Source: Rheinheimera sp. 4Y26 (GTDB lineage Bacteria > Pseudomonadota > Gammaproteobacteria > Enterobacterales > Alteromonadaceae). Taken from it: a stretch of DNA of 64,000 nt. Location: the NCBI RefSeq assembly GCF_025245835.1, contig NZ_JAOBWS010000004.1:62001-126000 (forward strand), read 5' to 3'. Made by a program: the position numbers and the translations under genes. This document shows, in pieces, positions 1-64,000 of this stretch. Position 1 is the stretch's first letter. Every line of letters begins with the position of its first letter. The notes under the pieces were generated by a model that did not search any database, was not told the origin of the DNA, and saw nothing but the letters and a program-made list of their open reading frames with translations.

Positions 1-1242
1 GGAGGTGTTATTGGCCTCAGCTATGGCAGCGTCGAAGTTGTCATAACGGTACACTTTAAGAAGTGGGCCAAAATGTTCTTCATCCGGCAATGCTTTGGCT
101 TTAGTCACATCAATAATGCCCGGGCTTACAAAAGCAGCACCAGCCGGTAATTGTTTCAGTTCCAGCAAAGACACGCCACCAAGCGCCTGAATATCGGCCT
201 GGGCTTTGACCATACCTGCTGCTGCTTTGGCGCTAATCATGGCGCCATAAAACGGCTGATTGTCAGCAAAAGGATCGGCGACCTGAATATTGGCGGCAGC
301 GTTTAACAGTTTGGCCAGAATGGCATCACCATTGGCTGAGCGTTCAATAAACAAACGACGGGCACAGGTACAACGCTGACCGCTGCTGATAAAAGCTGAC
401 TGAATAATGTCATGCACTGCAGCGTCGATATTGGCCACATCTTTGACAATGAGCGGGTTATTGCCGCCCATTTCCAGCGCCAGAATTTTGCCCGGCTGAC
501 CGGCGTATTGCTGATGCAAATAATGACCTGTGCCTGAGCTGCCGGTAAAAAATAAACCGTCAATGCCAGGATGGCCTGCCAGCGCTTTGCCTGTGGCTAC
601 TTCACCTTGCACCAGGTTAATCACACCGGCTGGTAAACCGGCTTGTTGCCACAGTTGCACTGTGTATTCAGCGACTTTTGGTGTCAGCTCCGAAGGTTTA
701 AACACCACAGTGTTACCGGCAATCAGTGCCGGCACTATATGGCCGTTCGGTAAGTGGCCAGGGAAGTTGTAAGGGCCAAATACCGCCACCACACCATGGG
801 GTTTATGGCGGATAAAAGCACGGGCGCCAGGCATGGGGTTTTCTACTGTGCCGGTGCGCTCGTGGTAGGCTTTAATCGAAATGGCAATTTTGCCGGTCAT
901 GGCAGCCACTTCAGTGCGGCTTTCCCATAAGGCTTTACCGGTTTCGGTGGCAATCACGCGGGCCATTTGTTCGGTATTGGCTTTAAGCTGATCAGCAAAA
1001 GCTTCCACCACCGTAAGGCGTGCTTCCAGGCTTAACTGTGACCAGCGGTAAAATGCGTCGCGCGCGCTTTGAATAGCAGCATCAACCTGAGCGGCATCTG
1101 CACTCTGGCCTTGCCAAATCACGCTGTTATTGGCCGGATTGACTGAGCTGAATAAAGCGCCGGCACCTTGTTGCCACTCACCATTGATAAACTGTACAGC
1201 TGTATTCAACGCTGTTGCTTGAGATTGGGTAGGCTGGTTCAT
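1..1242 (-). CDS. astD: N-succinylglutamate 5-semialdehyde dehydrogenase, 3' end outside window
   Basis: Fourth enzyme of the arginine succinyltransferase pathway; it oxidises N-succinylglutamate semialdehyde to N-succinylglutamate with NAD(P)+. The frame is open from an ATG at 1242 to the window edge, giving 414 residues of a family that usually has about 490, so the C-terminus is missing only because the window ends. The aldehyde dehydrogenase catalytic pair is visible: Glu257 in ALEMGGNN and Cys291 in SGQRCTC, 34 residues apart as is usual. The start codon overlaps the astA stop by 4 bases (ATGA), pointing to translational coupling. Position after argD and astA favours AstD over other aldehyde dehydrogenases. 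Confidence 0.95.
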
Positions 1243-2285
1243 TTGGCACCTTTTTCCAGATTTAAATAACGAACAAAATCACCGTTTTGCACTTTCAGTA
1301 CATCGGCCACTTCGCTGCTCACCAGCAGTACATTCTGCTCGGTGCAAAGTTTTACATCGTCACTGAAGGTGGCACGGAAATTTGCGCTTGAGGTGTTGCA
1401 AAGTGCCAGCACCACACCGCCATGGCGTTTTTCGGCATTTTCTTCAATCCGTACTTCAATTTTATGGCTTTGCCGTACCGATTTAATTTGCTTCAGCTGC
1501 GCTTCCACTGTCGGGCCAGCGTCAAATAAATCGACATAACCACGGTGGATAAAACCTTCATTTTCCAAAAGTTTTAACGCAGGTTTAGTGTTTTCATGCA
1601 CTTCACCTATCACCTTTTGCGCCGATTCGGGCAGTAAGCTGACATAAATAGGATGGCGCGGCATTAAATCGGCAATAAAACCTTTATTACCAATACCAAT
1701 TAAATGGTCGGCTGTTGGGAAGTCGATGCTGAAAAAATAGGTTTGTAACCATTGCCAGAACGGTGGCAGCGCGTTGTCGTCGGCTACTCCGCGCATTTCA
1801 GCAATCACCAGCTTGGCAAAACGTTTTGGCTGCTCGGCCATAAACAAAAAACGCACCTTAGATAAAAAGCGGCCATTCAGACCTGCGCGGTAAGGCTCAC
1901 GCAAAAACAATGTACAAATTTCAGATACACCTGTGTAGTCGTTACACATGGTCAGAACTTCCACCGGATTAAACACATTCAGCTCGTTCGAGTGGTGGAT
2001 GACGGTACTTTTATGAAAATGGTACAGCGGATTGGTTAAACCGACAGAAGCTTCAATACCTGAGGTGCCGAGAATTTCACCTGTGGTGGTGTCTTCCAGC
2101 ACAAACAAATAACCCTGATTGCCGGGTTTATCGGTGTCGATGGCAAAACTATGTTCTGAGTGAGCGATTTTTTGTTTGAGTTTCTGCTCATTCACCGGCA
2201 GCGATGTAAAGCCAGCGCCTGATTCAATGGCAATTTGCATCAGTGCCGGGTAGTCCGATTGTTGGATCGGGCGGATCAATAACAT
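1239..2285 (-). CDS. astA: Arginine N-succinyltransferase
   Basis: First step of AST arginine catabolism: transfers succinyl from succinyl-CoA to the alpha-amino group of arginine. The 348-residue length matches the family. Characteristic AstA stretches are visible, including [18 protein letters not shown] and the following region with [12 protein letters not shown]. The N-terminus ([18 protein letters not shown]) has the look of a GNAT-type acyltransferase fold. It lies between argD and astD on the same strand, 134 bases after argD, with a stem-loop in that gap. A single-chain AstA is seen, not the AruF/AruG heterodimer of Pseudomonas. Confidence 0.96.
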
Positions 2286-2364
2286 CTTATGTTGTCCTCA
2301 ACAGAGCCTGTGTTGCTCATTACAAAGATTTAAAGATAAAAATAAGGGCCGGCGGCTATACAAT

Positions 2365-2391
2365 AAAGCCAAGGCATCAAACCCTGGCTTT
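2365..2391 (-). other. Intercistronic stem-loop between argD and astA
   Basis: The arms AAAGCCAAGG (2365-2374) and CCCTGGCTTT (2382-2391) pair over 10 positions with one mismatch around a 7-base loop. On the transcribed minus strand the hairpin is followed by ATTGTATAG, not a T-run, so it is a poor terminator. It may be an mRNA-stability or partial attenuation element that separates argD expression from astA-astD. Role inferred. Confidence 0.5.
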
Positions 2392-2419
2392 AAACCCGAT
2401 ATCTCTGGCCCTTTTCGGA

Positions 2420-3652
<1,233 letters not shown>

Positions 3653-3696
3653 TCAGTTGTAAACCGGTTGTGCCGGTATTCTTTGGGGTATCCCTT

Positions 3697-3702
3697 ATTA
3701 TA
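3697..3702 (-). promoter_or_regulatory. Probable -10 box of the ast operon
   Basis: On the minus strand a perfect TATAAT hexamer lies 60 bases upstream of the argD start. No good -35 element is seen at 16-18 bases, as expected for an activator-dependent promoter. The gap is shared with the divergent AsnC-type regulator gene, which could bind here. Inference from position and one hexamer. Confidence 0.5.
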
Positions 3703-3784
3703 TTGAGCAGAACCACCAAAATGCAGTAGCATTATTGACATATTTCATGTTTATTTAGTCAATTTAACGGCGGTGGTAATCAAA

Positions 3785-4213
3785 ATGCTAAGCAAAGAAG
3801 ACGAGCGGTTACTTTCTATTCTGCGTACCAACGCCAGAACCAGCGTGTCGGATTTAGCCAGATTGTTAAATTTGTCGCGTTCTACAGTGCAAACCCGCAT
3901 TGCCAGACTGGAACAAACCGGCGTCATTAAAGGTTATGTGGTGGAATATGGTGACAAGTTTGTCAGCACTTTAGTGTCGGCTCATGTGTCTATTAAGGTA
4001 AAACAAAAACTCACCACTAAAACCAATGTGGAATTAAAACAAATTCCACAAATTTCAGAACTTTATGCCATCAGTGGTGAATACGATCTCATTGCTGTGG
4101 TGCAGGCACAAAGCACAGAGCAGCTGAGTCATTTATTAGATGATATTGGTAACCTGGATGGGGTAGAGCGCACCAATTCTGCGGTGGTACTGGAAACCAA
4201 ATTTAAGCGTTAG
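3785..4213 (+). CDS. AsnC/Lrp-family transcriptional regulator
   Basis: Feast/famine-type regulator of 142 residues. An N-terminal winged helix-turn-helix covers roughly residues 1-55 (LSKEDERLLSILRTNARTSV, then LSRSTVQTRIARLEQTGVIKGY). A C-terminal RAM ligand-binding domain follows (VELKQIPQISELYAISGEYDLI). It is transcribed divergently from the ast operon across a gap of about 150 bases, so it is a reasonable candidate for controlling arginine catabolism, but the effector is unknown. A GTG at 3773 would add four residues; the ATG at 3785 places the helix-turn-helix at the usual distance from the N-terminus. Neither start has a strong ribosome binding site. Confidence 0.88.
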   Translation: MLSKEDERLLSILRTNARTSVSDLARLLNLSRSTVQTRIARLEQTGVIKGYVVEYGDKFVSTLVSAHVSIKVKQKLTTKTNVELKQIPQISELYAISGEYDLIAVVQAQSTEQLSHLLDDIGNLDGVERTNSAVVLETKFKR

Positions 4214-4354
4214 ACGTAATAAAACAACAATGTGAAGCAATTGTAGCGCTTTCAGGCAAAAGTCCGACCAGTTCAGTGAAATTTTACTACGAGGCGCTAC
4301 AACAGGTAAACTCTCTACAATTTTCCGCCAGATGGCCACCAGATCAGGATTTTT

Positions 4355-6049
4355 ATGCGTCAGTCAGAGCAAAATACCCCTTTGTATATTCATTACGCCG
4401 GACCGGCATTATTAGAAACACCTTTATTAAATAAAGGCAGTGCTTTTAGCCGTGAAGAGCGTGCTGCTTTTAACCTGACAGGTTTATTGCCACCGCGCTA
4501 CGAAACTATCGAAGAGCAGGCGGCCCGCGCTTATATGCAATATTCATCTTTTGAAGAGCCGATTAATAAACATATTTATCTGCGCGTGGTGCAGGACAAC
4601 AACGAAACGCTGTTTCACCGGTTATTGCAAAACCATTTAGAAGAAATGTTGCCCATTATCTATACGCCAACAGTGGGTGATGCCTGTGAGCGTTTTTCTG
4701 ATATTTACCGCAGCGCCCGTGGTTTGTTTATTTCGTACAGCGACCGCGATCAACTCGATGATGTGCTCAGAAGCGCCACCAAGAAAAAAGTCAAAGTGAT
4801 AGTGGTTACTGACGGCGAGCGGGTGCTGGGCCTTGGTGATCAGGGCATCGGTGGTATGGGCATTTCGATTGGTAAGTTGTCGCTGTACACAGCCTGTGGT
4901 GGCATCAGCCCGGCTTATACCTTACCAGTGTGCCTCGATGTAGGCACCAACAACGAAAAACTGCTGAACGACCCTTATTACATGGGCAACCGTCACCGCC
5001 GTATTACAGGTGACGAATACTATGAATTTGTTGATAAATTTATTAAAGCAGTGAAACGCCGCTGGCCCGAGGCTATGGTGCAGTTTGAAGATTTTGCTCA
5101 GCCCAATGCCATGCCGCTGTTAAAACGCTACCGCGACCAGATTTGCTGTTTTAACGATGATATTCAGGGCACCGCTGCTGTGACTGTGGGGACTCTACTG
5201 GCCGCCTGCCGCTCAAAAGGTCAGAAATTATCCAGCCAGAAAGTGGTCTTTGTCGGCGCAGGCTCTGCAGGTTGTGGTATTGCCGAGCAAGTCATCAGCC
5301 AAATGGTGTCTGAAGGCTTAACAGATCCCCAGGCGCGCAGTCAGGTCTATATGGTGGACCGTTTTGGTTTACTCACTGAAGGCATGAGCGATTTACGTGA
5401 TTTTCAGCAAGCACTGGTGCAACAAAAAGACGCCATCGCTGATTGGTCTTTTAGTGGTGACTATGCCTCGTTGCGCGACGTGATGAACTGCGCCAAACCC
5501 GATATCTTGATTGGGGTGTCCGGTGTGGCAGGTTTGTTTACCGAAGCTGTGGTCAAAGCAATGAAAAAGCACTGTGAGCTGCCGATCATTATGCCACTCA
5601 GTAACCCTATTAAGCAGATTGAAGCCAGGCCGGAAAAAATTATTGAATGGACAGACGGTAAGGTGATTATCGCGACCGGTAGCCCGTTTAAACCTATTGA
5701 ATATCAAGGCAAAATTTACCCGATAGCCCAGTGCAATAACAGCTACATCTTCCCTGGTATTGGTCTTGGTGTATTGGCGGTTAAAGCCAAACGCATCAGC
5801 GATGAAATGCTCAGAACGGCCAGTGAAACCCTGGCGGCAGCATCACCACTTGCCAACACTGGCGAGGGCGGTTTATTGCCACCACTGACCCAACTTGCTG
5901 AACTTTCTAAAAAAATTGCTTTTGAAGTAGCCAAGATTGCGATGCAGCAAGGTCATGCGCTGGAGTTGGATGATGAAAGTTTGCAGAAGAAAATAGACGC
6001 CAATTTCTGGAAACCAGAGTACCGCCAGTATAAAAGGGTCAGTAGTTAA
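4355..6049 (+). CDS. maeA: NAD-dependent malic enzyme
   Basis: Oxidative decarboxylation of malate to pyruvate with NAD+, linking the TCA cycle to pyruvate. The 564-residue length matches E. coli MaeA (SfcA) and lacks the C-terminal phosphotransacetylase-like domain of MaeB. Visible family features are [17 protein letters not shown] near residue 110, [20 protein letters not shown] near 155, the metal-site [12 protein letters not shown], and the nucleotide-binding [15 protein letters not shown]. It stands alone: the upstream gene is a regulator, and a strong terminator follows at 6103-6130. Confidence 0.96.
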
Positions 6050-6102
6050 GCAGTTATTGGCGATAAGCCGCTGCTTGGCAAAAGCTAAAACAAACTCATC
6101 AT

Positions 6103-6130
6103 AGCCGGGTTCAGCCCGGCTCTTTTTTTT
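6103..6130 (+). terminator. Rho-independent terminator of maeA
   Basis: A 7-bp GC-rich stem (AGCCGGG/CCCGGCT) with a 5-base loop is followed directly by CTTTTTTTT. Confidence 0.9.
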
Positions 6131-6424
6131 GTCAATCTGAACCAGCTGTCATATCGCTGTTTTTTTTTATTAGTGCAGCAGCGGAGCGATTCTCTTTACA
6201 AAATAAAGGCTTGTACACAGTACCTTCTAAATAAGGCTTTCTAACTAACGTCTTTTAAACAAAGCTTTTTCACCTGATTTTGACCTTGTTTCATTTGCTG
6301 ATCGCAATGTGGTTGTGCGGTTTTATCAGTTTATAAAGAAAAAAAACAAACTTTTTCGCTGCGCTCTTCGACTATGTCGTTATGCAAACTTTTTGCAGAT
6401 TTTTAGCCCAATGCGGAGCCTGTT
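6131..6424. other. Intergenic region between maeA terminator and the lipoprotein gene
   Basis: An AT-rich stretch with no convincing ORF. It should hold the promoter of the downstream lipoprotein gene, but I see no good -35/-10 pair. Nothing else recognisable. Confidence 0.5.
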
Positions 6425-7051
6425 ATGAACAATTTACCCAAACATCTGAAATTTTTTGGTCCTTTGTTGGTTTTGACCATGCTGCAGCTAAGCGCCTGTA
6501 GTAACGCCACTGCTACTGCTGTGGCGGACCAATCAGGAATGGACAGTGCCGGAGCGAAGCCACAAAACTCAGGCCGCAGCGGCTATCAGTTGCAGGTTCT
6601 CAAAAACTGCAAAGTGTTGTCGGAGCGGGCTCTGAATGCACAGGAGCTGAAGTTATATCAGGAGCTGCAACTTGCCGAGCAGCGTATGAAACAGCTGGAA
6701 GCACCACTCAAACAAATGGAAGCGGAACTGGCAACACAAAGCAAAGCGCTTGAGCATGTGAGCCGCCAGATTGAACAGCAGGCCGGGCAGCGTCAGGGAC
6801 CGGATCCAACACTTCTGCAGGCGCAGGCTGAATTTAGTAACAAAATCAGCGCTGTGGTAGACAGTCATCAGGCTGATATCGACGCACTGAGCTCACAAGG
6901 TCAGTACATTGCAACAGTGGCCACAGAATTTGAACAGCTGGTGATAAAACCCTTAGACAAAGGCAGTTATGACCAAATCAGGTTATACCCACAAAACGGT
7001 CAGGCGCCGGAGGATTGTCAGCAGGGTATGTTTTTTTCGGCCTCACGCTGA
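6425..7051 (+). CDS. Uncharacterised lipoprotein with coiled coil
   Basis: I do not recognise this 208-residue protein. It begins with a hydrophobic signal (FGPLLVLTMLQLSAC) ending in a lipobox with Cys25 as the lipidation site; residue +2 is Ser, compatible with transport to the outer membrane. Residues about 70-125 are Gln/Glu/Leu-rich with heptad-like leucines (QELQLAEQRMKQLEAPLKQM), so a coiled coil is likely. A Cys near the start of the mature domain (LKNCKVL) and one near the C-terminus (PEDCQQG) could form a disulphide. It is monocistronic, with its own terminator. A periplasmic or envelope structural role is possible but unproven. Confidence 0.8.
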   Translation: MNNLPKHLKFFGPLLVLTMLQLSACSNATATAVADQSGMDSAGAKPQNSGRSGYQLQVLKNCKVLSERALNAQELKLYQELQLAEQRMKQLEAPLKQMEAELATQSKALEHVSRQIEQQAGQRQGPDPTLLQAQAEFSNKISAVVDSHQADIDALSSQGQYIATVATEFEQLVIKPLDKGSYDQIRLYPQNGQAPEDCQQGMFFSASR

Positions 7052-7053
7052 TA

Positions 7054-7083
7054 AAAAACCACCTCCTCTGGAGGTGGTTTTGT
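7054..7083 (+). terminator. Rho-independent terminator after the lipoprotein gene
   Basis: A perfect 11-bp stem (7056-7066 with 7070-7080) and 3-base loop start three bases after the stop codon. The descending arm ends in TTT followed by TGTT. The A-run on the other side could let it work on the opposite strand as well. Confidence 0.85.
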
Positions 7084-7181
7084 TAAAACGAGGGTTCAAT
7101 CGTCAAAGGTTTTATAACTCAACAGCTAAGTCGCAAAGCCTGCTCTGCAGCAGACTTTACGCACGGCTTAGCTGCAGCTTA

Positions 7182-7805
7182 TCAAGCGACAACTGACGCG
7201 CCGGTACGTTTTTTACCTGATACCCGGCGCAGACTCAGCCATAACAGCGGGCAAAGCATTAACAGTGCTGATGGTGGTGCAGGGACTGCCGTTGGATCTG
7301 TCACCTGTATATTGATGCCGGCCCAGTTTGGGACCAGCATATTGCCACTTTGACCGAGCAGGCCAAGGTAGCTGTTATCAAGTTCCAGCACAAAATTGCC
7401 GGCTTTTTTCACGGTAAATTTAAAGGCGGCTAACACAAATCCTTGTTGCTGCTGCGCCATTAAAAGGTCCAAATCGGCCGCCCAGTCGGCATACTCTTCC
7501 AGCGATAACTTGCCGTTGATTAAATCGTGGGCGGAATAAGCATATGAGCCAAAACCATCGTCAAAGCCAGTGCCAAAAGTCCAGCTTTCTAACCAAAGCT
7601 GCGCCGGTTGATACTGCAGCGCCAGGAAAAAGCCTGTCAGGGTTTCAGTGGCGTTTTCAACACTAAGCCAGGCGGTTACTGTATCGCCGGTTTGATATTG
7701 CTGCTGATCGGTTTCAATACGGATCAGCGCAGCGTTGGACGAGGTGCTCAGAAACAGCAAACAAGCCGTGATGAGCTGACAAAATGTGGTTTTTAATACA
7801 TTCAT
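7182..7805 (-). CDS. Cohesin-like secreted protein with PEP-CTERM-like sorting tail
   Basis: A 207-residue protein with three parts. (1) A signal peptide ends near residue 25 (CLLFLSTSSNA). (2) A beta-rich domain, about residues 26-170, opens like a cohesin: QQQYQTGDTVTAWLSVEN, then FFLALQYQPAQLWLESW, closing with GFVLAAFKFTVKKAGNFVLEL. (3) The C-terminal tail from residue 174 reads VPAPPS, then a hydrophobic stretch, then LRRVSGKKR, the motif-helix-arginine layout of PEP-CTERM substrates of exosortases. It lies 24 bases downstream of the dockerin-bearing collagenase and is almost certainly co-transcribed. The cohesin call rests on pattern similarity only. The tail extends about 10 residues past the basic cluster, longer than usual. 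Confidence 0.72.
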   Translation of the reverse strand: MNVLKTTFCQLITACLLFLSTSSNAALIRIETDQQQYQTGDTVTAWLSVENATETLTGFFLALQYQPAQLWLESWTFGTGFDDGFGSYAYSAHDLINGKLSLEEYADWAADLDLLMAQQQQGFVLAAFKFTVKKAGNFVLELDNSYLGLLGQSGNMLVPNWAGINIQVTDPTAVPAPPSALLMLCPLLWLSLRRVSGKKRTGASVVA

Positions 7806-7829
7806 TTTTTAAGTTCCTGTTCTAAGTTC

Positions 7830-10214
7830 TTACACTGCAATAGCGCAGCGAGGTAAATCACAAAGTTTGCTCATGGCCGGCATATCACGCTGGTCCACAA
7901 CCTTGTCGAGGTTAAAATCAAGATCGATGGTTAAATTGGTTTTACTGCGTAACCGCTGGTTAAACAGTTCAATATCGCGTTTATCAACGGCGCCGTTTTT
8001 ATCCAGATCGGCAGGGCGGAACGAAACGCTCTGACAAATGCCCTGACCCGCAACAACACAGTCCAGCCATTGATGAAACTCAAGGTCAAAATTGCTGCCC
8101 CAGGTTTTCAGAATGTCCTGATAGGGCGTGTAAGGCGGTAGTTCAGGTAAATCAACTTTTTGCTGGCCACAGGTCCAGACCCAGTTACCTGAGCCCCAGG
8201 CGCTGTCGTCATATAACCAGCTCCAGTTATTGGCGATAGCGTCAGGTTTGTAACGCCAGCCCCATTCAAAGCTGCAGGCTTCGGTGGAAATCGCGTATTT
8301 GGCGGCGCGTAAAGTAGGCAGCAGCGGCTGGTCGATATCAGCGCGATGTTTTTCAAACATAAAACGTACTGCAAGGTAACCCCAGTGGTAAGTGCGGGCT
8401 GTATTGCTGTTGGCGTAAGTGGTTTGGAACAACTCACTGAGCTGATAGGTTTTATTCGGTGCAACAGCCAGAGCTTTGGCATTATTGGCCGGCTGCGACA
8501 GATATTCAGCTAAGCCTTCACCCCACCAGACTGAATTTTGGGGTTGGTCGCTAAAGCTGCCCCATTGGTTAAAACGACCGTCCAGATAATGGATGTACTC
8601 GTGCTCTAAGTTCCACACTACAAAAGAAGGCGCCAGCCAGGTGGCCTGATAGGCAATAAAGCGCGCCTGGTTAGCCGGATCTGACGGAGTTCCTTCCAGA
8701 TACATTCCACCGTTGTTGGTGTCGATGCCAAAAAACTGACCGGCATAGTTCTGATAATCGCTGGAGGATTTAAAAATCACCATCTCAAGCGCAGTGTTGT
8801 TGTCGTTAGCCACCGGGCTGCTGGCATTGGTGTTAAAGGTTTGGTGGAACAGGTTTTCCTCAGCGGCCAGTTTGGTACAGATACCGGCCAGATTTTCATT
8901 GCTGATTTGCCCCTGGTACCTGAGTTTAAGGGTAGGGCCACAAGCGTGGCTGCCGGATAACACTGTGGACTCAAGATCAAACTGACAGGCATTGCCGTAC
9001 ATACTGCAATTGGCACTGTCGTAGGCTTTTACCATCCCTTGTGCATTCACCCAGGCTTGCGAGCCGGTGCCGCCATAGCTGTAGGTTGACAGCACATGCT
9101 GCAGCGCCGGACGCACTGTGTCGGCAACAGCACCACCCAGTTTGAGCATACGGCCAAGCTCAGACACCGCATCATTAAACTGATACTCGCGGGTATGACC
9201 CACCAGCCATAAGCCATCGTTTAATACAAAATCACGAAGCCTGGTGACAATTTGCGGATGGGCAGCCAGAGTTTGGTCGAGCTCAGCGCCGCCGATATTC
9301 ACCGCATTAAAATAATGGGTCAGAATTTGGGTCATACCGTTTTCTTCATAGGCCACACCCCAGTCATTACTGCGGCTGACACTCTGCGCATAACCCTGCA
9401 GCGCTTCGCTGATCCTCGGCAAAAACTGCAAGGCTTCAGTGCCTGAACTTCGCACTAAAATCAGCATTTCGTAACGCAGGAAATAATTACGTGAACTGGT
9501 GCCGTTAAACTCGACAAAATGGTCGCCGGCAAAATACTGGCTCAGGGCTTGTTGCAGGGCAGCTTTATAATTGCTGGCAAAGCTTCGGCCGGTGGAGGAT
9601 TCAGCCCAGTGCATGGCCCTTAAATAAGTCACCAGTTTTTCCAGTACCACAGCACCTGAAGCGTCCGAGCCATCAAAGCCCTGCAGTTGCTCGTTAATTG
9701 CATTGGCAATCGTCAAAATTTTGCTATCTGAAAAATGTGCGGTGCCTACCAGACCAACATCATAAAGTTTGTATAAACAACCGGTTAAACTGGCATTACT
9801 AACAGCGGCAACCAAATCGTTGCCATATAAATTCAGCAGATCGGCAGGGCTGCTACAACTGATGACTGCTGTTGTAGCATTGTCGTTTTGGGCAATTTTG
9901 TGTTGCGCTGTACTTGGCAGGTTTTGCCGGAAAAACTCCTGATCGGCCGCAGGACGCCAACGATTGCTAAGCTCAAGACCATGTTTTTCCGCGTAAATTT
10001 TGGCCTGAACTTTTTCAAATTCAGCTGGCGACATTAAACGGGGTGGTGCAACTGTGTTGCTTTGTGTGTGCTGCTGTTTTGCAGCAAGTTCAGACAGATG
10101 CTGGCGCTGTAAATCGACGCTGATTTGGCCTGGGTGTGTTAATTGCACCTGCTCCTGCGCCATAACCAAACAGCTGCTGAGTAAAAGCGGCAGCAGCTTC
10201 AGATGGGTTTTCAT
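7830..10214 (-). CDS. Secreted M9-family collagenase with C-terminal dockerin-like module
   Basis: A 794-residue zinc metalloprotease. Signal peptide: residues 1-19 (LLPLLLSSCLVMAQ). An M9N-like domain fills roughly residues 110-450. The catalytic domain has H538-E-Y-I-H542 followed by YLDGRF, and Glu570 in GEGLAEYLS lies 28 residues after H542, the spacing of the third zinc ligand in clostridial collagenase. No PKD or PPC domains follow, unlike many M9 enzymes. Instead the last 59 residues hold two EF-hand-type loops, D736-x-D738-x-N740-G and D766-x-N768-x-D770, each ending 12 residues on in Asp (747, 777). That is the duplicated calcium-loop layout of a type I dockerin. The adjacent gene encodes a cohesin-like protein. 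Likely role: extracellular collagen or peptide degradation. Confidence 0.9.
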   Translation of the reverse strand: MKTHLKLLPLLLSSCLVMAQEQVQLTHPGQISVDLQRQHLSELAAKQQHTQSNTVAPPRLMSPAEFEKVQAKIYAEKHGLELSNRWRPAADQEFFRQNLPSTAQHKIAQNDNATTAVISCSSPADLLNLYGNDLVAAVSNASLTGCLYKLYDVGLVGTAHFSDSKILTIANAINEQLQGFDGSDASGAVVLEKLVTYLRAMHWAESSTGRSFASNYKAALQQALSQYFAGDHFVEFNGTSSRNYFLRYEMLILVRSSGTEALQFLPRISEALQGYAQSVSRSNDWGVAYEENGMTQILTHYFNAVNIGGAELDQTLAAHPQIVTRLRDFVLNDGLWLVGHTREYQFNDAVSELGRMLKLGGAVADTVRPALQHVLSTYSYGGTGSQAWVNAQGMVKAYDSANCSMYGNACQFDLESTVLSGSHACGPTLKLRYQGQISNENLAGICTKLAAEENLFHQTFNTNASSPVANDNNTALEMVIFKSSSDYQNYAGQFFGIDTNNGGMYLEGTPSDPANQARFIAYQATWLAPSFVVWNLEHEYIHYLDGRFNQWGSFSDQPQNSVWWGEGLAEYLSQPANNAKALAVAPNKTYQLSELFQTTYANSNTARTYHWGYLAVRFMFEKHRADIDQPLLPTLRAAKYAISTEACSFEWGWRYKPDAIANNWSWLYDDSAWGSGNWVWTCGQQKVDLPELPPYTPYQDILKTWGSNFDLEFHQWLDCVVAGQGICQSVSFRPADLDKNGAVDKRDIELFNQRLRSKTNLTIDLDFNLDKVVDQRDMPAMSKLCDLPRCAIAV

Positions 10215-10526
10215 AAAGGCATGTTCCTTCCGGTGAGTGATCGTTATAATTGTGTTACCTGCGCAGGTGGGAATAAGTTAACACAATATATATTGTATAC
10301 AATATATTCAACTTGGTTTATTTAGTTTTACCAGGTTGGTGTTTTTACTTCATTTGGTTATAAAAGCACCTGAAATAGGCAAATTAGTGCGATTACGGAA
10401 ACAAAATTGCAAAACCAGCAACTCCCGGCTGTTGCTGTCATGTGTTCCGGTTGCTGTCTGCACAGCAGCAAAATGGGCACAGGCGGCGCACGGTAATACA
10501 ATGCGGTAGCAAAAAAGGAAGAAAAA
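10215..10526. other. Divergent intergenic region upstream of collagenase and DUF1543 gene
   Basis: It separates the minus-strand collagenase operon from the plus-strand DUF1543 gene and so carries both promoters. The part near the collagenase is AT-rich and contains a perfect 20-bp palindrome (10288-10307). An AAGGAAG ribosome binding site for the DUF1543 gene lies at about 10515-10521. Confidence 0.6.
10288..10307. promoter_or_regulatory. Perfect 20-bp palindrome, candidate operator
   Basis: ATATATTGTATACAATATAT is a perfect inverted repeat centred 83 bases upstream of the collagenase start. The core TTGTATACAA resembles sites bound by some GntR-family repressors. The sequence is AT-rich, so it may instead be promoter DNA. 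No regulator gene lies beside it. Confidence 0.45.
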
Positions 10527-11018
10527 GTGCTTTATATTGTGATGTTAGGTGGCCGTCACGCGGCGGCAAAAATTGAAGTGCATGATGTTGTTTTTGCCTG
10601 TGGTGATAATTTGCAACAGATTTATCCACAATTGCGTGAGCAGTGGTTTGGCAGTGCCGAAGGTTTACATATAGATTCCTGGATGGCGGTAGACGGTGTT
10701 GGACAATACAAAGTGAGCTTCAGCCAACAAGCGCCAGCAGCAGGCGAACTCAGATTATTTTTTATTAATCTGGGCGGTTATCAGCCCGGACAGTTTGGTG
10801 AAGAACATCGCTATTTACTGGTGGTTGCCAAAGACAAAAGCAGCGCCAAACAAGAAGGCAAAACCATGCTGGCGGTACATTGGGAAAAGCCACATACGGA
10901 CAATCTGTGGGATTTAGATGATTGTATTGCAATCGACAATATTGCCGGGCGTTATATCAAACTGACAGTGGAACCACACCTGGGTATCCAACAGCAAAAC
11001 GATTATATTTTGCTGTGA
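10527..11018 (+). CDS. DUF1543 family protein
   Basis: Conserved protein of unknown function, 163 residues. The N-terminus (MLYIVMLGGRHAAAKIEVHD) and the segment HIDSWMAVDGVGQYKV are what I recall of the DUF1543 family. No signal peptide or membrane segment, so it is probably cytoplasmic. The start is a GTG at 10527, six bases after an AAGGAAG ribosome binding site. It sits alone between the collagenase operon and the bZIP-like gene; context gives no function. Confidence 0.82.
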   Translation: MLYIVMLGGRHAAAKIEVHDVVFACGDNLQQIYPQLREQWFGSAEGLHIDSWMAVDGVGQYKVSFSQQAPAAGELRLFFINLGGYQPGQFGEEHRYLLVVAKDKSSAKQEGKTMLAVHWEKPHTDNLWDLDDCIAIDNIAGRYIKLTVEPHLGIQQQNDYILL

Positions 11019-11365
11019 CAGAATAAAATCAGCCAATTGCAACGCGATATTTAAAACCAAGCAGCAACGCAGTTGGCCGCTGTGGCGGAGCATTCCTGAA
11101 AGACGAGGTGACTGATAATGCGTATGACGCATTTAAATATTAAAATACTGAATTTAACATAATATACATTATGGGATATTATTGATTTGCATACTGACCT
11201 ACAAAACCTGCAGTTCCATACTCTTTTTAGGGTTTATTGGTGTAATACCTATTTTATATGCATGGCTTATACATTTTCTAAATAGAGCCATCGTTTTTAT
11301 CAAAAATTACTTGTTACGTAACTGATGTTCTATACTTGGGCAAAATCGAAAAACTTGAGTTTTAT
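11019..11365. other. AT-rich intergenic region upstream of bZIP-like gene
   Basis: No convincing ORF. A hairpin AATGCGT/ACGCATT (11117-11133) is followed by AT-rich DNA. A perfect palindrome GTTACGTAAC lies at 11313-11322, just upstream of a TATACT -10-like hexamer (11331-11336). Its base composition is clearly more AT-rich than the flanking genes, which hints at acquired DNA. Confidence 0.55.
11313..11322. promoter_or_regulatory. GTTACGTAAC palindrome in promoter region
   Basis: A perfect 10-bp inverted repeat eight bases upstream of a TATACT -10-like hexamer at 11331-11336. The identical 10-mer recurs inside the downstream coding region at 11482-11491. Candidate autoregulatory operator; speculative. 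Confidence 0.35.
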
Positions 11366-11872
11366 ATGGCACTTAGTAACGCAGAACGACAGCGTAATTA
11401 TCGCAAAAGACGTAATGTCGAATTGGTAAATGCAAAAACATTACGTGATGAGCATGTCGGACTTGTGGCGGAACTTGAGAAGTTACGTAACGAAAATAAT
11501 GTGTTAAAACAAGAGATCAAGACGCTTAATAAAAAAATTGCCGGGATGGAGCTTGATAGCAACAATACTATAGCTGCAACCACAGTTGCTTATGATGAAC
11601 GTTTAGCTGTACTTCGGATCCCGCTGCAATATCACAAAGTGTATGCAACATCACAGCCGGATGCTGAATTTACCAGAATAACGCCCCAGCTTTGGGTACG
11701 ATCCAAAGGTGTTCCTAATTATAAGTTTGCCTACCGATTGGTGCTGCTCCAAATAGGCAACAGATATTTGTTAGAGTTAAGGCCGCCGCTGGATAAAAAA
11801 TCTGAAGAAAAACTACAGTCGTTTATCACCTGGCGGGAAATGGAGGATTATATCAAGGAGCGTGGGCTTTAG
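11366..11872 (+). CDS. Unknown protein with N-terminal basic region and leucine zipper
   Basis: I do not recognise a characterised family for this 168-residue protein. The N-terminus MALSNAERQRNYRKRR is of a type met in uncharacterised, often mobile-element-linked, bacterial proteins. It is strongly basic and is followed by a clear coiled coil. In LVAELEKLRNENNVLKQEIK and on to KIAG, leucines recur every seven residues (five heptads, the last Met), and an Asn occupies one core a position as in GCN4. The C-terminal half (about residues 85-168) looks globular and is unassigned. I chose the ATG at 11366; a TTG at 11336 would add 10 residues. DNA binding is inferred from layout only. Confidence 0.72.
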   Translation: MALSNAERQRNYRKRRNVELVNAKTLRDEHVGLVAELEKLRNENNVLKQEIKTLNKKIAGMELDSNNTIAATTVAYDERLAVLRIPLQYHKVYATSQPDAEFTRITPQLWVRSKGVPNYKFAYRLVLLQIGNRYLLELRPPLDKKSEEKLQSFITWREMEDYIKERGL

Positions 11873-11952
11873 CTGTTAGCTCTGAACTTCGAAGTGCCAC
11901 ACCCAGATGCTATCTGGCAGCCCCTGCTCTGCCGGGTCCGCTGAAACAAAGT

Positions 11953-13677
11953 TCAGGCTGCTTTGATACCAACCTGCAAAATTTCGTCTTTGTCATTCAG
12001 TTGCCGTACTGTGAGTATCAGTTGGTCCAGTTGCAGGCTGTCGCCGACCACCACACGGCGATGGAAGCGATCTGTGATGTATTCTGATAATGACTGTTGT
12101 GGGTTTAACTCGCCAAAGTCTATGGTGTAAAACGCAGCAAGTTCTGCCAACAGGATCTGGCCATTTAAGACAAATTCACCAAAGAAGTCTTGCCTGTTTA
12201 GGGACGCTGTGGCGGCATAACTGGATAAAACATCGCTTAAATAAGCTGTATCGGCGGCTTTGGCCAGTACCATCAGAGTATCATTTGCTTTAAACAAGGC
12301 ACAGTTTGTGCTTTGTATCCATTCGCCCTGACGAATGATGCCAAGAAACTGAACTGTGTCCGGCACCGGCAATTGCTGCCATTCGGTTTCAATCACAGAG
12401 GAGTCTGCGCCTACTTTATAAGCAATTAGCTGCAGTATATCGTTGCTCGGAACTGCCTCCAACGGCATCACATGATCGGGTTTTGGTGACTTTGGCACCT
12501 GCAGTTTTAACCAGCGCGCCACGGGCGCTATGGACCAGCCCTGGATCAACAAAGAAACGATCACCACAAAAAATGCCACGTTAAAATATAAATCGTGGTT
12601 TGGTACACCGGCCAGCCATGGGATCAGTGCAAGAATAATAGGCACTGCCCCTCTTAAGCCAACCCAGCTGATAAATATCTGATCATGTGCCGGAAATCTG
12701 AATGGCACCAGACTCAAAATTACGGCAAGCGGCCTTGCCAGAAAAATCATCACTAAAGCCAGCAACAAAGCCGGAACTGCGTATTGCAGCAGTTTTGCCG
12801 GTGCCACCAGTAAACCCAGCATCAGAAACATCACTATCTGACTGAGCCAGGCCAGACCATCGTGCATACGCAAAATAGATTGCAACTGAGCCAGCCGCGC
12901 ACTGCCAATCAACACGCCGGCCAGATACACAGCCAGAAATCCGCTGCCACCGAACTGGTTGGTAACCGCAAATAGAAAAAGTGCATAAGAAACAGCAAAT
13001 AACGGAAAAAAGGCAGCACCAAGCGCTAAACGCCGGCAAAGCCAGATAAAGGATTTGCCACCAAGATAACCCGCTAGAGCACCAACAACTGCCTGCTGCA
13101 AAAACGTCATCGCCAATTGCCAATCCAGACTGGCGTTACCTGCAACTACACTCACCAGAGTAAATGTCAGCATTACGGCCATGGGGTCATTACTACCAGA
13201 CTCAATTTCAAGAGTGGAAGCCACCCGCTCTTTTATATTGAGCCCGGCCGACTGAAAGATGGAAAACACCGCTGCTGCATCGGTGGAACTCAGGATAGCC
13301 CCCAGTAACAATCCTTCTAATAAACTGAGGTTGAATAACCAGGTTGCAGCTACACCAAGTACGGCACAAGTGATTAATACACCCACACTAGCTAATGTTG
13401 CTGCCGGTGCTAAGACCACTTTGAATCTGTCCGGTGGTGTGCGCATCCCACCGTCAAACAGAATAATCACCAAGGCCACTGAGCCAATCAGCAAGGCCGT
13501 ATCAGGAGATGAAAAACGGATGCCAAGCAGGCCATCTTCGCCTGCCAGCATGCCAATAACCAGGAAGATTAATAATAACGGCGCACCGAAGCGCGCCGAA
13601 ATTAAAGTAGCGATAATACTAAGCGAAAACAGCGCGCCGGCAATCAGAATACTGAGGTTCACTGCATCCAATAGCAC
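11953..13677 (-). CDS. nhaP2: Potassium/proton antiporter, CPA1 family
   Basis: K+(Na+)/H+ antiporter of the inner membrane, 574 residues, matching NhaP2/CvrA. About twelve hydrophobic segments fill residues 5-390, with family stretches VIILFDGGMRTP, LSSTDAAAVFSIF and ESGSNDPMAVMLT, where the acidic residues are the expected ion-binding site. After the membrane domain comes a RCK_C/TrkA-C-like domain (roughly 405-490) and a short CorC/HlyC-like tail. It begins five bases after the pyrF stop and so is probably the last gene of the lapA-lapB-pyrF unit. Likely role: potassium and pH homeostasis. Confidence 0.92.
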   Translation of the reverse strand: MLLDAVNLSILIAGALFSLSIIATLISARFGAPLLLIFLVIGMLAGEDGLLGIRFSSPDTALLIGSVALVIILFDGGMRTPPDRFKVVLAPAATLASVGVLITCAVLGVAATWLFNLSLLEGLLLGAILSSTDAAAVFSIFQSAGLNIKERVASTLEIESGSNDPMAVMLTFTLVSVVAGNASLDWQLAMTFLQQAVVGALAGYLGGKSFIWLCRRLALGAAFFPLFAVSYALFLFAVTNQFGGSGFLAVYLAGVLIGSARLAQLQSILRMHDGLAWLSQIVMFLMLGLLVAPAKLLQYAVPALLLALVMIFLARPLAVILSLVPFRFPAHDQIFISWVGLRGAVPIILALIPWLAGVPNHDLYFNVAFFVVIVSLLIQGWSIAPVARWLKLQVPKSPKPDHVMPLEAVPSNDILQLIAYKVGADSSVIETEWQQLPVPDTVQFLGIIRQGEWIQSTNCALFKANDTLMVLAKAADTAYLSDVLSSYAATASLNRQDFFGEFVLNGQILLAELAAFYTIDFGELNPQQSLSEYITDRFHRRVVVGDSLQLDQLILTVRQLNDKDEILQVGIKAA

Positions 13678-13682
13678 ATCCT

Positions 13683-14387
13683 TTATTGCGGGAGTTGAAT
13701 TTCCTGATAAATGGTTTGCAATGCGGCCAGTGGATCTGATGCTTTGGTAATGGGGCGCCCTATCACCATGTAATCAACGCCTGCAGCCAGCGCTTCTTTG
13801 GGACTCATCACCCGTTTTTGATCGTCAGCCGTGGCAAATGATGGTCTGATCCCCGGCGTCACCAAACAAAAATCCTGACCAAACTGTCGTTTTAGCATTT
13901 GAGCTTCCTGGGCTGAACACACCACACCATCAAGGCCAGTTTGTTTTGTTAAGCCTGCCAGATGCTCCACCTGTTCGGCCACACTGCGATTGATGCCGAG
14001 CTCAGTTAAATCTGTTTGTTCCATTGAAGTTAGCACAGTTACGGCAATTAACAGTGGCCGTTCAGCGCCATATCGCTGCAGCGCTTCACGGGCTGCAGCC
14101 ATCATACGAGTGCCGCCGCTGGCATGCACATTCACCATCCATACGCCGAGATCGGCGGCGGCTTGTACGGCCTTGGCAACTGTGTTTGGAATATCGTGGA
14201 ACTTTAAGTCCAGAAAGACTTCAAAACCGCGCTGATGTAATGTCTGAACAAAATCCGGACCAAAATGTGTGAACATTTCTTTGCCCACTTTTAACCGGCA
14301 TAAAGATGGATCCAGCCGGCTGACCAGGTCCAGCGCTGCAGCTTTTTGTTCAAAATCAAGGGCCACAACTATCGGGCTTTGTGCCAT
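13683..14387 (-). CDS. pyrF: Orotidine 5'-phosphate decarboxylase
   Basis: Last step of de novo UMP synthesis. The 234-residue length is normal. The catalytic Asp-Lys-Asp set is present: Lys33 in LKVGKEMF, and Asp60, Lys62 and Asp65 in LDLKFHDIP. The phosphate-binding region GIRPSF and the C-terminal VIGRPIT are intact. It follows lapB by 18 bases, the lapA-lapB-pyrF order known in Enterobacteria. Confidence 0.97.
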
Positions 14388-14405
14388 GTATAATTTCCTC
14401 TTTTA

Positions 14406-15536
14406 CTAACGGCCATCAATGCCGCTTAAAGGTTCAACAGTTTCCCATTGCTGGCATGATGGACATAACCAATAAGCTTGCCGCGTTTTAAAACCACAAT
14501 TGCGGCAGCTAAACAAAATTTTAGTTTCCAGATAAGCGTTAACCATTTGTTCAATAGAATGCAGTGCAGCCCGATGCTCCGGCTCAGTGATTTGGCGAAG
14601 TTGCAGTAACCGCTGGAATAAACGGATGCTGGGTTGTTGCTGCAGCTTTTCCAATAGCAGTTGCTCCCCTGCTGCCGGCGAGCCGGTTTGCACCAACCAG
14701 TCGGCCAAATAGATAGTGGCAGTAATGTTTTTATGCTGATGCGCAAGCTGACTAAGAAGCTGATACCAATCTTGTGCCGGTAACTGGCATTGAATCAAGC
14801 CCGGCAACACTTCTGCCGACCATTGTGGTTTTTGTGTCAACACAGCCCTAAAAGCCACTGCGGCTTCGTCAAGTTGCTGCTGTTGTAACAACAATTGCGC
14901 CAGCTGCATTTTTGGCCGGATTGACTGCGGGTACTGTTGAGTTAACAGCCTCAAGGCAAAAGCATCCAGCGGTTTTTTAGTATCCTGACAACGCATATTG
15001 CTAATGGCAATACGGAGTGACTTCGAATCGGTTTTATCCACTTCATGGGCAAAAGATGCTGCTTTATGCCAGTCATGGGTTGCAATGAACAGGCTAAACA
15101 GTTGTTTTAGTGCTTTTTCACGTAGCGCATCAGTACTGACCAGTGCTGTTAATAACAGCTCTGCCCTGTCATACAAACCGGCGGAATAATAGTCGTTTGC
15201 CAGTTCCAGTTGAATTTGTTGTGCCTGATGTTTTGGCAACTTTAATTGATGTAGTTTTTCGTGAATGCGGATAGCTTTATCCCAGTCGCCCCTGCGGCGG
15301 AACAAATTCGCCAGCGCCAGATAAGTATCAATAGTTGCAGCTTCAATATCCAGCAGCTGCAATAATTGTTCTATCGCTTTATCTTCTTGATCGGTGAGAA
15401 GGAAATTAAGGCCGGACGACAGGTTTTTTGCAACACTTGCTTTGCCTTTTAACTCTTCACGGCGAAGACTGTTTCTGCCATAAAACCAACCGTAAGCGGC
15501 GGCAACAGGCAGTAACAGGAAAAGCAATTCAAGCAT
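14406..15536 (-). CDS. lapB: Lipopolysaccharide assembly protein LapB
   Basis: Inner-membrane-anchored cytoplasmic TPR protein (376 residues) that with FtsH controls LpxC turnover and so LPS synthesis. An N-terminal membrane anchor (LLFLLLPVAAAYGWFYG) is followed by about nine TPR units between residues 40 and 330. The C-terminal rubredoxin-like metal site is intact: Cys344, Cys347, Cys358 and Cys361 in a CxxC-x10-CxxC layout. It lies five bases after lapA, as in E. coli yciS-yciM. Confidence 0.95.
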   Translation of the reverse strand: MLELLFLLLPVAAAYGWFYGRNSLRREELKGKASVAKNLSSGLNFLLTDQEDKAIEQLLQLLDIEAATIDTYLALANLFRRRGDWDKAIRIHEKLHQLKLPKHQAQQIQLELANDYYSAGLYDRAELLLTALVSTDALREKALKQLFSLFIATHDWHKAASFAHEVDKTDSKSLRIAISNMRCQDTKKPLDAFALRLLTQQYPQSIRPKMQLAQLLLQQQQLDEAAVAFRAVLTQKPQWSAEVLPGLIQCQLPAQDWYQLLSQLAHQHKNITATIYLADWLVQTGSPAAGEQLLLEKLQQQPSIRLFQRLLQLRQITEPEHRAALHSIEQMVNAYLETKILFSCRNCGFKTRQAYWLCPSCQQWETVEPLSGIDGR

Positions 15537-15541
15537 AGGGG

Positions 15542-15790
15542 TCAGGTCTTGCTGATAGCTTTAGAAAACCAGCGTTTGGTTTTGAGTTTTATCAGAATAG
15601 ACAAAGATAAGCTTAAGCCTATGGCAAAGCCGAGTAACAGAAACAGCAGGGCAATATCCACAACCCGCAACTCAGCTTTGGCAATAAAATAGTTGAGTTC
15701 AGCTGCTTGCTGATTAATGGAACCAAAAAACAGGCCAACCACTACCAGAGCAACAAAACATAAAATGTAAATCAGTTTTCTCAAACCCAA
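15542..15790 (-). CDS. lapA: Lipopolysaccharide assembly protein LapA
   Basis: An 82-residue inner-membrane protein with two transmembrane segments (LIYILCFVALVVVGLFFG and IALLFLLLGFAIGLSLSL) and a basic cytoplasmic tail. It is the DUF1049 partner of LapB, which it directly precedes. Identification rests on size, topology and gene order. Confidence 0.9.
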   Translation of the reverse strand: MGLRKLIYILCFVALVVVGLFFGSINQQAAELNYFIAKAELRVVDIALLFLLLGFAIGLSLSLSILIKLKTKRWFSKAISKT

Positions 15791-15833
15791 CTCCGTTTGT
15801 ACTCAGCTTGCGCTGGTACCAAAACTTCCCTGA

Positions 15834-16118
15834 TCAGGTGTTTTCTTTGACGCGGTCGCGTAACTCTTTACCTGGTTTAAAATGCGGAACATATTTACCG
15901 TCAAGTTCAACCTTGTCACCCGTTTTTGGGTTACGGCCAACACGTGGCGCGCGGTAATGCAGAGAAAAACTACCAAAACCACGGATTTCAATACGTTCAT
16001 TTGCAGCTAAAGAACCGGCCATTTGTTCCAGAATTTCTTTGACTGAGGATTCAACATCTTTGACTTGGACGTGAGGAAAATCACTTGCGAGCTTTTCAAT
16101 CAATTCAGATTTGGTCAT
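15834..16118 (-). CDS. ihfB: Integration host factor subunit beta
   Basis: Small DNA-bending protein (94 residues) that pairs with IHF-alpha. The HU/IHF signature is clear: [20 protein letters not shown], with the DNA-intercalating Pro in the RNPKTG arm. [10 protein letters not shown] at the N-terminus is typical of IHF-beta. It follows rpsA, the conserved cmk-rpsA-ihfB order; a hairpin sits in the 73-base gap. Confidence 0.97.
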
Positions 16119-16150
16119 AGACCCTCCGCTACAATGTGGTCTGGAGAATT

Positions 16151-16174
16151 CGGCTGGGGCTTACACCCCAACCG
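16151..16174 (-). other. Hairpin between rpsA and ihfB
   Basis: The arms CGGTTGGGG and CCCCAGCCG (minus strand) form a 9-bp stem with one G-U pair and a 6-base loop. There is no T-run after it, so it more likely protects or processes the rpsA message than ends transcription. Confidence 0.5.
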
Positions 16175-16191
16175 ATTTACTTCAGCATTAA

Positions 16192-17868
16192 TTAGTCAGC
16201 TTTCTGAGCTGCTTTGAATGCTTCAGCCATTGCATTGCCACCAAAGTCAGCATCATCTTGCTTCTTGATAGAATCCATAGCTTCTTTTTCTTCAGCTTCG
16301 AACTTGGCTTTGATTGACAGGCTGATTACGCGGTTTTTGCGATCAACACCCATCAGACGAGCTTCAACTTCTTCACCTACTTTCAGTACTGTTGATGCAT
16401 CTTCGATACGCTCACGAGCGATGTCTGATACACGAACATAACCTTCAACGCCGCCTTCCAGCATTACTGTAGCGCCTTTAGCGTCAACAGCAGTTACGTT
16501 GCCTTTAACGATAGCACCTTTTTTGTTATCAGCAAGGTAGCCGTTGAACGGATCTTCGTCTAATTGCTTGATGCCTAAAGAGATACGCTCGCGCTCTGGG
16601 TCAACTTGCAGTACAACGGCAGAAACTTCGTCACCTTTCTTGAATTCGCGAACTGCGTCTTCACCGGTAGAGTTCCAGCTGATGTCTGATAAGTGAACCA
16701 GACCGTCGATACCACCGTCCAGACCGATAAAGATACCGAAGTCAGTGATTGACTTGATCTTGCCAGAAACGCGGTCACCCTTGTTGAAGCCCTTAGCGAA
16801 CTCTTCCCATGGGTTAGCTTTACACTGTTTCAGACCTAAAGAAATACGACGACGTTCTTCGTCGATTTCCAGAACCATCACTTCCACTGAGTCACCTAAG
16901 TTAACAACTTTAGATGGGTGGATGTTTTTGTTGGTCCAGTCCATTTCTGAAACGTGTACTAAGCCTTCAACGCCTTCTTCGATTTCAACGAAGCAGCCGT
17001 AGTCAGTCAGGTTAGTTACACGACCAGTGATCTTCGCACCTTCTGGGTAACGAGATGCGATAGCTGCCCACGGATCTTCGCCCATCTGTTTCAGGCCCAG
17101 AGAAACACGCTGCTTCTCACGGTCGAATTTCAGAACTTTTACCGGGATCTCGTCGCCAACATTGACGATTTCGCTTGGGTGCTTCACGCGTTTCCAAGCC
17201 ATGTCAGTGATGTGCAGTAAGCCGTCTACGCCACCTAAGTCAACGAATGCACCGTAGTCAGTCAGGTTCTTAACGATACCCTTAACTTCCATGCCTTCTT
17301 CCAGGTTTTGTAACAGCGTATCGCGCTCAGCACTGCTTTCAGATTCGATCACAGCACGACGTGAAACAACAACGTTGTTGCGCTTCTGGTCTAATTTGAT
17401 AACTTTGAACTCAAGTTCTTTGTGTTCTAAGTGCAGAGTGTCGCGTACCGGACGTACATCGACTAATGAACCAGGCAGGAATGCACGGATACCGTCAACT
17501 TCGACAGTGAAACCGCCTTTAACTTTGCCAGTGATAACACCGATAACGGTAACTTTGTCTTCACAGGCTTTTTCCAGGCGTACCCAGGATTCGTGACGTT
17601 TGGCTTTCTCGCGAGACAGCAGAGTCTCACCGAAACCATCTTCAACTGCATCCAGAGCTACGTCGATGATATCACCAACGTTCACTTCAACTTCGCCAGC
17701 CAGGTTTTTGAATTGTTCAACCGGGATCGCAGCTTCAGATTTCAGACCGGCATCAACCAGTACTACGTCTTTATGGATAGCTACGATAGTGCCCTTAACG
17801 ATTGAACCTGGGCGAGTTTCGATAGTCTTGAGGCTTTCCTCAAATAATTGTGCAAAATTTTCAGTCAT
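16192..17868 (-). CDS. rpsA: 30S ribosomal protein S1
   Basis: mRNA-binding ribosomal protein needed for initiation on most messages. The 558-residue length matches the gammaproteobacterial protein with six S1 (OB-fold) domains. The repeats are visible, for example [38 protein letters not shown] and [18 protein letters not shown], each closing with a VSLGLKQ-type segment. Its leader (17869-17970) would be the place for autoregulation, but I see no decisive structure. It lies between cmk and ihfB. Confidence 0.98.
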
Positions 17869-17970
17869 TTTTCACTGTTTCAGTTAGTTGCACCACTTTG
17901 CATCCAAATAAAGTGGGGTTGCTTAATTTACCGTTAACATTCCTTGTCAGCGGCTGTCCAAAGTGAAGGC

Positions 17971-18654
17971 TCAGGCCTGGTTCAATTGCTTCTTTACAAA
18001 GCTCAGAACCTCTTCCAACACTTGATCAATGGTTTTGCTGGTCGAATCCAGTAAGTAGGCGTCGTCTGCCGGTTTTAACGGCGCGACTGCGCGATTCATA
18101 TCGCGCTCATCTCTTGCCTGAATTTCGCTCAAAAGGTCGCCGATGTTAACATCAAGACCCTTTTGTTTCAACTCTAAATAACGCCGGTTGGCGCGCTCTT
18201 GAGGGGCGGCCGTCAGGAATATTTTCACTTCTGCACCAGGGAACACTACGGTGCCCATATCACGGCCATCGGCCACTAAACCCGGAGCTTCGCGAAAGGC
18301 GCGCTGACGGCGCAATAATGCTTCCCGCACCCTCGGTAAAGAGGCAATTTTAGACGCGACTGAGCCTACTTGCTCGGTGCGGATGGTATTGGTGACGTTT
18401 TCGCCTTCCAGCGTAATGCGTACGTTACATTGTTCGTCACAGTTAAACTGCACATCCAGATGAGCTGCCAGCGGTTGCAGTGCTTCTTCATCTTCAGGTG
18501 CAATATTGTGGTGAATGGCGGCAAGCGCTAAAACCCGGTAAATAGCGCCGCTGTCAAGCAAGTGCCAACCCAGCTTTTGCGCCACTAAACGGCAAATTGT
18601 GCCTTTGCCTGAACCACCAGGACCATCGATGGTAATTACCGGCGCATGCTGCAT
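17971..18654 (-). CDS. cmk: Cytidylate kinase
   Basis: Phosphorylates CMP/dCMP to the diphosphates. The P-loop GPGGSGKGT is at residues 11-19, and the CMP-binding segment [13 protein letters not shown] is near 130. The 227-residue length is normal. A GGAGG ribosome binding site precedes the ATG. It sits upstream of rpsA as in E. coli, and a hairpin lies between aroA and this gene. Confidence 0.97.
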
Positions 18655-18671
18655 AGTGCCTCCATAAAATT

Positions 18672-18693
18672 CGCCACTTTTACTAAAGTGGCG
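18672..18693 (-). terminator. Hairpin between aroA and cmk, possible weak terminator
   Basis: A perfect 9-bp stem (CGCCACTTT/AAAGTGGCG) with a 4-base loop. On the minus strand it is followed by AATTTTATGGAGG, so the T-tract is short and runs straight into the cmk ribosome binding site. Partial termination or attenuation between aroA and cmk is plausible. Confidence 0.5.
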
Positions 18694-18769
18694 GCATTAT
18701 ACAGACAATCGTGACAAAAAGCGCGGTTTTCCCAATAAATTACAAGGTGTTACCGCGTAACTTTTTGGG

Positions 18770-20059
18770 TTACGCGTTTTGTGAAGTTAATGCTGCAAAC
18801 ACTTCAAAATATTGAGGAAAGGTTTTGCGGGTACAGTCCGGATCTTCAATGGTTATGCCCGTTTTGGCAAAGGCCAGTAGCGAAAAACACATGGCCATCC
18901 GATGATCGTTATAGGTGGCAATACTGGCATGCTGAATTTCTGCTGGTGGCTCAATCCGGATATAATCCTGACCTTCTTCCACTATAGCGCCCACTTTGCG
19001 AAGTTCAGTTGCCATAGCCGCTAAACGGTCGGTTTCTTTAACCCGCCAGTTATATACATTGCTGATAAGCGTTGGCCCTTTGGCAAATAACGCCGTGGTG
19101 GCTATGGTCATGGCCGCATCCGGAATGGCGTTATAATCGCGGGAAATGCCGTTAAGCTGGTTTCGCGTAACCGAAATATAGTCAAAACCCCACTCAACTG
19201 TTGCCCCCATGGCTTCCAGTGCGTCGGCAAAATGAATATCCCCCTGCACGGCGTTTTTGCCAATGCCGGTGACTTTTACTGTACCACCGGCGATAGCGGC
19301 TGCTGCCAGGAAATAACTGGCAGATGATGCATCGCCCTCAACCAGAAAATCACCAGGTGACTGATATTGCTGCTTCCCGTACACAATAAAACGCTGGTAG
19401 TTGTCATTGTGCACTTCAACGCCAAAACGGCTCATCAGCGCCAGCGTAATATCAATATAAGGTTTGGATACCAGATCACCTTCAATCTCAATGACGGAGT
19501 CGCCCTGCAGTAACGGCGCCACCATCAAAACGGCTGTTAAAAACTGACTGGACACGCTGCCGTCAATTTTTACCGGGCCAGCCTTAAGTGCTTTGCCACG
19601 AATATGCAAAGGCGGATAATCTTTATTGCCCAGATATTCAATGTCACAGTGCCATTGTGCCAAAGCATCCACCAGATGGCCGATAGGACGCTCATACATC
19701 CGGGGTTCGCCTGTTAAAGTGACATCCACATCGGAAGCGGCTAATGCCGCTGTTAAAGGCCGCATGGCGGTGCCGGCATTGCCCAGATATAACTCATGTG
19801 GCGTATGCACAGAAAACAAAGCACCAAGCCCCTGCACCACACATTCAGTTTTCGTGTCAGACAGTTGGTAACTGACACCTAACTGCTTCAGAGCATTAAG
19901 CATATGTTCCACATCTTCACTGTGCAGTAAGTTGCTGATGCGGGTTTCGCCTTTGGCTAAAGCAGCCAGTAATAACACCCGGTTAGAAATGCTTTTTGAA
20001 CCTGGTAAATGCACAGTGCCCTGAGCTTTGGTCACATGGGATAAAATTAAACTTTTCAT
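18770..20059 (-). CDS. aroA: 5-enolpyruvylshikimate-3-phosphate synthase
   Basis: Sixth step of the shikimate pathway. 429 residues, normal for class I EPSPS. The N-terminal [17 protein letters not shown] holds the PEP/shikimate-3-P-binding Lys, [11 protein letters not shown] is the conserved glycine loop, and [14 protein letters not shown] lies in the C-terminal half. Gly96 and Pro101 equivalents are in the class I context. The start codon shares one base with the serC stop (TGATG), so serC-aroA are coupled, as in enteric bacteria. Confidence 0.97.
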
Positions 20060-21138
20060 CAGCCGTGTACCCGCTCAAACTCTTGCATAAAGGTGACCAG
20101 GGTTTGCACACCGGCAAGCGGCATAGCGTTATAAATGCTGGCGCGCATACCGCCCACCATCCGGTGGCCTTTCAGTGCCAATAAACCTGCGTTTTCAGCT
20201 TCGGAGACAAACAAATCATTCAGTCGCTCATCGGCCAGTAAAAACGGCACGTTCATCCAGGAGCGGTATTGTGGTGCTACGTCGTTGCGGTAAAAATCGC
20301 TCTGGTCAATATAACCATATAAGGTGTCGGCTTTTTTCTGGTTTAATTTCCCCATTGCCTCTACACCGCCCTGGCGTTTTAACCACTCAAACACCAGTCC
20401 GGCCAGATACCAGGCATAGGTTGGCGGGGTGTTAAACATAGAGTCGTTTTCCGCCGCTAAACGGTAATCCAGAATGGCCGGAATATTGCTGCCGGCTTTG
20501 GGTAATAAATCTTCACGCACTATGGCGACCGTCAGACCGGATGGGCCAATGTTTTTCTGCGCGCCGGCGTAAATCACGCCATAACGGCTGACATCCAGTG
20601 GTCTTGATAAAATGGTGGATGATAAATCGGCCACTAATGGCACTTCTGTCTGTGGTACGCCGGTAAACTCCAGGCCATCGACGGTTTCATTCGGGCAAAA
20701 ATGCACAAAGCTGGCGTTCGGGTCGATCTGCCAGTCTTTTTCCGCTGTTAAAGTGCGGATGCCATCCACTTTGTGCTGAATCTGTTGTGTTTTTACAGCG
20801 CCAAATTTCAGTGCTTCTTCGGCGGCAGCCTTAGACCAGGCACCCGATACTATATAATCGGCCGTTTTACCAGCTTGCATTAAATTCAGTGGCACTGCAG
20901 CAAACTGACCCCGGCCACCCCCATGCATAAACAGCACTTTGTAATGCACGGGAATGTGCATTAAATCACGTAAATCCTGCTCCGCTTTGGCGGCCACCGC
21001 CATAAAGTCTTTGCCCCTATGGCTCATCTCCATAATGGAGCAGCCACGTCCATGCCAGTTAATAAACTCTTCCTGCGCCTGCAACATAACTTCAGTTGGC
21101 AACATAGCCGGGCCTGCGCAAAAATTATAAGTTGTCAT
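20059..21138 (-). CDS. serC: Phosphoserine aminotransferase
   Basis: PLP enzyme of serine and pyridoxal-phosphate biosynthesis, 359 residues. Lys195 in [12 protein letters not shown] is the cofactor lysine; [10 protein letters not shown] at the N-terminus and SHRGKDF are family signatures. It is translationally coupled to aroA. It does not share a transcript end with gyrA, since the gyrA terminator lies between them. Confidence 0.97.
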
Positions 21139-21332
21139 GATGTCCTCTTTGAATGTACTGAAAATAAAAACGGGCCTGGCGTGGACCTGGCGCTATTGCC
21201 AATGCTTTTTTATGGCAGCACTGCAATAGTTAGTTGCCATCTGGATGGCTTCTTTTTTGAATAAACACTCTACCGCAAATTAGCAGAGCGGCAAACCAAA
21301 AATCTGCCTGTTGCAGCTGTTATTTTTTGGCT

Positions 21333-21364
21333 AAAAAAAACGAGCGCCGAAGCGCCCGTTTTTT
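21333..21364 (-). terminator. Rho-independent terminator of gyrA
   Basis: On the minus strand, AACGGGCGC-TTCG-GCGCTCGTT forms a 9-bp stem with one mismatch and a stable UUCG tetraloop, followed by a run of eight T. It starts ten bases after the gyrA stop. Confidence 0.93.
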
Positions 21365-21374
21365 AAGCTATTGC

Positions 21375-24002
21375 TTATTCTTCTGAATCGTCAGGTTCAA
21401 CTTCAATGTCGACCTTATTTTGCTGATCCAGCACAGCCACTTCGGCTTCTGCTGCGGCCAGCTCTTCCTGATCCTGAATTTCGTCGATGCGCTGTACGCC
21501 CACCACTTTTTCGCCTTCCTGCGTGCGGATCAGAATAACACCGGCGGTATTACGGCCCACCTGCGACACTTCCTTGACGCGGGTGCGCACTAAAGTACCT
21601 TTGTTGGAAATCAGCATAATTTCGTCCAGCGCGTTTACCTGCACCGCACCCACCACTAAGCCGTTTCGCTCAGACACCTTAATTGACACTACACCCTGGG
21701 TGGCGCGGCTCTTCTCTGGATATTCAGCCAGTGAAGTACGTTTACCATAACCGTTTTCTGTCACTGTTAAGATAGCGCCGTCTGACTTAGGTACTATTAA
21801 TGACACCACAGAGCCGTTTTCACGCAGTTTAATACCACGTACACCTGTAGCGCCACGACCCATAGGCCGCACCTGATCTTCTTTAAAGCGTACTACTTTA
21901 CCGTCGTCCGAGAACAACATGATCTGGCTGCTGCCGTCGGTGATATCCACGCCAATCAGCTGATCGCCTTCATTCAGGTTCACGGCAATAATACCGTTGC
22001 TGCGTGGGCGCGAATATTCGGTCAGCGCTGTTTTCTTCACTGTGCCGTTGGCGGTCGCCATAAACACATATTTGCCTTCTTCATATTCACGCACCGGCAG
22101 AATAGCGGTGATCCGCTCGTTCTCTTCCAGCGGCAGCAGGTTGACGATAGGTTTACCGCGCGCCTGACGTGAAGCCAGTGGTAATTGATACACTTTCATC
22201 CAGTACAGACGGCCACGGTTAGAGAAACACAAAATGGTGTCGTGAGTGCTGGCGATTAACAGCTGGTCGACAAAATCTTCGTCTTTCACTGTAGTGGCGG
22301 CTTTACCACGGCCCCCACGGCGCTGCGCTTCGTAATCAGACAATGGCTGATACTTGGCATAACCCAGGTGCGACAGAGTGACCACCACGTCTTCTTCCGC
22401 GATCAGGTCTTCCATATTGATATCCAGTGCATTGTCCTGGATCTCAGTACGGCGGGCATCACCATACATGGCTTTGGCCGCTTCTAATTCTTCACAAATG
22501 ACTTCCATCAAACGCTGCGGGCTCGCCAGAATGTGTAATAACTCAGCGATTAAATCCAGCAGCTCTTTGTATTCGCCAAGGATTTTCTCGTGTTCCAGGC
22601 CAGTCAGTTTATGCAGACGTAAATCAAGAATGGCCTGAGCCTGTTGTTCGGTCAGATAATAATAACCGTCACGAATACCAAAATGCTCTTCCAGCCACTC
22701 AGGACGGGCGGCGCCTTCACCTGAGCGCTCCAGCATTTCTTTGACGTTACCCAGCAACCAGCCACGCGCCACTAAACCCGCTTTAGCTTCCGCCGGGCTT
22801 GGTGAGTTTTTAATGAGTTCAATAATTTCGTCGATATTGGTCAGCGCAATGGCTAAACCTTCCAAAATATGGGCGCGGTCACGGGCTTTACGCAGATCGT
22901 ACACAGTACGGCGGGTCACCACTTCGCGGCGGTGCAGCACAAAACATTCAAGGATTTCTTTTAATCCCAGCAGTTTTGGCTGACCCTGATCGAGCGCGAC
23001 CATATTGATACCAAATACAGTTTGCATCTGCGTCTGGGTATACAACTGGTTCAGCATGACATCAGAAGATTCACCGCGTTTAAGTTCGATGACAATACGC
23101 ATACCGTCTTTGTCAGACTCATCGCGCAAAGCTGAAATACCTTCAATGCGTTTTTCTTTGACCAGCTCGGCGATTTTTTCAATCAGACGGGCTTTGTTCA
23201 CCTGATATGGAATTTCATCCACGATAATGGTCTCACGACCGGTTTTATCGTCGGTTTCGATATGGGTTTTGGCACGGATATACACCTTGCCACGACCGGT
23301 ACGGTACGCTTCTTCAATACCACGGCGACCGTTGATAATTGCAGCTGTTGGGAAATCCGGACCTGGCAGATGTTCCATCAGCTCAGGAATGGTGATATCC
23401 GGATTGGCAATCAGCGCTAAACAAGCATCAATCACTTCACTGAGGTTGTGCGGCGGAATATTGGTGGCCATACCCACGGCAATACCGCTTGAACCATTGA
23501 CCAGCAAGTTTGGAATTTTGGTCGGTAATACTGCCGGAATTTGTTCGGTGCCGTCGTAGTTCGGCACAAAATCGACCGTTTCTTTGTCTAAATCAGCCAG
23601 CAGTTCGGTGGTGATTTTGGCCATCCGTACTTCGGTATAACGCATGGCTGCTGCGGAGTCACCGTCAACCGAACCGAAGTTACCCTGGCCGTCCACCAGC
23701 ATATAACGCAGTGAAAATGGCTGCGCCATCCGGACTATAGTGTCATATACTGCAGTGTCGCCGTGCGGGTGGTATTTACCAATCACGTCACCGACCACAC
23801 GGGCAGATTTTTTATAAGCCCGGTTCCACTCGTTGCCGAGCTCTTTCATCGCGAACAAAACCCGGCGATGCACTGGCTTTAAACCGTCCCGAACATCGGG
23901 TAAGGCCCGGCCAACTATTACGCTCATGGCGTAATCGAGATAAGAATTTTTTAATTCTTCTTCAATATTAATGGGAACGATTTCTTTGGCCAGATTTGTC
24001 AT
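21375..24002 (-). CDS. gyrA: DNA gyrase subunit A
   Basis: Breakage-reunion subunit of gyrase (875 residues). The catalytic tyrosine is Tyr122 in [11 protein letters not shown]. The quinolone-determining region reads [10 protein letters not shown]: residue 83 is Thr and residue 87 is Asp. The C-terminal half carries the beta-pinwheel repeats and the GyrA-box QRRGGRG near residue 555. The tail is acidic (EVEPDDSEE). Monocistronic, with its own terminator. Divergent from ubiG. Confidence 0.98.
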
Positions 24003-24149
24003 AATAAAGCTTTTTTCCCTTAAAATCAGACAGATGACTCGCGTTTAGTTCTATTATCCGCGCGGCGAGAACCCGGGATTCTAACACAATAGTGCCGCCT
24101 TGCCATGGTTAAGACAAGATCCAATCACAAAGCGAAGCAGTTCTGTGCA

Positions 24150-24177
24150 TTGTATGTTGATGGCAACTCCTTATAAT
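24150..24177 (+). promoter_or_regulatory. Probable promoter of ubiG-mupP
   Basis: A perfect TATAAT at 24172-24177 lies 36 bases before the ubiG start. A partial -35 match (TTGTAT) lies 16 bases upstream of it. Confidence 0.5.
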
Positions 24178-24212
24178 GACGACAAAATTTTTTCAGCAAG
24201 AGAAAGCGCTTT

Positions 24213-24929
24213 ATGTCCATGTCATCCACGAGCAATGTTGACGCCAGTGAAATTGCCAAGTTTAACGATATCGCTTCACGCTGGTGGGACCCAACCGGCG
24301 AATTTAAGCCATTGCACCAGCTCAACCCCACCCGGTTAAGTTATATCAGCGATCAGGTGCAGGGTTTATTTGGCAAAAAAGCGGTTGATGTGGGTTGTGG
24401 CGGCGGTATTCTGGCGGAGTCTATGGCCAAGGCCGGTGCCGTGGTGACAGGTATTGATATGGCAGCTGAAGCTTTAACAGTGGCAAAATTGCATGCGCTG
24501 GAAACTGGTACTCAAGTCAGTTATCAACAAAGCACCGCTGAGGATTTTGCCAAAGCCAATCCAGAGGCGTTTGAGCTGGTAACCTGTATGGAAATGCTGG
24601 AGCATGTGCCAGAGCCTGCTTCTGTGGTACAGGCTTGTGCTGATTTAGCAGCTCCAGGCGCCACTTTGGTGTTCTCTACCTTAAATAAAAACTGGAAAGC
24701 TTATCTGTTAGCCATAGTGGCTGCGGAAAAGCTGTTAAAGCTGGTACCCGATGGAACCCATGATTTTAATAAGTTTATCCGCCCTTCACAGCTGATGCGC
24801 TGGATAGAAAATGCCGGACTTGAGCTGGTCGACGCCACAGGCTTGCATTACAACCCGCTGCAACAAAGTTTTCGCACCGGCCCAGGTGTTGATGTGAATT
24901 ATTTTGTTGTTGCCCGTAAACCTGTGTAG
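24213..24929 (+). CDS. ubiG: Ubiquinone biosynthesis O-methyltransferase
   Basis: SAM-dependent enzyme carrying out both O-methylations in ubiquinone synthesis. 238 residues. [19 protein letters not shown] is the UbiG signature, and motif I is [12 protein letters not shown] near residue 57. [12 protein letters not shown] follows as motif II. Translation may start at this ATG or at the ATG two codons on. The downstream HAD phosphatase begins 11 bases after the stop, so the two form an operon as in Pseudomonas. Confidence 0.96.
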
Positions 24930-24940
24930 CAGAGGCCGTG

Positions 24941-25615
24941 ATGAGTCTGACTGAATTACGGTTGCCGCATGGGTTGTTATTTGATTTAGACGGCACTTTG
25001 GTTGATACCGCCGATGATCTGGGCGCGGCATTAAACTATGTGCTGGCGCTGCATCGCATGCCACTCTGTCGTCCTGAGCAATACAGGCCAGTTGCTTCCC
25101 ATGGTGCTAAAGGTTTGTTAGAGCTTGGTTTTGGCGAGGCGCTTGGTAACTTCGACTTCTTTGAACTGCGCAGCCTGTTATTGCAGTATTACGCTGCGCA
25201 TATTTGCGACCACAGCCAGTTATTTGCCGGTGGCGCTGCATTAATTCAGGCGCTGAATAAACAGCAAATCCCCTGGGGAATTGTCACTAACAAACCTTAT
25301 AAACTGGCCGCCAGTATGCTGCGTCAACTGCCCGGGCTTGCCGGTTGTGGCATTTTACTCGGCGGTGACAGTCTGGGGGTGCGTAAACCGGATCCAACGC
25401 CGCTGCTGATTGCTGCTCATCAGCTCAAAGTGCCGGCGAGACAATGCTGGTATGTGGGTGATGCCGAGCGTGATATCGAAGCTGGCCGTCGTGCCGGTAT
25501 GACAACTGTGCTGGCCGGTTTTGGTTATATCGGCGCTTCGGATCAGCCAGAGTTATGGCAGGCCAACCTTCGTATTGAGCAGCTCAGTGAGCTAATCAAC
25601 TACCTGCCTGATTAA
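24941..25615 (+). CDS. mupP: HAD phosphatase, probably N-acetylmuramic acid 6-phosphate phosphatase
   Basis: HAD-superfamily hydrolase of 224 residues. Motif I is LLFDLDGTLVDT, motif II VTNKP, and motif III/IV KPDPTPLL with VGDAERDIEAG. By sequence it could be called phosphoglycolate phosphatase (Gph). Three points favour MupP of cell-wall recycling: it follows ubiG directly, as mupP does in Pseudomonas; it has VASHGAKGLLELGF where Pseudomonas MupP (recalled) has a similar GGA segment; and it has WGIVTNKP and a C-terminal GYI motif as in MupP. The ATG at 24941 is chosen over a GTG at 24938 because AGAGG then has proper spacing. Confidence 0.82.
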   Translation: MSLTELRLPHGLLFDLDGTLVDTADDLGAALNYVLALHRMPLCRPEQYRPVASHGAKGLLELGFGEALGNFDFFELRSLLLQYYAAHICDHSQLFAGGAALIQALNKQQIPWGIVTNKPYKLAASMLRQLPGLAGCGILLGGDSLGVRKPDPTPLLIAAHQLKVPARQCWYVGDAERDIEAGRRAGMTTVLAGFGYIGASDQPELWQANLRIEQLSELINYLPD

Positions 25616-25650
25616 CAGTTATCTTCATTTTTATTGCATTCAAATAACAA

Positions 25651-25688
25651 CACAGCTGTGCCCTGAAAAGCACAGCTGTTTGCTTTTT
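25651..25688 (+). terminator. Terminator of ubiG-mupP
   Basis: A perfect 10-bp stem (ACAGCTGTGC/GCACAGCTGT) with an 8-base loop is followed by TTGCTTTTT. Confidence 0.85.
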
Positions 25689-25859
25689 AAACAGCGCTGT
25701 TTTAAAAAATAGCCGGTCAAATTATTTAGTGAAAATGAAAAAAAACACTTGCTTCTAACGGGGTGTTTTCAGTTACGCGGCTCTCAAGTGAGTGGTTACT
25801 AACATAATAAAAATGTGGTTAATTTTCGGCGGCGTCAAGGGGTTGCAATTGGCTTTGAT

Positions 25860-25875
25860 CCACTCTATCTTGTGA
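25860..25875 (+). promoter_or_regulatory. NrdR box 1
   Basis: CCACTCTATCTTGTGA matches the 16-bp NrdR palindrome (acaCwATATwtwGTGt style) at most positions. It lies upstream of nrdA, the usual target of this dATP/ATP-sensing repressor. Confidence 0.75.
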
Positions 25876-25890
25876 TTCGTTTAAGGAAAA

Positions 25891-25906
25891 ACCCTATATC
25901 TAGTGC
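25891..25906 (+). promoter_or_regulatory. NrdR box 2
   Basis: ACCCTATATCTAGTGC is a closer match to the NrdR consensus. It starts 31 bases after box 1, about three helical turns, the characteristic spacing of paired NrdR sites. Confidence 0.8.
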
Positions 25907-26066
25907 AGCAACAAATGCTGACTTCACTAGAAGCGCAGACCTGCAATCCGCGTCTTTAAAGCAGCGTATTCGCGCTGACGGCAAGACTGCTTTTTTGGGT
26001 TTTTCTATAAAGATAATGCCAAGTGCACACAACTTATAACAACAATTGAAACGGAACTCTTCAGCA

Positions 26067-28352
26067 ATGAATCAACCACTCTTTGTTACCAAACGTGATG
26101 GCGGACGGGAACCTCTGGATCTGGATAAAATCCACCGGGTGATCACCTGGGCTGCTGAAGGTTTACAAAACGTCTCCGTCTCTCAGGTTGAATTGCGCTC
26201 GCATATTCAGTTCTACGACGGCATTAAAACCGAAGATATTCACGAAACCATTATTAAAGCGGCTGCTGATCTGATTTCCAAAGAAACTCCAGATTATCAG
26301 TATATGGCTGCACGCCTCGCAGTATTTCATCTGCGCAAAAAAGCTTATGGCCAGTTTGAACCACCAAAGCTGTATGACCATGTTGTGAAGATGGTGGAAG
26401 ATAAAAGATACGATGCGCATATTCTGGCTGACTACAGCAAAGAAGAAATTGAGCAAATCGACAGCTTTATCGACCACAGCCGCGATATGAATTTCAGCTA
26501 CGCAGCCGTAAAGCAGCTGGAAGGTAAATATCTGGTGCAAAACCGCGTCACCGGCGAAATTTACGAAAGCGCCCAGTTTTTATACATTCTGGTGGCGGCC
26601 TGCTTATTTGCCAATTATCCAAAAAGCACGCGTCTTGATTACATCCGCCGTTTTTATGATGCCGTTTCTTTATTTAAAATTTCGTTGCCAACGCCCATTA
26701 TGTCTGGCGTGCGCACCCCAACCCGTCAGTTCAGCTCTTGTGTGCTGATTGAATGTGGTGACAGCCTGGATTCGATTAACGCCACTTCCAGCGCCATTGT
26801 GAAGTACGTGTCACAACGTGCCGGTATTGGTATTAATGCTGGCCGTATCCGTGCGCTGGGTAGCCCAATCCGCAACGGCGAAGCTTTCCATACCGGTTGT
26901 ATTCCATTTTACAAACACTTCCAGACTGCCGTAAAAAGCTGCTCTCAGGGCGGTGTGCGTGGTGGTGCTGCCACTTTGTTTTATCCGCTCTGGCATTTAG
27001 AAGTTGAATCACTGCTGGTGCTGAAAAACAACCGTGGTGTGGAAGAAAACCGCGTGCGGCATTTAGATTACGGCGTGCAGTTTAACCGCCTGATGTATAG
27101 CCGTTTGATTAAAGATGACTACATCACCCTGTTCAGCCCATCTGATGTGCCTGGGTTATATGATGCTTTCTTCCAGGACCAGGATTTGTTTGAGCAGCTG
27201 TATGTCAAATACGAAGCAGACAGCAATATCCGCAAAAAACGCATTAAAGCGCTGGAACTCTTTACGCTGTTTATGCAGGAACGCGCCAGCACTGGCCGTA
27301 TTTATCTGCAAAACGTTGACCACTGCAACACGCACAGCCCGTTTGATCCTGCTGTGGCGCCGGTACGTCAGAGTAACCTTTGCCTTGAAATTGCATTGCC
27401 AACCAAACCATTAAACGATGTCAACGATCCAAATGGTGAAATTGCGCTTTGTACCCTGTCGGCCTTTAACTTAGGTGCTATTGATAACCTCGACGAGCTC
27501 GAAGAGCTGGCGGAACTGGCAGTGCGCGCACTGGATAGTCTGCTGGGTTATCAGGACTACCCTATTCCGGCGGCGTTTTCAGCCTCAATGGGCCGTCGCA
27601 CTTTAGGTGTTGGCGTGATTAACTACGCTTATTACCTGGCGAAAAACGGTGTGAAATACTCTGACGGTTCGGCCAATGCATTAACGCACCGCACTTTTGA
27701 AGCCATTCAGTATTATCTGATGAAAGCGTCCAACAAACTGGCGCAGGAATTTGGCCCTTGCCCGCTGTTCCATGAAACCACCTATGCCAAAGGTGTGATG
27801 CCAATTGACAGCTACAAAAAAGATTTGGACAAAGTGTGCAACGAAGCGCTGCACTATGACTGGGAGCAACTGCGTCAGGATATCGTTAAACACGGTATGC
27901 GCAACTCCACCTTGTCTGCGTTGATGCCATCTGAAACTTCGTCGCAAATTTCCAATGCCACCAATGGTATTGAACCACCCCGTGGTCATGTCAGCGTGAA
28001 GGCAAGTAAAGACGGTATCCTGAAACAAGTGGTGCCTGATTATGACAAACTCAAAGACAGTTACGAGCTGCTCTGGGATATGCCAAGCAATGATGGTTAT
28101 ATTGCACTGGTTGCCATTATGCAGAAGTTTATCGACCAGACCATTTCTGCCAATACCAACTACGATCCGGCCAAATTTGATGGTGGTCGCGTTCCTATGA
28201 AGTTGTTATTAAAAGATATTCTGACAGCTTATAAACTTGGTGTAAAAACGCTGTATTACCATAACACCCGTGATGGTGCATCTGACGTGCAGGAAGATAT
28301 CAAAGCTGAAGCGGCTGATGACGGCTGCGCCGGCGGTGCCTGTAAAATCTAG
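26067..28352 (+). CDS. nrdA: Ribonucleoside-diphosphate reductase class Ia, alpha subunit
   Basis: Catalytic subunit that reduces NDPs to dNDPs. With the ATG at 26067 it has 761 residues, the same as E. coli NrdA; an upstream TTG (26046) would add seven. The N-terminus is an ATP-cone domain (about 1-95) for overall dATP feedback. Further on, VRTPTRQFSSCVLIE carries the first redox Cys, and NLCLEIALP the catalytic Cys-x-Glu pair. The C-terminus ends in DDGCAGGACKI, the mobile Cys pair that is re-reduced by thioredoxin or glutaredoxin. First gene of nrdA-nrdB-yfaE. Confidence 0.98.
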   Translation: MNQPLFVTKRDGGREPLDLDKIHRVITWAAEGLQNVSVSQVELRSHIQFYDGIKTEDIHETIIKAAADLISKETPDYQYMAARLAVFHLRKKAYGQFEPPKLYDHVVKMVEDKRYDAHILADYSKEEIEQIDSFIDHSRDMNFSYAAVKQLEGKYLVQNRVTGEIYESAQFLYILVAACLFANYPKSTRLDYIRRFYDAVSLFKISLPTPIMSGVRTPTRQFSSCVLIECGDSLDSINATSSAIVKYVSQRAGIGINAGRIRALGSPIRNGEAFHTGCIPFYKHFQTAVKSCSQGGVRGGAATLFYPLWHLEVESLLVLKNNRGVEENRVRHLDYGVQFNRLMYSRLIKDDYITLFSPSDVPGLYDAFFQDQDLFEQLYVKYEADSNIRKKRIKALELFTLFMQERASTGRIYLQNVDHCNTHSPFDPAVAPVRQSNLCLEIALPTKPLNDVNDPNGEIALCTLSAFNLGAIDNLDELEELAELAVRALDSLLGYQDYPIPAAFSASMGRRTLGVGVINYAYYLAKNGVKYSDGSANALTHRTFEAIQYYLMKASNKLAQEFGPCPLFHETTYAKGVMPIDSYKKDLDKVCNEALHYDWEQLRQDIVKHGMRNSTLSALMPSETSSQISNATNGIEPPRGHVSVKASKDGILKQVVPDYDKLKDSYELLWDMPSNDGYIALVAIMQKFIDQTISANTNYDPAKFDGGRVPMKLLLKDILTAYKLGVKTLYYHNTRDGASDVQEDIKAEAADDGCAGGACKI

Positions 28353-28358
28353 TCAATC

Positions 28359-28377
28359 CGGGGCTCAATGAGCCCCG
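28359..28377 (+). other. Hairpin between nrdA and nrdB
   Basis: A 7-bp stem (CGGGGCT/AGCCCCG) with a 5-base loop lies seven bases after the nrdA stop. No T-run follows, so transcription should continue. Possibly a stability element. Confidence 0.5.
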
Positions 28378-28422
28378 TATTCTTGCTCAAGTGCAAAACC
28401 TATAACAAGAGAATGAACACAA

Positions 28423-29553
28423 ATGGCGTATACCACTTTTAATCGTACCAATAACGATCAAATGAAAGAACCGATGTTTTTTGGGACTTCCGTCAATGTG
28501 TCGCGCTACGATCAGCAAAAGTACGTCATTTTCGAAAAGCTGATCGAAAAACAACTGAGTTTTTTCTGGCGCCCGGAAGAAGTAGATGTCAGTAAAGACC
28601 GCATCGACTTTCAGGGGTTGCCTGATCATGAAAAACACATTTTTGTCAGCAACCTGAAATATCAGACGCTGCTGGATTCAGTGCAGGGCCGCTCACCCAA
28701 TGTGGCTTTGTTGCCTATTGTGTCTTTGCCTGAGCTGGAAACCTGGATTGAAACCTGGGCTTTTAGTGAAACTATTCACAGCCGCAGCTATACCCATATC
28801 GTACGTAATATCACCAACGAACCGCATAAAATTTTTGATGATATTCTGCTCAATGAAAAAATCATTGAGCGTGCTGACGACGTTACCCGCTATTACGATG
28901 ATTTAATCAACTCGGTGAATCTGTATCACCTCTGTGGTGAAGGCACACATACCGTGAACGGTGTCAGCCACAGCATCAGCCTGCGCGATTTAAAGAAAAA
29001 ACTCTATCTGTGCCTGATGTCGGTGAATGTGCTGGAAGCCATTCGCTTTTACGTCAGTTTTGCCTGTAGTTTTGCGTTTGCCGAGCGCGAGCTGATGGAA
29101 GGCAATGCCAAAATCATTAAGCTGATTGCCCGTGACGAAGCACTGCATCTGACCGGTACCCAGCATATGCTGAATATTATGGCGGCCGGTGAAGATGACC
29201 CTGTGATGGGAGAAATTGCCAGAGAATGTGAGCAGGAAGCTTATGCCATTTTCCGCAAAGCAGCAGAGCAGGAAAAAGAATGGGCCGAGTTTTTATTTAA
29301 AGACGGTTCTATGATTGGTCTGAATAAAGACATTTTGTGTCAGTACGTGGAATATATTACTAATGTGCGGATGCAAACCCTCGGCATGAAACCCATTTTT
29401 GCCACCACCCAAAACCCGATCCCCTGGATCAACGCCTGGCTGGTGTCAGACAACGTACAGGTAGCGCCGCAGGAATCCGAAATCAGCTCTTATCTGGTGG
29501 GTCAGATTGACAACGAAGTCGATGGCGCTGACTTTGGCGACTTCGATCTGTAA
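28423..29553 (+). CDS. nrdB: Ribonucleoside-diphosphate reductase class Ia, beta subunit
   Basis: Diiron/tyrosyl-radical subunit, 376 residues, matching E. coli NrdB. The radical tyrosine is Tyr123 in HSRSYTHI; iron ligands are visible in [10 protein letters not shown] and in [13 protein letters not shown]. The C-terminus is acidic with phenylalanines ([10 protein letters not shown]), the segment that docks onto NrdA. It lies 70 bases after nrdA and five before yfaE. Confidence 0.98.
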
Positions 29554-29558
29554 AGCGG

Positions 29559-29816
29559 ATGTCTATTATCGGGTTGCCAGACGGCAGTCGCCTGACTTTT
29601 GATGGCAGCTGCCCCAACCTGCTCGAAACTTTAGAGCAGCACAAATACCAGCTGAACTACCATTGTCGTGCCGGTTTTTGTGGTGCTTGCCGCTGTAAAC
29701 TCATCGAAGGGCAAATCAGCTATCTGCAGGAGCCTTTGGCTTTTGTGCGTAAAGGTGAATTTTTGCCCTGCTGCAGTGTGCCTGTTGGTGACATTAAAAT
29801 TGAGATCCCAGGCTAA
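29559..29816 (+). CDS. yfaE: 2Fe-2S ferredoxin for NrdB cofactor maintenance
   Basis: A plant-type 2Fe-2S ferredoxin of 85 residues. Three ligands are Cys36, Cys41 and Cys44 (C-x4-C-x2-C in HCRAGFCGACRC) and the fourth is Cys71 or Cys72. In E. coli YfaE, encoded right after nrdB, reduces the NrdB diiron site so that the tyrosyl radical can be restored; the same order is kept here. Confidence 0.94.
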   Translation: MSIIGLPDGSRLTFDGSCPNLLETLEQHKYQLNYHCRAGFCGACRCKLIEGQISYLQEPLAFVRKGEFLPCCSVPVGDIKIEIPG

Positions 29817-29848
29817 AGGCTTTTTTCCAACTGGTTTTGACAGACAAT

Positions 29849-29880
29849 AAAAAAGGCAAATCATTGATTTGCCTTTTTTT
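29849..29880 (+). terminator. Terminator of the nrd operon, possibly bidirectional
   Basis: The stem AAAAGGCAAATC/GATTTGCCTTTT with a 3-base loop ends in a T-run. The preceding A-run gives a T-run on the other strand as well, suiting the convergent yceJ-yceI operon. Confidence 0.9.
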
Positions 29881-29929
29881 GGTTTAACTTCAGTTTCAGT
29901 AGTACTGATGTAAGAAGTTCTAACAAAAC

Positions 29930-30502
29930 TTACTGACGAATACCTTCTACCACTAAATCCAGCTGCACAGTTTCTGAGGCTGGCCCTAAGATATTTTTAA
30001 TGCCGTAGTCTGATAAATTGATGCTGGTTTTACCTTCAAAACCTGCACGGTAACCGCCCCACGGATCTTTACCTTCGCCGGTTTTAGCTGCCGCAATGGT
30101 AATTTCTTTGGTCACGCCATTCAGCGTAAAGTTACCGACCACATCAAAATTGGCTCCGTCTTTTGGCACCATTTTGGTGCTGACAAAACTGGCTTTAGGT
30201 TGTTTGTCCACATTCAGAAAATCGGCGCTGCGTAAGTGTTTGTCACGCTCGGCATGGTTGGAATCAACACTTTTGGTGTCAATTTCCAGCGAAATTTTTG
30301 ACGCAGCCAGATTTTTATCGTCATAACTGAAGTTACCGCTGAAGGTATTAAAGCGGCCATGTAACCAGCTGTAACCTAAATGGCTGACTTTAAACTGGAT
30401 AAAGGCATGTGCGCCCTGAGTATCAATCACATAGTCGGCGGCCTGAACGGCAGGCATACTCAACAGGGTGCTTATTGCGGCTGCGATCACTAACTTTTTC
30501 AT
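29930..30502 (-). CDS. yceI: YceI family periplasmic protein
   Basis: A 190-residue secreted protein with a cleavable signal (AAAISTLLSMPAVQA) and one YceI lipocalin-like domain (DTQGAHAFIQFKVSHLGYSW; later FTLNGVTKEITI). Family members bind isoprenoid lipids such as polyprenols or ubiquinone in a beta-barrel. It follows the cytochrome b561 gene by 27 bases, the E. coli yceJ-yceI arrangement. A role in quinone or isoprenoid handling is an inference. Confidence 0.94.
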   Translation of the reverse strand: MKKLVIAAAISTLLSMPAVQAADYVIDTQGAHAFIQFKVSHLGYSWLHGRFNTFSGNFSYDDKNLAASKISLEIDTKSVDSNHAERDKHLRSADFLNVDKQPKASFVSTKMVPKDGANFDVVGNFTLNGVTKEITIAAAKTGEGKDPWGGYRAGFEGKTSINLSDYGIKNILGPASETVQLDLVVEGIRQ

Positions 30503-30521
30503 AAAATCTCCTTACAGGTTG

Positions 30522-31094
30522 CTAATTTTTATGCCACCACATGCGTTTTAGCGTGGCGTCTTTGTCAACAAAATGATGTTTAACTGCGCCGGCAGCATGC
30601 ATAGCCACCAGAGCCATCAATACGTAGGCAAACCATTTGTGCAAAGCACCGGCAATATCGGCCTGCTCTGCAAATAACTCACCCAAAGCCGGCAACTCAA
30701 ACCAGCTGAACACTTCAATGCCCCGCCCGTCTGCGGTTGAAATAAGATACCCGGTCAGCACAATGCTAAACAGCAGCAGATACAACAGCATATGTACTAT
30801 GGCCGCCACTTGTTGCAGCTTCATGTTTTGGCTGGCTAGAGCTTCGGGTTTACCAGTTTTAAATCGCCAGAACAGCCGCAACAGCAGCAGAGCAAAGAGC
30901 AGAATGCCAATACTTTTGTGCCAGTAAGGTGCTGTTTTGTACCAGCTGCTGTAATAGGTCAAATCAACCATCCAAAAGCCCAGGGCAAATAACGCAACAA
31001 CCATCAACGCCATCAGCCAGTGCAAACTGACACTCAGATTGTTGTAGTGCAAAGTTTTTGGTTTCGTCGCGTTATTCTGTTGTTCTGTTTGCAT
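30522..31094 (-). CDS. yceJ: Cytochrome b561 family protein
   Basis: An inner-membrane dihaem cytochrome of about 190 residues. Four hydrophobic segments are seen (for example LMALMVVALFALGFWMV and MLLYLLLFSIVLTGYLI). Haem-ligating histidines lie in SLHWLM, WHKSIG, AIVHMLLY and LHKWFAY. Translation starts at 31094, where GGGAGG precedes the ATG; a longer frame to 31130 has no ribosome binding site. Operon with yceI. In the DUF4405/b561 group, such proteins probably pass electrons between quinones and periplasmic partners. Confidence 0.93.
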   Translation of the reverse strand: MQTEQQNNATKPKTLHYNNLSVSLHWLMALMVVALFALGFWMVDLTYYSSWYKTAPYWHKSIGILLFALLLLRLFWRFKTGKPEALASQNMKLQQVAAIVHMLLYLLLFSIVLTGYLISTADGRGIEVFSWFELPALGELFAEQADIAGALHKWFAYVLMALVAMHAAGAVKHHFVDKDATLKRMWWHKN

Positions 31095-31515
31095 AAATCC
31101 TCCCGCAAATAAATTTACTTGCGATAACACTAAATAAAAACCATAAAAAAACGCAGTATTCTATCGATTAATTAGAATGTTTGGCCGGAATATTCCATTC
31201 GCTTTACTGAAAAACTGTTTTGTCAGACATCAGTATGATGTTGCCGGCATTTTCGACCTTTGTCCCTGATGTAAAAACACCCAATTTGTAAGCAGAAAAA
31301 AGCCAGGATGTTTCAGATTGCAGACGACTTTAAGCTTGTTCAGCATTCTTGATAAATGTCTGGTAAATAAAAGAAAAATTGTTTTTTAGATTTTAATTAA
31401 GTTTGTCAATCAAGCTTGACGCCCTCGCAATTTGCGTCAAGTATTAATCTACATCCGTAACAGCAGGTACGCTGGTACCGCATTGATTTAATTCATAACC
31501 TTGGACTTCTGATCT
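31095..31515. other. Divergent promoter region of yceJ and the chemosensory operon
   Basis: No ORF is credible. A perfect GGAATATTCC palindrome (31187-31196) and 6-bp inverted repeats ATTCTA/TAGAAT (31158-31178) are present near the yceJ side. I cannot assign a flagellar-type sigma-28 or a sigma-54 promoter with confidence. Confidence 0.5.
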
Positions 31516-32676
31516 GTGATTACACCATCTTTTGCAAAATATCTGACGCTTGTGCTGCAGGCATTATTACTTGTTGTCGTTGGTTTGAGTGGTCTTTCAC
31601 TTGGGCTGTCAATATTGTTTGCGTTGCTGCTGCTGGCAAGTGCCGCTGTGATTTATTGGCAATGGGCAGATACAACGCCGGAGATGACGCCGTCAACTAC
31701 ACAGGCGCTGCAACCGGACACAAGTTATCAGCATTTTTCGGCAAACTTGTTGTCGCTGGTACATCAGCTGATGCCACTTTGGAATAAACAGTCCACTCTG
31801 GTGAAAGAGCAAACCGAAGAGGCGGTGCTGAATTTAAATCAAAGATTTCAGCAACTTTTTGACTTATTAAATGACCCGCAACAGGCACAGTCTGGCCGGC
31901 AAAATCAGGACCTGATCCTGATGATTGAACAATCGGAAAGCAAACTGCTGGAAATGACACGCCAGCTCAATGAAGCCCAGCGCAACCGGCAAATGATGCT
32001 GGAAGAAATTCAACAGCTGACCAAGGTGACCGAAGCGCTGCAAAGCATGACGGCTGAAGTCGGAGACATTGCCGCCCAAACCAACTTATTGGCGTTAAAT
32101 GCGGCAATTGAAGCAGCACGAGCCGGTGAAAGTGGCCGGGGTTTTGCTGTGGTTGCCACCGAAGTGCGCGCCCTGTCCAACCGCTCCGGCGAAGCGGGCC
32201 GGCGTATTCGCGAGCGGGTGGCTGATGTGACCAAGGCGCTGACCAAAGTGGTGCAGGACTCAGAAAGTCTGGTGGAAACCGAGCAGCAGGCTATCAGTCA
32301 GACTGAACAAACTATTCATGGGGTGATCACCGACTACGAACAAGCTGTGCGTGTCATCACCGACAATAACGACAGGCTTGAGCAACAGTCACGCCATGTT
32401 CAGCAGCAACTGTCTGATGTCATTGTTAATTTGCAGTTCCAGGACAGAGTCAGTCAGATCCTGAGCCATGTTATGTCGGATATGGACAAGCTGCGACAAA
32501 AGTGTACAGAAATGCTCAGTGATATACAGCAAGATAACCAGCCACAGCTGATTTCCACCGAGCAATGGTTAACAGAGCTGGAAAAAACCTACACCACGCT
32601 TGAGCAAGCCAGTGTGCATCGCGGCGGACAGAATAATAAAAATAAACAGCAGGACGATGAAATTACTTTCTTTTAA
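31516..32676 (+). CDS. Membrane-anchored methyl-accepting chemotaxis protein without periplasmic domain
   Basis: Chemoreceptor of 386 residues. Two closely spaced hydrophobic segments occupy residues about 8-50 with only a short turn between, so there is no periplasmic ligand domain. The cytoplasmic part is a long coiled coil with the signalling tip [20 protein letters not shown] and [16 protein letters not shown]. The signal must be cytoplasmic, membrane-state or relayed from another receptor. Start is GTG at 31516; a later ATG would remove the anchor. The gene leads the cluster and is followed by cheY after 12 bases. Confidence 0.88.
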
Positions 32677-32688
32677 TTGGGGATTTGT

Positions 32689-33054
32689 ATGAAAACCATT
32701 TTAATAGTGGATGACTCCATCAGTATTCGTCAGGTGGTCGGCTTGACCTTAAGAGCAAATGGTTATGAGGTGATTGAAGCCTGTGACGGCAAAGATGCGT
32801 TGGCTAAACTGACTGGCCAGAAAATTAATCTAATCATTTCCGACGTGAATATGCCCAATATGGACGGCATTACGATGCTCAAGGAAATTAAACAACTCCC
32901 CGCTTACCGTTTTACCCCGGTGATTATGCTCACGACAGAAGGCTCAGAGCAGAAAAAAGAAGAAGGCAAAGCCGCTGGTGCCAAAGCCTGGGTAGTGAAA
33001 CCGTTTAAACCGGAACAAATGTTACTTGCCGTCCAAAAATTGATCCTCGCCTGA
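32689..33054 (+). CDS. cheY: CheY-like response regulator
   Basis: A single receiver domain of 121 residues. Acidic pocket Asp8/Asp9, phosphoacceptor Asp52 (ISDVNMPNMDG), Thr in MLTTEGS, and Lys in WVVKPFKP are all present. Start at ATG 32689 (MKTILIVDDS); an in-frame TTG upstream is unlikely. It lacks an output domain, so it acts on a motor or as a phosphate sink. No cheZ is present in the cluster. Confidence 0.95.
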   Translation: MKTILIVDDSISIRQVVGLTLRANGYEVIEACDGKDALAKLTGQKINLIISDVNMPNMDGITMLKEIKQLPAYRFTPVIMLTTEGSEQKKEEGKAAGAKAWVVKPFKPEQMLLAVQKLILA

Positions 33055-33079
33055 TAATTGCGCACAGAAGGACCTATGC

Positions 33080-33385
33080 ATGCCGGTACAACTGAGTCAT
33101 AAAGCTGATTTTCTGGTGGCAGAATTGCCTGCCGAACTCACCATATTTAACGTGCGTGAGGTGCATCAGGCACTGACCCCTTTCTGGCAAAGCGACAGCC
33201 TGAAACTGATTCTCGATGTGGCCAACCTCGAAGAGCTGGATTCGGCCGGTGTGCAGTTACTGCTGTGGTTGCTGTCAAAAATAGCCGCCCCCGCCCAGTG
33301 TATTGTCTCGGGTAGCGACAATGAAGTGTTTTCAAGGGTCAGTACTTTGTATGGCCTGCACTGGCCACAACATTTTGAACAATAA
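33080..33385 (+). CDS. STAS-domain protein
   Basis: A 101-residue single STAS (anti-sigma-factor-antagonist-like) domain. The phosphorylatable Ser region reads LEELDSAGVQLLLWLL, matching the DSAG motif of SpoIIAA-like proteins. Such proteins occur in chemosensory clusters of this type, between cheY and cheA, but their role there is not well defined. No partner anti-sigma kinase is present in the window. Confidence 0.88.
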   Translation: MPVQLSHKADFLVAELPAELTIFNVREVHQALTPFWQSDSLKLILDVANLEELDSAGVQLLLWLLSKIAAPAQCIVSGSDNEVFSRVSTLYGLHWPQHFEQ

Positions 33386-33397
33386 AGGAAGGCTCTG

Positions 33398-35509
33398 ATG
33401 GATCTGACGCAGGCAAGATTATTGTTCATTGAAGAAGCCAACAGTCTATTGGCGGTGATGGAAAGCTGTTTGCTGGAAATCGAAAGTGGTGATGCCGAAG
33501 TTGCCGAGCATATTGATGCCATTTTCCGTGCCGCTCACACCATCAAAGGCTCGGCCGGCATGTTTGGTTTTGACCCTGTGGTGGTTTTTACCCACAACGT
33601 TGAAAGTGTGCTGGACAAAGTCCGCAGCAATGAGCTGGAAATGGACGCGGCGCTGATTAATCTGATGCTGGATTGTCAGGATCATATGGCAGCGATGATC
33701 CGACAGCTTGAAGATGAAACCGTCAGTATCGATTTGCAGCAAGGTGCTGCACTGATTGAGCAACTGCATCAGTATATTCAGCCACAAACCGAAAAGGCCG
33801 AGCCGGTCAAAGCCATGATTCATAATAGTCCGGCCTACTGGCAACTTGATATTCAATACGGTGACGATGTATTTCGTGACGGTATGGACCCTCTGTCGCA
33901 GCTGAACTTTCTGCAAACATTGGGCAGCATTGAAAACGTCACAGCGCTTTGGGCTTTTCCCGACAACTTTGACCCCGAATCCTGTTATCTGCACCTGAAG
34001 CTTGATTTTGCCTCAGAAGCCAGTAAACAACAGATTGAAGATGTATTTGAGTTTGTGCAGGACAGCAGCACAGTTGTGATCACGGCACCGCAGCAAATAG
34101 AGCAGTCGCTGCAGAATATTCCTCCTTCCGATGAAAAACTCGGCACCTTGCTGGTGAGTGTTGGCGCAGTTACCGAACGTGAATTGCAAAGTGCGTTGCA
34201 GGTGCAACAACAACTTCAGCAGCAAAGCCAGAAAGTACAGGCGCTGGGAGAAGTGTTGGTTGGTCAGGGCGCGGTATCGGCCGATGCTGTGGCGATGGCG
34301 CTGGATAAACAAAAAGCCACTGAGCACAAAAGACCGCCTGATTTTCAGTTTTTAAAAGTAGAAGCACGAAAGCTGGATGAACTGATCAACCTGGTTGGTG
34401 AGCTGGTGACAGCAGGCGCCAGTATCGACAGTCTGTTGCAGCAAATTGAACACGAGCCGCTGCAGGAAGCTTTTGGTGTGTTAACCGGCCTGCTTGAGCA
34501 AATTCGCGATGGTGCATTGGGCCTTCGCATGGTGCAGGTTGGCGAGTCTTTCAGTAGATTGCGCCGCATAGTAAGGGATGTTTCCAAAGAACTTGGCAAA
34601 GAAATCGAACTGGTTGTGTCCGGAGCCGACACTGAACTGGATAAAACCATGGTGGAAAAACTGTCGGATCCGCTGATGCATATAGTGCGAAACGCTGTTG
34701 ATCATGGGATCGAAAGCAAAGAAATGCGGCTTTATAAAGGCAAGCCGGCCCAGGGCCAGTTAAAGCTGTCGGCCTGCCATGAGTCAGGCTCAGTCGTCAT
34801 TGAAATCAGCGACGATGGTGCCGGGCTCAATATCGAAAGGATCCGGCAAAAAGCTATCGAAAAAGGCATTATTTCCGCCGACAGAGAGCTTGGCAAAGAA
34901 GAAATATTTAAGCTGATTTTTGCGCCTGGTTTTTCCACCGCCTCAGCGGTCACTAACTTGTCCGGCCGCGGCGTGGGCATGGATGTGGTGAAACGGAATA
35001 TTGAAGAGTTGCGGGGGCAAATTCAGATTGATTCCATTCCTGACAAAGGCACCACTTTTAAAATCCGTCTGCCACTCACCCTTGCCATTATCGACGGATT
35101 CCTGGTGCGCATTGGCGACACCCATCTGGTGCTGCCGCTCAATATGGTACAGGAATGTATCGAGTTTGCAGATCTGCACGAAAACGAGCGCAACTATCTG
35201 GACCTGCGCGGTGAAGTCTTGCCTTTTATCAAACTTAAGCAGCTGTTTAACCTGAAATCCGACGCCAAAGCCAAAGAAAATATCGTGGTGGTGCAATATG
35301 GCAATCACAAAGCCGGTCTGGTGGTGGACCAACTGCAGGGTGAGTTGCAGGCCGTGATCAAGCCACTGAGCAGTATGTTTAAATCACTCAAAGGGATCGG
35401 GGGCTACACTATTCTCGGTTCCGGTAATGTTGGTTTTATTCTGGATATTCCGCAACTGGTGCAGTTTGCCAGTACTGCTGAGAATACCGCCTGTCATCCC
35501 ATGTCTTAG
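33398..35509 (+). CDS. cheA: Chemotaxis histidine kinase CheA
   Basis: A 703-residue kinase. Domains: HPt with His47 in RAAHTIKGSAG; a variable region 140-310 in place of a standard P2 docking domain, containing LGTLLVSVGAVTERELQSAL and a related LGEVLVGQGAVSADAVAMAL repeat; dimerisation region (about 320-380, RKLDELINLVGELVTA); HATPase with N-box H428-IVRNAVDHG, G1 DDGAGL and G2 G523-RGVGMDVV; and a C-terminal CheW-like domain (about 560-695). It phosphorylates CheY, CheB and probably the REC-EAL protein of the cluster. Confidence 0.97.
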   Translation: MDLTQARLLFIEEANSLLAVMESCLLEIESGDAEVAEHIDAIFRAAHTIKGSAGMFGFDPVVVFTHNVESVLDKVRSNELEMDAALINLMLDCQDHMAAMIRQLEDETVSIDLQQGAALIEQLHQYIQPQTEKAEPVKAMIHNSPAYWQLDIQYGDDVFRDGMDPLSQLNFLQTLGSIENVTALWAFPDNFDPESCYLHLKLDFASEASKQQIEDVFEFVQDSSTVVITAPQQIEQSLQNIPPSDEKLGTLLVSVGAVTERELQSALQVQQQLQQQSQKVQALGEVLVGQGAVSADAVAMALDKQKATEHKRPPDFQFLKVEARKLDELINLVGELVTAGASIDSLLQQIEHEPLQEAFGVLTGLLEQIRDGALGLRMVQVGESFSRLRRIVRDVSKELGKEIELVVSGADTELDKTMVEKLSDPLMHIVRNAVDHGIESKEMRLYKGKPAQGQLKLSACHESGSVVIEISDDGAGLNIERIRQKAIEKGIISADRELGKEEIFKLIFAPGFSTASAVTNLSGRGVGMDVVKRNIEELRGQIQIDSIPDKGTTFKIRLPLTLAIIDGFLVRIGDTHLVLPLNMVQECIEFADLHENERNYLDLRGEVLPFIKLKQLFNLKSDAKAKENIVVVQYGNHKAGLVVDQLQGELQAVIKPLSSMFKSLKGIGGYTILGSGNVGFILDIPQLVQFASTAENTACHPMS

Positions 35510-35523
35510 CCCGGAGAGCACCA

Positions 35524-36024
35524 ATGGATGAAAGTTTCGCTAAGGATCCACTGAGTCACCAGCATTTTCTGACCTTTGTGCTCAGGGATGAATGTTTTGG
35601 CATCAGTATCAGTGCGGTGAAAGAAATTATTGAATACGACAATGTCACCCCTATTCCGCTGATGCCCGAGTTTGTCAAAGGTGTGCTGAATCTGCGCGGT
35701 GAAGTGGTGCCTGTGATTGATTTGTCGGTGCGTTTTAATAAAGCGCCAACCGAAATTCAGAAACGCACCTGTATTGTCATTCTGGAAATCCCGTTTGAAG
35801 AACAAACCGTCACTATTGGCGCTGTGGTCGACAGTGTCAGTGAAGTGATGGAAATAAATATGGAAACGATAGAACCGGCCCCTACTTTTGGCGCCCGCAT
35901 TCGTGCCCAGTTTATCCTTGGTGTTGTCAATACCGGAGACCAGTTTGTCATCTTGCTGCGCGGTGAGCGGGTGTTATCGGTCGAAGAAATGACTGCAGTA
36001 ATTGAAAACGTTGTCGAAAAATAA
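35524..36024 (+). CDS. cheW: Chemotaxis coupling protein CheW
   Basis: Adapter linking receptors to CheA, 166 residues. CheW signatures are the start of the fold (LTFVLRDECFGISISAVKEI) and LMPEFVKGVLNLRGEVVPVI. It lies 14 bases after cheA and 15 before the second receptor gene. Confidence 0.96.
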   Translation: MDESFAKDPLSHQHFLTFVLRDECFGISISAVKEIIEYDNVTPIPLMPEFVKGVLNLRGEVVPVIDLSVRFNKAPTEIQKRTCIVILEIPFEEQTVTIGAVVDSVSEVMEINMETIEPAPTFGARIRAQFILGVVNTGDQFVILLRGERVLSVEEMTAVIENVVEK

Positions 36025-36039
36025 CCAACAGAGGTTTCC

Positions 36040-37680
36040 ATGTTTAAAAAAATGAAAGTAGCAACCCGGATGGCTACCCTGGCCTCTTCGATGATTATCT
36101 TAATTCTGATTGTTGGGGTGCTTGGTATTTTTACTGCCCGTGATTCCAATACTGCCATGTCCAGTGTTTATAACGACCGTGTGGTACCACTGAAAGACTT
36201 AAAACTGATTGCAGATATGTATGCGGTTAATATTGTCGATACCGCACATAAAGTGCGTAACAAAGGCATGGATTGGGCACAGGGACTGGCCAATATCGAA
36301 CAGGCCGACAAAATTATTCACGACACCTGGGCTGCTTATCTGGCCACTGAGATGGTTGCAGAAGAAACAGCTGTTGTGAACGAGATTAAAGATTTGCTGA
36401 AAGTGGCGGACAGCTCCACTGTGGAGCTGAAAGATATTTTGCGCAAACAAGACGCTGCAGCTTTGGATAGCTTTGTGCTCAGTAAATTGTATCCAAGTAT
36501 AGAACCAGTGTCTGACCGCTTTGCCAAGCTGGTTGATGTGCAGTTAAAAGTGGCCGGTAGCGCCTACAACGATTCAACTGCCGCCTATGAACGCTCGTTT
36601 ATTATTAATCTGGCTTGTATTGTGTTTAGTCTGGTACTGAGTATTGTGCTGGGTATTTTAATTACCCGCAGTCTGGTCACCCAACTGGGTGGTGAGCCGG
36701 CTTATGCTGAAGACATTATCAGTAAAGTGGCGGCCGGTGATTTGTCGGTTGAAGTGGAGCTCAAAGCTGGTGACAGCAGTAGTATGCTGGCGGCTATTGC
36801 CTCTATGGTGAAAAACCTGAGTAATATTATTCAGGAAGTGCGCTCTGCCGCTGACACTCTGTCGTCAGCTTCTGAACAAATGAATGCAACGGCCCAGTCG
36901 CTGAGTCAGTCGTCATCTGAGCAGGCGGCCAGTGTGGAAGAAACCAGTGCATCAATGGAAGAGATGTCGGCATCCATCGCCCAGAATACGGAAAACTCAA
37001 AAATTACCGAAGGTATTGCCAGCAAAAGTGCACAGGATGCGATTGATGGTGGCAAGGCGGTTCGGGAAACTGTGCTGGCGATGCGGCAAATTGCCCAGAA
37101 AATCAGCATTATTGACGATATTGCTTATCAGACCAACTTGCTGGCACTGAACGCCGCTATTGAAGCGGGCCGCGCCGGTGAGCATGGCCGTGGTTTTGCT
37201 GTGGTTGCGGCTGAAGTGCGTAAGCTGGCTGGTCGTAGTCAGACCGCAGCCAAAGAAATTGGCGAAATGGCCGGCAGTTCCGTCAGCATGGCCGAACAGG
37301 CAGGTACCTTACTGGAACAGATTGTGCCTTCTATTCAGCGCACTTCAGAGCTGGTGCAGGAAATTGCCGCCGCAAGTTCAGAACAATCTTCAGGTGCTCA
37401 TGAAATTAACAGTGCCATTAGTCAGATAAGCCAGGCAACCCAGCAAAATGCGGCGGCCAGTGAAGAGTTATCCTCCACTTCTGAAGAGCTGACCACTCAG
37501 GCGATGCAATTGCAGCAGATGATGGAGTTCTTTACGCTGCAACAGCATAACGTGAGCCGCAGCCAGCATCCGGTGCATAACAGAGCGCAGCAAAGACCGG
37601 TGAAAGCAGCGCCTGTCTCAGCTCGTTCCGCTAAGCGCCATAACGAGGCCTCTGATGATTTTGAATACGAAAAATTCTGA
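36040..37680 (+). CDS. Methyl-accepting chemotaxis protein with four-helix-bundle sensor
   Basis: A typical transmembrane chemoreceptor of 546 residues. TM1 about 12-32 ([17 protein letters not shown]); helical periplasmic domain of the 4HB_MCP type 33-185; TM2 about 186-208; HAMP 210-262; then a methyl-accepting helix bundle with the signalling tip [20 protein letters not shown] and [16 protein letters not shown]. The C-terminus (DDFEYEKF) does not end in an NWETF-like CheR-tethering pentapeptide. The cheR start lies inside its last codons (26-base overlap). Confidence 0.95.
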
Positions 37681-38545
37681 GGTTATCCGCAAATCACAAC
37701 AAGGCCCTGAACTCAGCGAAGCTGAGTTCAACGGCTTTCGAGACTGGTTATATCATCATACCGGCATTCATTTAAGTCCGATTAAAAAAGGCATGATCAC
37801 CGGGCGTCTGCAAAAACGTTTGTATGCATTAAAACTCGGCAATTACAGCCAGTACCTGAAGCTGTTAAAAGATCCGGAACAATCGGCTGAAAAACAGTTG
37901 GCGCTGAACCTGCTCACCACCAATGAAACTTATTTTTTCCGTGAAGATAAACACTTTAGTTTCTTGCAGAATTTTGTGCGGCAACAAGGCTCGCGGCAAA
38001 ATTTTCAGGTATGGAGTGCTGCGTCTTCATCCGGCGAAGAAGCATATAGTATTGCCATGCTGCTGGCCGACACCTTGGGGCTGCAATGCAACTGGCAAAT
38101 TCTCGGCACCGATATTAATACAGCTGTGTTAAACACAGCCCGGCGGGCGGTATACCCAATTGCTGACACTGCAAAAATTCCCCCGGCATATTTGCAGCGG
38201 TATTGCCAAAAAGGTGTGGGCAAAGACCATGGCTGGTTCAGAATTGGTCAGGAACTACGGCAAAGGGTCAGTTTTGAGCAGGCTAACCTGTTTAAGCTGC
38301 CGCCCGGGCTCGCCAAATTTGATGTTATTTTTCTGCGTAACGTGCTGATTTATTTTGAATTAGAAGATAAAAAAATCATTGTCAAAAACATTTTGCGTCA
38401 GCTCAAACCTGGTGGTTTGTTACTGGTTGGCCACTCAGAAAGTATTCATGGCTACGATGATGCCTTAGAACAGTTACAGGCCAGTTGTTATCGTTATCAG
38501 CCAAAACATCTGCTCAACGCCAGCTTTGAGGCCAATACCCTATGA
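37655..38545 (+). CDS. cheR: Chemotaxis protein methyltransferase CheR
   Basis: Methylates receptor glutamates using SAM; 296 residues. An N-terminal helical domain ([20 protein letters not shown]) is followed by the SAM-binding fold with [24 protein letters not shown] and FLRNVLIYF. The start overlaps the receptor gene by 26 bases in another frame, and the stop overlaps cheB by 4 bases (ATGA). Adaptation enzyme of this cluster, with CheB and CheD. Confidence 0.95.
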
Positions 38546-39606
38546 GTAAACGTCGCATCAAAGTACTGATTGTGGATGACTCCGCGCTGGTAAGGCAGGT
38601 GTTAACCCAGTTGCTGGACGGTATCGCCGATATTGAAGTCATTGCCGCGGCGCCGGATCCCATTTTTGCCATGGCAAAAATGAATAAAGAATGGCCTGAT
38701 GTGATCACGCTGGATGTTGAAATGCCGCGCATGGACGGCATCACCTTCTTAAAACAAATTATGAGCACCAGGCCAACGCCTGTGTTGATTTGTTCTTCGT
38801 TAACTGAAAAAGGCGCCGCTACCACCCTGCAGGCGCTGCAGGCCGGTGCTGCCGGTATTTTCACTAAACCCCAACTCGGCGTGAAAGATTTTCTGCACGC
38901 CAGCAAACAACAATTTGCTGATGCGATTCGCGAAGCCGCCAAAGCCAATTTAAAAAACCTGCATGCGCTGCCAACGGCAAAACAGCACATCGCGATAACA
39001 CCAGAGAATCCGCCTTTGGCCGCTATGGCCAAAACCACCGAAAAAGTAATTGCTATTGGTACTTCAACCGGCGGTACTCTGGCGCTTGAGTTTGTGTTGT
39101 CACAACTGAATCCAGTCAGTGAAGGCATAGTGATAGTGCAGCATATGCCGGAAAAATTTACCGCTGCTTTTGCTGAGCGGCTAAACAGCATTTGTGATAT
39201 CGAAGTGCGCGAAGCCCGGCATGGTGATCGCATCAGACCTGGCCTTGCGTTGATTGCACCAGGTGGTCAACATTTAAGTATTACCAGAAATGGCGCTTAT
39301 TATCAGGCCGTGGTGAAACCTGGTCCTGCGGTGAACCGGCACTGCCCTTCGGTCGATGTATTATTTCGCTCTGTGGCCAAAGTGGCCGGCGCCAATGCCA
39401 TCGGTATTATTATGACTGGTATGGGCGATGATGGCGCCCGCGGTTTATTGGAGATGCAACAGGCCGGCGCCCGAACCTATGCCCAGGATGAAGCCAGTTG
39501 TGTGGTGTTTGGCATGCCCAAAGAAGCCATTAAACGTGGTGCAGCTGATCAGATCGTTCCGCTGTCACAGGTGCCCGGCATCATCATGAAATACAGTAGT
39601 AGCTGA
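38542..39606 (+). CDS. cheB: Chemotaxis methylesterase/glutamine deamidase CheB
   Basis: A two-domain protein of 354 residues. Receiver domain with phosphoacceptor Asp58 ([12 protein letters not shown]), a linker, then the methylesterase domain with the catalytic triad Ser175 (GTSTGG), His201 (VQHMPEKF) and Asp297 (GMGDDGARG). It removes methyl groups added by CheR. Coupled to cheR by a 4-base overlap. Confidence 0.96.
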
Positions 39607-39614
39607 GGAAAAGG

Positions 39615-40817
39615 ATGAACACATTTTCAATATTGGTGGTTGAGGATAGCCCGAGTCAGCGTGAATATATGCGACAACTGTGCAGTGCTGCCGGCGTGCT
39701 TGATATCAGCGAAGCAGCCAATGGCCATATTGCGCTTGAGATGCTGCAAAAATGCGATAGACAATTTGACCTGATTATTTGTGATCTTGAAATGCCGGAT
39801 ATGGACGGTATTGAACTTTTACATCAGCTGGCATCGATGGACCTGGATTCGGCCATTGCTATTGTCAGCAGCAGAGAAGCAAATCTGATTGCCTCAGTGG
39901 AACTGATGGCCAAAGCCGACGGTTTAAATGTGATTGGCAGTATGGCCAAGCCTGTGATGCTGGCGGATTTACAGCGCTTACTACAGAATTCCGTGATTCC
40001 ATGTAAAAAAGCAGTATCGCAGCAAAAGCATGCGCCGCTTGAGTTTGAACAACTGCAGCGTGCATTACTTGAACATCAGTTTGAGCTGCATTATCAGCCC
40101 AAACTCAATATGAGAACGCTGGAGCTGGCGGGGGTTGAAGCGCTGGTCAGGCTACGCCATCCAGAGCGCGGTCTGGTGTATCCAAACGATTTTATTCAGA
40201 GTTGTGAGCGTTATAACCTGATTGATGCATTGAGTTACGAAGTGCTGGTGATGGCGATAGCGCAACTGCAACTGTGGCAGCAACAGGGGTTTTCCAGCAA
40301 AATTTCGGTCAATCTGTCGGCAACATCCTTTGACAATAAGCAGTTTTTGCAGCAGGTAACCCAATTGCTCGCCAATTCAGGTATTACCCCGTCCAATCTG
40401 ATTTTTGAAGTAACGGAAACGGCAGTGATCCGCAACATGGGTCAGGCGCTGGCCTTTTTAACCCGGCTGAGGTTACTGGGGTTTGGTTTGTCGATTGATG
40501 ATTACGGCACGGGGTATTCGTCGGTAAAACAGCTGTCGCAAATTCCTTTTACCGAGCTGAAAATTGACCGCAGTTTAATTGATGGCATTCACAACAAAGC
40601 GCATTTACAGGTGATTTTTGAAAGTACCTTGCTGATGTGTGACAAGCTTGGCATTAATCTGGTAGCCGAAGGTGTGGAAACGGCCGCCGACTGGCGTTAT
40701 CTGCAGCAGGCAAACTGTATGATGGCGCAGGGTTATTATCTGGCTAAACCAATGTCGGACAGCGATTTTATTTTCTGGGTGACTCAGGGTTGTAAAGCGG
40801 CCGGTGAATTGGCCTGA
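39615..40817 (+). CDS. REC-EAL response regulator, cyclic-di-GMP phosphodiesterase
   Basis: A 400-residue response regulator. The N-terminal receiver has phosphoacceptor Asp57 (ICDLEMPDMDG) and Lys in MAKPV; a Ser replaces the usual Thr (IVSSRE). The C-terminal EAL domain is catalytically complete by inspection: E175-AL, NLSATSF, EVTETAV, D295-D296-YGTGYSS, KIDRSLI, VAEGVET and QGYYLAKPM. It should hydrolyse c-di-GMP to pGpG, with activity set by phosphorylation, probably from CheA. It starts eight bases after cheB and ends the plus-strand operon, so chemosensing may be tied to c-di-GMP level. Confidence 0.93.
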   Translation: MNTFSILVVEDSPSQREYMRQLCSAAGVLDISEAANGHIALEMLQKCDRQFDLIICDLEMPDMDGIELLHQLASMDLDSAIAIVSSREANLIASVELMAKADGLNVIGSMAKPVMLADLQRLLQNSVIPCKKAVSQQKHAPLEFEQLQRALLEHQFELHYQPKLNMRTLELAGVEALVRLRHPERGLVYPNDFIQSCERYNLIDALSYEVLVMAIAQLQLWQQQGFSSKISVNLSATSFDNKQFLQQVTQLLANSGITPSNLIFEVTETAVIRNMGQALAFLTRLRLLGFGLSIDDYGTGYSSVKQLSQIPFTELKIDRSLIDGIHNKAHLQVIFESTLLMCDKLGINLVAEGVETAADWRYLQQANCMMAQGYYLAKPMSDSDFIFWVTQGCKAAGELA

Positions 40818-40928
40818 TGCCTGTTTCATGCTTCAAGTCTGAGTGTCGGCTGGCACTGGTTTAACTGTAAGTACAGCCGGGTTCTTTTCAGGCGCTGATG
40901 TTTACGCCGTCACTTTGTGGCGCCCTCT

Positions 40929-41426
40929 TTAAGGAGAATCCAGCGCCACATACTTTAACCAGACCTGCCCGCTCCAGACATCGAACATCAGCTTACGGTA
41001 ACCCACACCACCGGTATGCTCGGCTTTCAGCTCAAGCTGGTACTGTTCTAACAGCTGTTTTGCTGCAGCGACGTTTTTTCCGCCGATCTGATGATGGGCG
41101 CTTGCTGCTGGTTTTGGCATAGTACCACCGCCAAACAGCTTAAACTCAAAATCTTTGCTGTGAAGGCCTTGTTTGCGTATTTCTGAGAGCATCAACTCAA
41201 AGCCGGTATTGGCATAACGGCTATCCTGGCTGTTATCGGCGGCAATACTGGCATCGGGCAATAAAAAATGGCTTAAGCCCCCTACTTTATATTTGTTATG
41301 CCAGCAACTGACGGAAACACAGGAGCCGAGCAAAGTACTGATCCGGACATTGCCTTTGGCAAAATACATCTCACCAGGCTGCAAAAAGATTTCAACACTG
41401 CCCTGGGGCAATCCTGGTTTTACCAT
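40929..41426 (-). CDS. cheD: Chemoreceptor glutamine deamidase CheD
   Basis: Converts receptor glutamines to glutamates, 165 residues. Catalytic Cys36 (LLGSCVSV) and His53 (GGLSHFLLP) are 17 residues apart as in Thermotoga CheD; the third residue is Ser30 in place of Thr. Unlike the usual cheR-cheD-cheB order, it is on the opposite strand, converging with the main operon and preceded by a second cheY. Confidence 0.93.
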   Translation of the reverse strand: MVKPGLPQGSVEIFLQPGEMYFAKGNVRISTLLGSCVSVSCWHNKYKVGGLSHFLLPDASIAADNSQDSRYANTGFELMLSEIRKQGLHSKDFEFKLFGGGTMPKPAASAHHQIGGKNVAAAKQLLEQYQLELKAEHTGGVGYRKLMFDVWSGQVWLKYVALDSP

Positions 41427-41528
41427 CAGTTTGCTCCTGAGGGCCAGAAACAGCCAGGCCTGATTTCACCGGCGAATACAAAGCGGAGAATTTGCCAGCG
41501 ACACTTTGTTATCAACATAACAGCAGCT

Positions 41529-41897
41529 TCAGCACAAAATTTTACCAACGGCCTGCAGCAGCTGTGGCGCAGAAAAAGGTTTGACAATCCAGGCTTTGGC
41601 GCCAAGCAACTGCGCCTGCAGTTTTGGTCCTTCTGCCGCTTCGCGTGTTAATAACATGATGGGGGTAAAACGGTAGTTGTTTAGTGTTTTGATTTGCCTG
41701 ATCAAGGCCAGACCATCCAGTTCTGGCATGTAGACATCTGTGATGATCAAATCAATTTTGCGTCCATCCAGTAGTTGCAGCGCCGTATTGCCGTCATCGG
41801 CTTCCAGTACCTGATAACCGGCTTCGGTCAGCAGCTGGCCGGCAATTAAACGTAAGGCGGCGGAGTCGTCCACCAGTAACACGGTTTTTTCTGCCAT
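41529..41897 (-). CDS. CheY-like response regulator, second copy
   Basis: A single receiver domain, 122 residues, with Asp54 as phosphoacceptor (IITDVYMPELDG) and Lys in WIVKPFSA. It resembles the first CheY of the cluster (AKAW-VKPF in both) but is clearly divergent. It is upstream of cheD on the same strand with a 102-base gap. A GGGGAGC ribosome binding site precedes the start, and a strong hairpin lies just upstream. Confidence 0.92.
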   Translation of the reverse strand: MAEKTVLLVDDSAALRLIAGQLLTEAGYQVLEADDGNTALQLLDGRKIDLIITDVYMPELDGLALIRQIKTLNNYRFTPIMLLTREAAEGPKLQAQLLGAKAWIVKPFSAPQLLQAVGKILC

Positions 41898-41912
41898 CCG
41901 AAGCTCCCCATT

Positions 41913-41935
41913 GCGGTTAGCGAAGCGCTAACCGC
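41913..41935 (-). other. Strong hairpin in the leader of the second cheY
   Basis: GCGGTTAGCG and CGCTAACCGC form a perfect 10-bp stem with a 3-base loop, ending 15 bases upstream of the start codon on the minus strand. No T-run. It could be an operator or an RNA structure near the ribosome binding site. Confidence 0.55.
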
Positions 41936-41982
41936 GTTCCAGAATCATGTTGTGGACTTAGTCTGGGTTAAGTTATGGGCTG

Positions 41983-42028
41983 GTGTAGCGTTAAAAGTCC
42001 AGCGTTAGAAAGTGTAGCGTTAAAAGTC
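41983..42028. repeat. 17-bp direct repeat over the trhO stop codon
   Basis: The 17-mer GTGTAGCGTTAAAAGTC occurs at 41983-41999 and 42012-42028, offset 29 bases. The second copy contains the trhO stop codon and last codons; the other lies just after the gene. A third shorter piece (AGCGTTAGAA) lies between. It looks like a short tandem duplication. Confidence 0.7.
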
Positions 42029-42937
42029 AACCTTGCCGTCGCGGATGTGCTGCTCACCCCGTTGTTTAGCAAGTTCAATCTGCTTTTGCCGTTCGGTAAA
42101 AGATGCACGCTGCTCGTCGGTAATTTTGTCGTGACAATGCGGGCAGCTTAAGCCTTTGACATAAAGTGGAGATAACAGCTCTTGTTGTGATAGAGGCATA
42201 CGGCAGGCATAACATTGATCGTAACTGCCTTGCTCTAAACCGTGTTTTACCGCAACGCGCTGATCAAACACAAAACACTCACCTTGCCATAAACTTTCCG
42301 GCTCTGGCACTTCTTCCAGATATTTCAGAATGCCGCCGTCGAGGTGGTAAACCTCGTCAAAACCCTGCTCTTTTAAAAAGGCCGTTGATTTTTCACAACG
42401 AATACCGCCAGTGCAGAACATGGCCACTTTTTTGTGTTTGGTTTTATCCAGATTTTCCGCAGCCCACTGCGGGAACTCTCGAAAACTGGTGGTGTTGGGG
42501 TTGATGGCGTTTTTAAAGGTGCCAATGGCCACTTCATAGTCGTTACGGGTGTCAATGACGATAGTGTCCGGGTCGCTTATAAGCTGATTCCAGGCTTCAC
42601 CCTTCACATAAGTGCCGACAATATGCGCCGGATTAATACCTTCCACACCCATAGTGACAATTTCTTTTTTTAGTTTGACCTTGGTGCGGTAAAACGCTGG
42701 TTCATCGGCAAAAGATTCTTTATAAGACATGCCGTCAAAACGGCCATCGGCCTGCAGAAAACTGTAGACCGCATCAATGCCTTCACGGGTACCACAAATG
42801 GTGCCGTTAATGCCTTCTTCGGCTAATAATAAGGTGCCTTTGACTTTATTCAGCACCAGATGCTGATAGAGTTTGTCGCGAAGTGCAACATAATCAGACA
42901 GGTTCACAAATTTATATAAAGCAGCTACTACGTACAT
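42020..42937 (-). CDS. trhO: tRNA uridine(34) hydroxylase
   Basis: Prephenate-independent tRNA U34 hydroxylase making 5-hydroxyuridine, formerly YceA. 305 residues. An N-terminal acylphosphatase-like fold ([20 protein letters not shown]) precedes a rhodanese domain with the active-site Cys in [13 protein letters not shown]. The C-terminal part carries CxxC pairs (CYACRMPLS and SCPHCHD) that may bind metal. Stands alone. Confidence 0.95.
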
Positions 42938-43046
42938 CTTTCACCTTTTTTGCCAGGTCCGGATCGCAAATCCGGCGCAATAAAAACCGGCGCGCATTAT
43001 ATGTCATCCGGAGTGCCGGGTAAATCAAAGCTCGCTTTAGTGATTG

Positions 43047-43583
43047 TTAGTGCAGCAGAGGATTGAGAATGGGGGCAACCTGCAATTCAAGTTGTTGCTG
43101 ACCGTCGGTGATGATCAGTTGCTCCTGTTCACGCCAGACTGACAACTGCATGTGACCGCGGAGCATCTTACAAAAATCCTCCAGCTGCGCCGCCTCCAGG
43201 CAAAACAGCGCTACATTGGGCATACCGCGGATCAAGGCTTTGGCTTTGTTATGTTCGCTGGCGTCAGTCACCAGCAACACTTGGTTCGCCTGATGGCTGG
43301 CGCGTTGTAACTGTTTATCGCTGGGTAAATCAACCTGACACCAAAGCAAAAAATGTTGTTGCTGATCCTGCAGGTACAAATCCGGTTGCCGGCTTGATGG
43401 TGGTTGTTTTGCCAGCACAGGGTGTAGTTCGTACAGGCTTAAATAAGTGAGGATCCGTTTGGCAAAATGACTGGCGTCTTCATCCGGAAAAGGCGCCAGA
43501 TAGCAGGTTTCTTTCAGATACTGATGTGATTGCTCCGAGCTGTAATTCAGATCCAGCCGGATCACCTTGCTCTGCATTCGCAT
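43047..43583 (-). CDS. yaeQ: YaeQ family protein
   Basis: A 178-residue protein of the YaeQ family (PD-(D/E)xK nuclease-like fold). Family features: the helix HFAKRILTYLSLYE, then QPDLYLQDQQQHFLLWCQVD and the basic QLQRASHQANQVLLVT. Function not established; E. coli YaeQ was linked to RfaH-like suppression, later doubted. The sequence is rather diverged. GGGGGA precedes the start. Next to a LysE exporter, but no functional link is apparent. Confidence 0.8.
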   Translation of the reverse strand: MRMQSKVIRLDLNYSSEQSHQYLKETCYLAPFPDEDASHFAKRILTYLSLYELHPVLAKQPPSSRQPDLYLQDQQQHFLLWCQVDLPSDKQLQRASHQANQVLLVTDASEHNKAKALIRGMPNVALFCLEAAQLEDFCKMLRGHMQLSVWREQEQLIITDGQQQLELQVAPILNPLLH

Positions 43584-43626
43584 AAGTCCCCCTTTGCTGT
43601 TTTGTCGGCAAAAGGCGCTATAAAGT

Positions 43627-44265
43627 TTAAAGAGTCTTTAATGCGCTATACAACAGATGCATGGCTAATGCCAACAGAACTATTCCCATCAAACGGTCAA
43701 ACCAATAACCCTGATTTAGCAAAAAACTTCTTATTTTCTGCCGGGTTAATATAAAAGATAGCAAACTAAACCAAAGGGCGGTGGCAACAGCCATATAAAC
43801 ACCGTAAATAATTTTGAAACTCATCGGTGTTTCCGGCGAAATAATCACGGCAAATAACGCCAGAAAAAACAAGGTTGCTTTAGGATTCAGACCATTGGTC
43901 AGCAAGCCGGTACGAAACGACTGCCATAATCCTATGGCTGCGACTGGGTCAGCCTGATCAGGTCCGGATGCGACACCCGGACCACTTCTAAGTGCCTGAA
44001 TGCCGATATAAGCAAGGTATGCTGCCGCGCAGAGGGAAAACAGTTGAAACAACCAGGGAGTCGTTTGTAACAATAAACCTATGCCAAGTAACGAATAAGC
44101 TACATGTAACAAAATGCCAAGACCAATACCAATACTGGCGGACAATGCGACTTTCACACCATAACGCACGGCATAACGTAAAATAATGGCAAAATCCGGC
44201 CCCGGACTTGCCACTGCAACAAAATGTACCGAAGCAACTAATAAAAACTCTGGCCAAAACGACAT
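43627..44265 (-). CDS. LysE/RhtB-family amino-acid exporter
   Basis: A 212-residue inner-membrane protein with about six hydrophobic helices. The N-terminal signature SPGPDFAIILRYAVRYG and GLLTNGLNPKATLFFLALF are typical of the RhtB group exporting threonine, homoserine or related compounds. Substrate not predictable. I used the ATG at 44265; a GTG one codon earlier is possible. Confidence 0.92.
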   Translation of the reverse strand: MSFWPEFLLVASVHFVAVASPGPDFAIILRYAVRYGVKVALSASIGIGLGILLHVAYSLLGIGLLLQTTPWLFQLFSLCAAAYLAYIGIQALRSGPGVASGPDQADPVAAIGLWQSFRTGLLTNGLNPKATLFFLALFAVIISPETPMSFKIIYGVYMAVATALWFSLLSFILTRQKIRSFLLNQGYWFDRLMGIVLLALAMHLLYSALKTL

Positions 44266-44432
44266 CACAGCCCAATCCCAACTGGCAATAAAAGCAACAT
44301 TCTAATGCAGTCGGCTCTGGTAACAACAGTGCTTTGTGCTGTTGCACTCTGTTAAACGATAAAAAGCGCTTTTTGGTCGCGTCAGTGATCAGTCGGATAG
44401 ATCAGGCCTTGTTTTTTGGCGCAGGCTTGCCG

Positions 44433-44454
44433 TAAAATGTTATAACATCACAAT
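44433..44454 (+). promoter_or_regulatory. Zur-like operator upstream of TonB receptor
   Basis: The region contains ATGTTATAACAT (44437-44448), a perfect 12-bp palindrome that matches the core of gammaproteobacterial Zur boxes; the flanks extend it partly (TAAAATG ... CATCACA). It lies between a TTGCCG -35-like and a CACAAT -10-like hexamer, ahead of a receptor with His-rich loops. Confidence 0.7.
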
Positions 44455-44496
44455 GTATGATCGAATATTTATCTGAAAACAAAGACGGGATCTCTT

Positions 44497-46905
44497 ATGA
44501 ATACTGTTCTACGCCTTGTTCCGGCGGTTCGTTATTTTAAGCCTGCTGCGCTGGCTTTATGCGTTGCCCTGTCCTGCCAGGCACAGGCTCAGACCAGCAC
44601 AGTGACTGGTATTGTAATGAATGCCCAGGGACAACCGGTTGCCAATGCCAAAGTTCATGTGCATGGACGGCAACAATATGTCTATACCAATGATAAAGGT
44701 GAATTTCAGATCCAAAGCCCGGCCGATGCCAGGCTTCATATTGCGGCCAAAGGTTATGGTGATGAATTTGTTACTGTTAATCAGCAGCCGCTTGCTGTCA
44801 CACTCAACAGCGGTGGCCTTGAGCGGATGACAGTGTCAGCCTCAGGTTTACATCATTATGATTTGGATATGGCACATCCGGTGTCTGTGATGTCAGGCGA
44901 AGATTTAAGCCGCCATACTGAAGCGACCATAGGTGAAACCTTAAAAACCTTGCCCGGTGTGCATAGCAATTATTATGGCCCTGTGGCGGCAAGTCCGGTG
45001 ATCCGTGGTCTGGACGGCCCGCGTGTTAAGCTATTGAGCAACGGTATGGACACAGGTGATGTGTCCCGTGTTGGCCCGGATCATGCCATCAGTGCCGATG
45101 CTATTACCACAGAACAAATTGAAGTATTAAGAGGCCCTGCCACTTTGCTTTACGGTAGTGGCGCTATTGGTGGTGTGGTGAATATTGTCGATAACAGAGT
45201 GCCGCGCCAGTTACGCAGCCCACAAACCGTTGTGGATGCCAGATTTAATAACGTTGCCGACGAAAAAACCTATGCCTTGGCCCATGATGGTGCCATTGAA
45301 CAATTTGCCTGGCATTTTGATGGTTTTGACCGCAGCAGCAACAACTATGAAGTTCCAGAGTTTGTCAATGATGAAGGTGAAAAACTAAAAGTTCTGGAAA
45401 ACAGCGCTTTAGATAATCAGGCGTTGAATCTTGGCGCCAGCTGGGTGGGCAGTCAGGGTCTTTTTGGCGTTTCGATTGGTCATATCGACAGTCAATATGG
45501 CATTCCTGGACACCATGCGCATGACGAAGAGCACGAGCATGAAGATGAAGCGGCAGATGAACACGGCGCTGAATCAGGTGTTTATGCTGATCTGAAACAA
45601 GACAGACTTAGTTACACCGGCGAGTTATATAACCCGTTTAAGGGGATTGAAACCCTGAGTCTGAGCGGCGCATATACCGACTATCAACATATTGAAATGG
45701 ACGCTGGCCTGCCAGGCACCACTTTTAAAAACAAATCTTTTGAAAACCGCTTCAGCGCCGAGCACAGTGACCTGCTGGGTTGGCACGGTCTGGTCGGTGT
45801 ACATTACCAGCACAATGACTATAAAGCCTTTGGTGTCGAAGCATTTACTCCGGATGCCAAAACCAGCAGTCTGGCGCTTTTTGTACTGGAAGAGCGTACT
45901 TTTGGCGAGTTTTCCGCTCAGCTTGGTGCACGTTTAGAGCGCAGCAAACACGACGCCGGTGCATTAATGTTGGAACACTCCCATGAGGAAGAGCATGGCG
46001 AAGAAGAACACGAAGAAGATAGCGGCAATAGTTTTGCCAAATTTAATGCTTTGAGTGTTTCGGCAGGTCTGGTGTGGAACTTCCAGTCAGGTTATCAATG
46101 GGCTTTGAGTGTCAGTCGTTCACAGCGTGCGCCAAGTGCGGCTGAAATTTACGCCAACGGTGCCCATATTGCCACCCGCAGTTATGAACTGGGACTGGCT
46201 TATCAGCTGGATGACGACGGTGAAATTGGCTTTTATAATGGTAAAATGCAACGTGAAACCGCCAATAACATTGACCTTGGGTTTCGCAAAGTGGATGGTG
46301 ACTTCACCTTCAGCTACAACTTCTTTTACAACCAGATTGATGACTACCTGTATCTCGCCAACACTGGCTTAGGTATGGACGATTTGGCTGCTCATGACGA
46401 GCTTGACCATGAAGAGCATGCCGGCGAAGCGCATGATGAACATAACCATGGTGATTTTGACGTTTATCAATATCAACAACAAGATGTGCGGATGTACGGC
46501 GCCGAGTTTGCTATGAGCTATCAACTTGATAGTGCACAGCAGTTGTCGTTATTTGCCGATACGGTGCGTGCAGAGCTGAAATCAGGTGGTGATTTACCGC
46601 GCATTCCGCCATTAAAAGCCGGTGTTGAATATCAGTATCAGGCGCAACAATGGAGCACTGTGCTGGGTGCCACCTACTATGCACGCCAGGATAAAGTGTC
46701 GGCTTATGAAACCGAAACCGCAGGCTACACCAGCTTTGATGCCAGCCTGAATTATTATTTTGATGTGCAGTCTGGTGATGTCACGGCCTTTTTAAAGGGT
46801 ACAAACCTAAGCAATAAACTTGGTTATGTGCACAGCTCCTTTATCAAAGCCGACACCCCATTACCGGGCCGGGCTATTACGCTTGGAATCACTGCAAAGT
46901 TCTGA
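44497..46905 (+). CDS. znuD: TonB-dependent outer-membrane receptor, probable zinc receptor
   Basis: An 802-residue receptor. Signal peptide (about 1-31, CVALSCQAQA); a carboxypeptidase-like beta-sandwich domain (TVTGIVMNAQGQPVANAKVH, residues 35-108); plug domain (SVMSGEDLSRHTEATIGETL to about 230); 22-strand barrel ending in Phe (LGITAKF). Three extracellular-type loops are rich in His/Glu/Asp: about 339-358, 494-511 and 633-653. This pattern, together with an upstream Zur-like box, matches ZnuD-type zinc receptors. Substrate zinc is an inference. No znuABC lies in the window. Confidence 0.88.
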   Translation: MNTVLRLVPAVRYFKPAALALCVALSCQAQAQTSTVTGIVMNAQGQPVANAKVHVHGRQQYVYTNDKGEFQIQSPADARLHIAAKGYGDEFVTVNQQPLAVTLNSGGLERMTVSASGLHHYDLDMAHPVSVMSGEDLSRHTEATIGETLKTLPGVHSNYYGPVAASPVIRGLDGPRVKLLSNGMDTGDVSRVGPDHAISADAITTEQIEVLRGPATLLYGSGAIGGVVNIVDNRVPRQLRSPQTVVDARFNNVADEKTYALAHDGAIEQFAWHFDGFDRSSNNYEVPEFVNDEGEKLKVLENSALDNQALNLGASWVGSQGLFGVSIGHIDSQYGIPGHHAHDEEHEHEDEAADEHGAESGVYADLKQDRLSYTGELYNPFKGIETLSLSGAYTDYQHIEMDAGLPGTTFKNKSFENRFSAEHSDLLGWHGLVGVHYQHNDYKAFGVEAFTPDAKTSSLALFVLEERTFGEFSAQLGARLERSKHDAGALMLEHSHEEEHGEEEHEEDSGNSFAKFNALSVSAGLVWNFQSGYQWALSVSRSQRAPSAAEIYANGAHIATRSYELGLAYQLDDDGEIGFYNGKMQRETANNIDLGFRKVDGDFTFSYNFFYNQIDDYLYLANTGLGMDDLAAHDELDHEEHAGEAHDEHNHGDFDVYQYQQQDVRMYGAEFAMSYQLDSAQQLSLFADTVRAELKSGGDLPRIPPLKAGVEYQYQAQQWSTVLGATYYARQDKVSAYETETAGYTSFDASLNYYFDVQSGDVTAFLKGTNLSNKLGYVHSSFIKADTPLPGRAITLGITAKF

Positions 46906-46935
46906 GTGGGACAAGCCTAAGAAGGCAAGCGGAAC

Positions 46936-46966
46936 AAAGCCGGTATTCTTAAAAACCGGCTTTTTT
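46936..46966 (+). terminator. Terminator of the TonB receptor gene
   Basis: A 9-bp stem (AAAGCCGGT/ACCGGCTTT) with a 10-base loop, followed by further T (six T in total at the end). Confidence 0.85.
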
Positions 46967-47029
46967 AGCACTGTACCAAGCAATGCTGTACCAGACAGTT
47001 TGCCTTACCTGCAGCTAAACAGCAGAAAA

Positions 47030-47058
47030 ACAAAAAGCCCGCTATGCGGGCTTTTTGT
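47030..47058 (-). terminator. Terminator after tRNA-Ser, symmetric
   Basis: ACAAAAAGCCCGC and GCGGGCTTTTTGT form a 13-bp stem with a 3-base loop. It lies nine bases beyond the 3' end of the minus-strand tRNA and could also stop plus-strand readthrough. Confidence 0.88.
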
Positions 47059-47066
47059 TATTTATA

Positions 47067-47157
47067 TGGCGGAGAGAAAGAGATTCGAACTCTTGAAGGG
47101 CTATTAACCCTCGCCGGTTTTCAAGACCGGTGCATTAAACCACTCTGCCATCTCTCC
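47067..47157 (-). tRNA. tRNA-Ser (anticodon UGA)
   Basis: Read on the minus strand: acceptor GGAGAGA pairs with TCTCTCC; discriminator G; encoded CCA. The anticodon loop CTTGAAA within CGGTCTTGAAAACCG gives anticodon TGA, decoding UCN serine codons. A long variable arm (CGAGGGTTAATAGCCCT) is the class II feature of tRNA-Ser, and GTTCGAATC is the T-loop. Confidence 0.97.
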
Positions 47158-47321
47158 AATGGCGCGTATCTTAATAAGTTGTGCCGCGAAAAGAAAGCAT
47201 TTTTTTGCCATTTAACACATTGAATTGCATTATAAAGATCTGTTTGCACAAAAGCTGTGCTATCCGTGTGCAGGATTTAAACAACGCTGGGAATTTTAGC
47301 CAGAGCCTCAGGTCAAAGTTA

Positions 47322-47350
47322 CTGACTTGTCGATTTGAAGCTTGTATAGT
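47322..47350 (+). promoter_or_regulatory. Probable promoter of yccA
   Basis: CTGACT (47322-47327) and TATAGT (47345-47350) are 17 bases apart, with four and five matches to the sigma-70 consensus. The start codon is 31 bases downstream. Confidence 0.5.
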
Positions 47351-47380
47351 CGCAGAGTATTTACAACCACAGGAGTGATT

Positions 47381-48046
47381 ATGTCTTATCAAAACCAACA
47401 GCTGATGACAGGCGCAGAAAGCCTCAGCATCAACAAAGTTCTTCGCAACACCTATATGCTGCTTGCCATGACCTTAACTTTTAGCGCTGTCACTGCGGCC
47501 ATTGCCATGGCACTGGATTTTGGCTCTATGCTGGGTTTAGGTTTAAGTATTCTGGCGTTAGTGCTGGTGTTTGTAGTCATTAAAACAGCGGACAGTGCAG
47601 CTGGTTTATTCTGGGTATTTGCTTTTACCGGTGTGATGGGTGCTTCTATTGGCCCTATGCTGAATCGTTATGCAGGTATGCCAAATGGACCGGAAATAAT
47701 TATGCAGGCTTTTGCCGCAACTGCGCTGATTTTCTTTAGTCTGTCGGCTTACACCCTGACCAGCAAAAAAGATTTCTCATTTATCGGTAACTTTTTATTT
47801 GTTGGTTTGATCATGGCCCTGGTGGCTGGTCTTGCCAATATTTTCTTTCAGGTTCCTGCTTTGCAGTTAGCCATCAGCGCTGTGATTGTGCTGCTGATGT
47901 CTGGTTTTATCCTGTTTGATACCAGTCGTATTGTGCAGGGCGGCGAAACCAACTATATCCGCGCTACCGTCAGCCTGTACCTGAACATCTTTAACCTGTT
48001 CACCGCACTGCTGCAGCTGCTTGGCTTTTTAAACAGTGATGAGTAA
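47381..48046 (+). CDS. yccA: Bax inhibitor-1 family membrane protein YccA
   Basis: A 221-residue inner-membrane protein with seven hydrophobic helices, ending in FTALLQLLGFLNSDE. In E. coli, YccA is an FtsH substrate and modulates its proteolysis, for example of jammed SecY. The ATG at 47381 has an AGGAG site six bases upstream. It ends in its own terminator ahead of tusD; in E. coli yccA is next to tusE (yccK), and the association is retained here. Confidence 0.94.
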   Translation: MSYQNQQLMTGAESLSINKVLRNTYMLLAMTLTFSAVTAAIAMALDFGSMLGLGLSILALVLVFVVIKTADSAAGLFWVFAFTGVMGASIGPMLNRYAGMPNGPEIIMQAFAATALIFFSLSAYTLTSKKDFSFIGNFLFVGLIMALVAGLANIFFQVPALQLAISAVIVLLMSGFILFDTSRIVQGGETNYIRATVSLYLNIFNLFTALLQLLGFLNSDE

Positions 48047-48084
48047 TTCACAGACTGTGGTTGCACAGTGACTGATTTTCATTA

Positions 48085-48113
48085 AAATGCCCCGCTTGTC
48101 GGGGTATTTTTTT
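48085..48113 (+). terminator. Terminator between yccA and tusD
   Basis: A CCCCG/CGGGG stem with 5-base loop, extended by A-T and G-U pairs, followed by seven T. It ends 16 bases before the tusD start codon. Confidence 0.85.
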
Positions 48114-48128
48114 ATTGCAGGTGTGCAG

Positions 48129-48491
48129 ATGGCCAGTTTTGCCCTTTATGTGCAATCACCAGTTTATGGCTGCCAGACGCTCGTGTCCGTGCTTCGTTTT
48201 GCGCAAGCGGCCTGCGCTTTACAACATCAGATTGACCATATTTTCTTTTATCAGGATGCAGTGCTGGCGGTGGCCAGTGATACCGACTTACCTGCAGATG
48301 AACCTGATAATGCAGCCAGACTGTTAAGCTTTTGCCAGAAGCAGCAAATACCGCTGCTGTACTGTGTCACCGCTGCTGAAAAACGTGGCATTGCCACCGA
48401 CAGCCGCCCTGCCCGTGCTGGTTTTACTGCAGCCGGTTTGGCTGAATTTGCGATGCGTTTGGATACAGTTGATCGTGTGGTGCAATTTTAA
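48129..48491 (+). CDS. tusD: Sulfurtransferase TusD
   Basis: Subunit of TusBCD, which relays sulfur from TusA to TusE for 2-thiouridine at tRNA position 34. 120 residues; catalytic Cys79 in LLYCVTAAEKRGI matches E. coli Cys78. I chose ATG 48129; an in-frame ATG at 48087 falls within the yccA terminator. The stop shares one base with the tusC start (TAATG). Confidence 0.94.
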   Translation: MASFALYVQSPVYGCQTLVSVLRFAQAACALQHQIDHIFFYQDAVLAVASDTDLPADEPDNAARLLSFCQKQQIPLLYCVTAAEKRGIATDSRPARAGFTAAGLAEFAMRLDTVDRVVQF

Positions 48492-48847
48492 TGAAAAAAA
48501 TAGCGCTGATATTAACCCAAAGTGCATTTTCTCAAAGCAGTAGCCGCGAAGCACAAGATTTAGCGATGGCACTTGCTGCGGTTGAGCATCAGGTCACGCT
48601 GATTTACCTTGGCGCTGCCATCACACAATTATTGCCGCTGACAGCAACACAAAGCTTAGGTGTAAAAGATTTCACAGCCGCCCAGAAGTTATTTGCTTTA
48701 TATGATATTGAGCAAGTGGTGGTAGCCACAGACGCTATGTTGTTGTATCAACTGACAGCAGATGAGCTGCGAATTGACGTCACTGAATTGAGCACAGCGG
48801 ACATTTCGGCCTTGCTGTTGCAACAAGACCATATTCTGAGGTGCTGA
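48491..48847 (+). CDS. tusC: Sulfurtransferase complex subunit TusC
   Basis: A 118-residue DsrE/F-like protein of the TusBCD heterohexamer. The N-terminal IALILTQSAFSQSSSREAQDLAMAL is typical (compare E. coli TusC). It is between tusD and tusB in the canonical order, overlapping tusD by one base and leaving one base to tusB. Confidence 0.92.
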   Translation: MKKIALILTQSAFSQSSSREAQDLAMALAAVEHQVTLIYLGAAITQLLPLTATQSLGVKDFTAAQKLFALYDIEQVVVATDAMLLYQLTADELRIDVTELSTADISALLLQQDHILRC

Positions 48848-48848
48848 G

Positions 48849-49103
48849 ATGTTGTTGTATCAAATAACCACCCCTGAACCCAACGTGGTGTTTAGCCTGG
48901 CAGGCGCACAAGACGCGGTGTTATTGCGCCAGGATGCAGTCTATTTGCTTAAGCAACAACGCAACTGGCCCACGACTCAGCTATTTGTGCTGGAGCAAGA
49001 CTTACAGCAACGTGGGGTGCCACTCAGTGCCGGTTTTCAGTCATTAAACGACGAGCAATGGGTACAACTGACTTTAACCGCTCATCAGGTGATTTTGTGC
49101 TGA
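48849..49103 (+). CDS. tusB: Sulfurtransferase complex subunit TusB
   Basis: An 84-residue DsrH-like subunit of TusBCD. Short length and [13 protein letters not shown] are typical. Identification leans on gene order tusD-tusC-tusB. Confidence 0.9.
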
Positions 49104-49105
49104 CA

Positions 49106-49432
49106 ATGCAATTAGATGGACAGCAGGTGCCGCTGGATAAACACGGTTATCTGGCCGACTTGTCGCTCTGGAGTGAAGCTTTGGCCGCTGCATTTGCCAA
49201 AGCGGAGAACATCGAGCTGACGCCGGCACACTGGGAAGTGATCTGGTTTGTGCGGGATTTTTATCAGGAATATCAGACATCCCCCGCCATCCGGTTATTG
49301 GTGAAAGCCATGGCAGAAAAACTCGGCCCTGATAAAGGCAACAGTAAATATTTGTTTTTATTATTCCCTGAGGGCCCTGCCAAACAAGCCACCCGTATTG
49401 CAGGTTTGCCCAAACCTGCCCGCTGTCTGTAA
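49106..49432 (+). CDS. tusE: Sulfurtransferase TusE
   Basis: Receives sulfur from TusBCD and hands it to MnmA with tRNA. 108 residues (E. coli 109). DsrC-family signatures [20 protein letters not shown] and the penultimate Cys107 in GLPKPARCL are present. I chose ATG 49106, two bases after tusB, because it gives the family length; a longer frame from 49058 would overlap tusB by 46 bases. In E. coli tusE and tusDCB are unlinked, here they are one unit. Confidence 0.94.
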
Positions 49433-49442
49433 CACAATAAAT

Positions 49443-49473
49443 AAAAAACGGCAGCTTTAATAAAGCTGCCGTT
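49443..49473 (-). terminator. Hairpin with T-run on minus strand, between tusE and small membrane protein
   Basis: A 12-bp stem (AACGGCAGCTTT/AAAGCTGCCGTT) with a 3-base loop. The T-run (TTTTTT) follows on the minus strand, so it ends transcription of the 61-residue gene. It may also act on tusE less efficiently. Confidence 0.8.
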
Positions 49474-49514
49474 GCGCTGTCCCATATTAACCTGGTTAGC
49501 ACCAGCCGTTGCTG

Positions 49515-49700
49515 TTAACGGCTATTGCTGTAATAAGTCCAGAAAGCCTCAAAGCTAATAAAACCAACCACTGCTATCACTGCAAAAACGATGATCCAAT
49601 AAATAGCTCTGAGCGCAACTTTCAGCGCGCTGGTGCGTTTTTTGATACTGACTTTTTTGACCGCAGCTTGTTGCCGGACATGTTGGGTGGTGCTTGTCAT
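49515..49700 (-). CDS. Small single-pass membrane protein
   Basis: An unrecognised 61-residue protein. A basic N-terminal half (VRQQAAVKKVSIKKRTSA) is followed by one transmembrane segment (AIYWIIVFAVIAVVGFISF) and a short polar end. An AGGG ribosome binding site precedes the ATG and a good terminator follows on the same strand, which supports a real gene. Probably N-in topology. Function unknown. Confidence 0.62.
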   Translation of the reverse strand: MTSTTQHVRQQAAVKKVSIKKRTSALKVALRAIYWIIVFAVIAVVGFISFEAFWTYYSNSR

Positions 49701-49768
49701 TTTTTTACCCTGTTACCGCAGAATTCAACAGTGTGTTTTGATGATGCTTCAGAGTTAAAACATATAAC

Positions 49769-49800
49769 TTGTGGTGTTTGGTTTGCGCCAAACACCACAA
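49769..49800 (-). terminator. Terminator of the serS transcription unit
   Basis: A perfect 13-bp inverted repeat with a 6-base loop, starting seven bases beyond the serS stop. The tail on the minus strand (GTTATATGTTTT) is only moderately T-rich. Confidence 0.75.
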
Positions 49801-49806
49801 AGTTTG

Positions 49807-51105
<1,299 letters not shown>

Positions 51106-51492
51106 TTACTTCATCGAGCCCAGCTTTAATCCAAGCCAGGCGAGGGTTAAACACAACACCAGGTTCAGCACGACATTGGCGATTGCTTTGAGCCAGTCGC
51201 CCTGCTGTAACAGCAACACAGTGTCCATTGAAAATGTTGAAAAAGTAGTAAAAGCGCCCAGCACACCAATGCCGATAAAAATCCGCCACGGATTTGGCGC
51301 TATTTGCTCGGTGACCAACAGGCCATACAACAGGCCTATGACAAAAGACCCGAGAATATTAACCAGCAAAGTGCCAAAAGGAAATGCTCTGCCAAAAAGA
51401 TGTAGTGTCCATTCGTTTAACGCAAATCTTAAACAGGCGCCAATAGCACCGCCAATGGCAATCATACCGTAGGTGAAAATGGCATTAGTCAC
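51106..51492 (-). CDS. crcB: Fluoride channel CrcB
   Basis: A small dual-topology fluoride exporter (Fluc), 128 residues. Four hydrophobic helices; conserved [27 protein letters not shown] and [11 protein letters not shown] place the start at a GTG (51492) that has AGGGG eight bases upstream; this gives the family length. A longer frame from 51522 would overlap rarA more. No fluoride riboswitch is seen, as the gene is inside an operon. Confidence 0.92.
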
Positions 51493-52828
51493 GGCATTTC
51501 CCCTGCAAACGCGCTTGTTCATCCAGCATTTGCAGATACTTTATTTTTTCCTGCAGCTGTTTTTCCAGGCCTCTGTCACTTGGCTGATAAAATTGCTGAC
51601 CGGCAAGCTCGGCTGGCAAATAACGCTCGCCGGCGGCATAAGCACCAGCCTCGTTGTGGGCATAACGATAACCTTCGCCGTGGCCCATTTCTTTTAATAA
51701 TTTAGTGGGCGCGTTACGCAGATGCAGCGGCACTTCATAAGCGGGTTGTTGTTGTACCAAAGTGCGCATCTGGTTAAAAGCGCTATACACCGCATTACTT
51801 TTTGGCGCTAACGCCAAATACACTGCAGCTTGAGCTATGGCTCTTTCGCCCTCTGCCGGTCCAACCCTGCTGTAGGTATCCCAGGCATCCAGCGCTATGG
51901 TGAGCGCCCTTGGATCGGCATTACCGATATCTTCGGAAGCAATGGCCAATAACCTTCTGGCTACATACAAAGGGTCTCCGCCCCCTTCCAGAATACGGCA
52001 GTACCAGTACAAAGCACCGTCAGCGCTGGAGCCCCGCACCGATTTATGAAAAGCCGAAATCAGGTCATAAAACATATCACCCTGATTATCAAAGCCCGGC
52101 AATTGCCTTGGCACCAGCTGTTTTAACAGAACTGCAGTTATCTGGTTTGACCCTTCGCTTTGCACAGCTTCACTGGCAAGTTCTAACAAATTCAGTAACT
52201 TGCGGGCATCACCATCGGCCAACGTCAGCAAAAATTGGGCGGCTTCTTCATCCAGCACGAGTTTTAACGCGCCAAGGCCAAGCTCGGTATCTGTTAAAGC
52301 ACGTTCTAGTACTTTATTGAGCTCAGGCGCTTCAATTTTTTTTAAAATACAAACGCGGGCACGCGATAACAAAGCGTTATTCAGCGAAAAAGACGGGTTT
52401 TCGGTGGTGGCGCCAATAAAAATAATGGTGCCATCTTCAATATGAGGTAAAAAAGCGTCTTGTTGGCTTTTATTAAAACGATGTACTTCATCAACAAATA
52501 ACAAGGTTCTTTGCTGATGGCTGTATAACCGAGCTTTTGCGGCGGCTATTTCGTCACGGATCTCTTTGACACCGGCAGTGACAGCAGAAATTTTCGCAAG
52601 ACAGGCGTCGGCGTGTGCGGCAATCAGTTCGGCCAGCGTGGTTTTACCGGTGCCTGGAGGCCCCCATAAAATCAGCGACGTGACTTTACCACTTTCGATT
52701 GCACGTTTCAGCGGTGTACCAGGCCCCAGCAAATGCTGCTGGCCGACATAGTCGGCCAGTGTTAAGGGTCTGAGTCTGGCGGCGAGGGGCCGGACATCAG
52801 GCTGAAAATCAAAACTCAGGCTGTTCAC
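51485..52828 (-). CDS. rarA: Replication-associated recombination protein A
   Basis: AAA+ ATPase acting at stalled forks, 447 residues. Walker [10 protein letters not shown] (residues 56-64), Walker [13 protein letters not shown], sensor-1 [12 protein letters not shown]. The C-terminal tetramerisation domain is present ([18 protein letters not shown]). Its start overlaps the lolA stop by 4 bases; its end overlaps crcB by 8. Confidence 0.96.
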
Positions 52829-53457
52829 TTGTTGCGTAAGTCGTCCACTTCAACCCCAGCCGGAACTTCAAACTTAAACAGGCTGCTGTCGATATTGATA
52901 TTGTTCTGAATGGCTAAAAATTCAAAATCGGTTTTCTGGCCGTTGTTATCCAGCACCGCCATATGTGACAAACCTGTACCTGCAAAAGTCAGCACCAGCT
53001 GGCGCACCGGATTGTCTTTATCTTTTGGTGTGATAATAAACTGCTGGCCTTCACCACTAACCTCATATTGTGCCCACAGGCTGGCGTCGTTGGAAGTTAA
53101 TAGCACGAAGGGCGTGCGGTTCACTTCTTTCTTGGCATCATAGAGGCTGACTTGTTCGAGCAGCTCGTTGTAATGCCATAAGGTTTTACCATCACCAATA
53201 AACAGGTTTGGCTCAGGGCTTAAGGTTTCAAACCGAAACTGTGAGGGTTGTTTTAAGGTTAATACCCCTTCACCTTGTTCCTGCACCGGCTGGTTTTTGG
53301 CATCGACCACAGTTTGCTGAAAACTGGCCTGATAACTGTAAAGCCTGGCCAGTTTGTTTTTTAGTTCTGCCGCCTGATTGGCGGCAAAGGCAGTTTGACT
53401 GAACAGCACTGTGTTGCTTAATAAAACTGTACCAAGCACAAATAATAACTTCTTCAT
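52825..53457 (-). CDS. lolA: Outer-membrane lipoprotein carrier protein LolA
   Basis: Periplasmic chaperone moving lipoproteins from LolCDE to LolB. 210 residues with a signal peptide ending about residue 25 ([10 protein letters not shown]). Core features: [14 protein letters not shown] and [17 protein letters not shown]. It begins directly after the ftsK stop and overlaps rarA by 4 bases. Confidence 0.96.
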
Positions 53458-56430
53458 TTAAAACCCTTTTGGCGGCGGAGGTGCCAACACTTCTCTGTTA
53501 CCGTTATGGCCAGGGCCACTGACGATACCGACTTGTTCCATGGTTTCGACTAAACGGGCAGCGCGGTTATAACCAATACGGAAACGACGCTGCACACCGG
53601 ATACCGACGCTTTACGGCTTTCCGTGACAAAAGCCACAGCCTGGTCAAACAGCGGATCGGACTCAGCATCTTCATCTTCCAGTGTTTCACCTGGTAACAG
53701 GTTTTCTTCACTGGTTTCGCCGCTTAAAATGTCCGGAATATAATTTGGCCGGCCACGTTTTTTCCAGTCTGCCACCACTGCATGCACTTCATGGTCGTCG
53801 ACAAAAGCGCCATGCACCCGGTTAGGCACACCAGAGCCTGGTGGCAGATATAACATGTCACCCTGGCCTAATAAACTTTCTGCACCTTGTTGATCCAAAA
53901 TGGTGCGCGAGTCAATTTTTGACGACACCTGGAAGGCAATGCGGGTTGGAATATTGGCTTTAATTAAACCTGTAATCACATCCACAGACGGCCTTTGTGT
54001 TGCCAGAATCAAATGAATACCGGCGGCGCGCGCTTTTTGCGCGATACGGGCAATCAGCTCTTCAACTTTTTTACCCACAATCATCATCATGTCGGCAAAT
54101 TCATCGATGACCACGACAATAGAGGGTAATTTTTCTAACAACGGCGGCTCACCGCGCATATCGTCCGACGGGCGCCATAACGGGTCACGCAGAGGTTTAC
54201 CTTCAGCAATGGCATCCGCTACTTTGACGTTGTAACCTTTTAGATTCCGCACCCCAAGCGCCGACATCAGCTTATAACGGCGCTCCATTTCACCCACACA
54301 CCAGCGCAGGCCATTGGCCGCTTCTTTCATGTCAGTGACAACTTCGGTTAATAAGTGTGGAATGCCTTCATAAACGGACAGTTCCAGCATCTTAGGGTCA
54401 ATCATCAGGAAACGTACATCGTCCGGCGTAGATTTGTAGAGCAAACTACAGATCATCACATTAACGCCAACTGACTTACCCGAACCCGTGGTACCTGCCA
54501 CCAATAAATGCGGCATTTTGGCAAGATCGGCCACCACAGACTTACCGGCAATGTCTTTACCCAGCACCATGGTTAGCGGCGATTTTGACTGTTCAAAAAT
54601 TTCATCGCCAATTACTTCCGACAACCGCACTATTTCGCGGTGCTGGTTGGGCAGCTCTAACCCTATATATGATTTACCCGGAATCACTTCCACCACCCGC
54701 ACACTGATAGCCGATAAAGAGCGGGCTAAGTCCTTGGATAAACCGGTTATTTTGCTGACTTTCACGCCAGGTGCTAAATCAAGTTCAAAGCGGGTAACCA
54801 CAGGGCCAGGGTATACACCCACCACTTTGGCATCGACGTTAAAGTCGAGCAATTTGGCTTCCACTAAACGCGAGACTTTTTCCAAATCTTCTTCAGAAAT
54901 CGGATTGATGGTTTTGTTTGGCCGGTCGAGTAACTGGATAGAAGGCAATTCATCTTCTGATTTAACAACTGCTGCGCCAGTGCCAATATTGTCGTCTTCA
55001 TCGTCAGCGTCAAATTCCGCAGCTGCAGCCGCGGCCACATTGCTGCTGGTAGTCGAAGCCTGATGATAAGGCACATAGTCTGTCAAAGCCGGATTCGCGC
55101 TTTGGGTATGCACAAAACTCTGTTGTAACTCAGCTTCGGCGTATCTGTCGTCGATAGCGCTGAAAGTTAAATCATCATCCGACAGGGCATCGACGCTGAC
55201 AAAAGCATGTGCCTCTGTATTCACATCCAGTGGCGCAAAAGGCAAAGGCTCTACTTCTGCATCCGATGGCGGGAAAAAGGCGCGGCTTTGTAATTCAGGA
55301 TGCACTTTGATGACAGCTGCCGGTGGCTCAATTGCCAGTTCTGCGCGCTCAACCTGAGGCATCAAAGCATGTTGCACCACAGGTACTGCAGAGACTGTGT
55401 CTTGTTTTGATGGTTTTGTGGCTTTTTGCAAATAAGCCTGAGTATCGAAGTCGGCACTATTGGCGGTCGTGCTGAAGTTGTGGTCCTGTTGCACCTGGTG
55501 CAAAGTATCAAAACTGAGCACAGGCTCGACCGGCTCATCTGTACGTAATGAAAAGGCAGGTTCAATCCGCTCTGCGGCGTCTTCAACACTGCTTTCATTG
55601 CCGACAACACTGCCTGCCAACTGAACCTCAGCTTCATCGTTGATAGTATGCGGACCAGACATTAAATCTGCGGTTAAATCTTTTGCTGTTTCATGCTGCT
55701 CAGGCTCAGCATAAGGCGCCACTTTCTGAGCAGAGCGGGCCACAGCTTTGGCGTGAATTGTCTCGTTGGTTATGGCGCTTTGTTGTGGTTCACGCCATTG
55801 ACGGATACGTGCTGGCAGGTCATTGATAAAATACCAGCTTTCCACCACCAACCGGCCAAGCTCATCGGCAACAGTCAGCCAGGAAATTCCGGTCAATAAA
55901 GTTAAACCAATACAAAAACTACACAGCAGCAATAAGCTGCTGCCAACAAAATTTAAATTGGGTAATAACTTACTGGCAATGACATCCCCTACCACACCGC
56001 CGGATGAATAAATGTAAAAGTCGTCAAAGTTAATGCTGCTGATGGCGCAGGCTGAGATCACGGTCAGCAACAGGCCAAGCAAGCGCAGGCCGAGGATCAT
56101 ATAGTCCAGTGAAATCAGATCTTTAAAACGTTTAAACAACAGATAACCACAAAAAGCAAAAAACGGCGGAAACAAATACGACAGCCAGCCAAATACACAA
56201 AACAGAATGTCGGCCACTTCAGCACCAACGGGTCCGGCAAAATTCTGAATATCGGTTTGATAGCCGGTTTGTGACCAGCTTGGATCGGCAGGGTCAAAAC
56301 TTAATAAAGCCAATAACATAAATGCGGCTGCGCCCGCAAAAAGGATCAGTCCAACTTCAACCAGACGCTGAACACCATTGAGTGAAAATACCGTTTTCGC
56401 TTGCAAGCCAGTTGCCCTATGAAAAAACAA
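53458..56430 (-). CDS. ftsK: DNA translocase FtsK
   Basis: Septal DNA pump for chromosome dimer resolution, 990 residues. Four or five N-terminal transmembrane helices (about 25-190); an acidic, low-complexity linker (about 200-490), much shorter than in E. coli (1329 residues); the motor with Walker A GTTGSGKS (Lys652) and Walker [13 protein letters not shown]; and a C-terminal winged-helix gamma domain (about 925-985, [20 protein letters not shown]) that reads KOPS and activates XerD. Followed immediately by lolA. Confidence 0.97.
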
Positions 56431-56522
56431 AAAAATGCCTTGTTACGATACCAGAGAGCAGCTGCAAGTGCATCAGTTTAAAGGCTGCCTCCGGGCGCAT
56501 TGTGATGCTATCTGCTTGTTAT

Positions 56523-57011
56523 TTAACCAGCTACTGTGACAAAAGTGGTTTGTTTCACCTCTTCCATCACCACATAGGTCCGGCTTTCGCGCACACTGGG
56601 CAGCCTTAATAAGGTTTCGCCCAATAATTCACGATAGGCCGCCATATTGGCCACCCTGGTTTTTAATAAAAAGTCAAAACTGCCGGATACCAGGTGACAC
56701 TCCAGAATTTCGTCCAGCTTTTGTACCGCTTTGCTGAATTCATCAAAATCCTCAGGTGAGGTTTTACTTAAGGTTATTTCGACAAACACCAAAAGCGCAG
56801 CACCAACCTTGCTCGGGTCAACCAAAGCGGTATAACCCAGAATAAATTCATCAGTTTCCAGCCTTTTTACGCGCTCCAGACAAGGGGTTGGACTCAGCCC
56901 CACCCTTTTGGCCAGTTCGACATTGGACAAGCGGCCGTCTTTTTGCAGCTCAAGCAAAATTTTACGGTCGATACGGTCGAGTTTTTTCAGCTCTTTATAT
57001 TGCGGAAACAT
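56523..57011 (-). CDS. lrp: Leucine-responsive regulatory protein
   Basis: Global feast/famine regulator, 162 residues (E. coli 164). N-terminal HTH (LDRIDRKILLELQKDGRLSN then VGLSPTPCLERVKRLE) and RAM domain (LECHLVSGSFDFLLKTRV). It is divergent from ald, the classical Lrp/AldR-regulated arrangement, and upstream of ftsK as in enteric bacteria. Confidence 0.95.
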   Translation of the reverse strand: MFPQYKELKKLDRIDRKILLELQKDGRLSNVELAKRVGLSPTPCLERVKRLETDEFILGYTALVDPSKVGAALLVFVEITLSKTSPEDFDEFSKAVQKLDEILECHLVSGSFDFLLKTRVANMAAYRELLGETLLRLPSVRESRTYVVMEEVKQTTFVTVAG

Positions 57012-57146
57012 ACCAGATAATAATTCTTTTAAAGTTCAATATTTAGCATTTTCCACTATTGAACATCACAAAAACAACCATTCATTCCACAAAAATCACA
57101 TTATACTAGCGAAATATTTTTACCAACCCTACACAGGCAGAAAATC
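57012..57146. promoter_or_regulatory. Divergent lrp-ald promoter region
   Basis: A 135-base AT-rich gap. A TATACT hexamer at 57102-57107 is a candidate ald -10. Phased AT-rich patches suit Lrp binding, but no single consensus site is clear. Inference by context. Confidence 0.4.
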
Positions 57147-58268
57147 ATGATTATTGGCGTGCCAAAAGAAATCAAAAACCACGAATACCGCGTCGGTATG
57201 ACTCCAGCCAGCGTTCGCGAACTGGTTGCTCACGGTCACAAAGTTTATGTTGAACATAATGCCGGCAGCGGCATCGGTTTTGGTGATGCAGATTACACTG
57301 CAGCAGGTGCTGAAGTGCTGGCAACAGCAGCTGAAGTTTTTGCCAAAAGCGACATGATTGTAAAAGTAAAAGAGCCACAGGCTGTTGAGCGCGCTATGCT
57401 GCGTGAAGGCCAAATTCTGTTTACTTACCTGCACTTAGCACCGGATTTGCCACAAACTGAAGATTTGATCAAATCAAAAGCTATCTGTATTGCTTATGAA
57501 ACTGTGACCGACAACCGTGGTGGTTTACCACTGTTGGCGCCTATGTCAGAAGTAGCAGGCCGTATGTCAATTCAGGCCGGTGCCCGCGCTTTGGAAAAAT
57601 CCTGTGCTGGCCGCGGTATGTTGTTAGGTGGTGTGCCAGGTGTAGAACCTGCCAAAGTTGTAGTGATCGGTGGTGGTATGGTGGGTACCAACGCTGCACA
57701 AATGGCTTTGGGTTTAGGTGCTGACGTTGTGGTACTGGACCGCAGCGTTGACGTATTACGCCGTATTAATGCCCAGTTTAACGGTGCCGTCAAAGCGATT
57801 TATTCCACTGCTGACGCGCTGGAAAAACATGTACTGGAAGCCGATTTAGTGATTGGCGGTGTATTAATTCCAGGTGCCGCTGCACCTAAATTAGTGACCC
57901 GTGAACATGTTCGTAAAATGAAACCAGGCTCAGCTATCGTTGACGTGGCTATTGATCAGGGCGGTTGTGTGGAAACTTCTTATGCCACCACTCATGCTGA
58001 ACCAACCTTTATCGTGGACGATGTGGTGCACTACTGTGTGGCCAACATGCCAGGTGCTGTGCCTTTAACTTCTACTTTTGCACTGAATAACGCCACTTTG
58101 CCTTTTATCATTAAACTGGCGAACAAAGGTTATAAAGCTGCGCTGTTAGAAGATCAGCATTTATTAAACGGTCTGAACGTGATCAACGGCCAGGTGGTGA
58201 ATCAGCATGTTGCTGAAGCCTTAAACCTGACTTTTGTCGATCCGCGCCAGGCATTAAACGCGAACTAA
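57147..58268 (+). CDS. ald: Alanine dehydrogenase
   Basis: NAD-dependent reversible deamination of L-alanine to pyruvate, 373 residues. The N-terminus MIIGVPKEIKNHEYRVGMTP is typical; pyruvate-binding Lys75 (VKVKEPQ) and catalytic His96 (YLHLAPD) are present; the NAD-binding loop is VIGGGMVGTNAAQ. Regulated probably by the divergent Lrp. Strong terminator follows. Confidence 0.97.
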   Translation: MIIGVPKEIKNHEYRVGMTPASVRELVAHGHKVYVEHNAGSGIGFGDADYTAAGAEVLATAAEVFAKSDMIVKVKEPQAVERAMLREGQILFTYLHLAPDLPQTEDLIKSKAICIAYETVTDNRGGLPLLAPMSEVAGRMSIQAGARALEKSCAGRGMLLGGVPGVEPAKVVVIGGGMVGTNAAQMALGLGADVVVLDRSVDVLRRINAQFNGAVKAIYSTADALEKHVLEADLVIGGVLIPGAAAPKLVTREHVRKMKPGSAIVDVAIDQGGCVETSYATTHAEPTFIVDDVVHYCVANMPGAVPLTSTFALNNATLPFIIKLANKGYKAALLEDQHLLNGLNVINGQVVNQHVAEALNLTFVDPRQALNAN

Positions 58269-58280
58269 TTTATGGTTTGC

Positions 58281-58313
58281 AAAAAAAGCCAGCTTCATGC
58301 TGGCTTTTTTATT
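58281..58313 (+). terminator. Terminator of ald
   Basis: The stem AAAAAAGCCAGC/GCTGGCTTTTTT with a 5-base loop, 12 bp, ends in a T-run. Confidence 0.92.
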
Positions 58314-58403
58314 GCCCAAATCAGACCAACCGGCAAAACTGGGTCTTGTCATGGCTCGGGCAGCCGCGTTAGGATAAAAAACTGATAAAAAAGAGCAGCC
58401 TGC

Positions 58404-58907
58404 ATGTTATCCCGAGCCACATTATTGTTCAGTATTCTAATGCTGTTAAGCCTCGCCGCTTGCCATGCTGCCGGCTTATCGGAAACATTCAGCCTGGTGC
58501 AGCTACAGGTAAAAGATCAGCAAATTCAGGTGCAGTTAGCTGATACGCCGGCTAAACGTAGTCAGGGACTTATGGGGCAATCACCGCTGAAACATGGCAT
58601 GTTGCTGTTGTTGCAACAACCAGCAGAAATGGTGCTCTGGATGAAAAATACACCGGAGTCGCTGGATGTGGCTTTTATTGATAGCAACTGGCGTATTGTA
58701 GCCATCCGCTCGATGCAGGCCAATACCGAAACCCTGCATCCGTCTGAGCGCATTGTGCGCGCTGCACTGGAAATGCCGCCTGGGTGGTTTGACCAAGCCA
58801 AGATTAAAGTCGGTGATCAGCTGATTTACTGCCCCGAACAGCCGAAACTTTGCAAAAAGCACTCCGGCGGCGCTAAGCCCGATAGTCTTTTGGACGTGAA
58901 AAATTAA
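58404..58907 (+). CDS. DUF192 family lipoprotein
   Basis: A 167-residue exported protein with a lipobox-like LSLAAC after a hydrophobic stretch (Cys19), so likely a lipoprotein, although AC followed by HAAG could also be a cleaved signal. The rest is one DUF192 domain: LADTPAKRSQGLMGQ, LWMKNTPESLDVAFID and VRAALEMPPGWFDQAKI. Function unknown. Monocistronic. Confidence 0.88.
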   Translation: MLSRATLLFSILMLLSLAACHAAGLSETFSLVQLQVKDQQIQVQLADTPAKRSQGLMGQSPLKHGMLLLLQQPAEMVLWMKNTPESLDVAFIDSNWRIVAIRSMQANTETLHPSERIVRAALEMPPGWFDQAKIKVGDQLIYCPEQPKLCKKHSGGAKPDSLLDVKN

Positions 58908-59009
58908 ATAAGTGAGGCGCTTACGATAAGCTTTAGTTCAGGCTTGTTGGGGGCATGACAACAAGGGCAAGAACCCCGCTAGATCACAAGCACGTTTCAC
59001 TGTCAGCGC

Positions 59010-59261
59010 TTAAAGTTCAGCGTCGTCTTTATGCAGATAAATGTCGCTAAAACCAAAGCGGATAAATTCTTTTTGCCGGAAGTCTTTAATGGCAGCGCTG
59101 CGTTTAGCAGTCATTGCCACCTGCTGTTCCATCTTTAAAAAAGCAGTTAAATCAATGCCTTCAGCTGCAGCCACTGCTTCATAAATGTCGCGGAATTTGT
59201 CGTAACTAAAGGCAATTTTACGCGGTTGACCTTTAAACTTATAAGTGATAGCTCTGGCCAT
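59010..59261 (-). CDS. DUF2960-like small protein
   Basis: An 83-residue soluble protein (MARAITYKFKGQPRKIAFSY) that resembles the DUF2960 family of Vibrio and Shewanella from memory. Basic N-terminal half, no membrane segment. Its start shares one base with the stop of the acyltransferase gene (TAATG), so the two are coupled. Function unknown. Confidence 0.75.
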   Translation of the reverse strand: MARAITYKFKGQPRKIAFSYDKFRDIYEAVAAAEGIDLTAFLKMEQQVAMTAKRSAAIKDFRQKEFIRFGFSDIYLHKDDAEL

Positions 59262-60397
59262 TATTGTTTCGCCTCCGCTATTGTAGTCTTGGCTTTTTGC
59301 GCGTTTAAAAGCGGATTGGCGTACATCTGACGAAGATAAGGTTGCACTTCGGCTGGCAAAGCGTGAAGCCTCGCCATAAAAGCACCATTATCAGACTCTG
59401 CCGTGGTTTGTCCCGCAGCCTGATAATTGGCCGGATAGAAACGATAACCCTGATAAATTTCGCGGTCGATAGCTGCTGCCACGCTTTCCGGACTCTCTAA
59501 GTCTTCGTTTTTCTCCAGTACAGCACCAAAGTGCACATGCACCCTGCCTTTGTAGCCCACTATGCCTTTGATAATACTCTCAATATCTTCAAATTCTGTT
59601 TTTTGATAATTGCCTTCTGTTGCCAGCTGATAAAGCTCATTGGCTTTGGCGGCGTCACAAGGGTCGTATTCATAAGACAAACACACCGGCACTATCTGTA
59701 ACGAGCGCATATAGTCAGTAAATTCTATTTGTTGCTGTTTGCCATTGATATAAAACATTTTCAGGATGGCCGGATCTGTTGCGTCATTGCCATCTTTAGC
59801 CCGGCCTTCTTTTTGCGCTATCCAGATATGATGACCAGTTTGCAGTGAATGGGCGATATAGGCAGACAGTTGTCCCAGCGCTTTAATCATCTCGCGTGGG
59901 CCTTTGGCGGAGCGGCGGACAATAAAACTTTTGTTCAGTTTCATCAGCTCAGTGGCGCAGGGCTTTTTCAGTAAATTGTCGCCAATGGCAATACGGGCGG
60001 TATCAAAACCCTGTTGATGCAAACACCAGTTCACCAGCGCCGGATCCATCGCAATATCCCGATGATTGGACACAAATAAATAAGACTTGGTTTTATCCAG
60101 CGCTTCCAGACCGCTAAAAGTAACTCCGGCCGTGGTTTTTTTCAGGCTTTTATTCAGATAGACAGCAACATAACCTTGTACTGCTTCTACCGACTTAAAA
60201 CCAGACCAGTGCCGGCGTAAATACCAGCTGACCATTGGTGCCGCGATAAAATTCAGTAACTTAGATTGACTGCCAAGGCGATGCTGCACTATGGCACGGA
60301 TAAACTCCGGATCGGCAATAATACGCTGTACTGCAGCCGCAACTTCGTTATCGTGGTATGGGCGGATATCGTCAAAATTTGCAATGGGATCGGTCAC
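59261..60397 (-). CDS. PlsC-like acyltransferase
   Basis: A 378-residue glycerolipid acyltransferase-like protein. The catalytic motif region reads VSNHRDIAMDPALVNW; the spacing His112 to Asp118 is HX5D, not the canonical HX4D, although His112-x-Asp114 is also present. A second block (KEGRAKDGND) corresponds to the phosphate-binding Gly/Arg region. It probably acylates a lysophospholipid or related acceptor at the inner membrane. Not PlsB (too short) and not ordinary PlsC (too long). Coupled to the DUF2960-like gene. Confidence 0.82.
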   Translation of the reverse strand: MTDPIANFDDIRPYHDNEVAAAVQRIIADPEFIRAIVQHRLGSQSKLLNFIAAPMVSWYLRRHWSGFKSVEAVQGYVAVYLNKSLKKTTAGVTFSGLEALDKTKSYLFVSNHRDIAMDPALVNWCLHQQGFDTARIAIGDNLLKKPCATELMKLNKSFIVRRSAKGPREMIKALGQLSAYIAHSLQTGHHIWIAQKEGRAKDGNDATDPAILKMFYINGKQQQIEFTDYMRSLQIVPVCLSYEYDPCDAAKANELYQLATEGNYQKTEFEDIESIIKGIVGYKGRVHVHFGAVLEKNEDLESPESVAAAIDREIYQGYRFYPANYQAAGQTTAESDNGAFMARLHALPAEVQPYLRQMYANPLLNAQKAKTTIAEAKQ

Positions 60398-60502
60398 ACT
60401 GTATTACCTGGAAAATAAAATCAGCGCTATTTTACCCATTCAGATCAAAGTGCCTAGCAGATTGTGGCAAAACAACAAAAAAACTTAGTGTCTGTGCTCA
60501 AA

Positions 60503-61024
60503 TCAGGCGGATTTTGCCAGCTTGTGATTAGAGGCAGGTAGCCAGGGTTGTACCCTGTCGTTCAGCAGCATCAGCACTTCACCGGCATAAAGTGCCTTGC
60601 CCTGCAGACTGTGGCCATCTTCGAGCAACAACAGCTGACAGCAAGTGCCTTGTTGTTGGGTGACCAGCGCCAATAATGGCTGCTGGCCGCCGACCCAGAC
60701 CAGTTCAGCACAAGCGGGCTGATAATCTGCGGATATCGCAGTAAACCACCAGCTTTTGTGGCCGGTCTGGCGCAAGTACTGCTGTGCCGCCAATGCATCT
60801 ATAGCAGCGGCAAAACAAGCGGCGGCGGGATATTGGAGTTGCTCCAGCGCATGCCAGAACTGCCAGAACAATTCTGCCTGGGCCATCGTAAAATCTGGGC
60901 TGGGACTGCTGTTTAAATCAGTCAGCTGAAAAGGTGTGCGATGCAAAAACTGCCCGGTTTGCAATTGCAGCTGCCCGGTTTGGGTTTGCCACTGCCAGGA
61001 AGCTGAAGGTGTAAAAGCGCACAT
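60503..61024 (-). CDS. zapC: Cell division protein ZapC
   Basis: FtsZ-ring bundling protein, 173 residues (E. coli 180). Similarity to ZapC/YcbW is low but patterned: an N-terminal W-x-W strand (SASWQWQTQTG), a helical segment with AIDALAAQQYLRQTGHKSWW, and LNDRVQPWLPAS near the C-terminus, where E. coli has MNDRLKP. It lies just downstream of pyrD on the same strand, as in E. coli. Confidence 0.85.
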   Translation of the reverse strand: MCAFTPSASWQWQTQTGQLQLQTGQFLHRTPFQLTDLNSSPSPDFTMAQAELFWQFWHALEQLQYPAAACFAAAIDALAAQQYLRQTGHKSWWFTAISADYQPACAELVWVGGQQPLLALVTQQQGTCCQLLLLEDGHSLQGKALYAGEVLMLLNDRVQPWLPASNHKLAKSA

Positions 61025-61128
61025 GCTGACAACCTTTGGAAAAAGTTTGGATGCCGCCGTTTTACACCTGTCAGATCAAGATGTTAAAGAATATTTTGGA
61101 CTAACCTGCCCTGATCGCCACCGGATCG

Positions 61129-62139
61129 TTATAAGCTGTTGACGATCGAACGGATAAGCTGTGGTCCCTGATAAATAAAGCCGGTATAAATCTGTACTAA
61201 CTGCGCGCCGGCATTGAGTTTTTCCTGAGCCGACTCGGCACTGTCAATACCACCTACGCCGATGATCGGCATATCAGGCCCAACAGCGGATCGAAGCTGC
61301 CGGATCACTTCAGTGCTTTTTAACCGCACCGGCGCCCCGCTTAAACCGCCACTTTCATTGGCATGCTTTAAACCGGCCACAGCACTACGCTCCAGTGTGG
61401 TGTTGGTGGCTATAGCACCATCCATTTTGCTCTGTAATAAAGTTTCAGCCACTTGTTGTACTGCAACTTCATCCATATCAGGGGCGATTTTGACAAAGAC
61501 CGGCACATACTTGCCATGTTTGGCCGCTAAATCCAGTTGCTCGTTTTTCACAGCGTTCAGTAAATCCAGTAGCGCATCACCAAACTGCAAATCGCGCAGG
61601 CCTGGCGTATTGGGTGAGGAAATATTTACAGTGATATAACTGGCATATGGGTAAACTTTGCGCATGCAATGCACATAATCATCTTTACCCTGCTCGTTTG
61701 GCGTGTCTTTGTTTTTGCCAATATTGATACCAAGTACACCTTTGTATTGGGCTTTTTTTACGTTTTCAACCAGATAATCAACACCTTTATTATTAAAACC
61801 CATACGGTTAATAATAGCGTTTGCCTCTGGCAGGCGGAATAACCGCGGTTTGTCATTGCCGGCCTGTGGTCTTGGTGTGACTGTACCTACTTCAATAAAG
61901 CCAAAACCCATTTGGGCAAAGGCATCAATACAATCGGCATTTTTATCAAGGCCAGCTGCAAGTCCAACCGGATTATCAAAAGTGATACCGGCCACTGTCA
62001 GAGGTTTTGGCTGGATCTGCTGGCGCCATAACATCGACAACGGCGTATGCTGTAAAGCTTTTAAGCTGTCGAGGGCAAAATGATGCGATTTTTCCGCATC
62101 AGCACAAAACATCAGATCACGTGCAATTTTGTAAAACAT
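61129..62139 (-). CDS. pyrD: Dihydroorotate dehydrogenase (quinone), class 2
   Basis: Oxidises dihydroorotate to orotate with quinone as acceptor at the inner membrane. 336 residues. The N-terminal amphipathic helix ([20 protein letters not shown]) for membrane association and [19 protein letters not shown] are class 2 features; [10 protein letters not shown] contains the catalytic Ser of this class. Followed by zapC. Confidence 0.97.
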
Positions 62140-62183
62140 AACCAGGCCTTTGTATTTAATGTAAAAAGATAACGCAGCACATT

Positions 62184-62213
62184 TTAAAAAAATGCCCCGG
62201 CAGTCGGGGCATT
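62184..62213 (-). terminator. Terminator of the glutamate dehydrogenase gene
   Basis: On the minus strand a perfect 9-bp stem (AATGCCCCG/CGGGGCATT) with 5-base loop is followed by a run of T. It lies between the dehydrogenase stop and pyrD. Confidence 0.9.
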
Positions 62214-62247
62214 TCTGTTTGATGTCAAACTTTAGTTCACAACCGCG

Positions 62248-64000
62248 TTATTTCACGTTGTCGCAGTGGTGGCTTAATAACATCAGCTCACGCAAGGCAA
62301 CAGAGAACTTGGCGAACTCGTGGCTCTTGGTGGTTTTAAACTCGGCCAGCATCATGCTCCAGCGCGACAGCACCAGTTCATTCGACTTCAGCCAGTTCTG
62401 GATCACTTCGTCTGACGAACAGGCGTTGTGACAGGTACGAACCACGACCTGAGACAGCGCACGTTGTTGCCAATCCAGCTCTTCGCGGTATGAAGCGCGC
62501 GCCAGAGCCTGCCAGTGGTTGCTGACCGGCTGTTGGGTGATTTGCTCCAGGAACCAGTGTAAGTCCAGCTTGTCACCGAGCTTAAAGTAAATTTCCGCAG
62601 CCAATAACAAGTCGGTTTTTTCCGCATCAGCGACCTGGGCAATATCCATCACCGAGAACACAGTGCTTAACTGTGCCAGATAACGTGCCACATTGACCGG
62701 CACCTGCTGTGCCACCAGGCTGTCCTGATGTTCCTGCAGTGCTGCCGCTTCTGCAGACGCCAATAATCTTGGTAACTGCTCAGAAATTTGCACAAAAGCT
62801 GGTTTGAAAAACGCCACAGTTTGCGCGATATCCATTGCTTTGTTGCGATGACGCAGGAACCAGCGTGTTACACGGCGCATAGTACGGCGTAACTGGAACA
62901 ACAAGCGGGTTTGCAGATCAGCGGCAATGACGTTGTCTAAATCTTCCAGTTGATGCCAGATACTTTCCACATCAAACAGTTCACGGGCGATGGTGTAAGA
63001 AATAATGACTTCAGCCACAGTGGAGCCTGTTTCTTCCATCATCCGGTGCGCAAAATTGGCGCCCATATCGTTCACCAGCATATTGGCAAGCTTAGTGGCG
63101 ATAATTTCGGCTTTCAGCGGATGGTTTTCCATTTGTGTTGCATAACGCTCCTGCAACACTTTCGGGAATGCACCAATCAGCTCTTGTTTAAAGAACGCAT
63201 TGTCAGACACTTCAGGCGTCACCAGCTGCTCTTTTAACACCATTTTGCCGTAAGCGGTCAAAATGGCGAGCTCTGGACGGGTTAAACCAACACCTTTCAC
63301 CATCCGCTCTGCCAGCATGTCGTCCGTTGGCAGGAATTCCAGCTCGCGGTTTAACTTGCCGTCTTTTTCCAGGGCATGGATAAAACGGGTGTATTCTTTG
63401 AGCTGCTCAGCACCTAACAACGAAGAGACTGAAATACTCTGGGTCTGACGGTAACAGTCGTTAATGACGATGTCCGCCACGTCATTGGTCATGTCGTACA
63501 GCAACTCGTTACGCTGTTTCAGCGTCATATCACCGCTGGCGACCATGGCGTTGAGCAGAATTTTGATGTTCACTTCGTTATCTGAACAGTCAACACCACC
63601 GACGTTATCGATAAAATCGGTATTAATACGGCCACCGTTTGCAGCGTATTCAATACGGCCACGTTGGGTGGTACCTAAGTTACCGCCTTCACCAATAATT
63701 TTGGCTTTGACTTCTTTACCGTTTACACGCAGCGGTTCAGAAGCACGATCGCCCACTTCGGCATGGCTTTCGTCCGTCGCTTTGACGTAAGTACCGATAC
63801 CACCGTTCCAAATCAGGTCCACTTCCATCATTAATGCAGCGCGGATCAACTCATTCGGCGTTAATGAGGTTTTGTCAGTGCCAAGCATGGCCTGCATTTG
63901 CGGGCTCAGTTTAATGGCCTTGGCGCTACGCAGGAAGACACCGCCCCCTTCAGAAATCAGCTCTTTGTTGTAATCATCCCAGGTTGAAGTCGGCAGATTA
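62248..64000 (-). CDS. gdhB: NAD-specific glutamate dehydrogenase, large type, 5' end outside window
   Basis: C-terminal 583 residues or so of the roughly 1600-residue (180 kDa-class) NAD-dependent glutamate dehydrogenase that deaminates glutamate to 2-oxoglutarate. The frame stays open to the right edge (STWDDYNKELISEGGGVFLR). Family stretches include VDLIWNGGIGTYVKA and NLGTTQRGRIEYAANGGRIN with DNVGGVDCSDNEVNIKILLN. The helical C-terminal region regulates oligomerisation. Fits the amino-acid catabolic theme with the AST enzymes, whose end product is glutamate. Confidence 0.96.
   Translation of the reverse strand, partial: NLPTSTWDDYNKELISEGGGVFLRSAKAIKLSPQMQAMLGTDKTSLTPNELIRAALMMEVDLIWNGGIGTYVKATDESHAEVGDRASEPLRVNGKEVKAKIIGEGGNLGTTQRGRIEYAANGGRINTDFIDNVGGVDCSDNEVNIKILLNAMVASGDMTLKQRNELLYDMTNDVADIVINDCYRQTQSISVSSLLGAEQLKEYTRFIHALEKDGKLNRELEFLPTDDMLAERMVKGVGLTRPELAILTAYGKMVLKEQLVTPEVSDNAFFKQELIGAFPKVLQERYATQMENHPLKAEIIATKLANMLVNDMGANFAHRMMEETGSTVAEVIISYTIARELFDVESIWHQLEDLDNVIAADLQTRLLFQLRRTMRRVTRWFLRHRNKAMDIAQTVAFFKPAFVQISEQLPRLLASAEAAALQEHQDSLVAQQVPVNVARYLAQLSTVFSVMDIAQVADAEKTDLLLAAEIYFKLGDKLDLHWFLEQITQQPVSNHWQALARASYREELDWQQRALSQVVVRTCHNACSSDEVIQNWLKSNELVLSRWSMMLAEFKTTKSHEFAKFSVALRELMLLSHHCDNVK

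Follow-up and report, generated by a model that had tools for sequence, protein, structure and literature searches.

Two adjacent genes on the minus strand of the 64,000-nucleotide stretch of Rheinheimera sp. 4Y26 DNA analyzed here (the window) appear to form a docking device, in which a dockerin-bearing enzyme would be held by a neighboring cohesin with a PEP-CTERM-type tail, and the cassette recurs with other secreted proteins. We put the probability of this reading at about 0.76. The first-pass annotation had described an M9 collagenase of 794 amino acids (aa) and a secreted protein of 207 aa, separated by 24 nucleotides; ORF lengths, strand, coordinates and gap are all as it gave them. It had also viewed the two genes as a pair dedicated to the collagenase. 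The pair is real, but it represents a cassette that recurs, with nucleases, proteases and other secreted proteins as its clients elsewhere.

The collagenase gene and its dockerin

The collagenase gene lies at positions 7830-10214 (this and all features below are on the minus strand, unless noted), and its best PDB match is 7esi (E = 1.3e-86). Pfam matches place a Peptidase_M9_N domain at residues 122-287 (9354-9851; 58.7 bits) and the Peptidase_M9 catalytic domain at residues 375-657 (8244-9092; 309 bits). The sequence HEYIH, read in the alignment at residues 538-542 (8589-8603), is one that we take to be the zinc motif (HExxH). With the M9 domains and HExxH both present, the predicted identity as a collagenase is firm. 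A lipoprotein anchor, considered from the sequence LSSC in the signal peptide, was set aside because both named relatives read LSSG.

Residues 735-794, up to the C-terminus, constitute a dockerin module (7833-8012) by Pfam, alignment, profile search and loop scan. The two calcium-loop motifs recognized in the first-pass annotation are both exact over 12 residues: DLDKNGAVDKRD at residues 736-747 (7974-8009) and DFNLDKVVDQRD at residues 766-777 (7884-7919). Two calcium loops about 30 residues apart are the layout of a type I dockerin (PF00404), and the collagenase is the only one of 107 stop-to-stop ORFs of at least 100 aa in the window to have two loops spaced 20-45 residues apart. Both loops are kept in all 20 dockerins of the genus and in all 28 partner proteins, and a C-x4-C pair (residues 785 and 790; 7845-7862) is found in 20/20 rows of the dockerin alignment (A3) and in 27/28 partners. 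The dockerin enzymes of the genus end only a few residues past C-x4-C and have no sorting tail of their own.

Taken alone, the collagenase scores below the curated Pfam cut-off for Dockerin_1 (E = 0.074; 13.7 bits versus 22.9). Dockerin_1 is matched at E ≤ 0.01 by 21 of the 28 partners, however, and its cut-off is exceeded at three loci (L152, L153 and L202). A 20-row dockerin profile matched PDB dockerins at E values of 3.5e-4 to 1e-3, and its weaker PDB matches include some EF-hand proteins.

The cohesin-like gene and its tail

Across the 24-nucleotide gap (7806-7829) lies the gene for the 207-aa secreted protein (7182-7805), identified as cohesin-like by Pfam, alignment and profile search. 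Its features include a signal peptide at about residues 1-25 (7731-7805), as read from the sequence, and a cohesin core at residues 27-168 (7302-7727), the region taken for a core-only profile. Between this gene and a convergent gene at 6425-7051 is a terminator-like palindrome with runs of A and T on either side (7055-7083, no strand assigned), noted by eye.

The protein by itself also falls below the Pfam Cohesin (PF00963) cut-off, with an E value of 0.0013 and 19.4 bits versus 24.1. The cohesin-like domain claimed earlier is nevertheless supported by the family profile: a 21-row Rheinheimera cohesin profile gave 15 PDB matches at E ≤ 0.1, of which all 15 are cohesins or scaffoldins by name (best 4.7e-12), and 20 of 35 cohesin relatives match PF00963. 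The dockerin and cohesin calls are thus weak for each single protein and become firm because profiles of their relatives were used; both modules are established by homology. Were the two labels chance hits on beta-sandwich and EF-hand-like features, which are common, single-sequence scores under the Pfam cut-offs and weak matches to EF-hand proteins would be expected, but the exclusively cohesin PDB matches, and the proportions of partners and cohesin relatives that match their respective Pfam families, make this explanation very improbable. AlphaFold predictions were of low confidence both for the cohesin protein alone (3 alignment rows, pLDDT 45.3) and for a dockerin-linker-cohesin read-through (5 alignment rows, pLDDT 38.1), the latter giving no usable model.

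The C-terminal tail (residues 174-207; 7185-7286), with its short motif VPAPPS, a hydrophobic run and an RR basic end, can be seen by eye much as the first-pass annotation described it, but the protein matches neither the Pfam PEP-CTERM model (PF07589) nor any NCBIfam model, including TIGR02595, at E ≤ 0.1. Among the 35 relatives, 19 tails match PF07589 and 18 match TIGR02595.

A second pair and an exosortase in the same genome

The genome from which the window derives encodes a second pair, consisting of an ExeM-like nuclease (LTD, Exo_endo_phos and dockerin domains) followed by a cohesin gene. This second cohesin, a paralogue (L001), passes the PF00963 cut-off with 25 bits. Because a nuclease-dockerin and cohesin pair was found in the same genome, we dropped the reading of a device for the collagenase alone. 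Two further matches in this genome were discarded as weak: a cohesin match inside an RHS-repeat-like ORF (L002) and a dockerin match inside a tRNA-synthetase-like ORF (L004), both ORFs identified by eye. An exosortase, which the first-pass annotation had suggested looking for, is present (C27:11131-11871; 218 bits), as are other PEP-CTERM proteins, four of them over the cut-off.

Distribution in Rheinheimera

Dockerin and cohesin are carried by the same 10 of 22 Rheinheimera genomes. Whether the pair co-occurs in relatives had been raised from the single locus; in the genus, 21/21 dockerins adjoin 21/21 cohesins, with 19-137 nucleotides between the matches. An exosortase was detected in 8 of the 10 pair-bearing genomes versus 0 of the 12 others (Fisher 1.4e-4, on raw genome counts that ignore relatedness). 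The two exceptions, G010 and G013, each have two pairs with PEP-CTERM-like tails and gave no exosortase match with the Pfam model or a protein query. The distance matrices of dockerins and cohesins are correlated (r = 0.38; 0 of 2000 shuffles), as expected from shared descent alone; because this measure cannot distinguish co-evolution from shared descent, we did not count it as evidence of binding.

Distribution in the family, order and class

In the order as a whole, a cohesin gene lies within 1 kb at 22 of 36 dockerin places examined, and no recognized cohesin lies within that distance at the other 14. The dockerin gene comes first in 16 of these pairs and the cohesin gene in 6, and N-terminal as well as C-terminal dockerins occur beside cohesins. 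Class-wide, a dockerin gene adjoins 16 of the 20 best cohesin loci from outside the order, versus 0 of 20 control PEP-CTERM loci lacking a cohesin (Fisher 1.5e-7). Adjacency across genomes is thus established along with the modules themselves. It might be no more than inherited history, with partners that are old neighbors and need not bind, and a dockerin that serves as an intramolecular, calcium-stabilized cap or binds something else. The 14 places with no recognized cohesin nearby and the correlation expected from descent are compatible with this, but a single-locus history fails as an explanation because adjacency spans unrelated catalytic domains, both gene orders and both dockerin positions, and we regard the idea as quite improbable.

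Co-distribution with an exosortase likewise holds over the order, where 24 of 25 dockerin genomes have one versus 69 of 369 others (raw genome counts, relatedness ignored). Within the window's family, the link between dockerin and exosortase is only suggestive (19/20 dockerin genomes versus 10/15 others, p = 0.064, relatedness ignored). All 19 order-wide genomes with a cohesin match also have an exosortase, an overlap that is partly circular because the cohesin model includes the tail; four of the 19 (G041, G133, G203 and G350) matched the model only at its end. We therefore relied on the dockerin overlap, which is not circular because the model for dockerins includes no such tail.

These distributions bear on whether the tail is a sorting signal or a mere transmembrane stop. 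If the latter, the cohesin would still bind the dockerin enzyme, but the pair would remain in the inner membrane or periplasm, with the cohesin as a chaperone, holding or activity-control partner and no exosortase display. In favor of this, the tail of the window's cohesin protein matches neither PEP-CTERM model, G010 and G013 have pairs with no exosortase detected, and a passage of PMC6085458 describes GlyGly-CTERM ExeM as largely retained in the S. oneidensis inner membrane. The concentration of exosortases in pair-bearing Rheinheimera genomes, and in dockerin genomes across the order, argues against a membrane or periplasmic location, which we consider unlikely.

Proposed mechanism

In the docking device that we favor, the collagenase would be secreted with its type-I-like dockerin at the C-terminus, and its neighbor would be a single secreted cohesin domain bearing a PEP-CTERM-type tail. 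The exosortase of the genome would recognize and cut this tail, attaching the cohesin to the envelope or extracellular matrix. The calcium-loaded dockerin would then bind the cohesin, and because of this binding the enzyme would be kept at the surface with no need of an anchor of its own. We infer the binding, its calcium dependence, the exosortase processing and the place of display. The cassette recurs across the genus, order and class with other secreted proteins where the collagenase stands here.

A broader proposal, to which we incline with less assurance, is that Gammaproteobacteria use exosortase-anchored cohesins for docking in general: small dedicated sockets, each sorted through a PEP-CTERM tail of its own, would receive exchangeable dockerin-tagged nucleases, collagenase, subtilase, lipase-like proteins and polysaccharide enzymes, in some cases with two clients on one socket. 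If so, acquiring a dockerin, rather than an anchor, would turn any secreted enzyme into a surface enzyme. The cassette would assign a concrete role that can be tested, namely the display of secreted enzymes in a modular way by particle-dwelling Gram-negative bacteria, both to non-cellulosomal cohesin and dockerin modules and to PEP-CTERM proteins. It may also supply new cohesin-dockerin pairs that are orthogonal and have a distinctive C-x4-C motif at the dockerin end. Our literature search found no paper joining cohesin or dockerin with PEP-CTERM.

Comparison with known systems

The best PDB matches of the cohesin profile are cellulosomal cohesins, and the proposed device resembles the anchoring scaffoldins of cellulosomes (Acetivibrio ScaB, SdbA, OlpA type) in that a cell-bound cohesin would receive a dockerin enzyme. 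ScaE of Ruminococcus flavefaciens is a sortase-anchored single-cohesin protein. Whereas cellulosomal scaffoldins carry SLH or LPXTG, the tail here is of PEP-CTERM type and the host is Gram-negative. The 207-aa protein contains one cohesin-sized domain, in contrast to the several cohesins per scaffoldin of a cellulosome; as a rule there is one enzyme per adjacent cohesin, a scaffold is absent, and the cohesin protein has no cellulose-binding module.

Closer in kind are the clostridial NagJ cohesin and hyaluronidase dockerin (PDB 2ozn and 2jnk, both among the profile matches), in which secreted non-cellulosomal enzymes likewise use a cohesin-dockerin pair. The NagJ cohesin is carried by another enzyme, however, rather than by a small dedicated protein with a tail. 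Single cohesin and dockerin modules occur outside cellulosomes in many genomes (Peer et al. 2009, as cited in a passage of PMC5244752, which gives their function as unknown); here such modules are tied to a sorting system in a defined cassette of two genes.

With the exosortase/PEP-CTERM system (Haft et al. 2006, PMC1569441) the cassette shares the tail layout and an exosortase in the genome; the passages of that paper searched contain no cohesin or dockerin. The nuclease of the second pair shares its LTD and EEP layout with the ExeM/Xds extracellular nuclease (PMC6085458; Haft and Varghese 2011, PMC3237569). ExeM is anchored by its own GlyGly-CTERM tail, whereas in the second pair a dockerin takes the place of that tail, and the tail is found on the separate cohesin protein.

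A collagenase gene paired with a cohesin-like gene

The window encodes an M9 collagenase of 794 amino acids (7830-10214, minus strand; Peptidase_M9, 309 bits; M9_N, 58.7 bits; top PDB match 7esi, E 1.3e-86). Its last 60 residues contain two exact 12-residue calcium loops (736-747 and 766-777), followed by a C-x4-C pair and the stop; such paired loops are unique to this protein among the window's 107 ORFs that reach 100 amino acids or more. After a gap of 24 nt comes a gene for a secreted, cohesin-like protein of 207 amino acids (7182-7805, minus strand), which comprises a beta domain and carries a VPAPPS-hydrophobic-RR tail. The first-pass annotation had described the two genes as a minimal display arrangement, with binding and surface location inferred; the ORFs, loops, gap and tail are all present, and we judge that label to be right. 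Taken singly, both proteins score below the curated Pfam cut-offs (Dockerin_1, 13.7 bits against 22.9; Cohesin, 19.4 bits against 24.1).

A protein search identified two named relatives, both metagenome-assembled genomes of Rheinheimera (best-segment identity 92% for L009; 73% for L010). The pair is adjacent in each, though these pairs cannot be added as independent cases to the genus counts given below. The collagenase signal peptide (10158-10214) has a lipobox-like LSSC. At this site L009 and L010 carry LSSG, so a lipid anchor of the collagenase is not conserved. The two window genes share a reading frame and are separated by two TAA codons (7803-7832), so a read-through product is conceivable; L009 carries an additional stop at the matching site.

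Identity of the two domains

A 21-row cohesin profile built from the genus drew 15 matches from the PDB at E<=0.1, each one named as a cohesin or scaffoldin (best 3l8q, 4.7e-12), in agreement with the cohesin-like assignment made at first pass. With order-wide neighbours added, the resulting 35-row profile reached a best E of 1.3e-20; its weak matches above E 0.1 were mostly antibody chains and cyclooxygenase. PF00963 matched 20 of the 35 members at E<=0.1. The dockerin profile matched the PDB dockerins 6kg9 (3.5e-4), 1ohz (8.6e-4) and 1daq (9.3e-4); its top match was a serine-protease chain (1.6e-4), and several EF-hand proteins appeared from about 0.01 onward.

Recurrence of the pair

Four-row profiles placed the dockerin in 10 of 22 Rheinheimera genomes, at 21 places, and the cohesin in the same 10 genomes, also at 21 places. 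Co-occurrence in relatives had been proposed as a check on the pair: all 21 genus pairs are adjacent, on the same strand and dockerin first, with matches 19-137 nt apart. Both calcium loops and the C-x4-C pair occur in 20/20 aligned dockerin ends, the one end omitted being identical to another.

When the genome that contains the window was searched for cohesins, one match exceeded the cut-off (C11:642639, 25 bits). The partner there is an 860-amino-acid nuclease that combines LTD and Exo_endo_phos domains and ends in a dockerin (Dockerin_1 E 0.001, under the cut-off), and downstream lies a 195-amino-acid cohesin-like protein with a VSAPAT tail. This nuclease has the domain layout of ExeM of Shewanella, for which a passage of PMC6085458 gives the enzyme's own GlyGly-CTERM tail as the predicted anchor; in the nuclease, by contrast, the dockerin stands in the place of that tail. 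Four other PEP-CTERM proteins of the genome exceed the cut-off (tails VPEP, IPEP, VSEP and VSEP), which suggests active use of the sorting system.

Across the order, the cohesin profile matched at least 19 of 394 genomes (best 8 candidates per genome scored) and the dockerin profile at least 25 (best 15 scored). We retrieved 36 of the 37 dockerin places outside the genus; the retrieved loci number 40, with 511 ORFs. Run over these ORFs, a core-only cohesin profile, from which signal peptide and tail were excluded, gave 25 matches at E<=10. Of these matches, 24 are small proteins that carry a PEP-CTERM-like or comparable tail and are encoded no more than 1 kb from a dockerin ORF; the remaining one (L116) is a fragment 6 kb away. 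A cohesin-like ORF lies on the same strand within 1 kb at 22 of the 36 places: the dockerin comes first at 16 of them and the cohesin at 6.

Among the 14 places without a cohesin, 10 have neither a cohesin nor a PEP-CTERM-like gene among ORFs of at least 90 amino acids. The other four adjoin a PEP-CTERM-like gene that no cohesin model matches, encoding secreted proteins of 257-285 amino acids (L141:1899-2675, L146:4324-5178, L147:548-1318 and L149:4399-5238); these are possibly a second, unrelated type of dockerin receptor. They lie 4 to 230 nt from the dockerin gene, and those of L146 and L149 resemble each other. Large dockerin-ended proteins with no cohesin nearby occur at L130, L134, L136, L138 and L139, some with extra ends such as LFSR or STRG; each is preceded by an ORF for a secreted protein of about 180-200 amino acids, and these ORFs resemble one another.

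In the class survey, 97 of 369 genomes gave a match to a 35-row profile, in many cases at the tail alone. The 20 top-ranked places from outside the order were compared with the first 20 listed places where the match starts at profile position 140 or later, namely PEP-CTERM proteins without the cohesin part; the models used were built from order-level pairs alone. A dockerin ORF (E<=0.02) was found within 1 kb in 16/20 cohesin loci (L203 close to the threshold), with none at L189, L204, L205 or L206, versus 0/20 control loci (Fisher 1.5e-7); two of the controls belong to a single genome within the window's family, and three loci are shorter than 7.1 kb. The dockerin-cohesin pair is a recurrent cassette, a larger result than the single collagenase pair.

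Exosortase distribution

The search for an exosortase that the first-pass annotation had suggested found one in the window's genome. Within the genus, PF09721 matched 8 of 22 genomes, all eight among the 10 pair-bearing ones (Fisher 1.4e-4). The other two, G010 and G013, gave no match to PF09721 or to the window genome's exosortase protein, whereas two positive controls did. Both are draft assemblies, in about 140 and 680 contigs; at 99-100% completeness they are nevertheless counted against the exosortase step. Each has two dockerin-cohesin pairs with sorting-type tails.

Order-wide, 93 of 394 genomes have an exosortase at E<=0.001 (83 above the cut-off): 24 of the 25 dockerin genomes (G264 is the exception) versus 69 of 369 others (Fisher 1.4e-15, uncorrected for relatedness). 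The dockerin model includes no sorting tail, so this overlap is not circular. The figures are 19/20 versus 10/15 within the window's family (p 0.064) and 5/5 versus 59/354 outside it (p 1.6e-4).

Proposed mechanism

Homology, adjacency and co-distribution are observed for the pair; its most likely mode of action is inferred as follows. The dockerin-bearing enzyme would cross the envelope; calcium would fold the dockerin, which would bind the cohesin of the neighbouring gene; and exosortase would process the cohesin protein and attach it to the surface or to the matrix. The two-gene cassette adds a new form to cohesin-dockerin anchoring; it is not a cellulosome, and its fold is not new.

A literature search found no co-mention of cohesin or dockerin with PEP-CTERM; subscription literature was outside its scope, so an earlier description is possible. 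A review of methanotrophic archaea (PMC5244752) was the one paper found to name dockerin or "cohesin domain" alongside exosortase; it lists the domains separately in the portion concerned and there calls the role of cohesin and dockerin outside cellulosomes unknown. Sorting tails are exchanged among members of families, according to a passage of Haft and Varghese (2011, PMC3237569), and replacement of the tail by a dockerin would extend that idea.

Docked proteins and gene layouts

The 28 dockerin partners beside cohesins, some cut by locus ends, include Exo_endo_phos (13), LTD (9), Endonuclease_1 (4) and Peptidase_M9 (2) domains, with Peptidase_M43, porphyranase and glucuronyl esterase domains in single members. 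Ten class-wide partners were scanned. Two had no Pfam match; examples of the others are a subtilase and proteins resembling a GDSL lipase and a glucose/sorbosone dehydrogenase.

At L190:3310-11000 the cohesin/PEP-CTERM gene is flanked by two dockerin genes, one with the dockerin C-terminal and one with it near the N-terminus, and two dockerin ORFs lie beside a single cohesin at L198, L199 and L201. From these layouts, one cohesin socket may serve two dockerin clients. At six loci (L143, L144, L145, L148, L187 and L188) the cohesin gene comes first, followed by a large protein with its dockerin near the N-terminus rather than the C-terminus. Tandem cohesin-like ORFs follow the dockerin gene at L197:5079-6140, the second alone bearing a PEP-CTERM-like tail.
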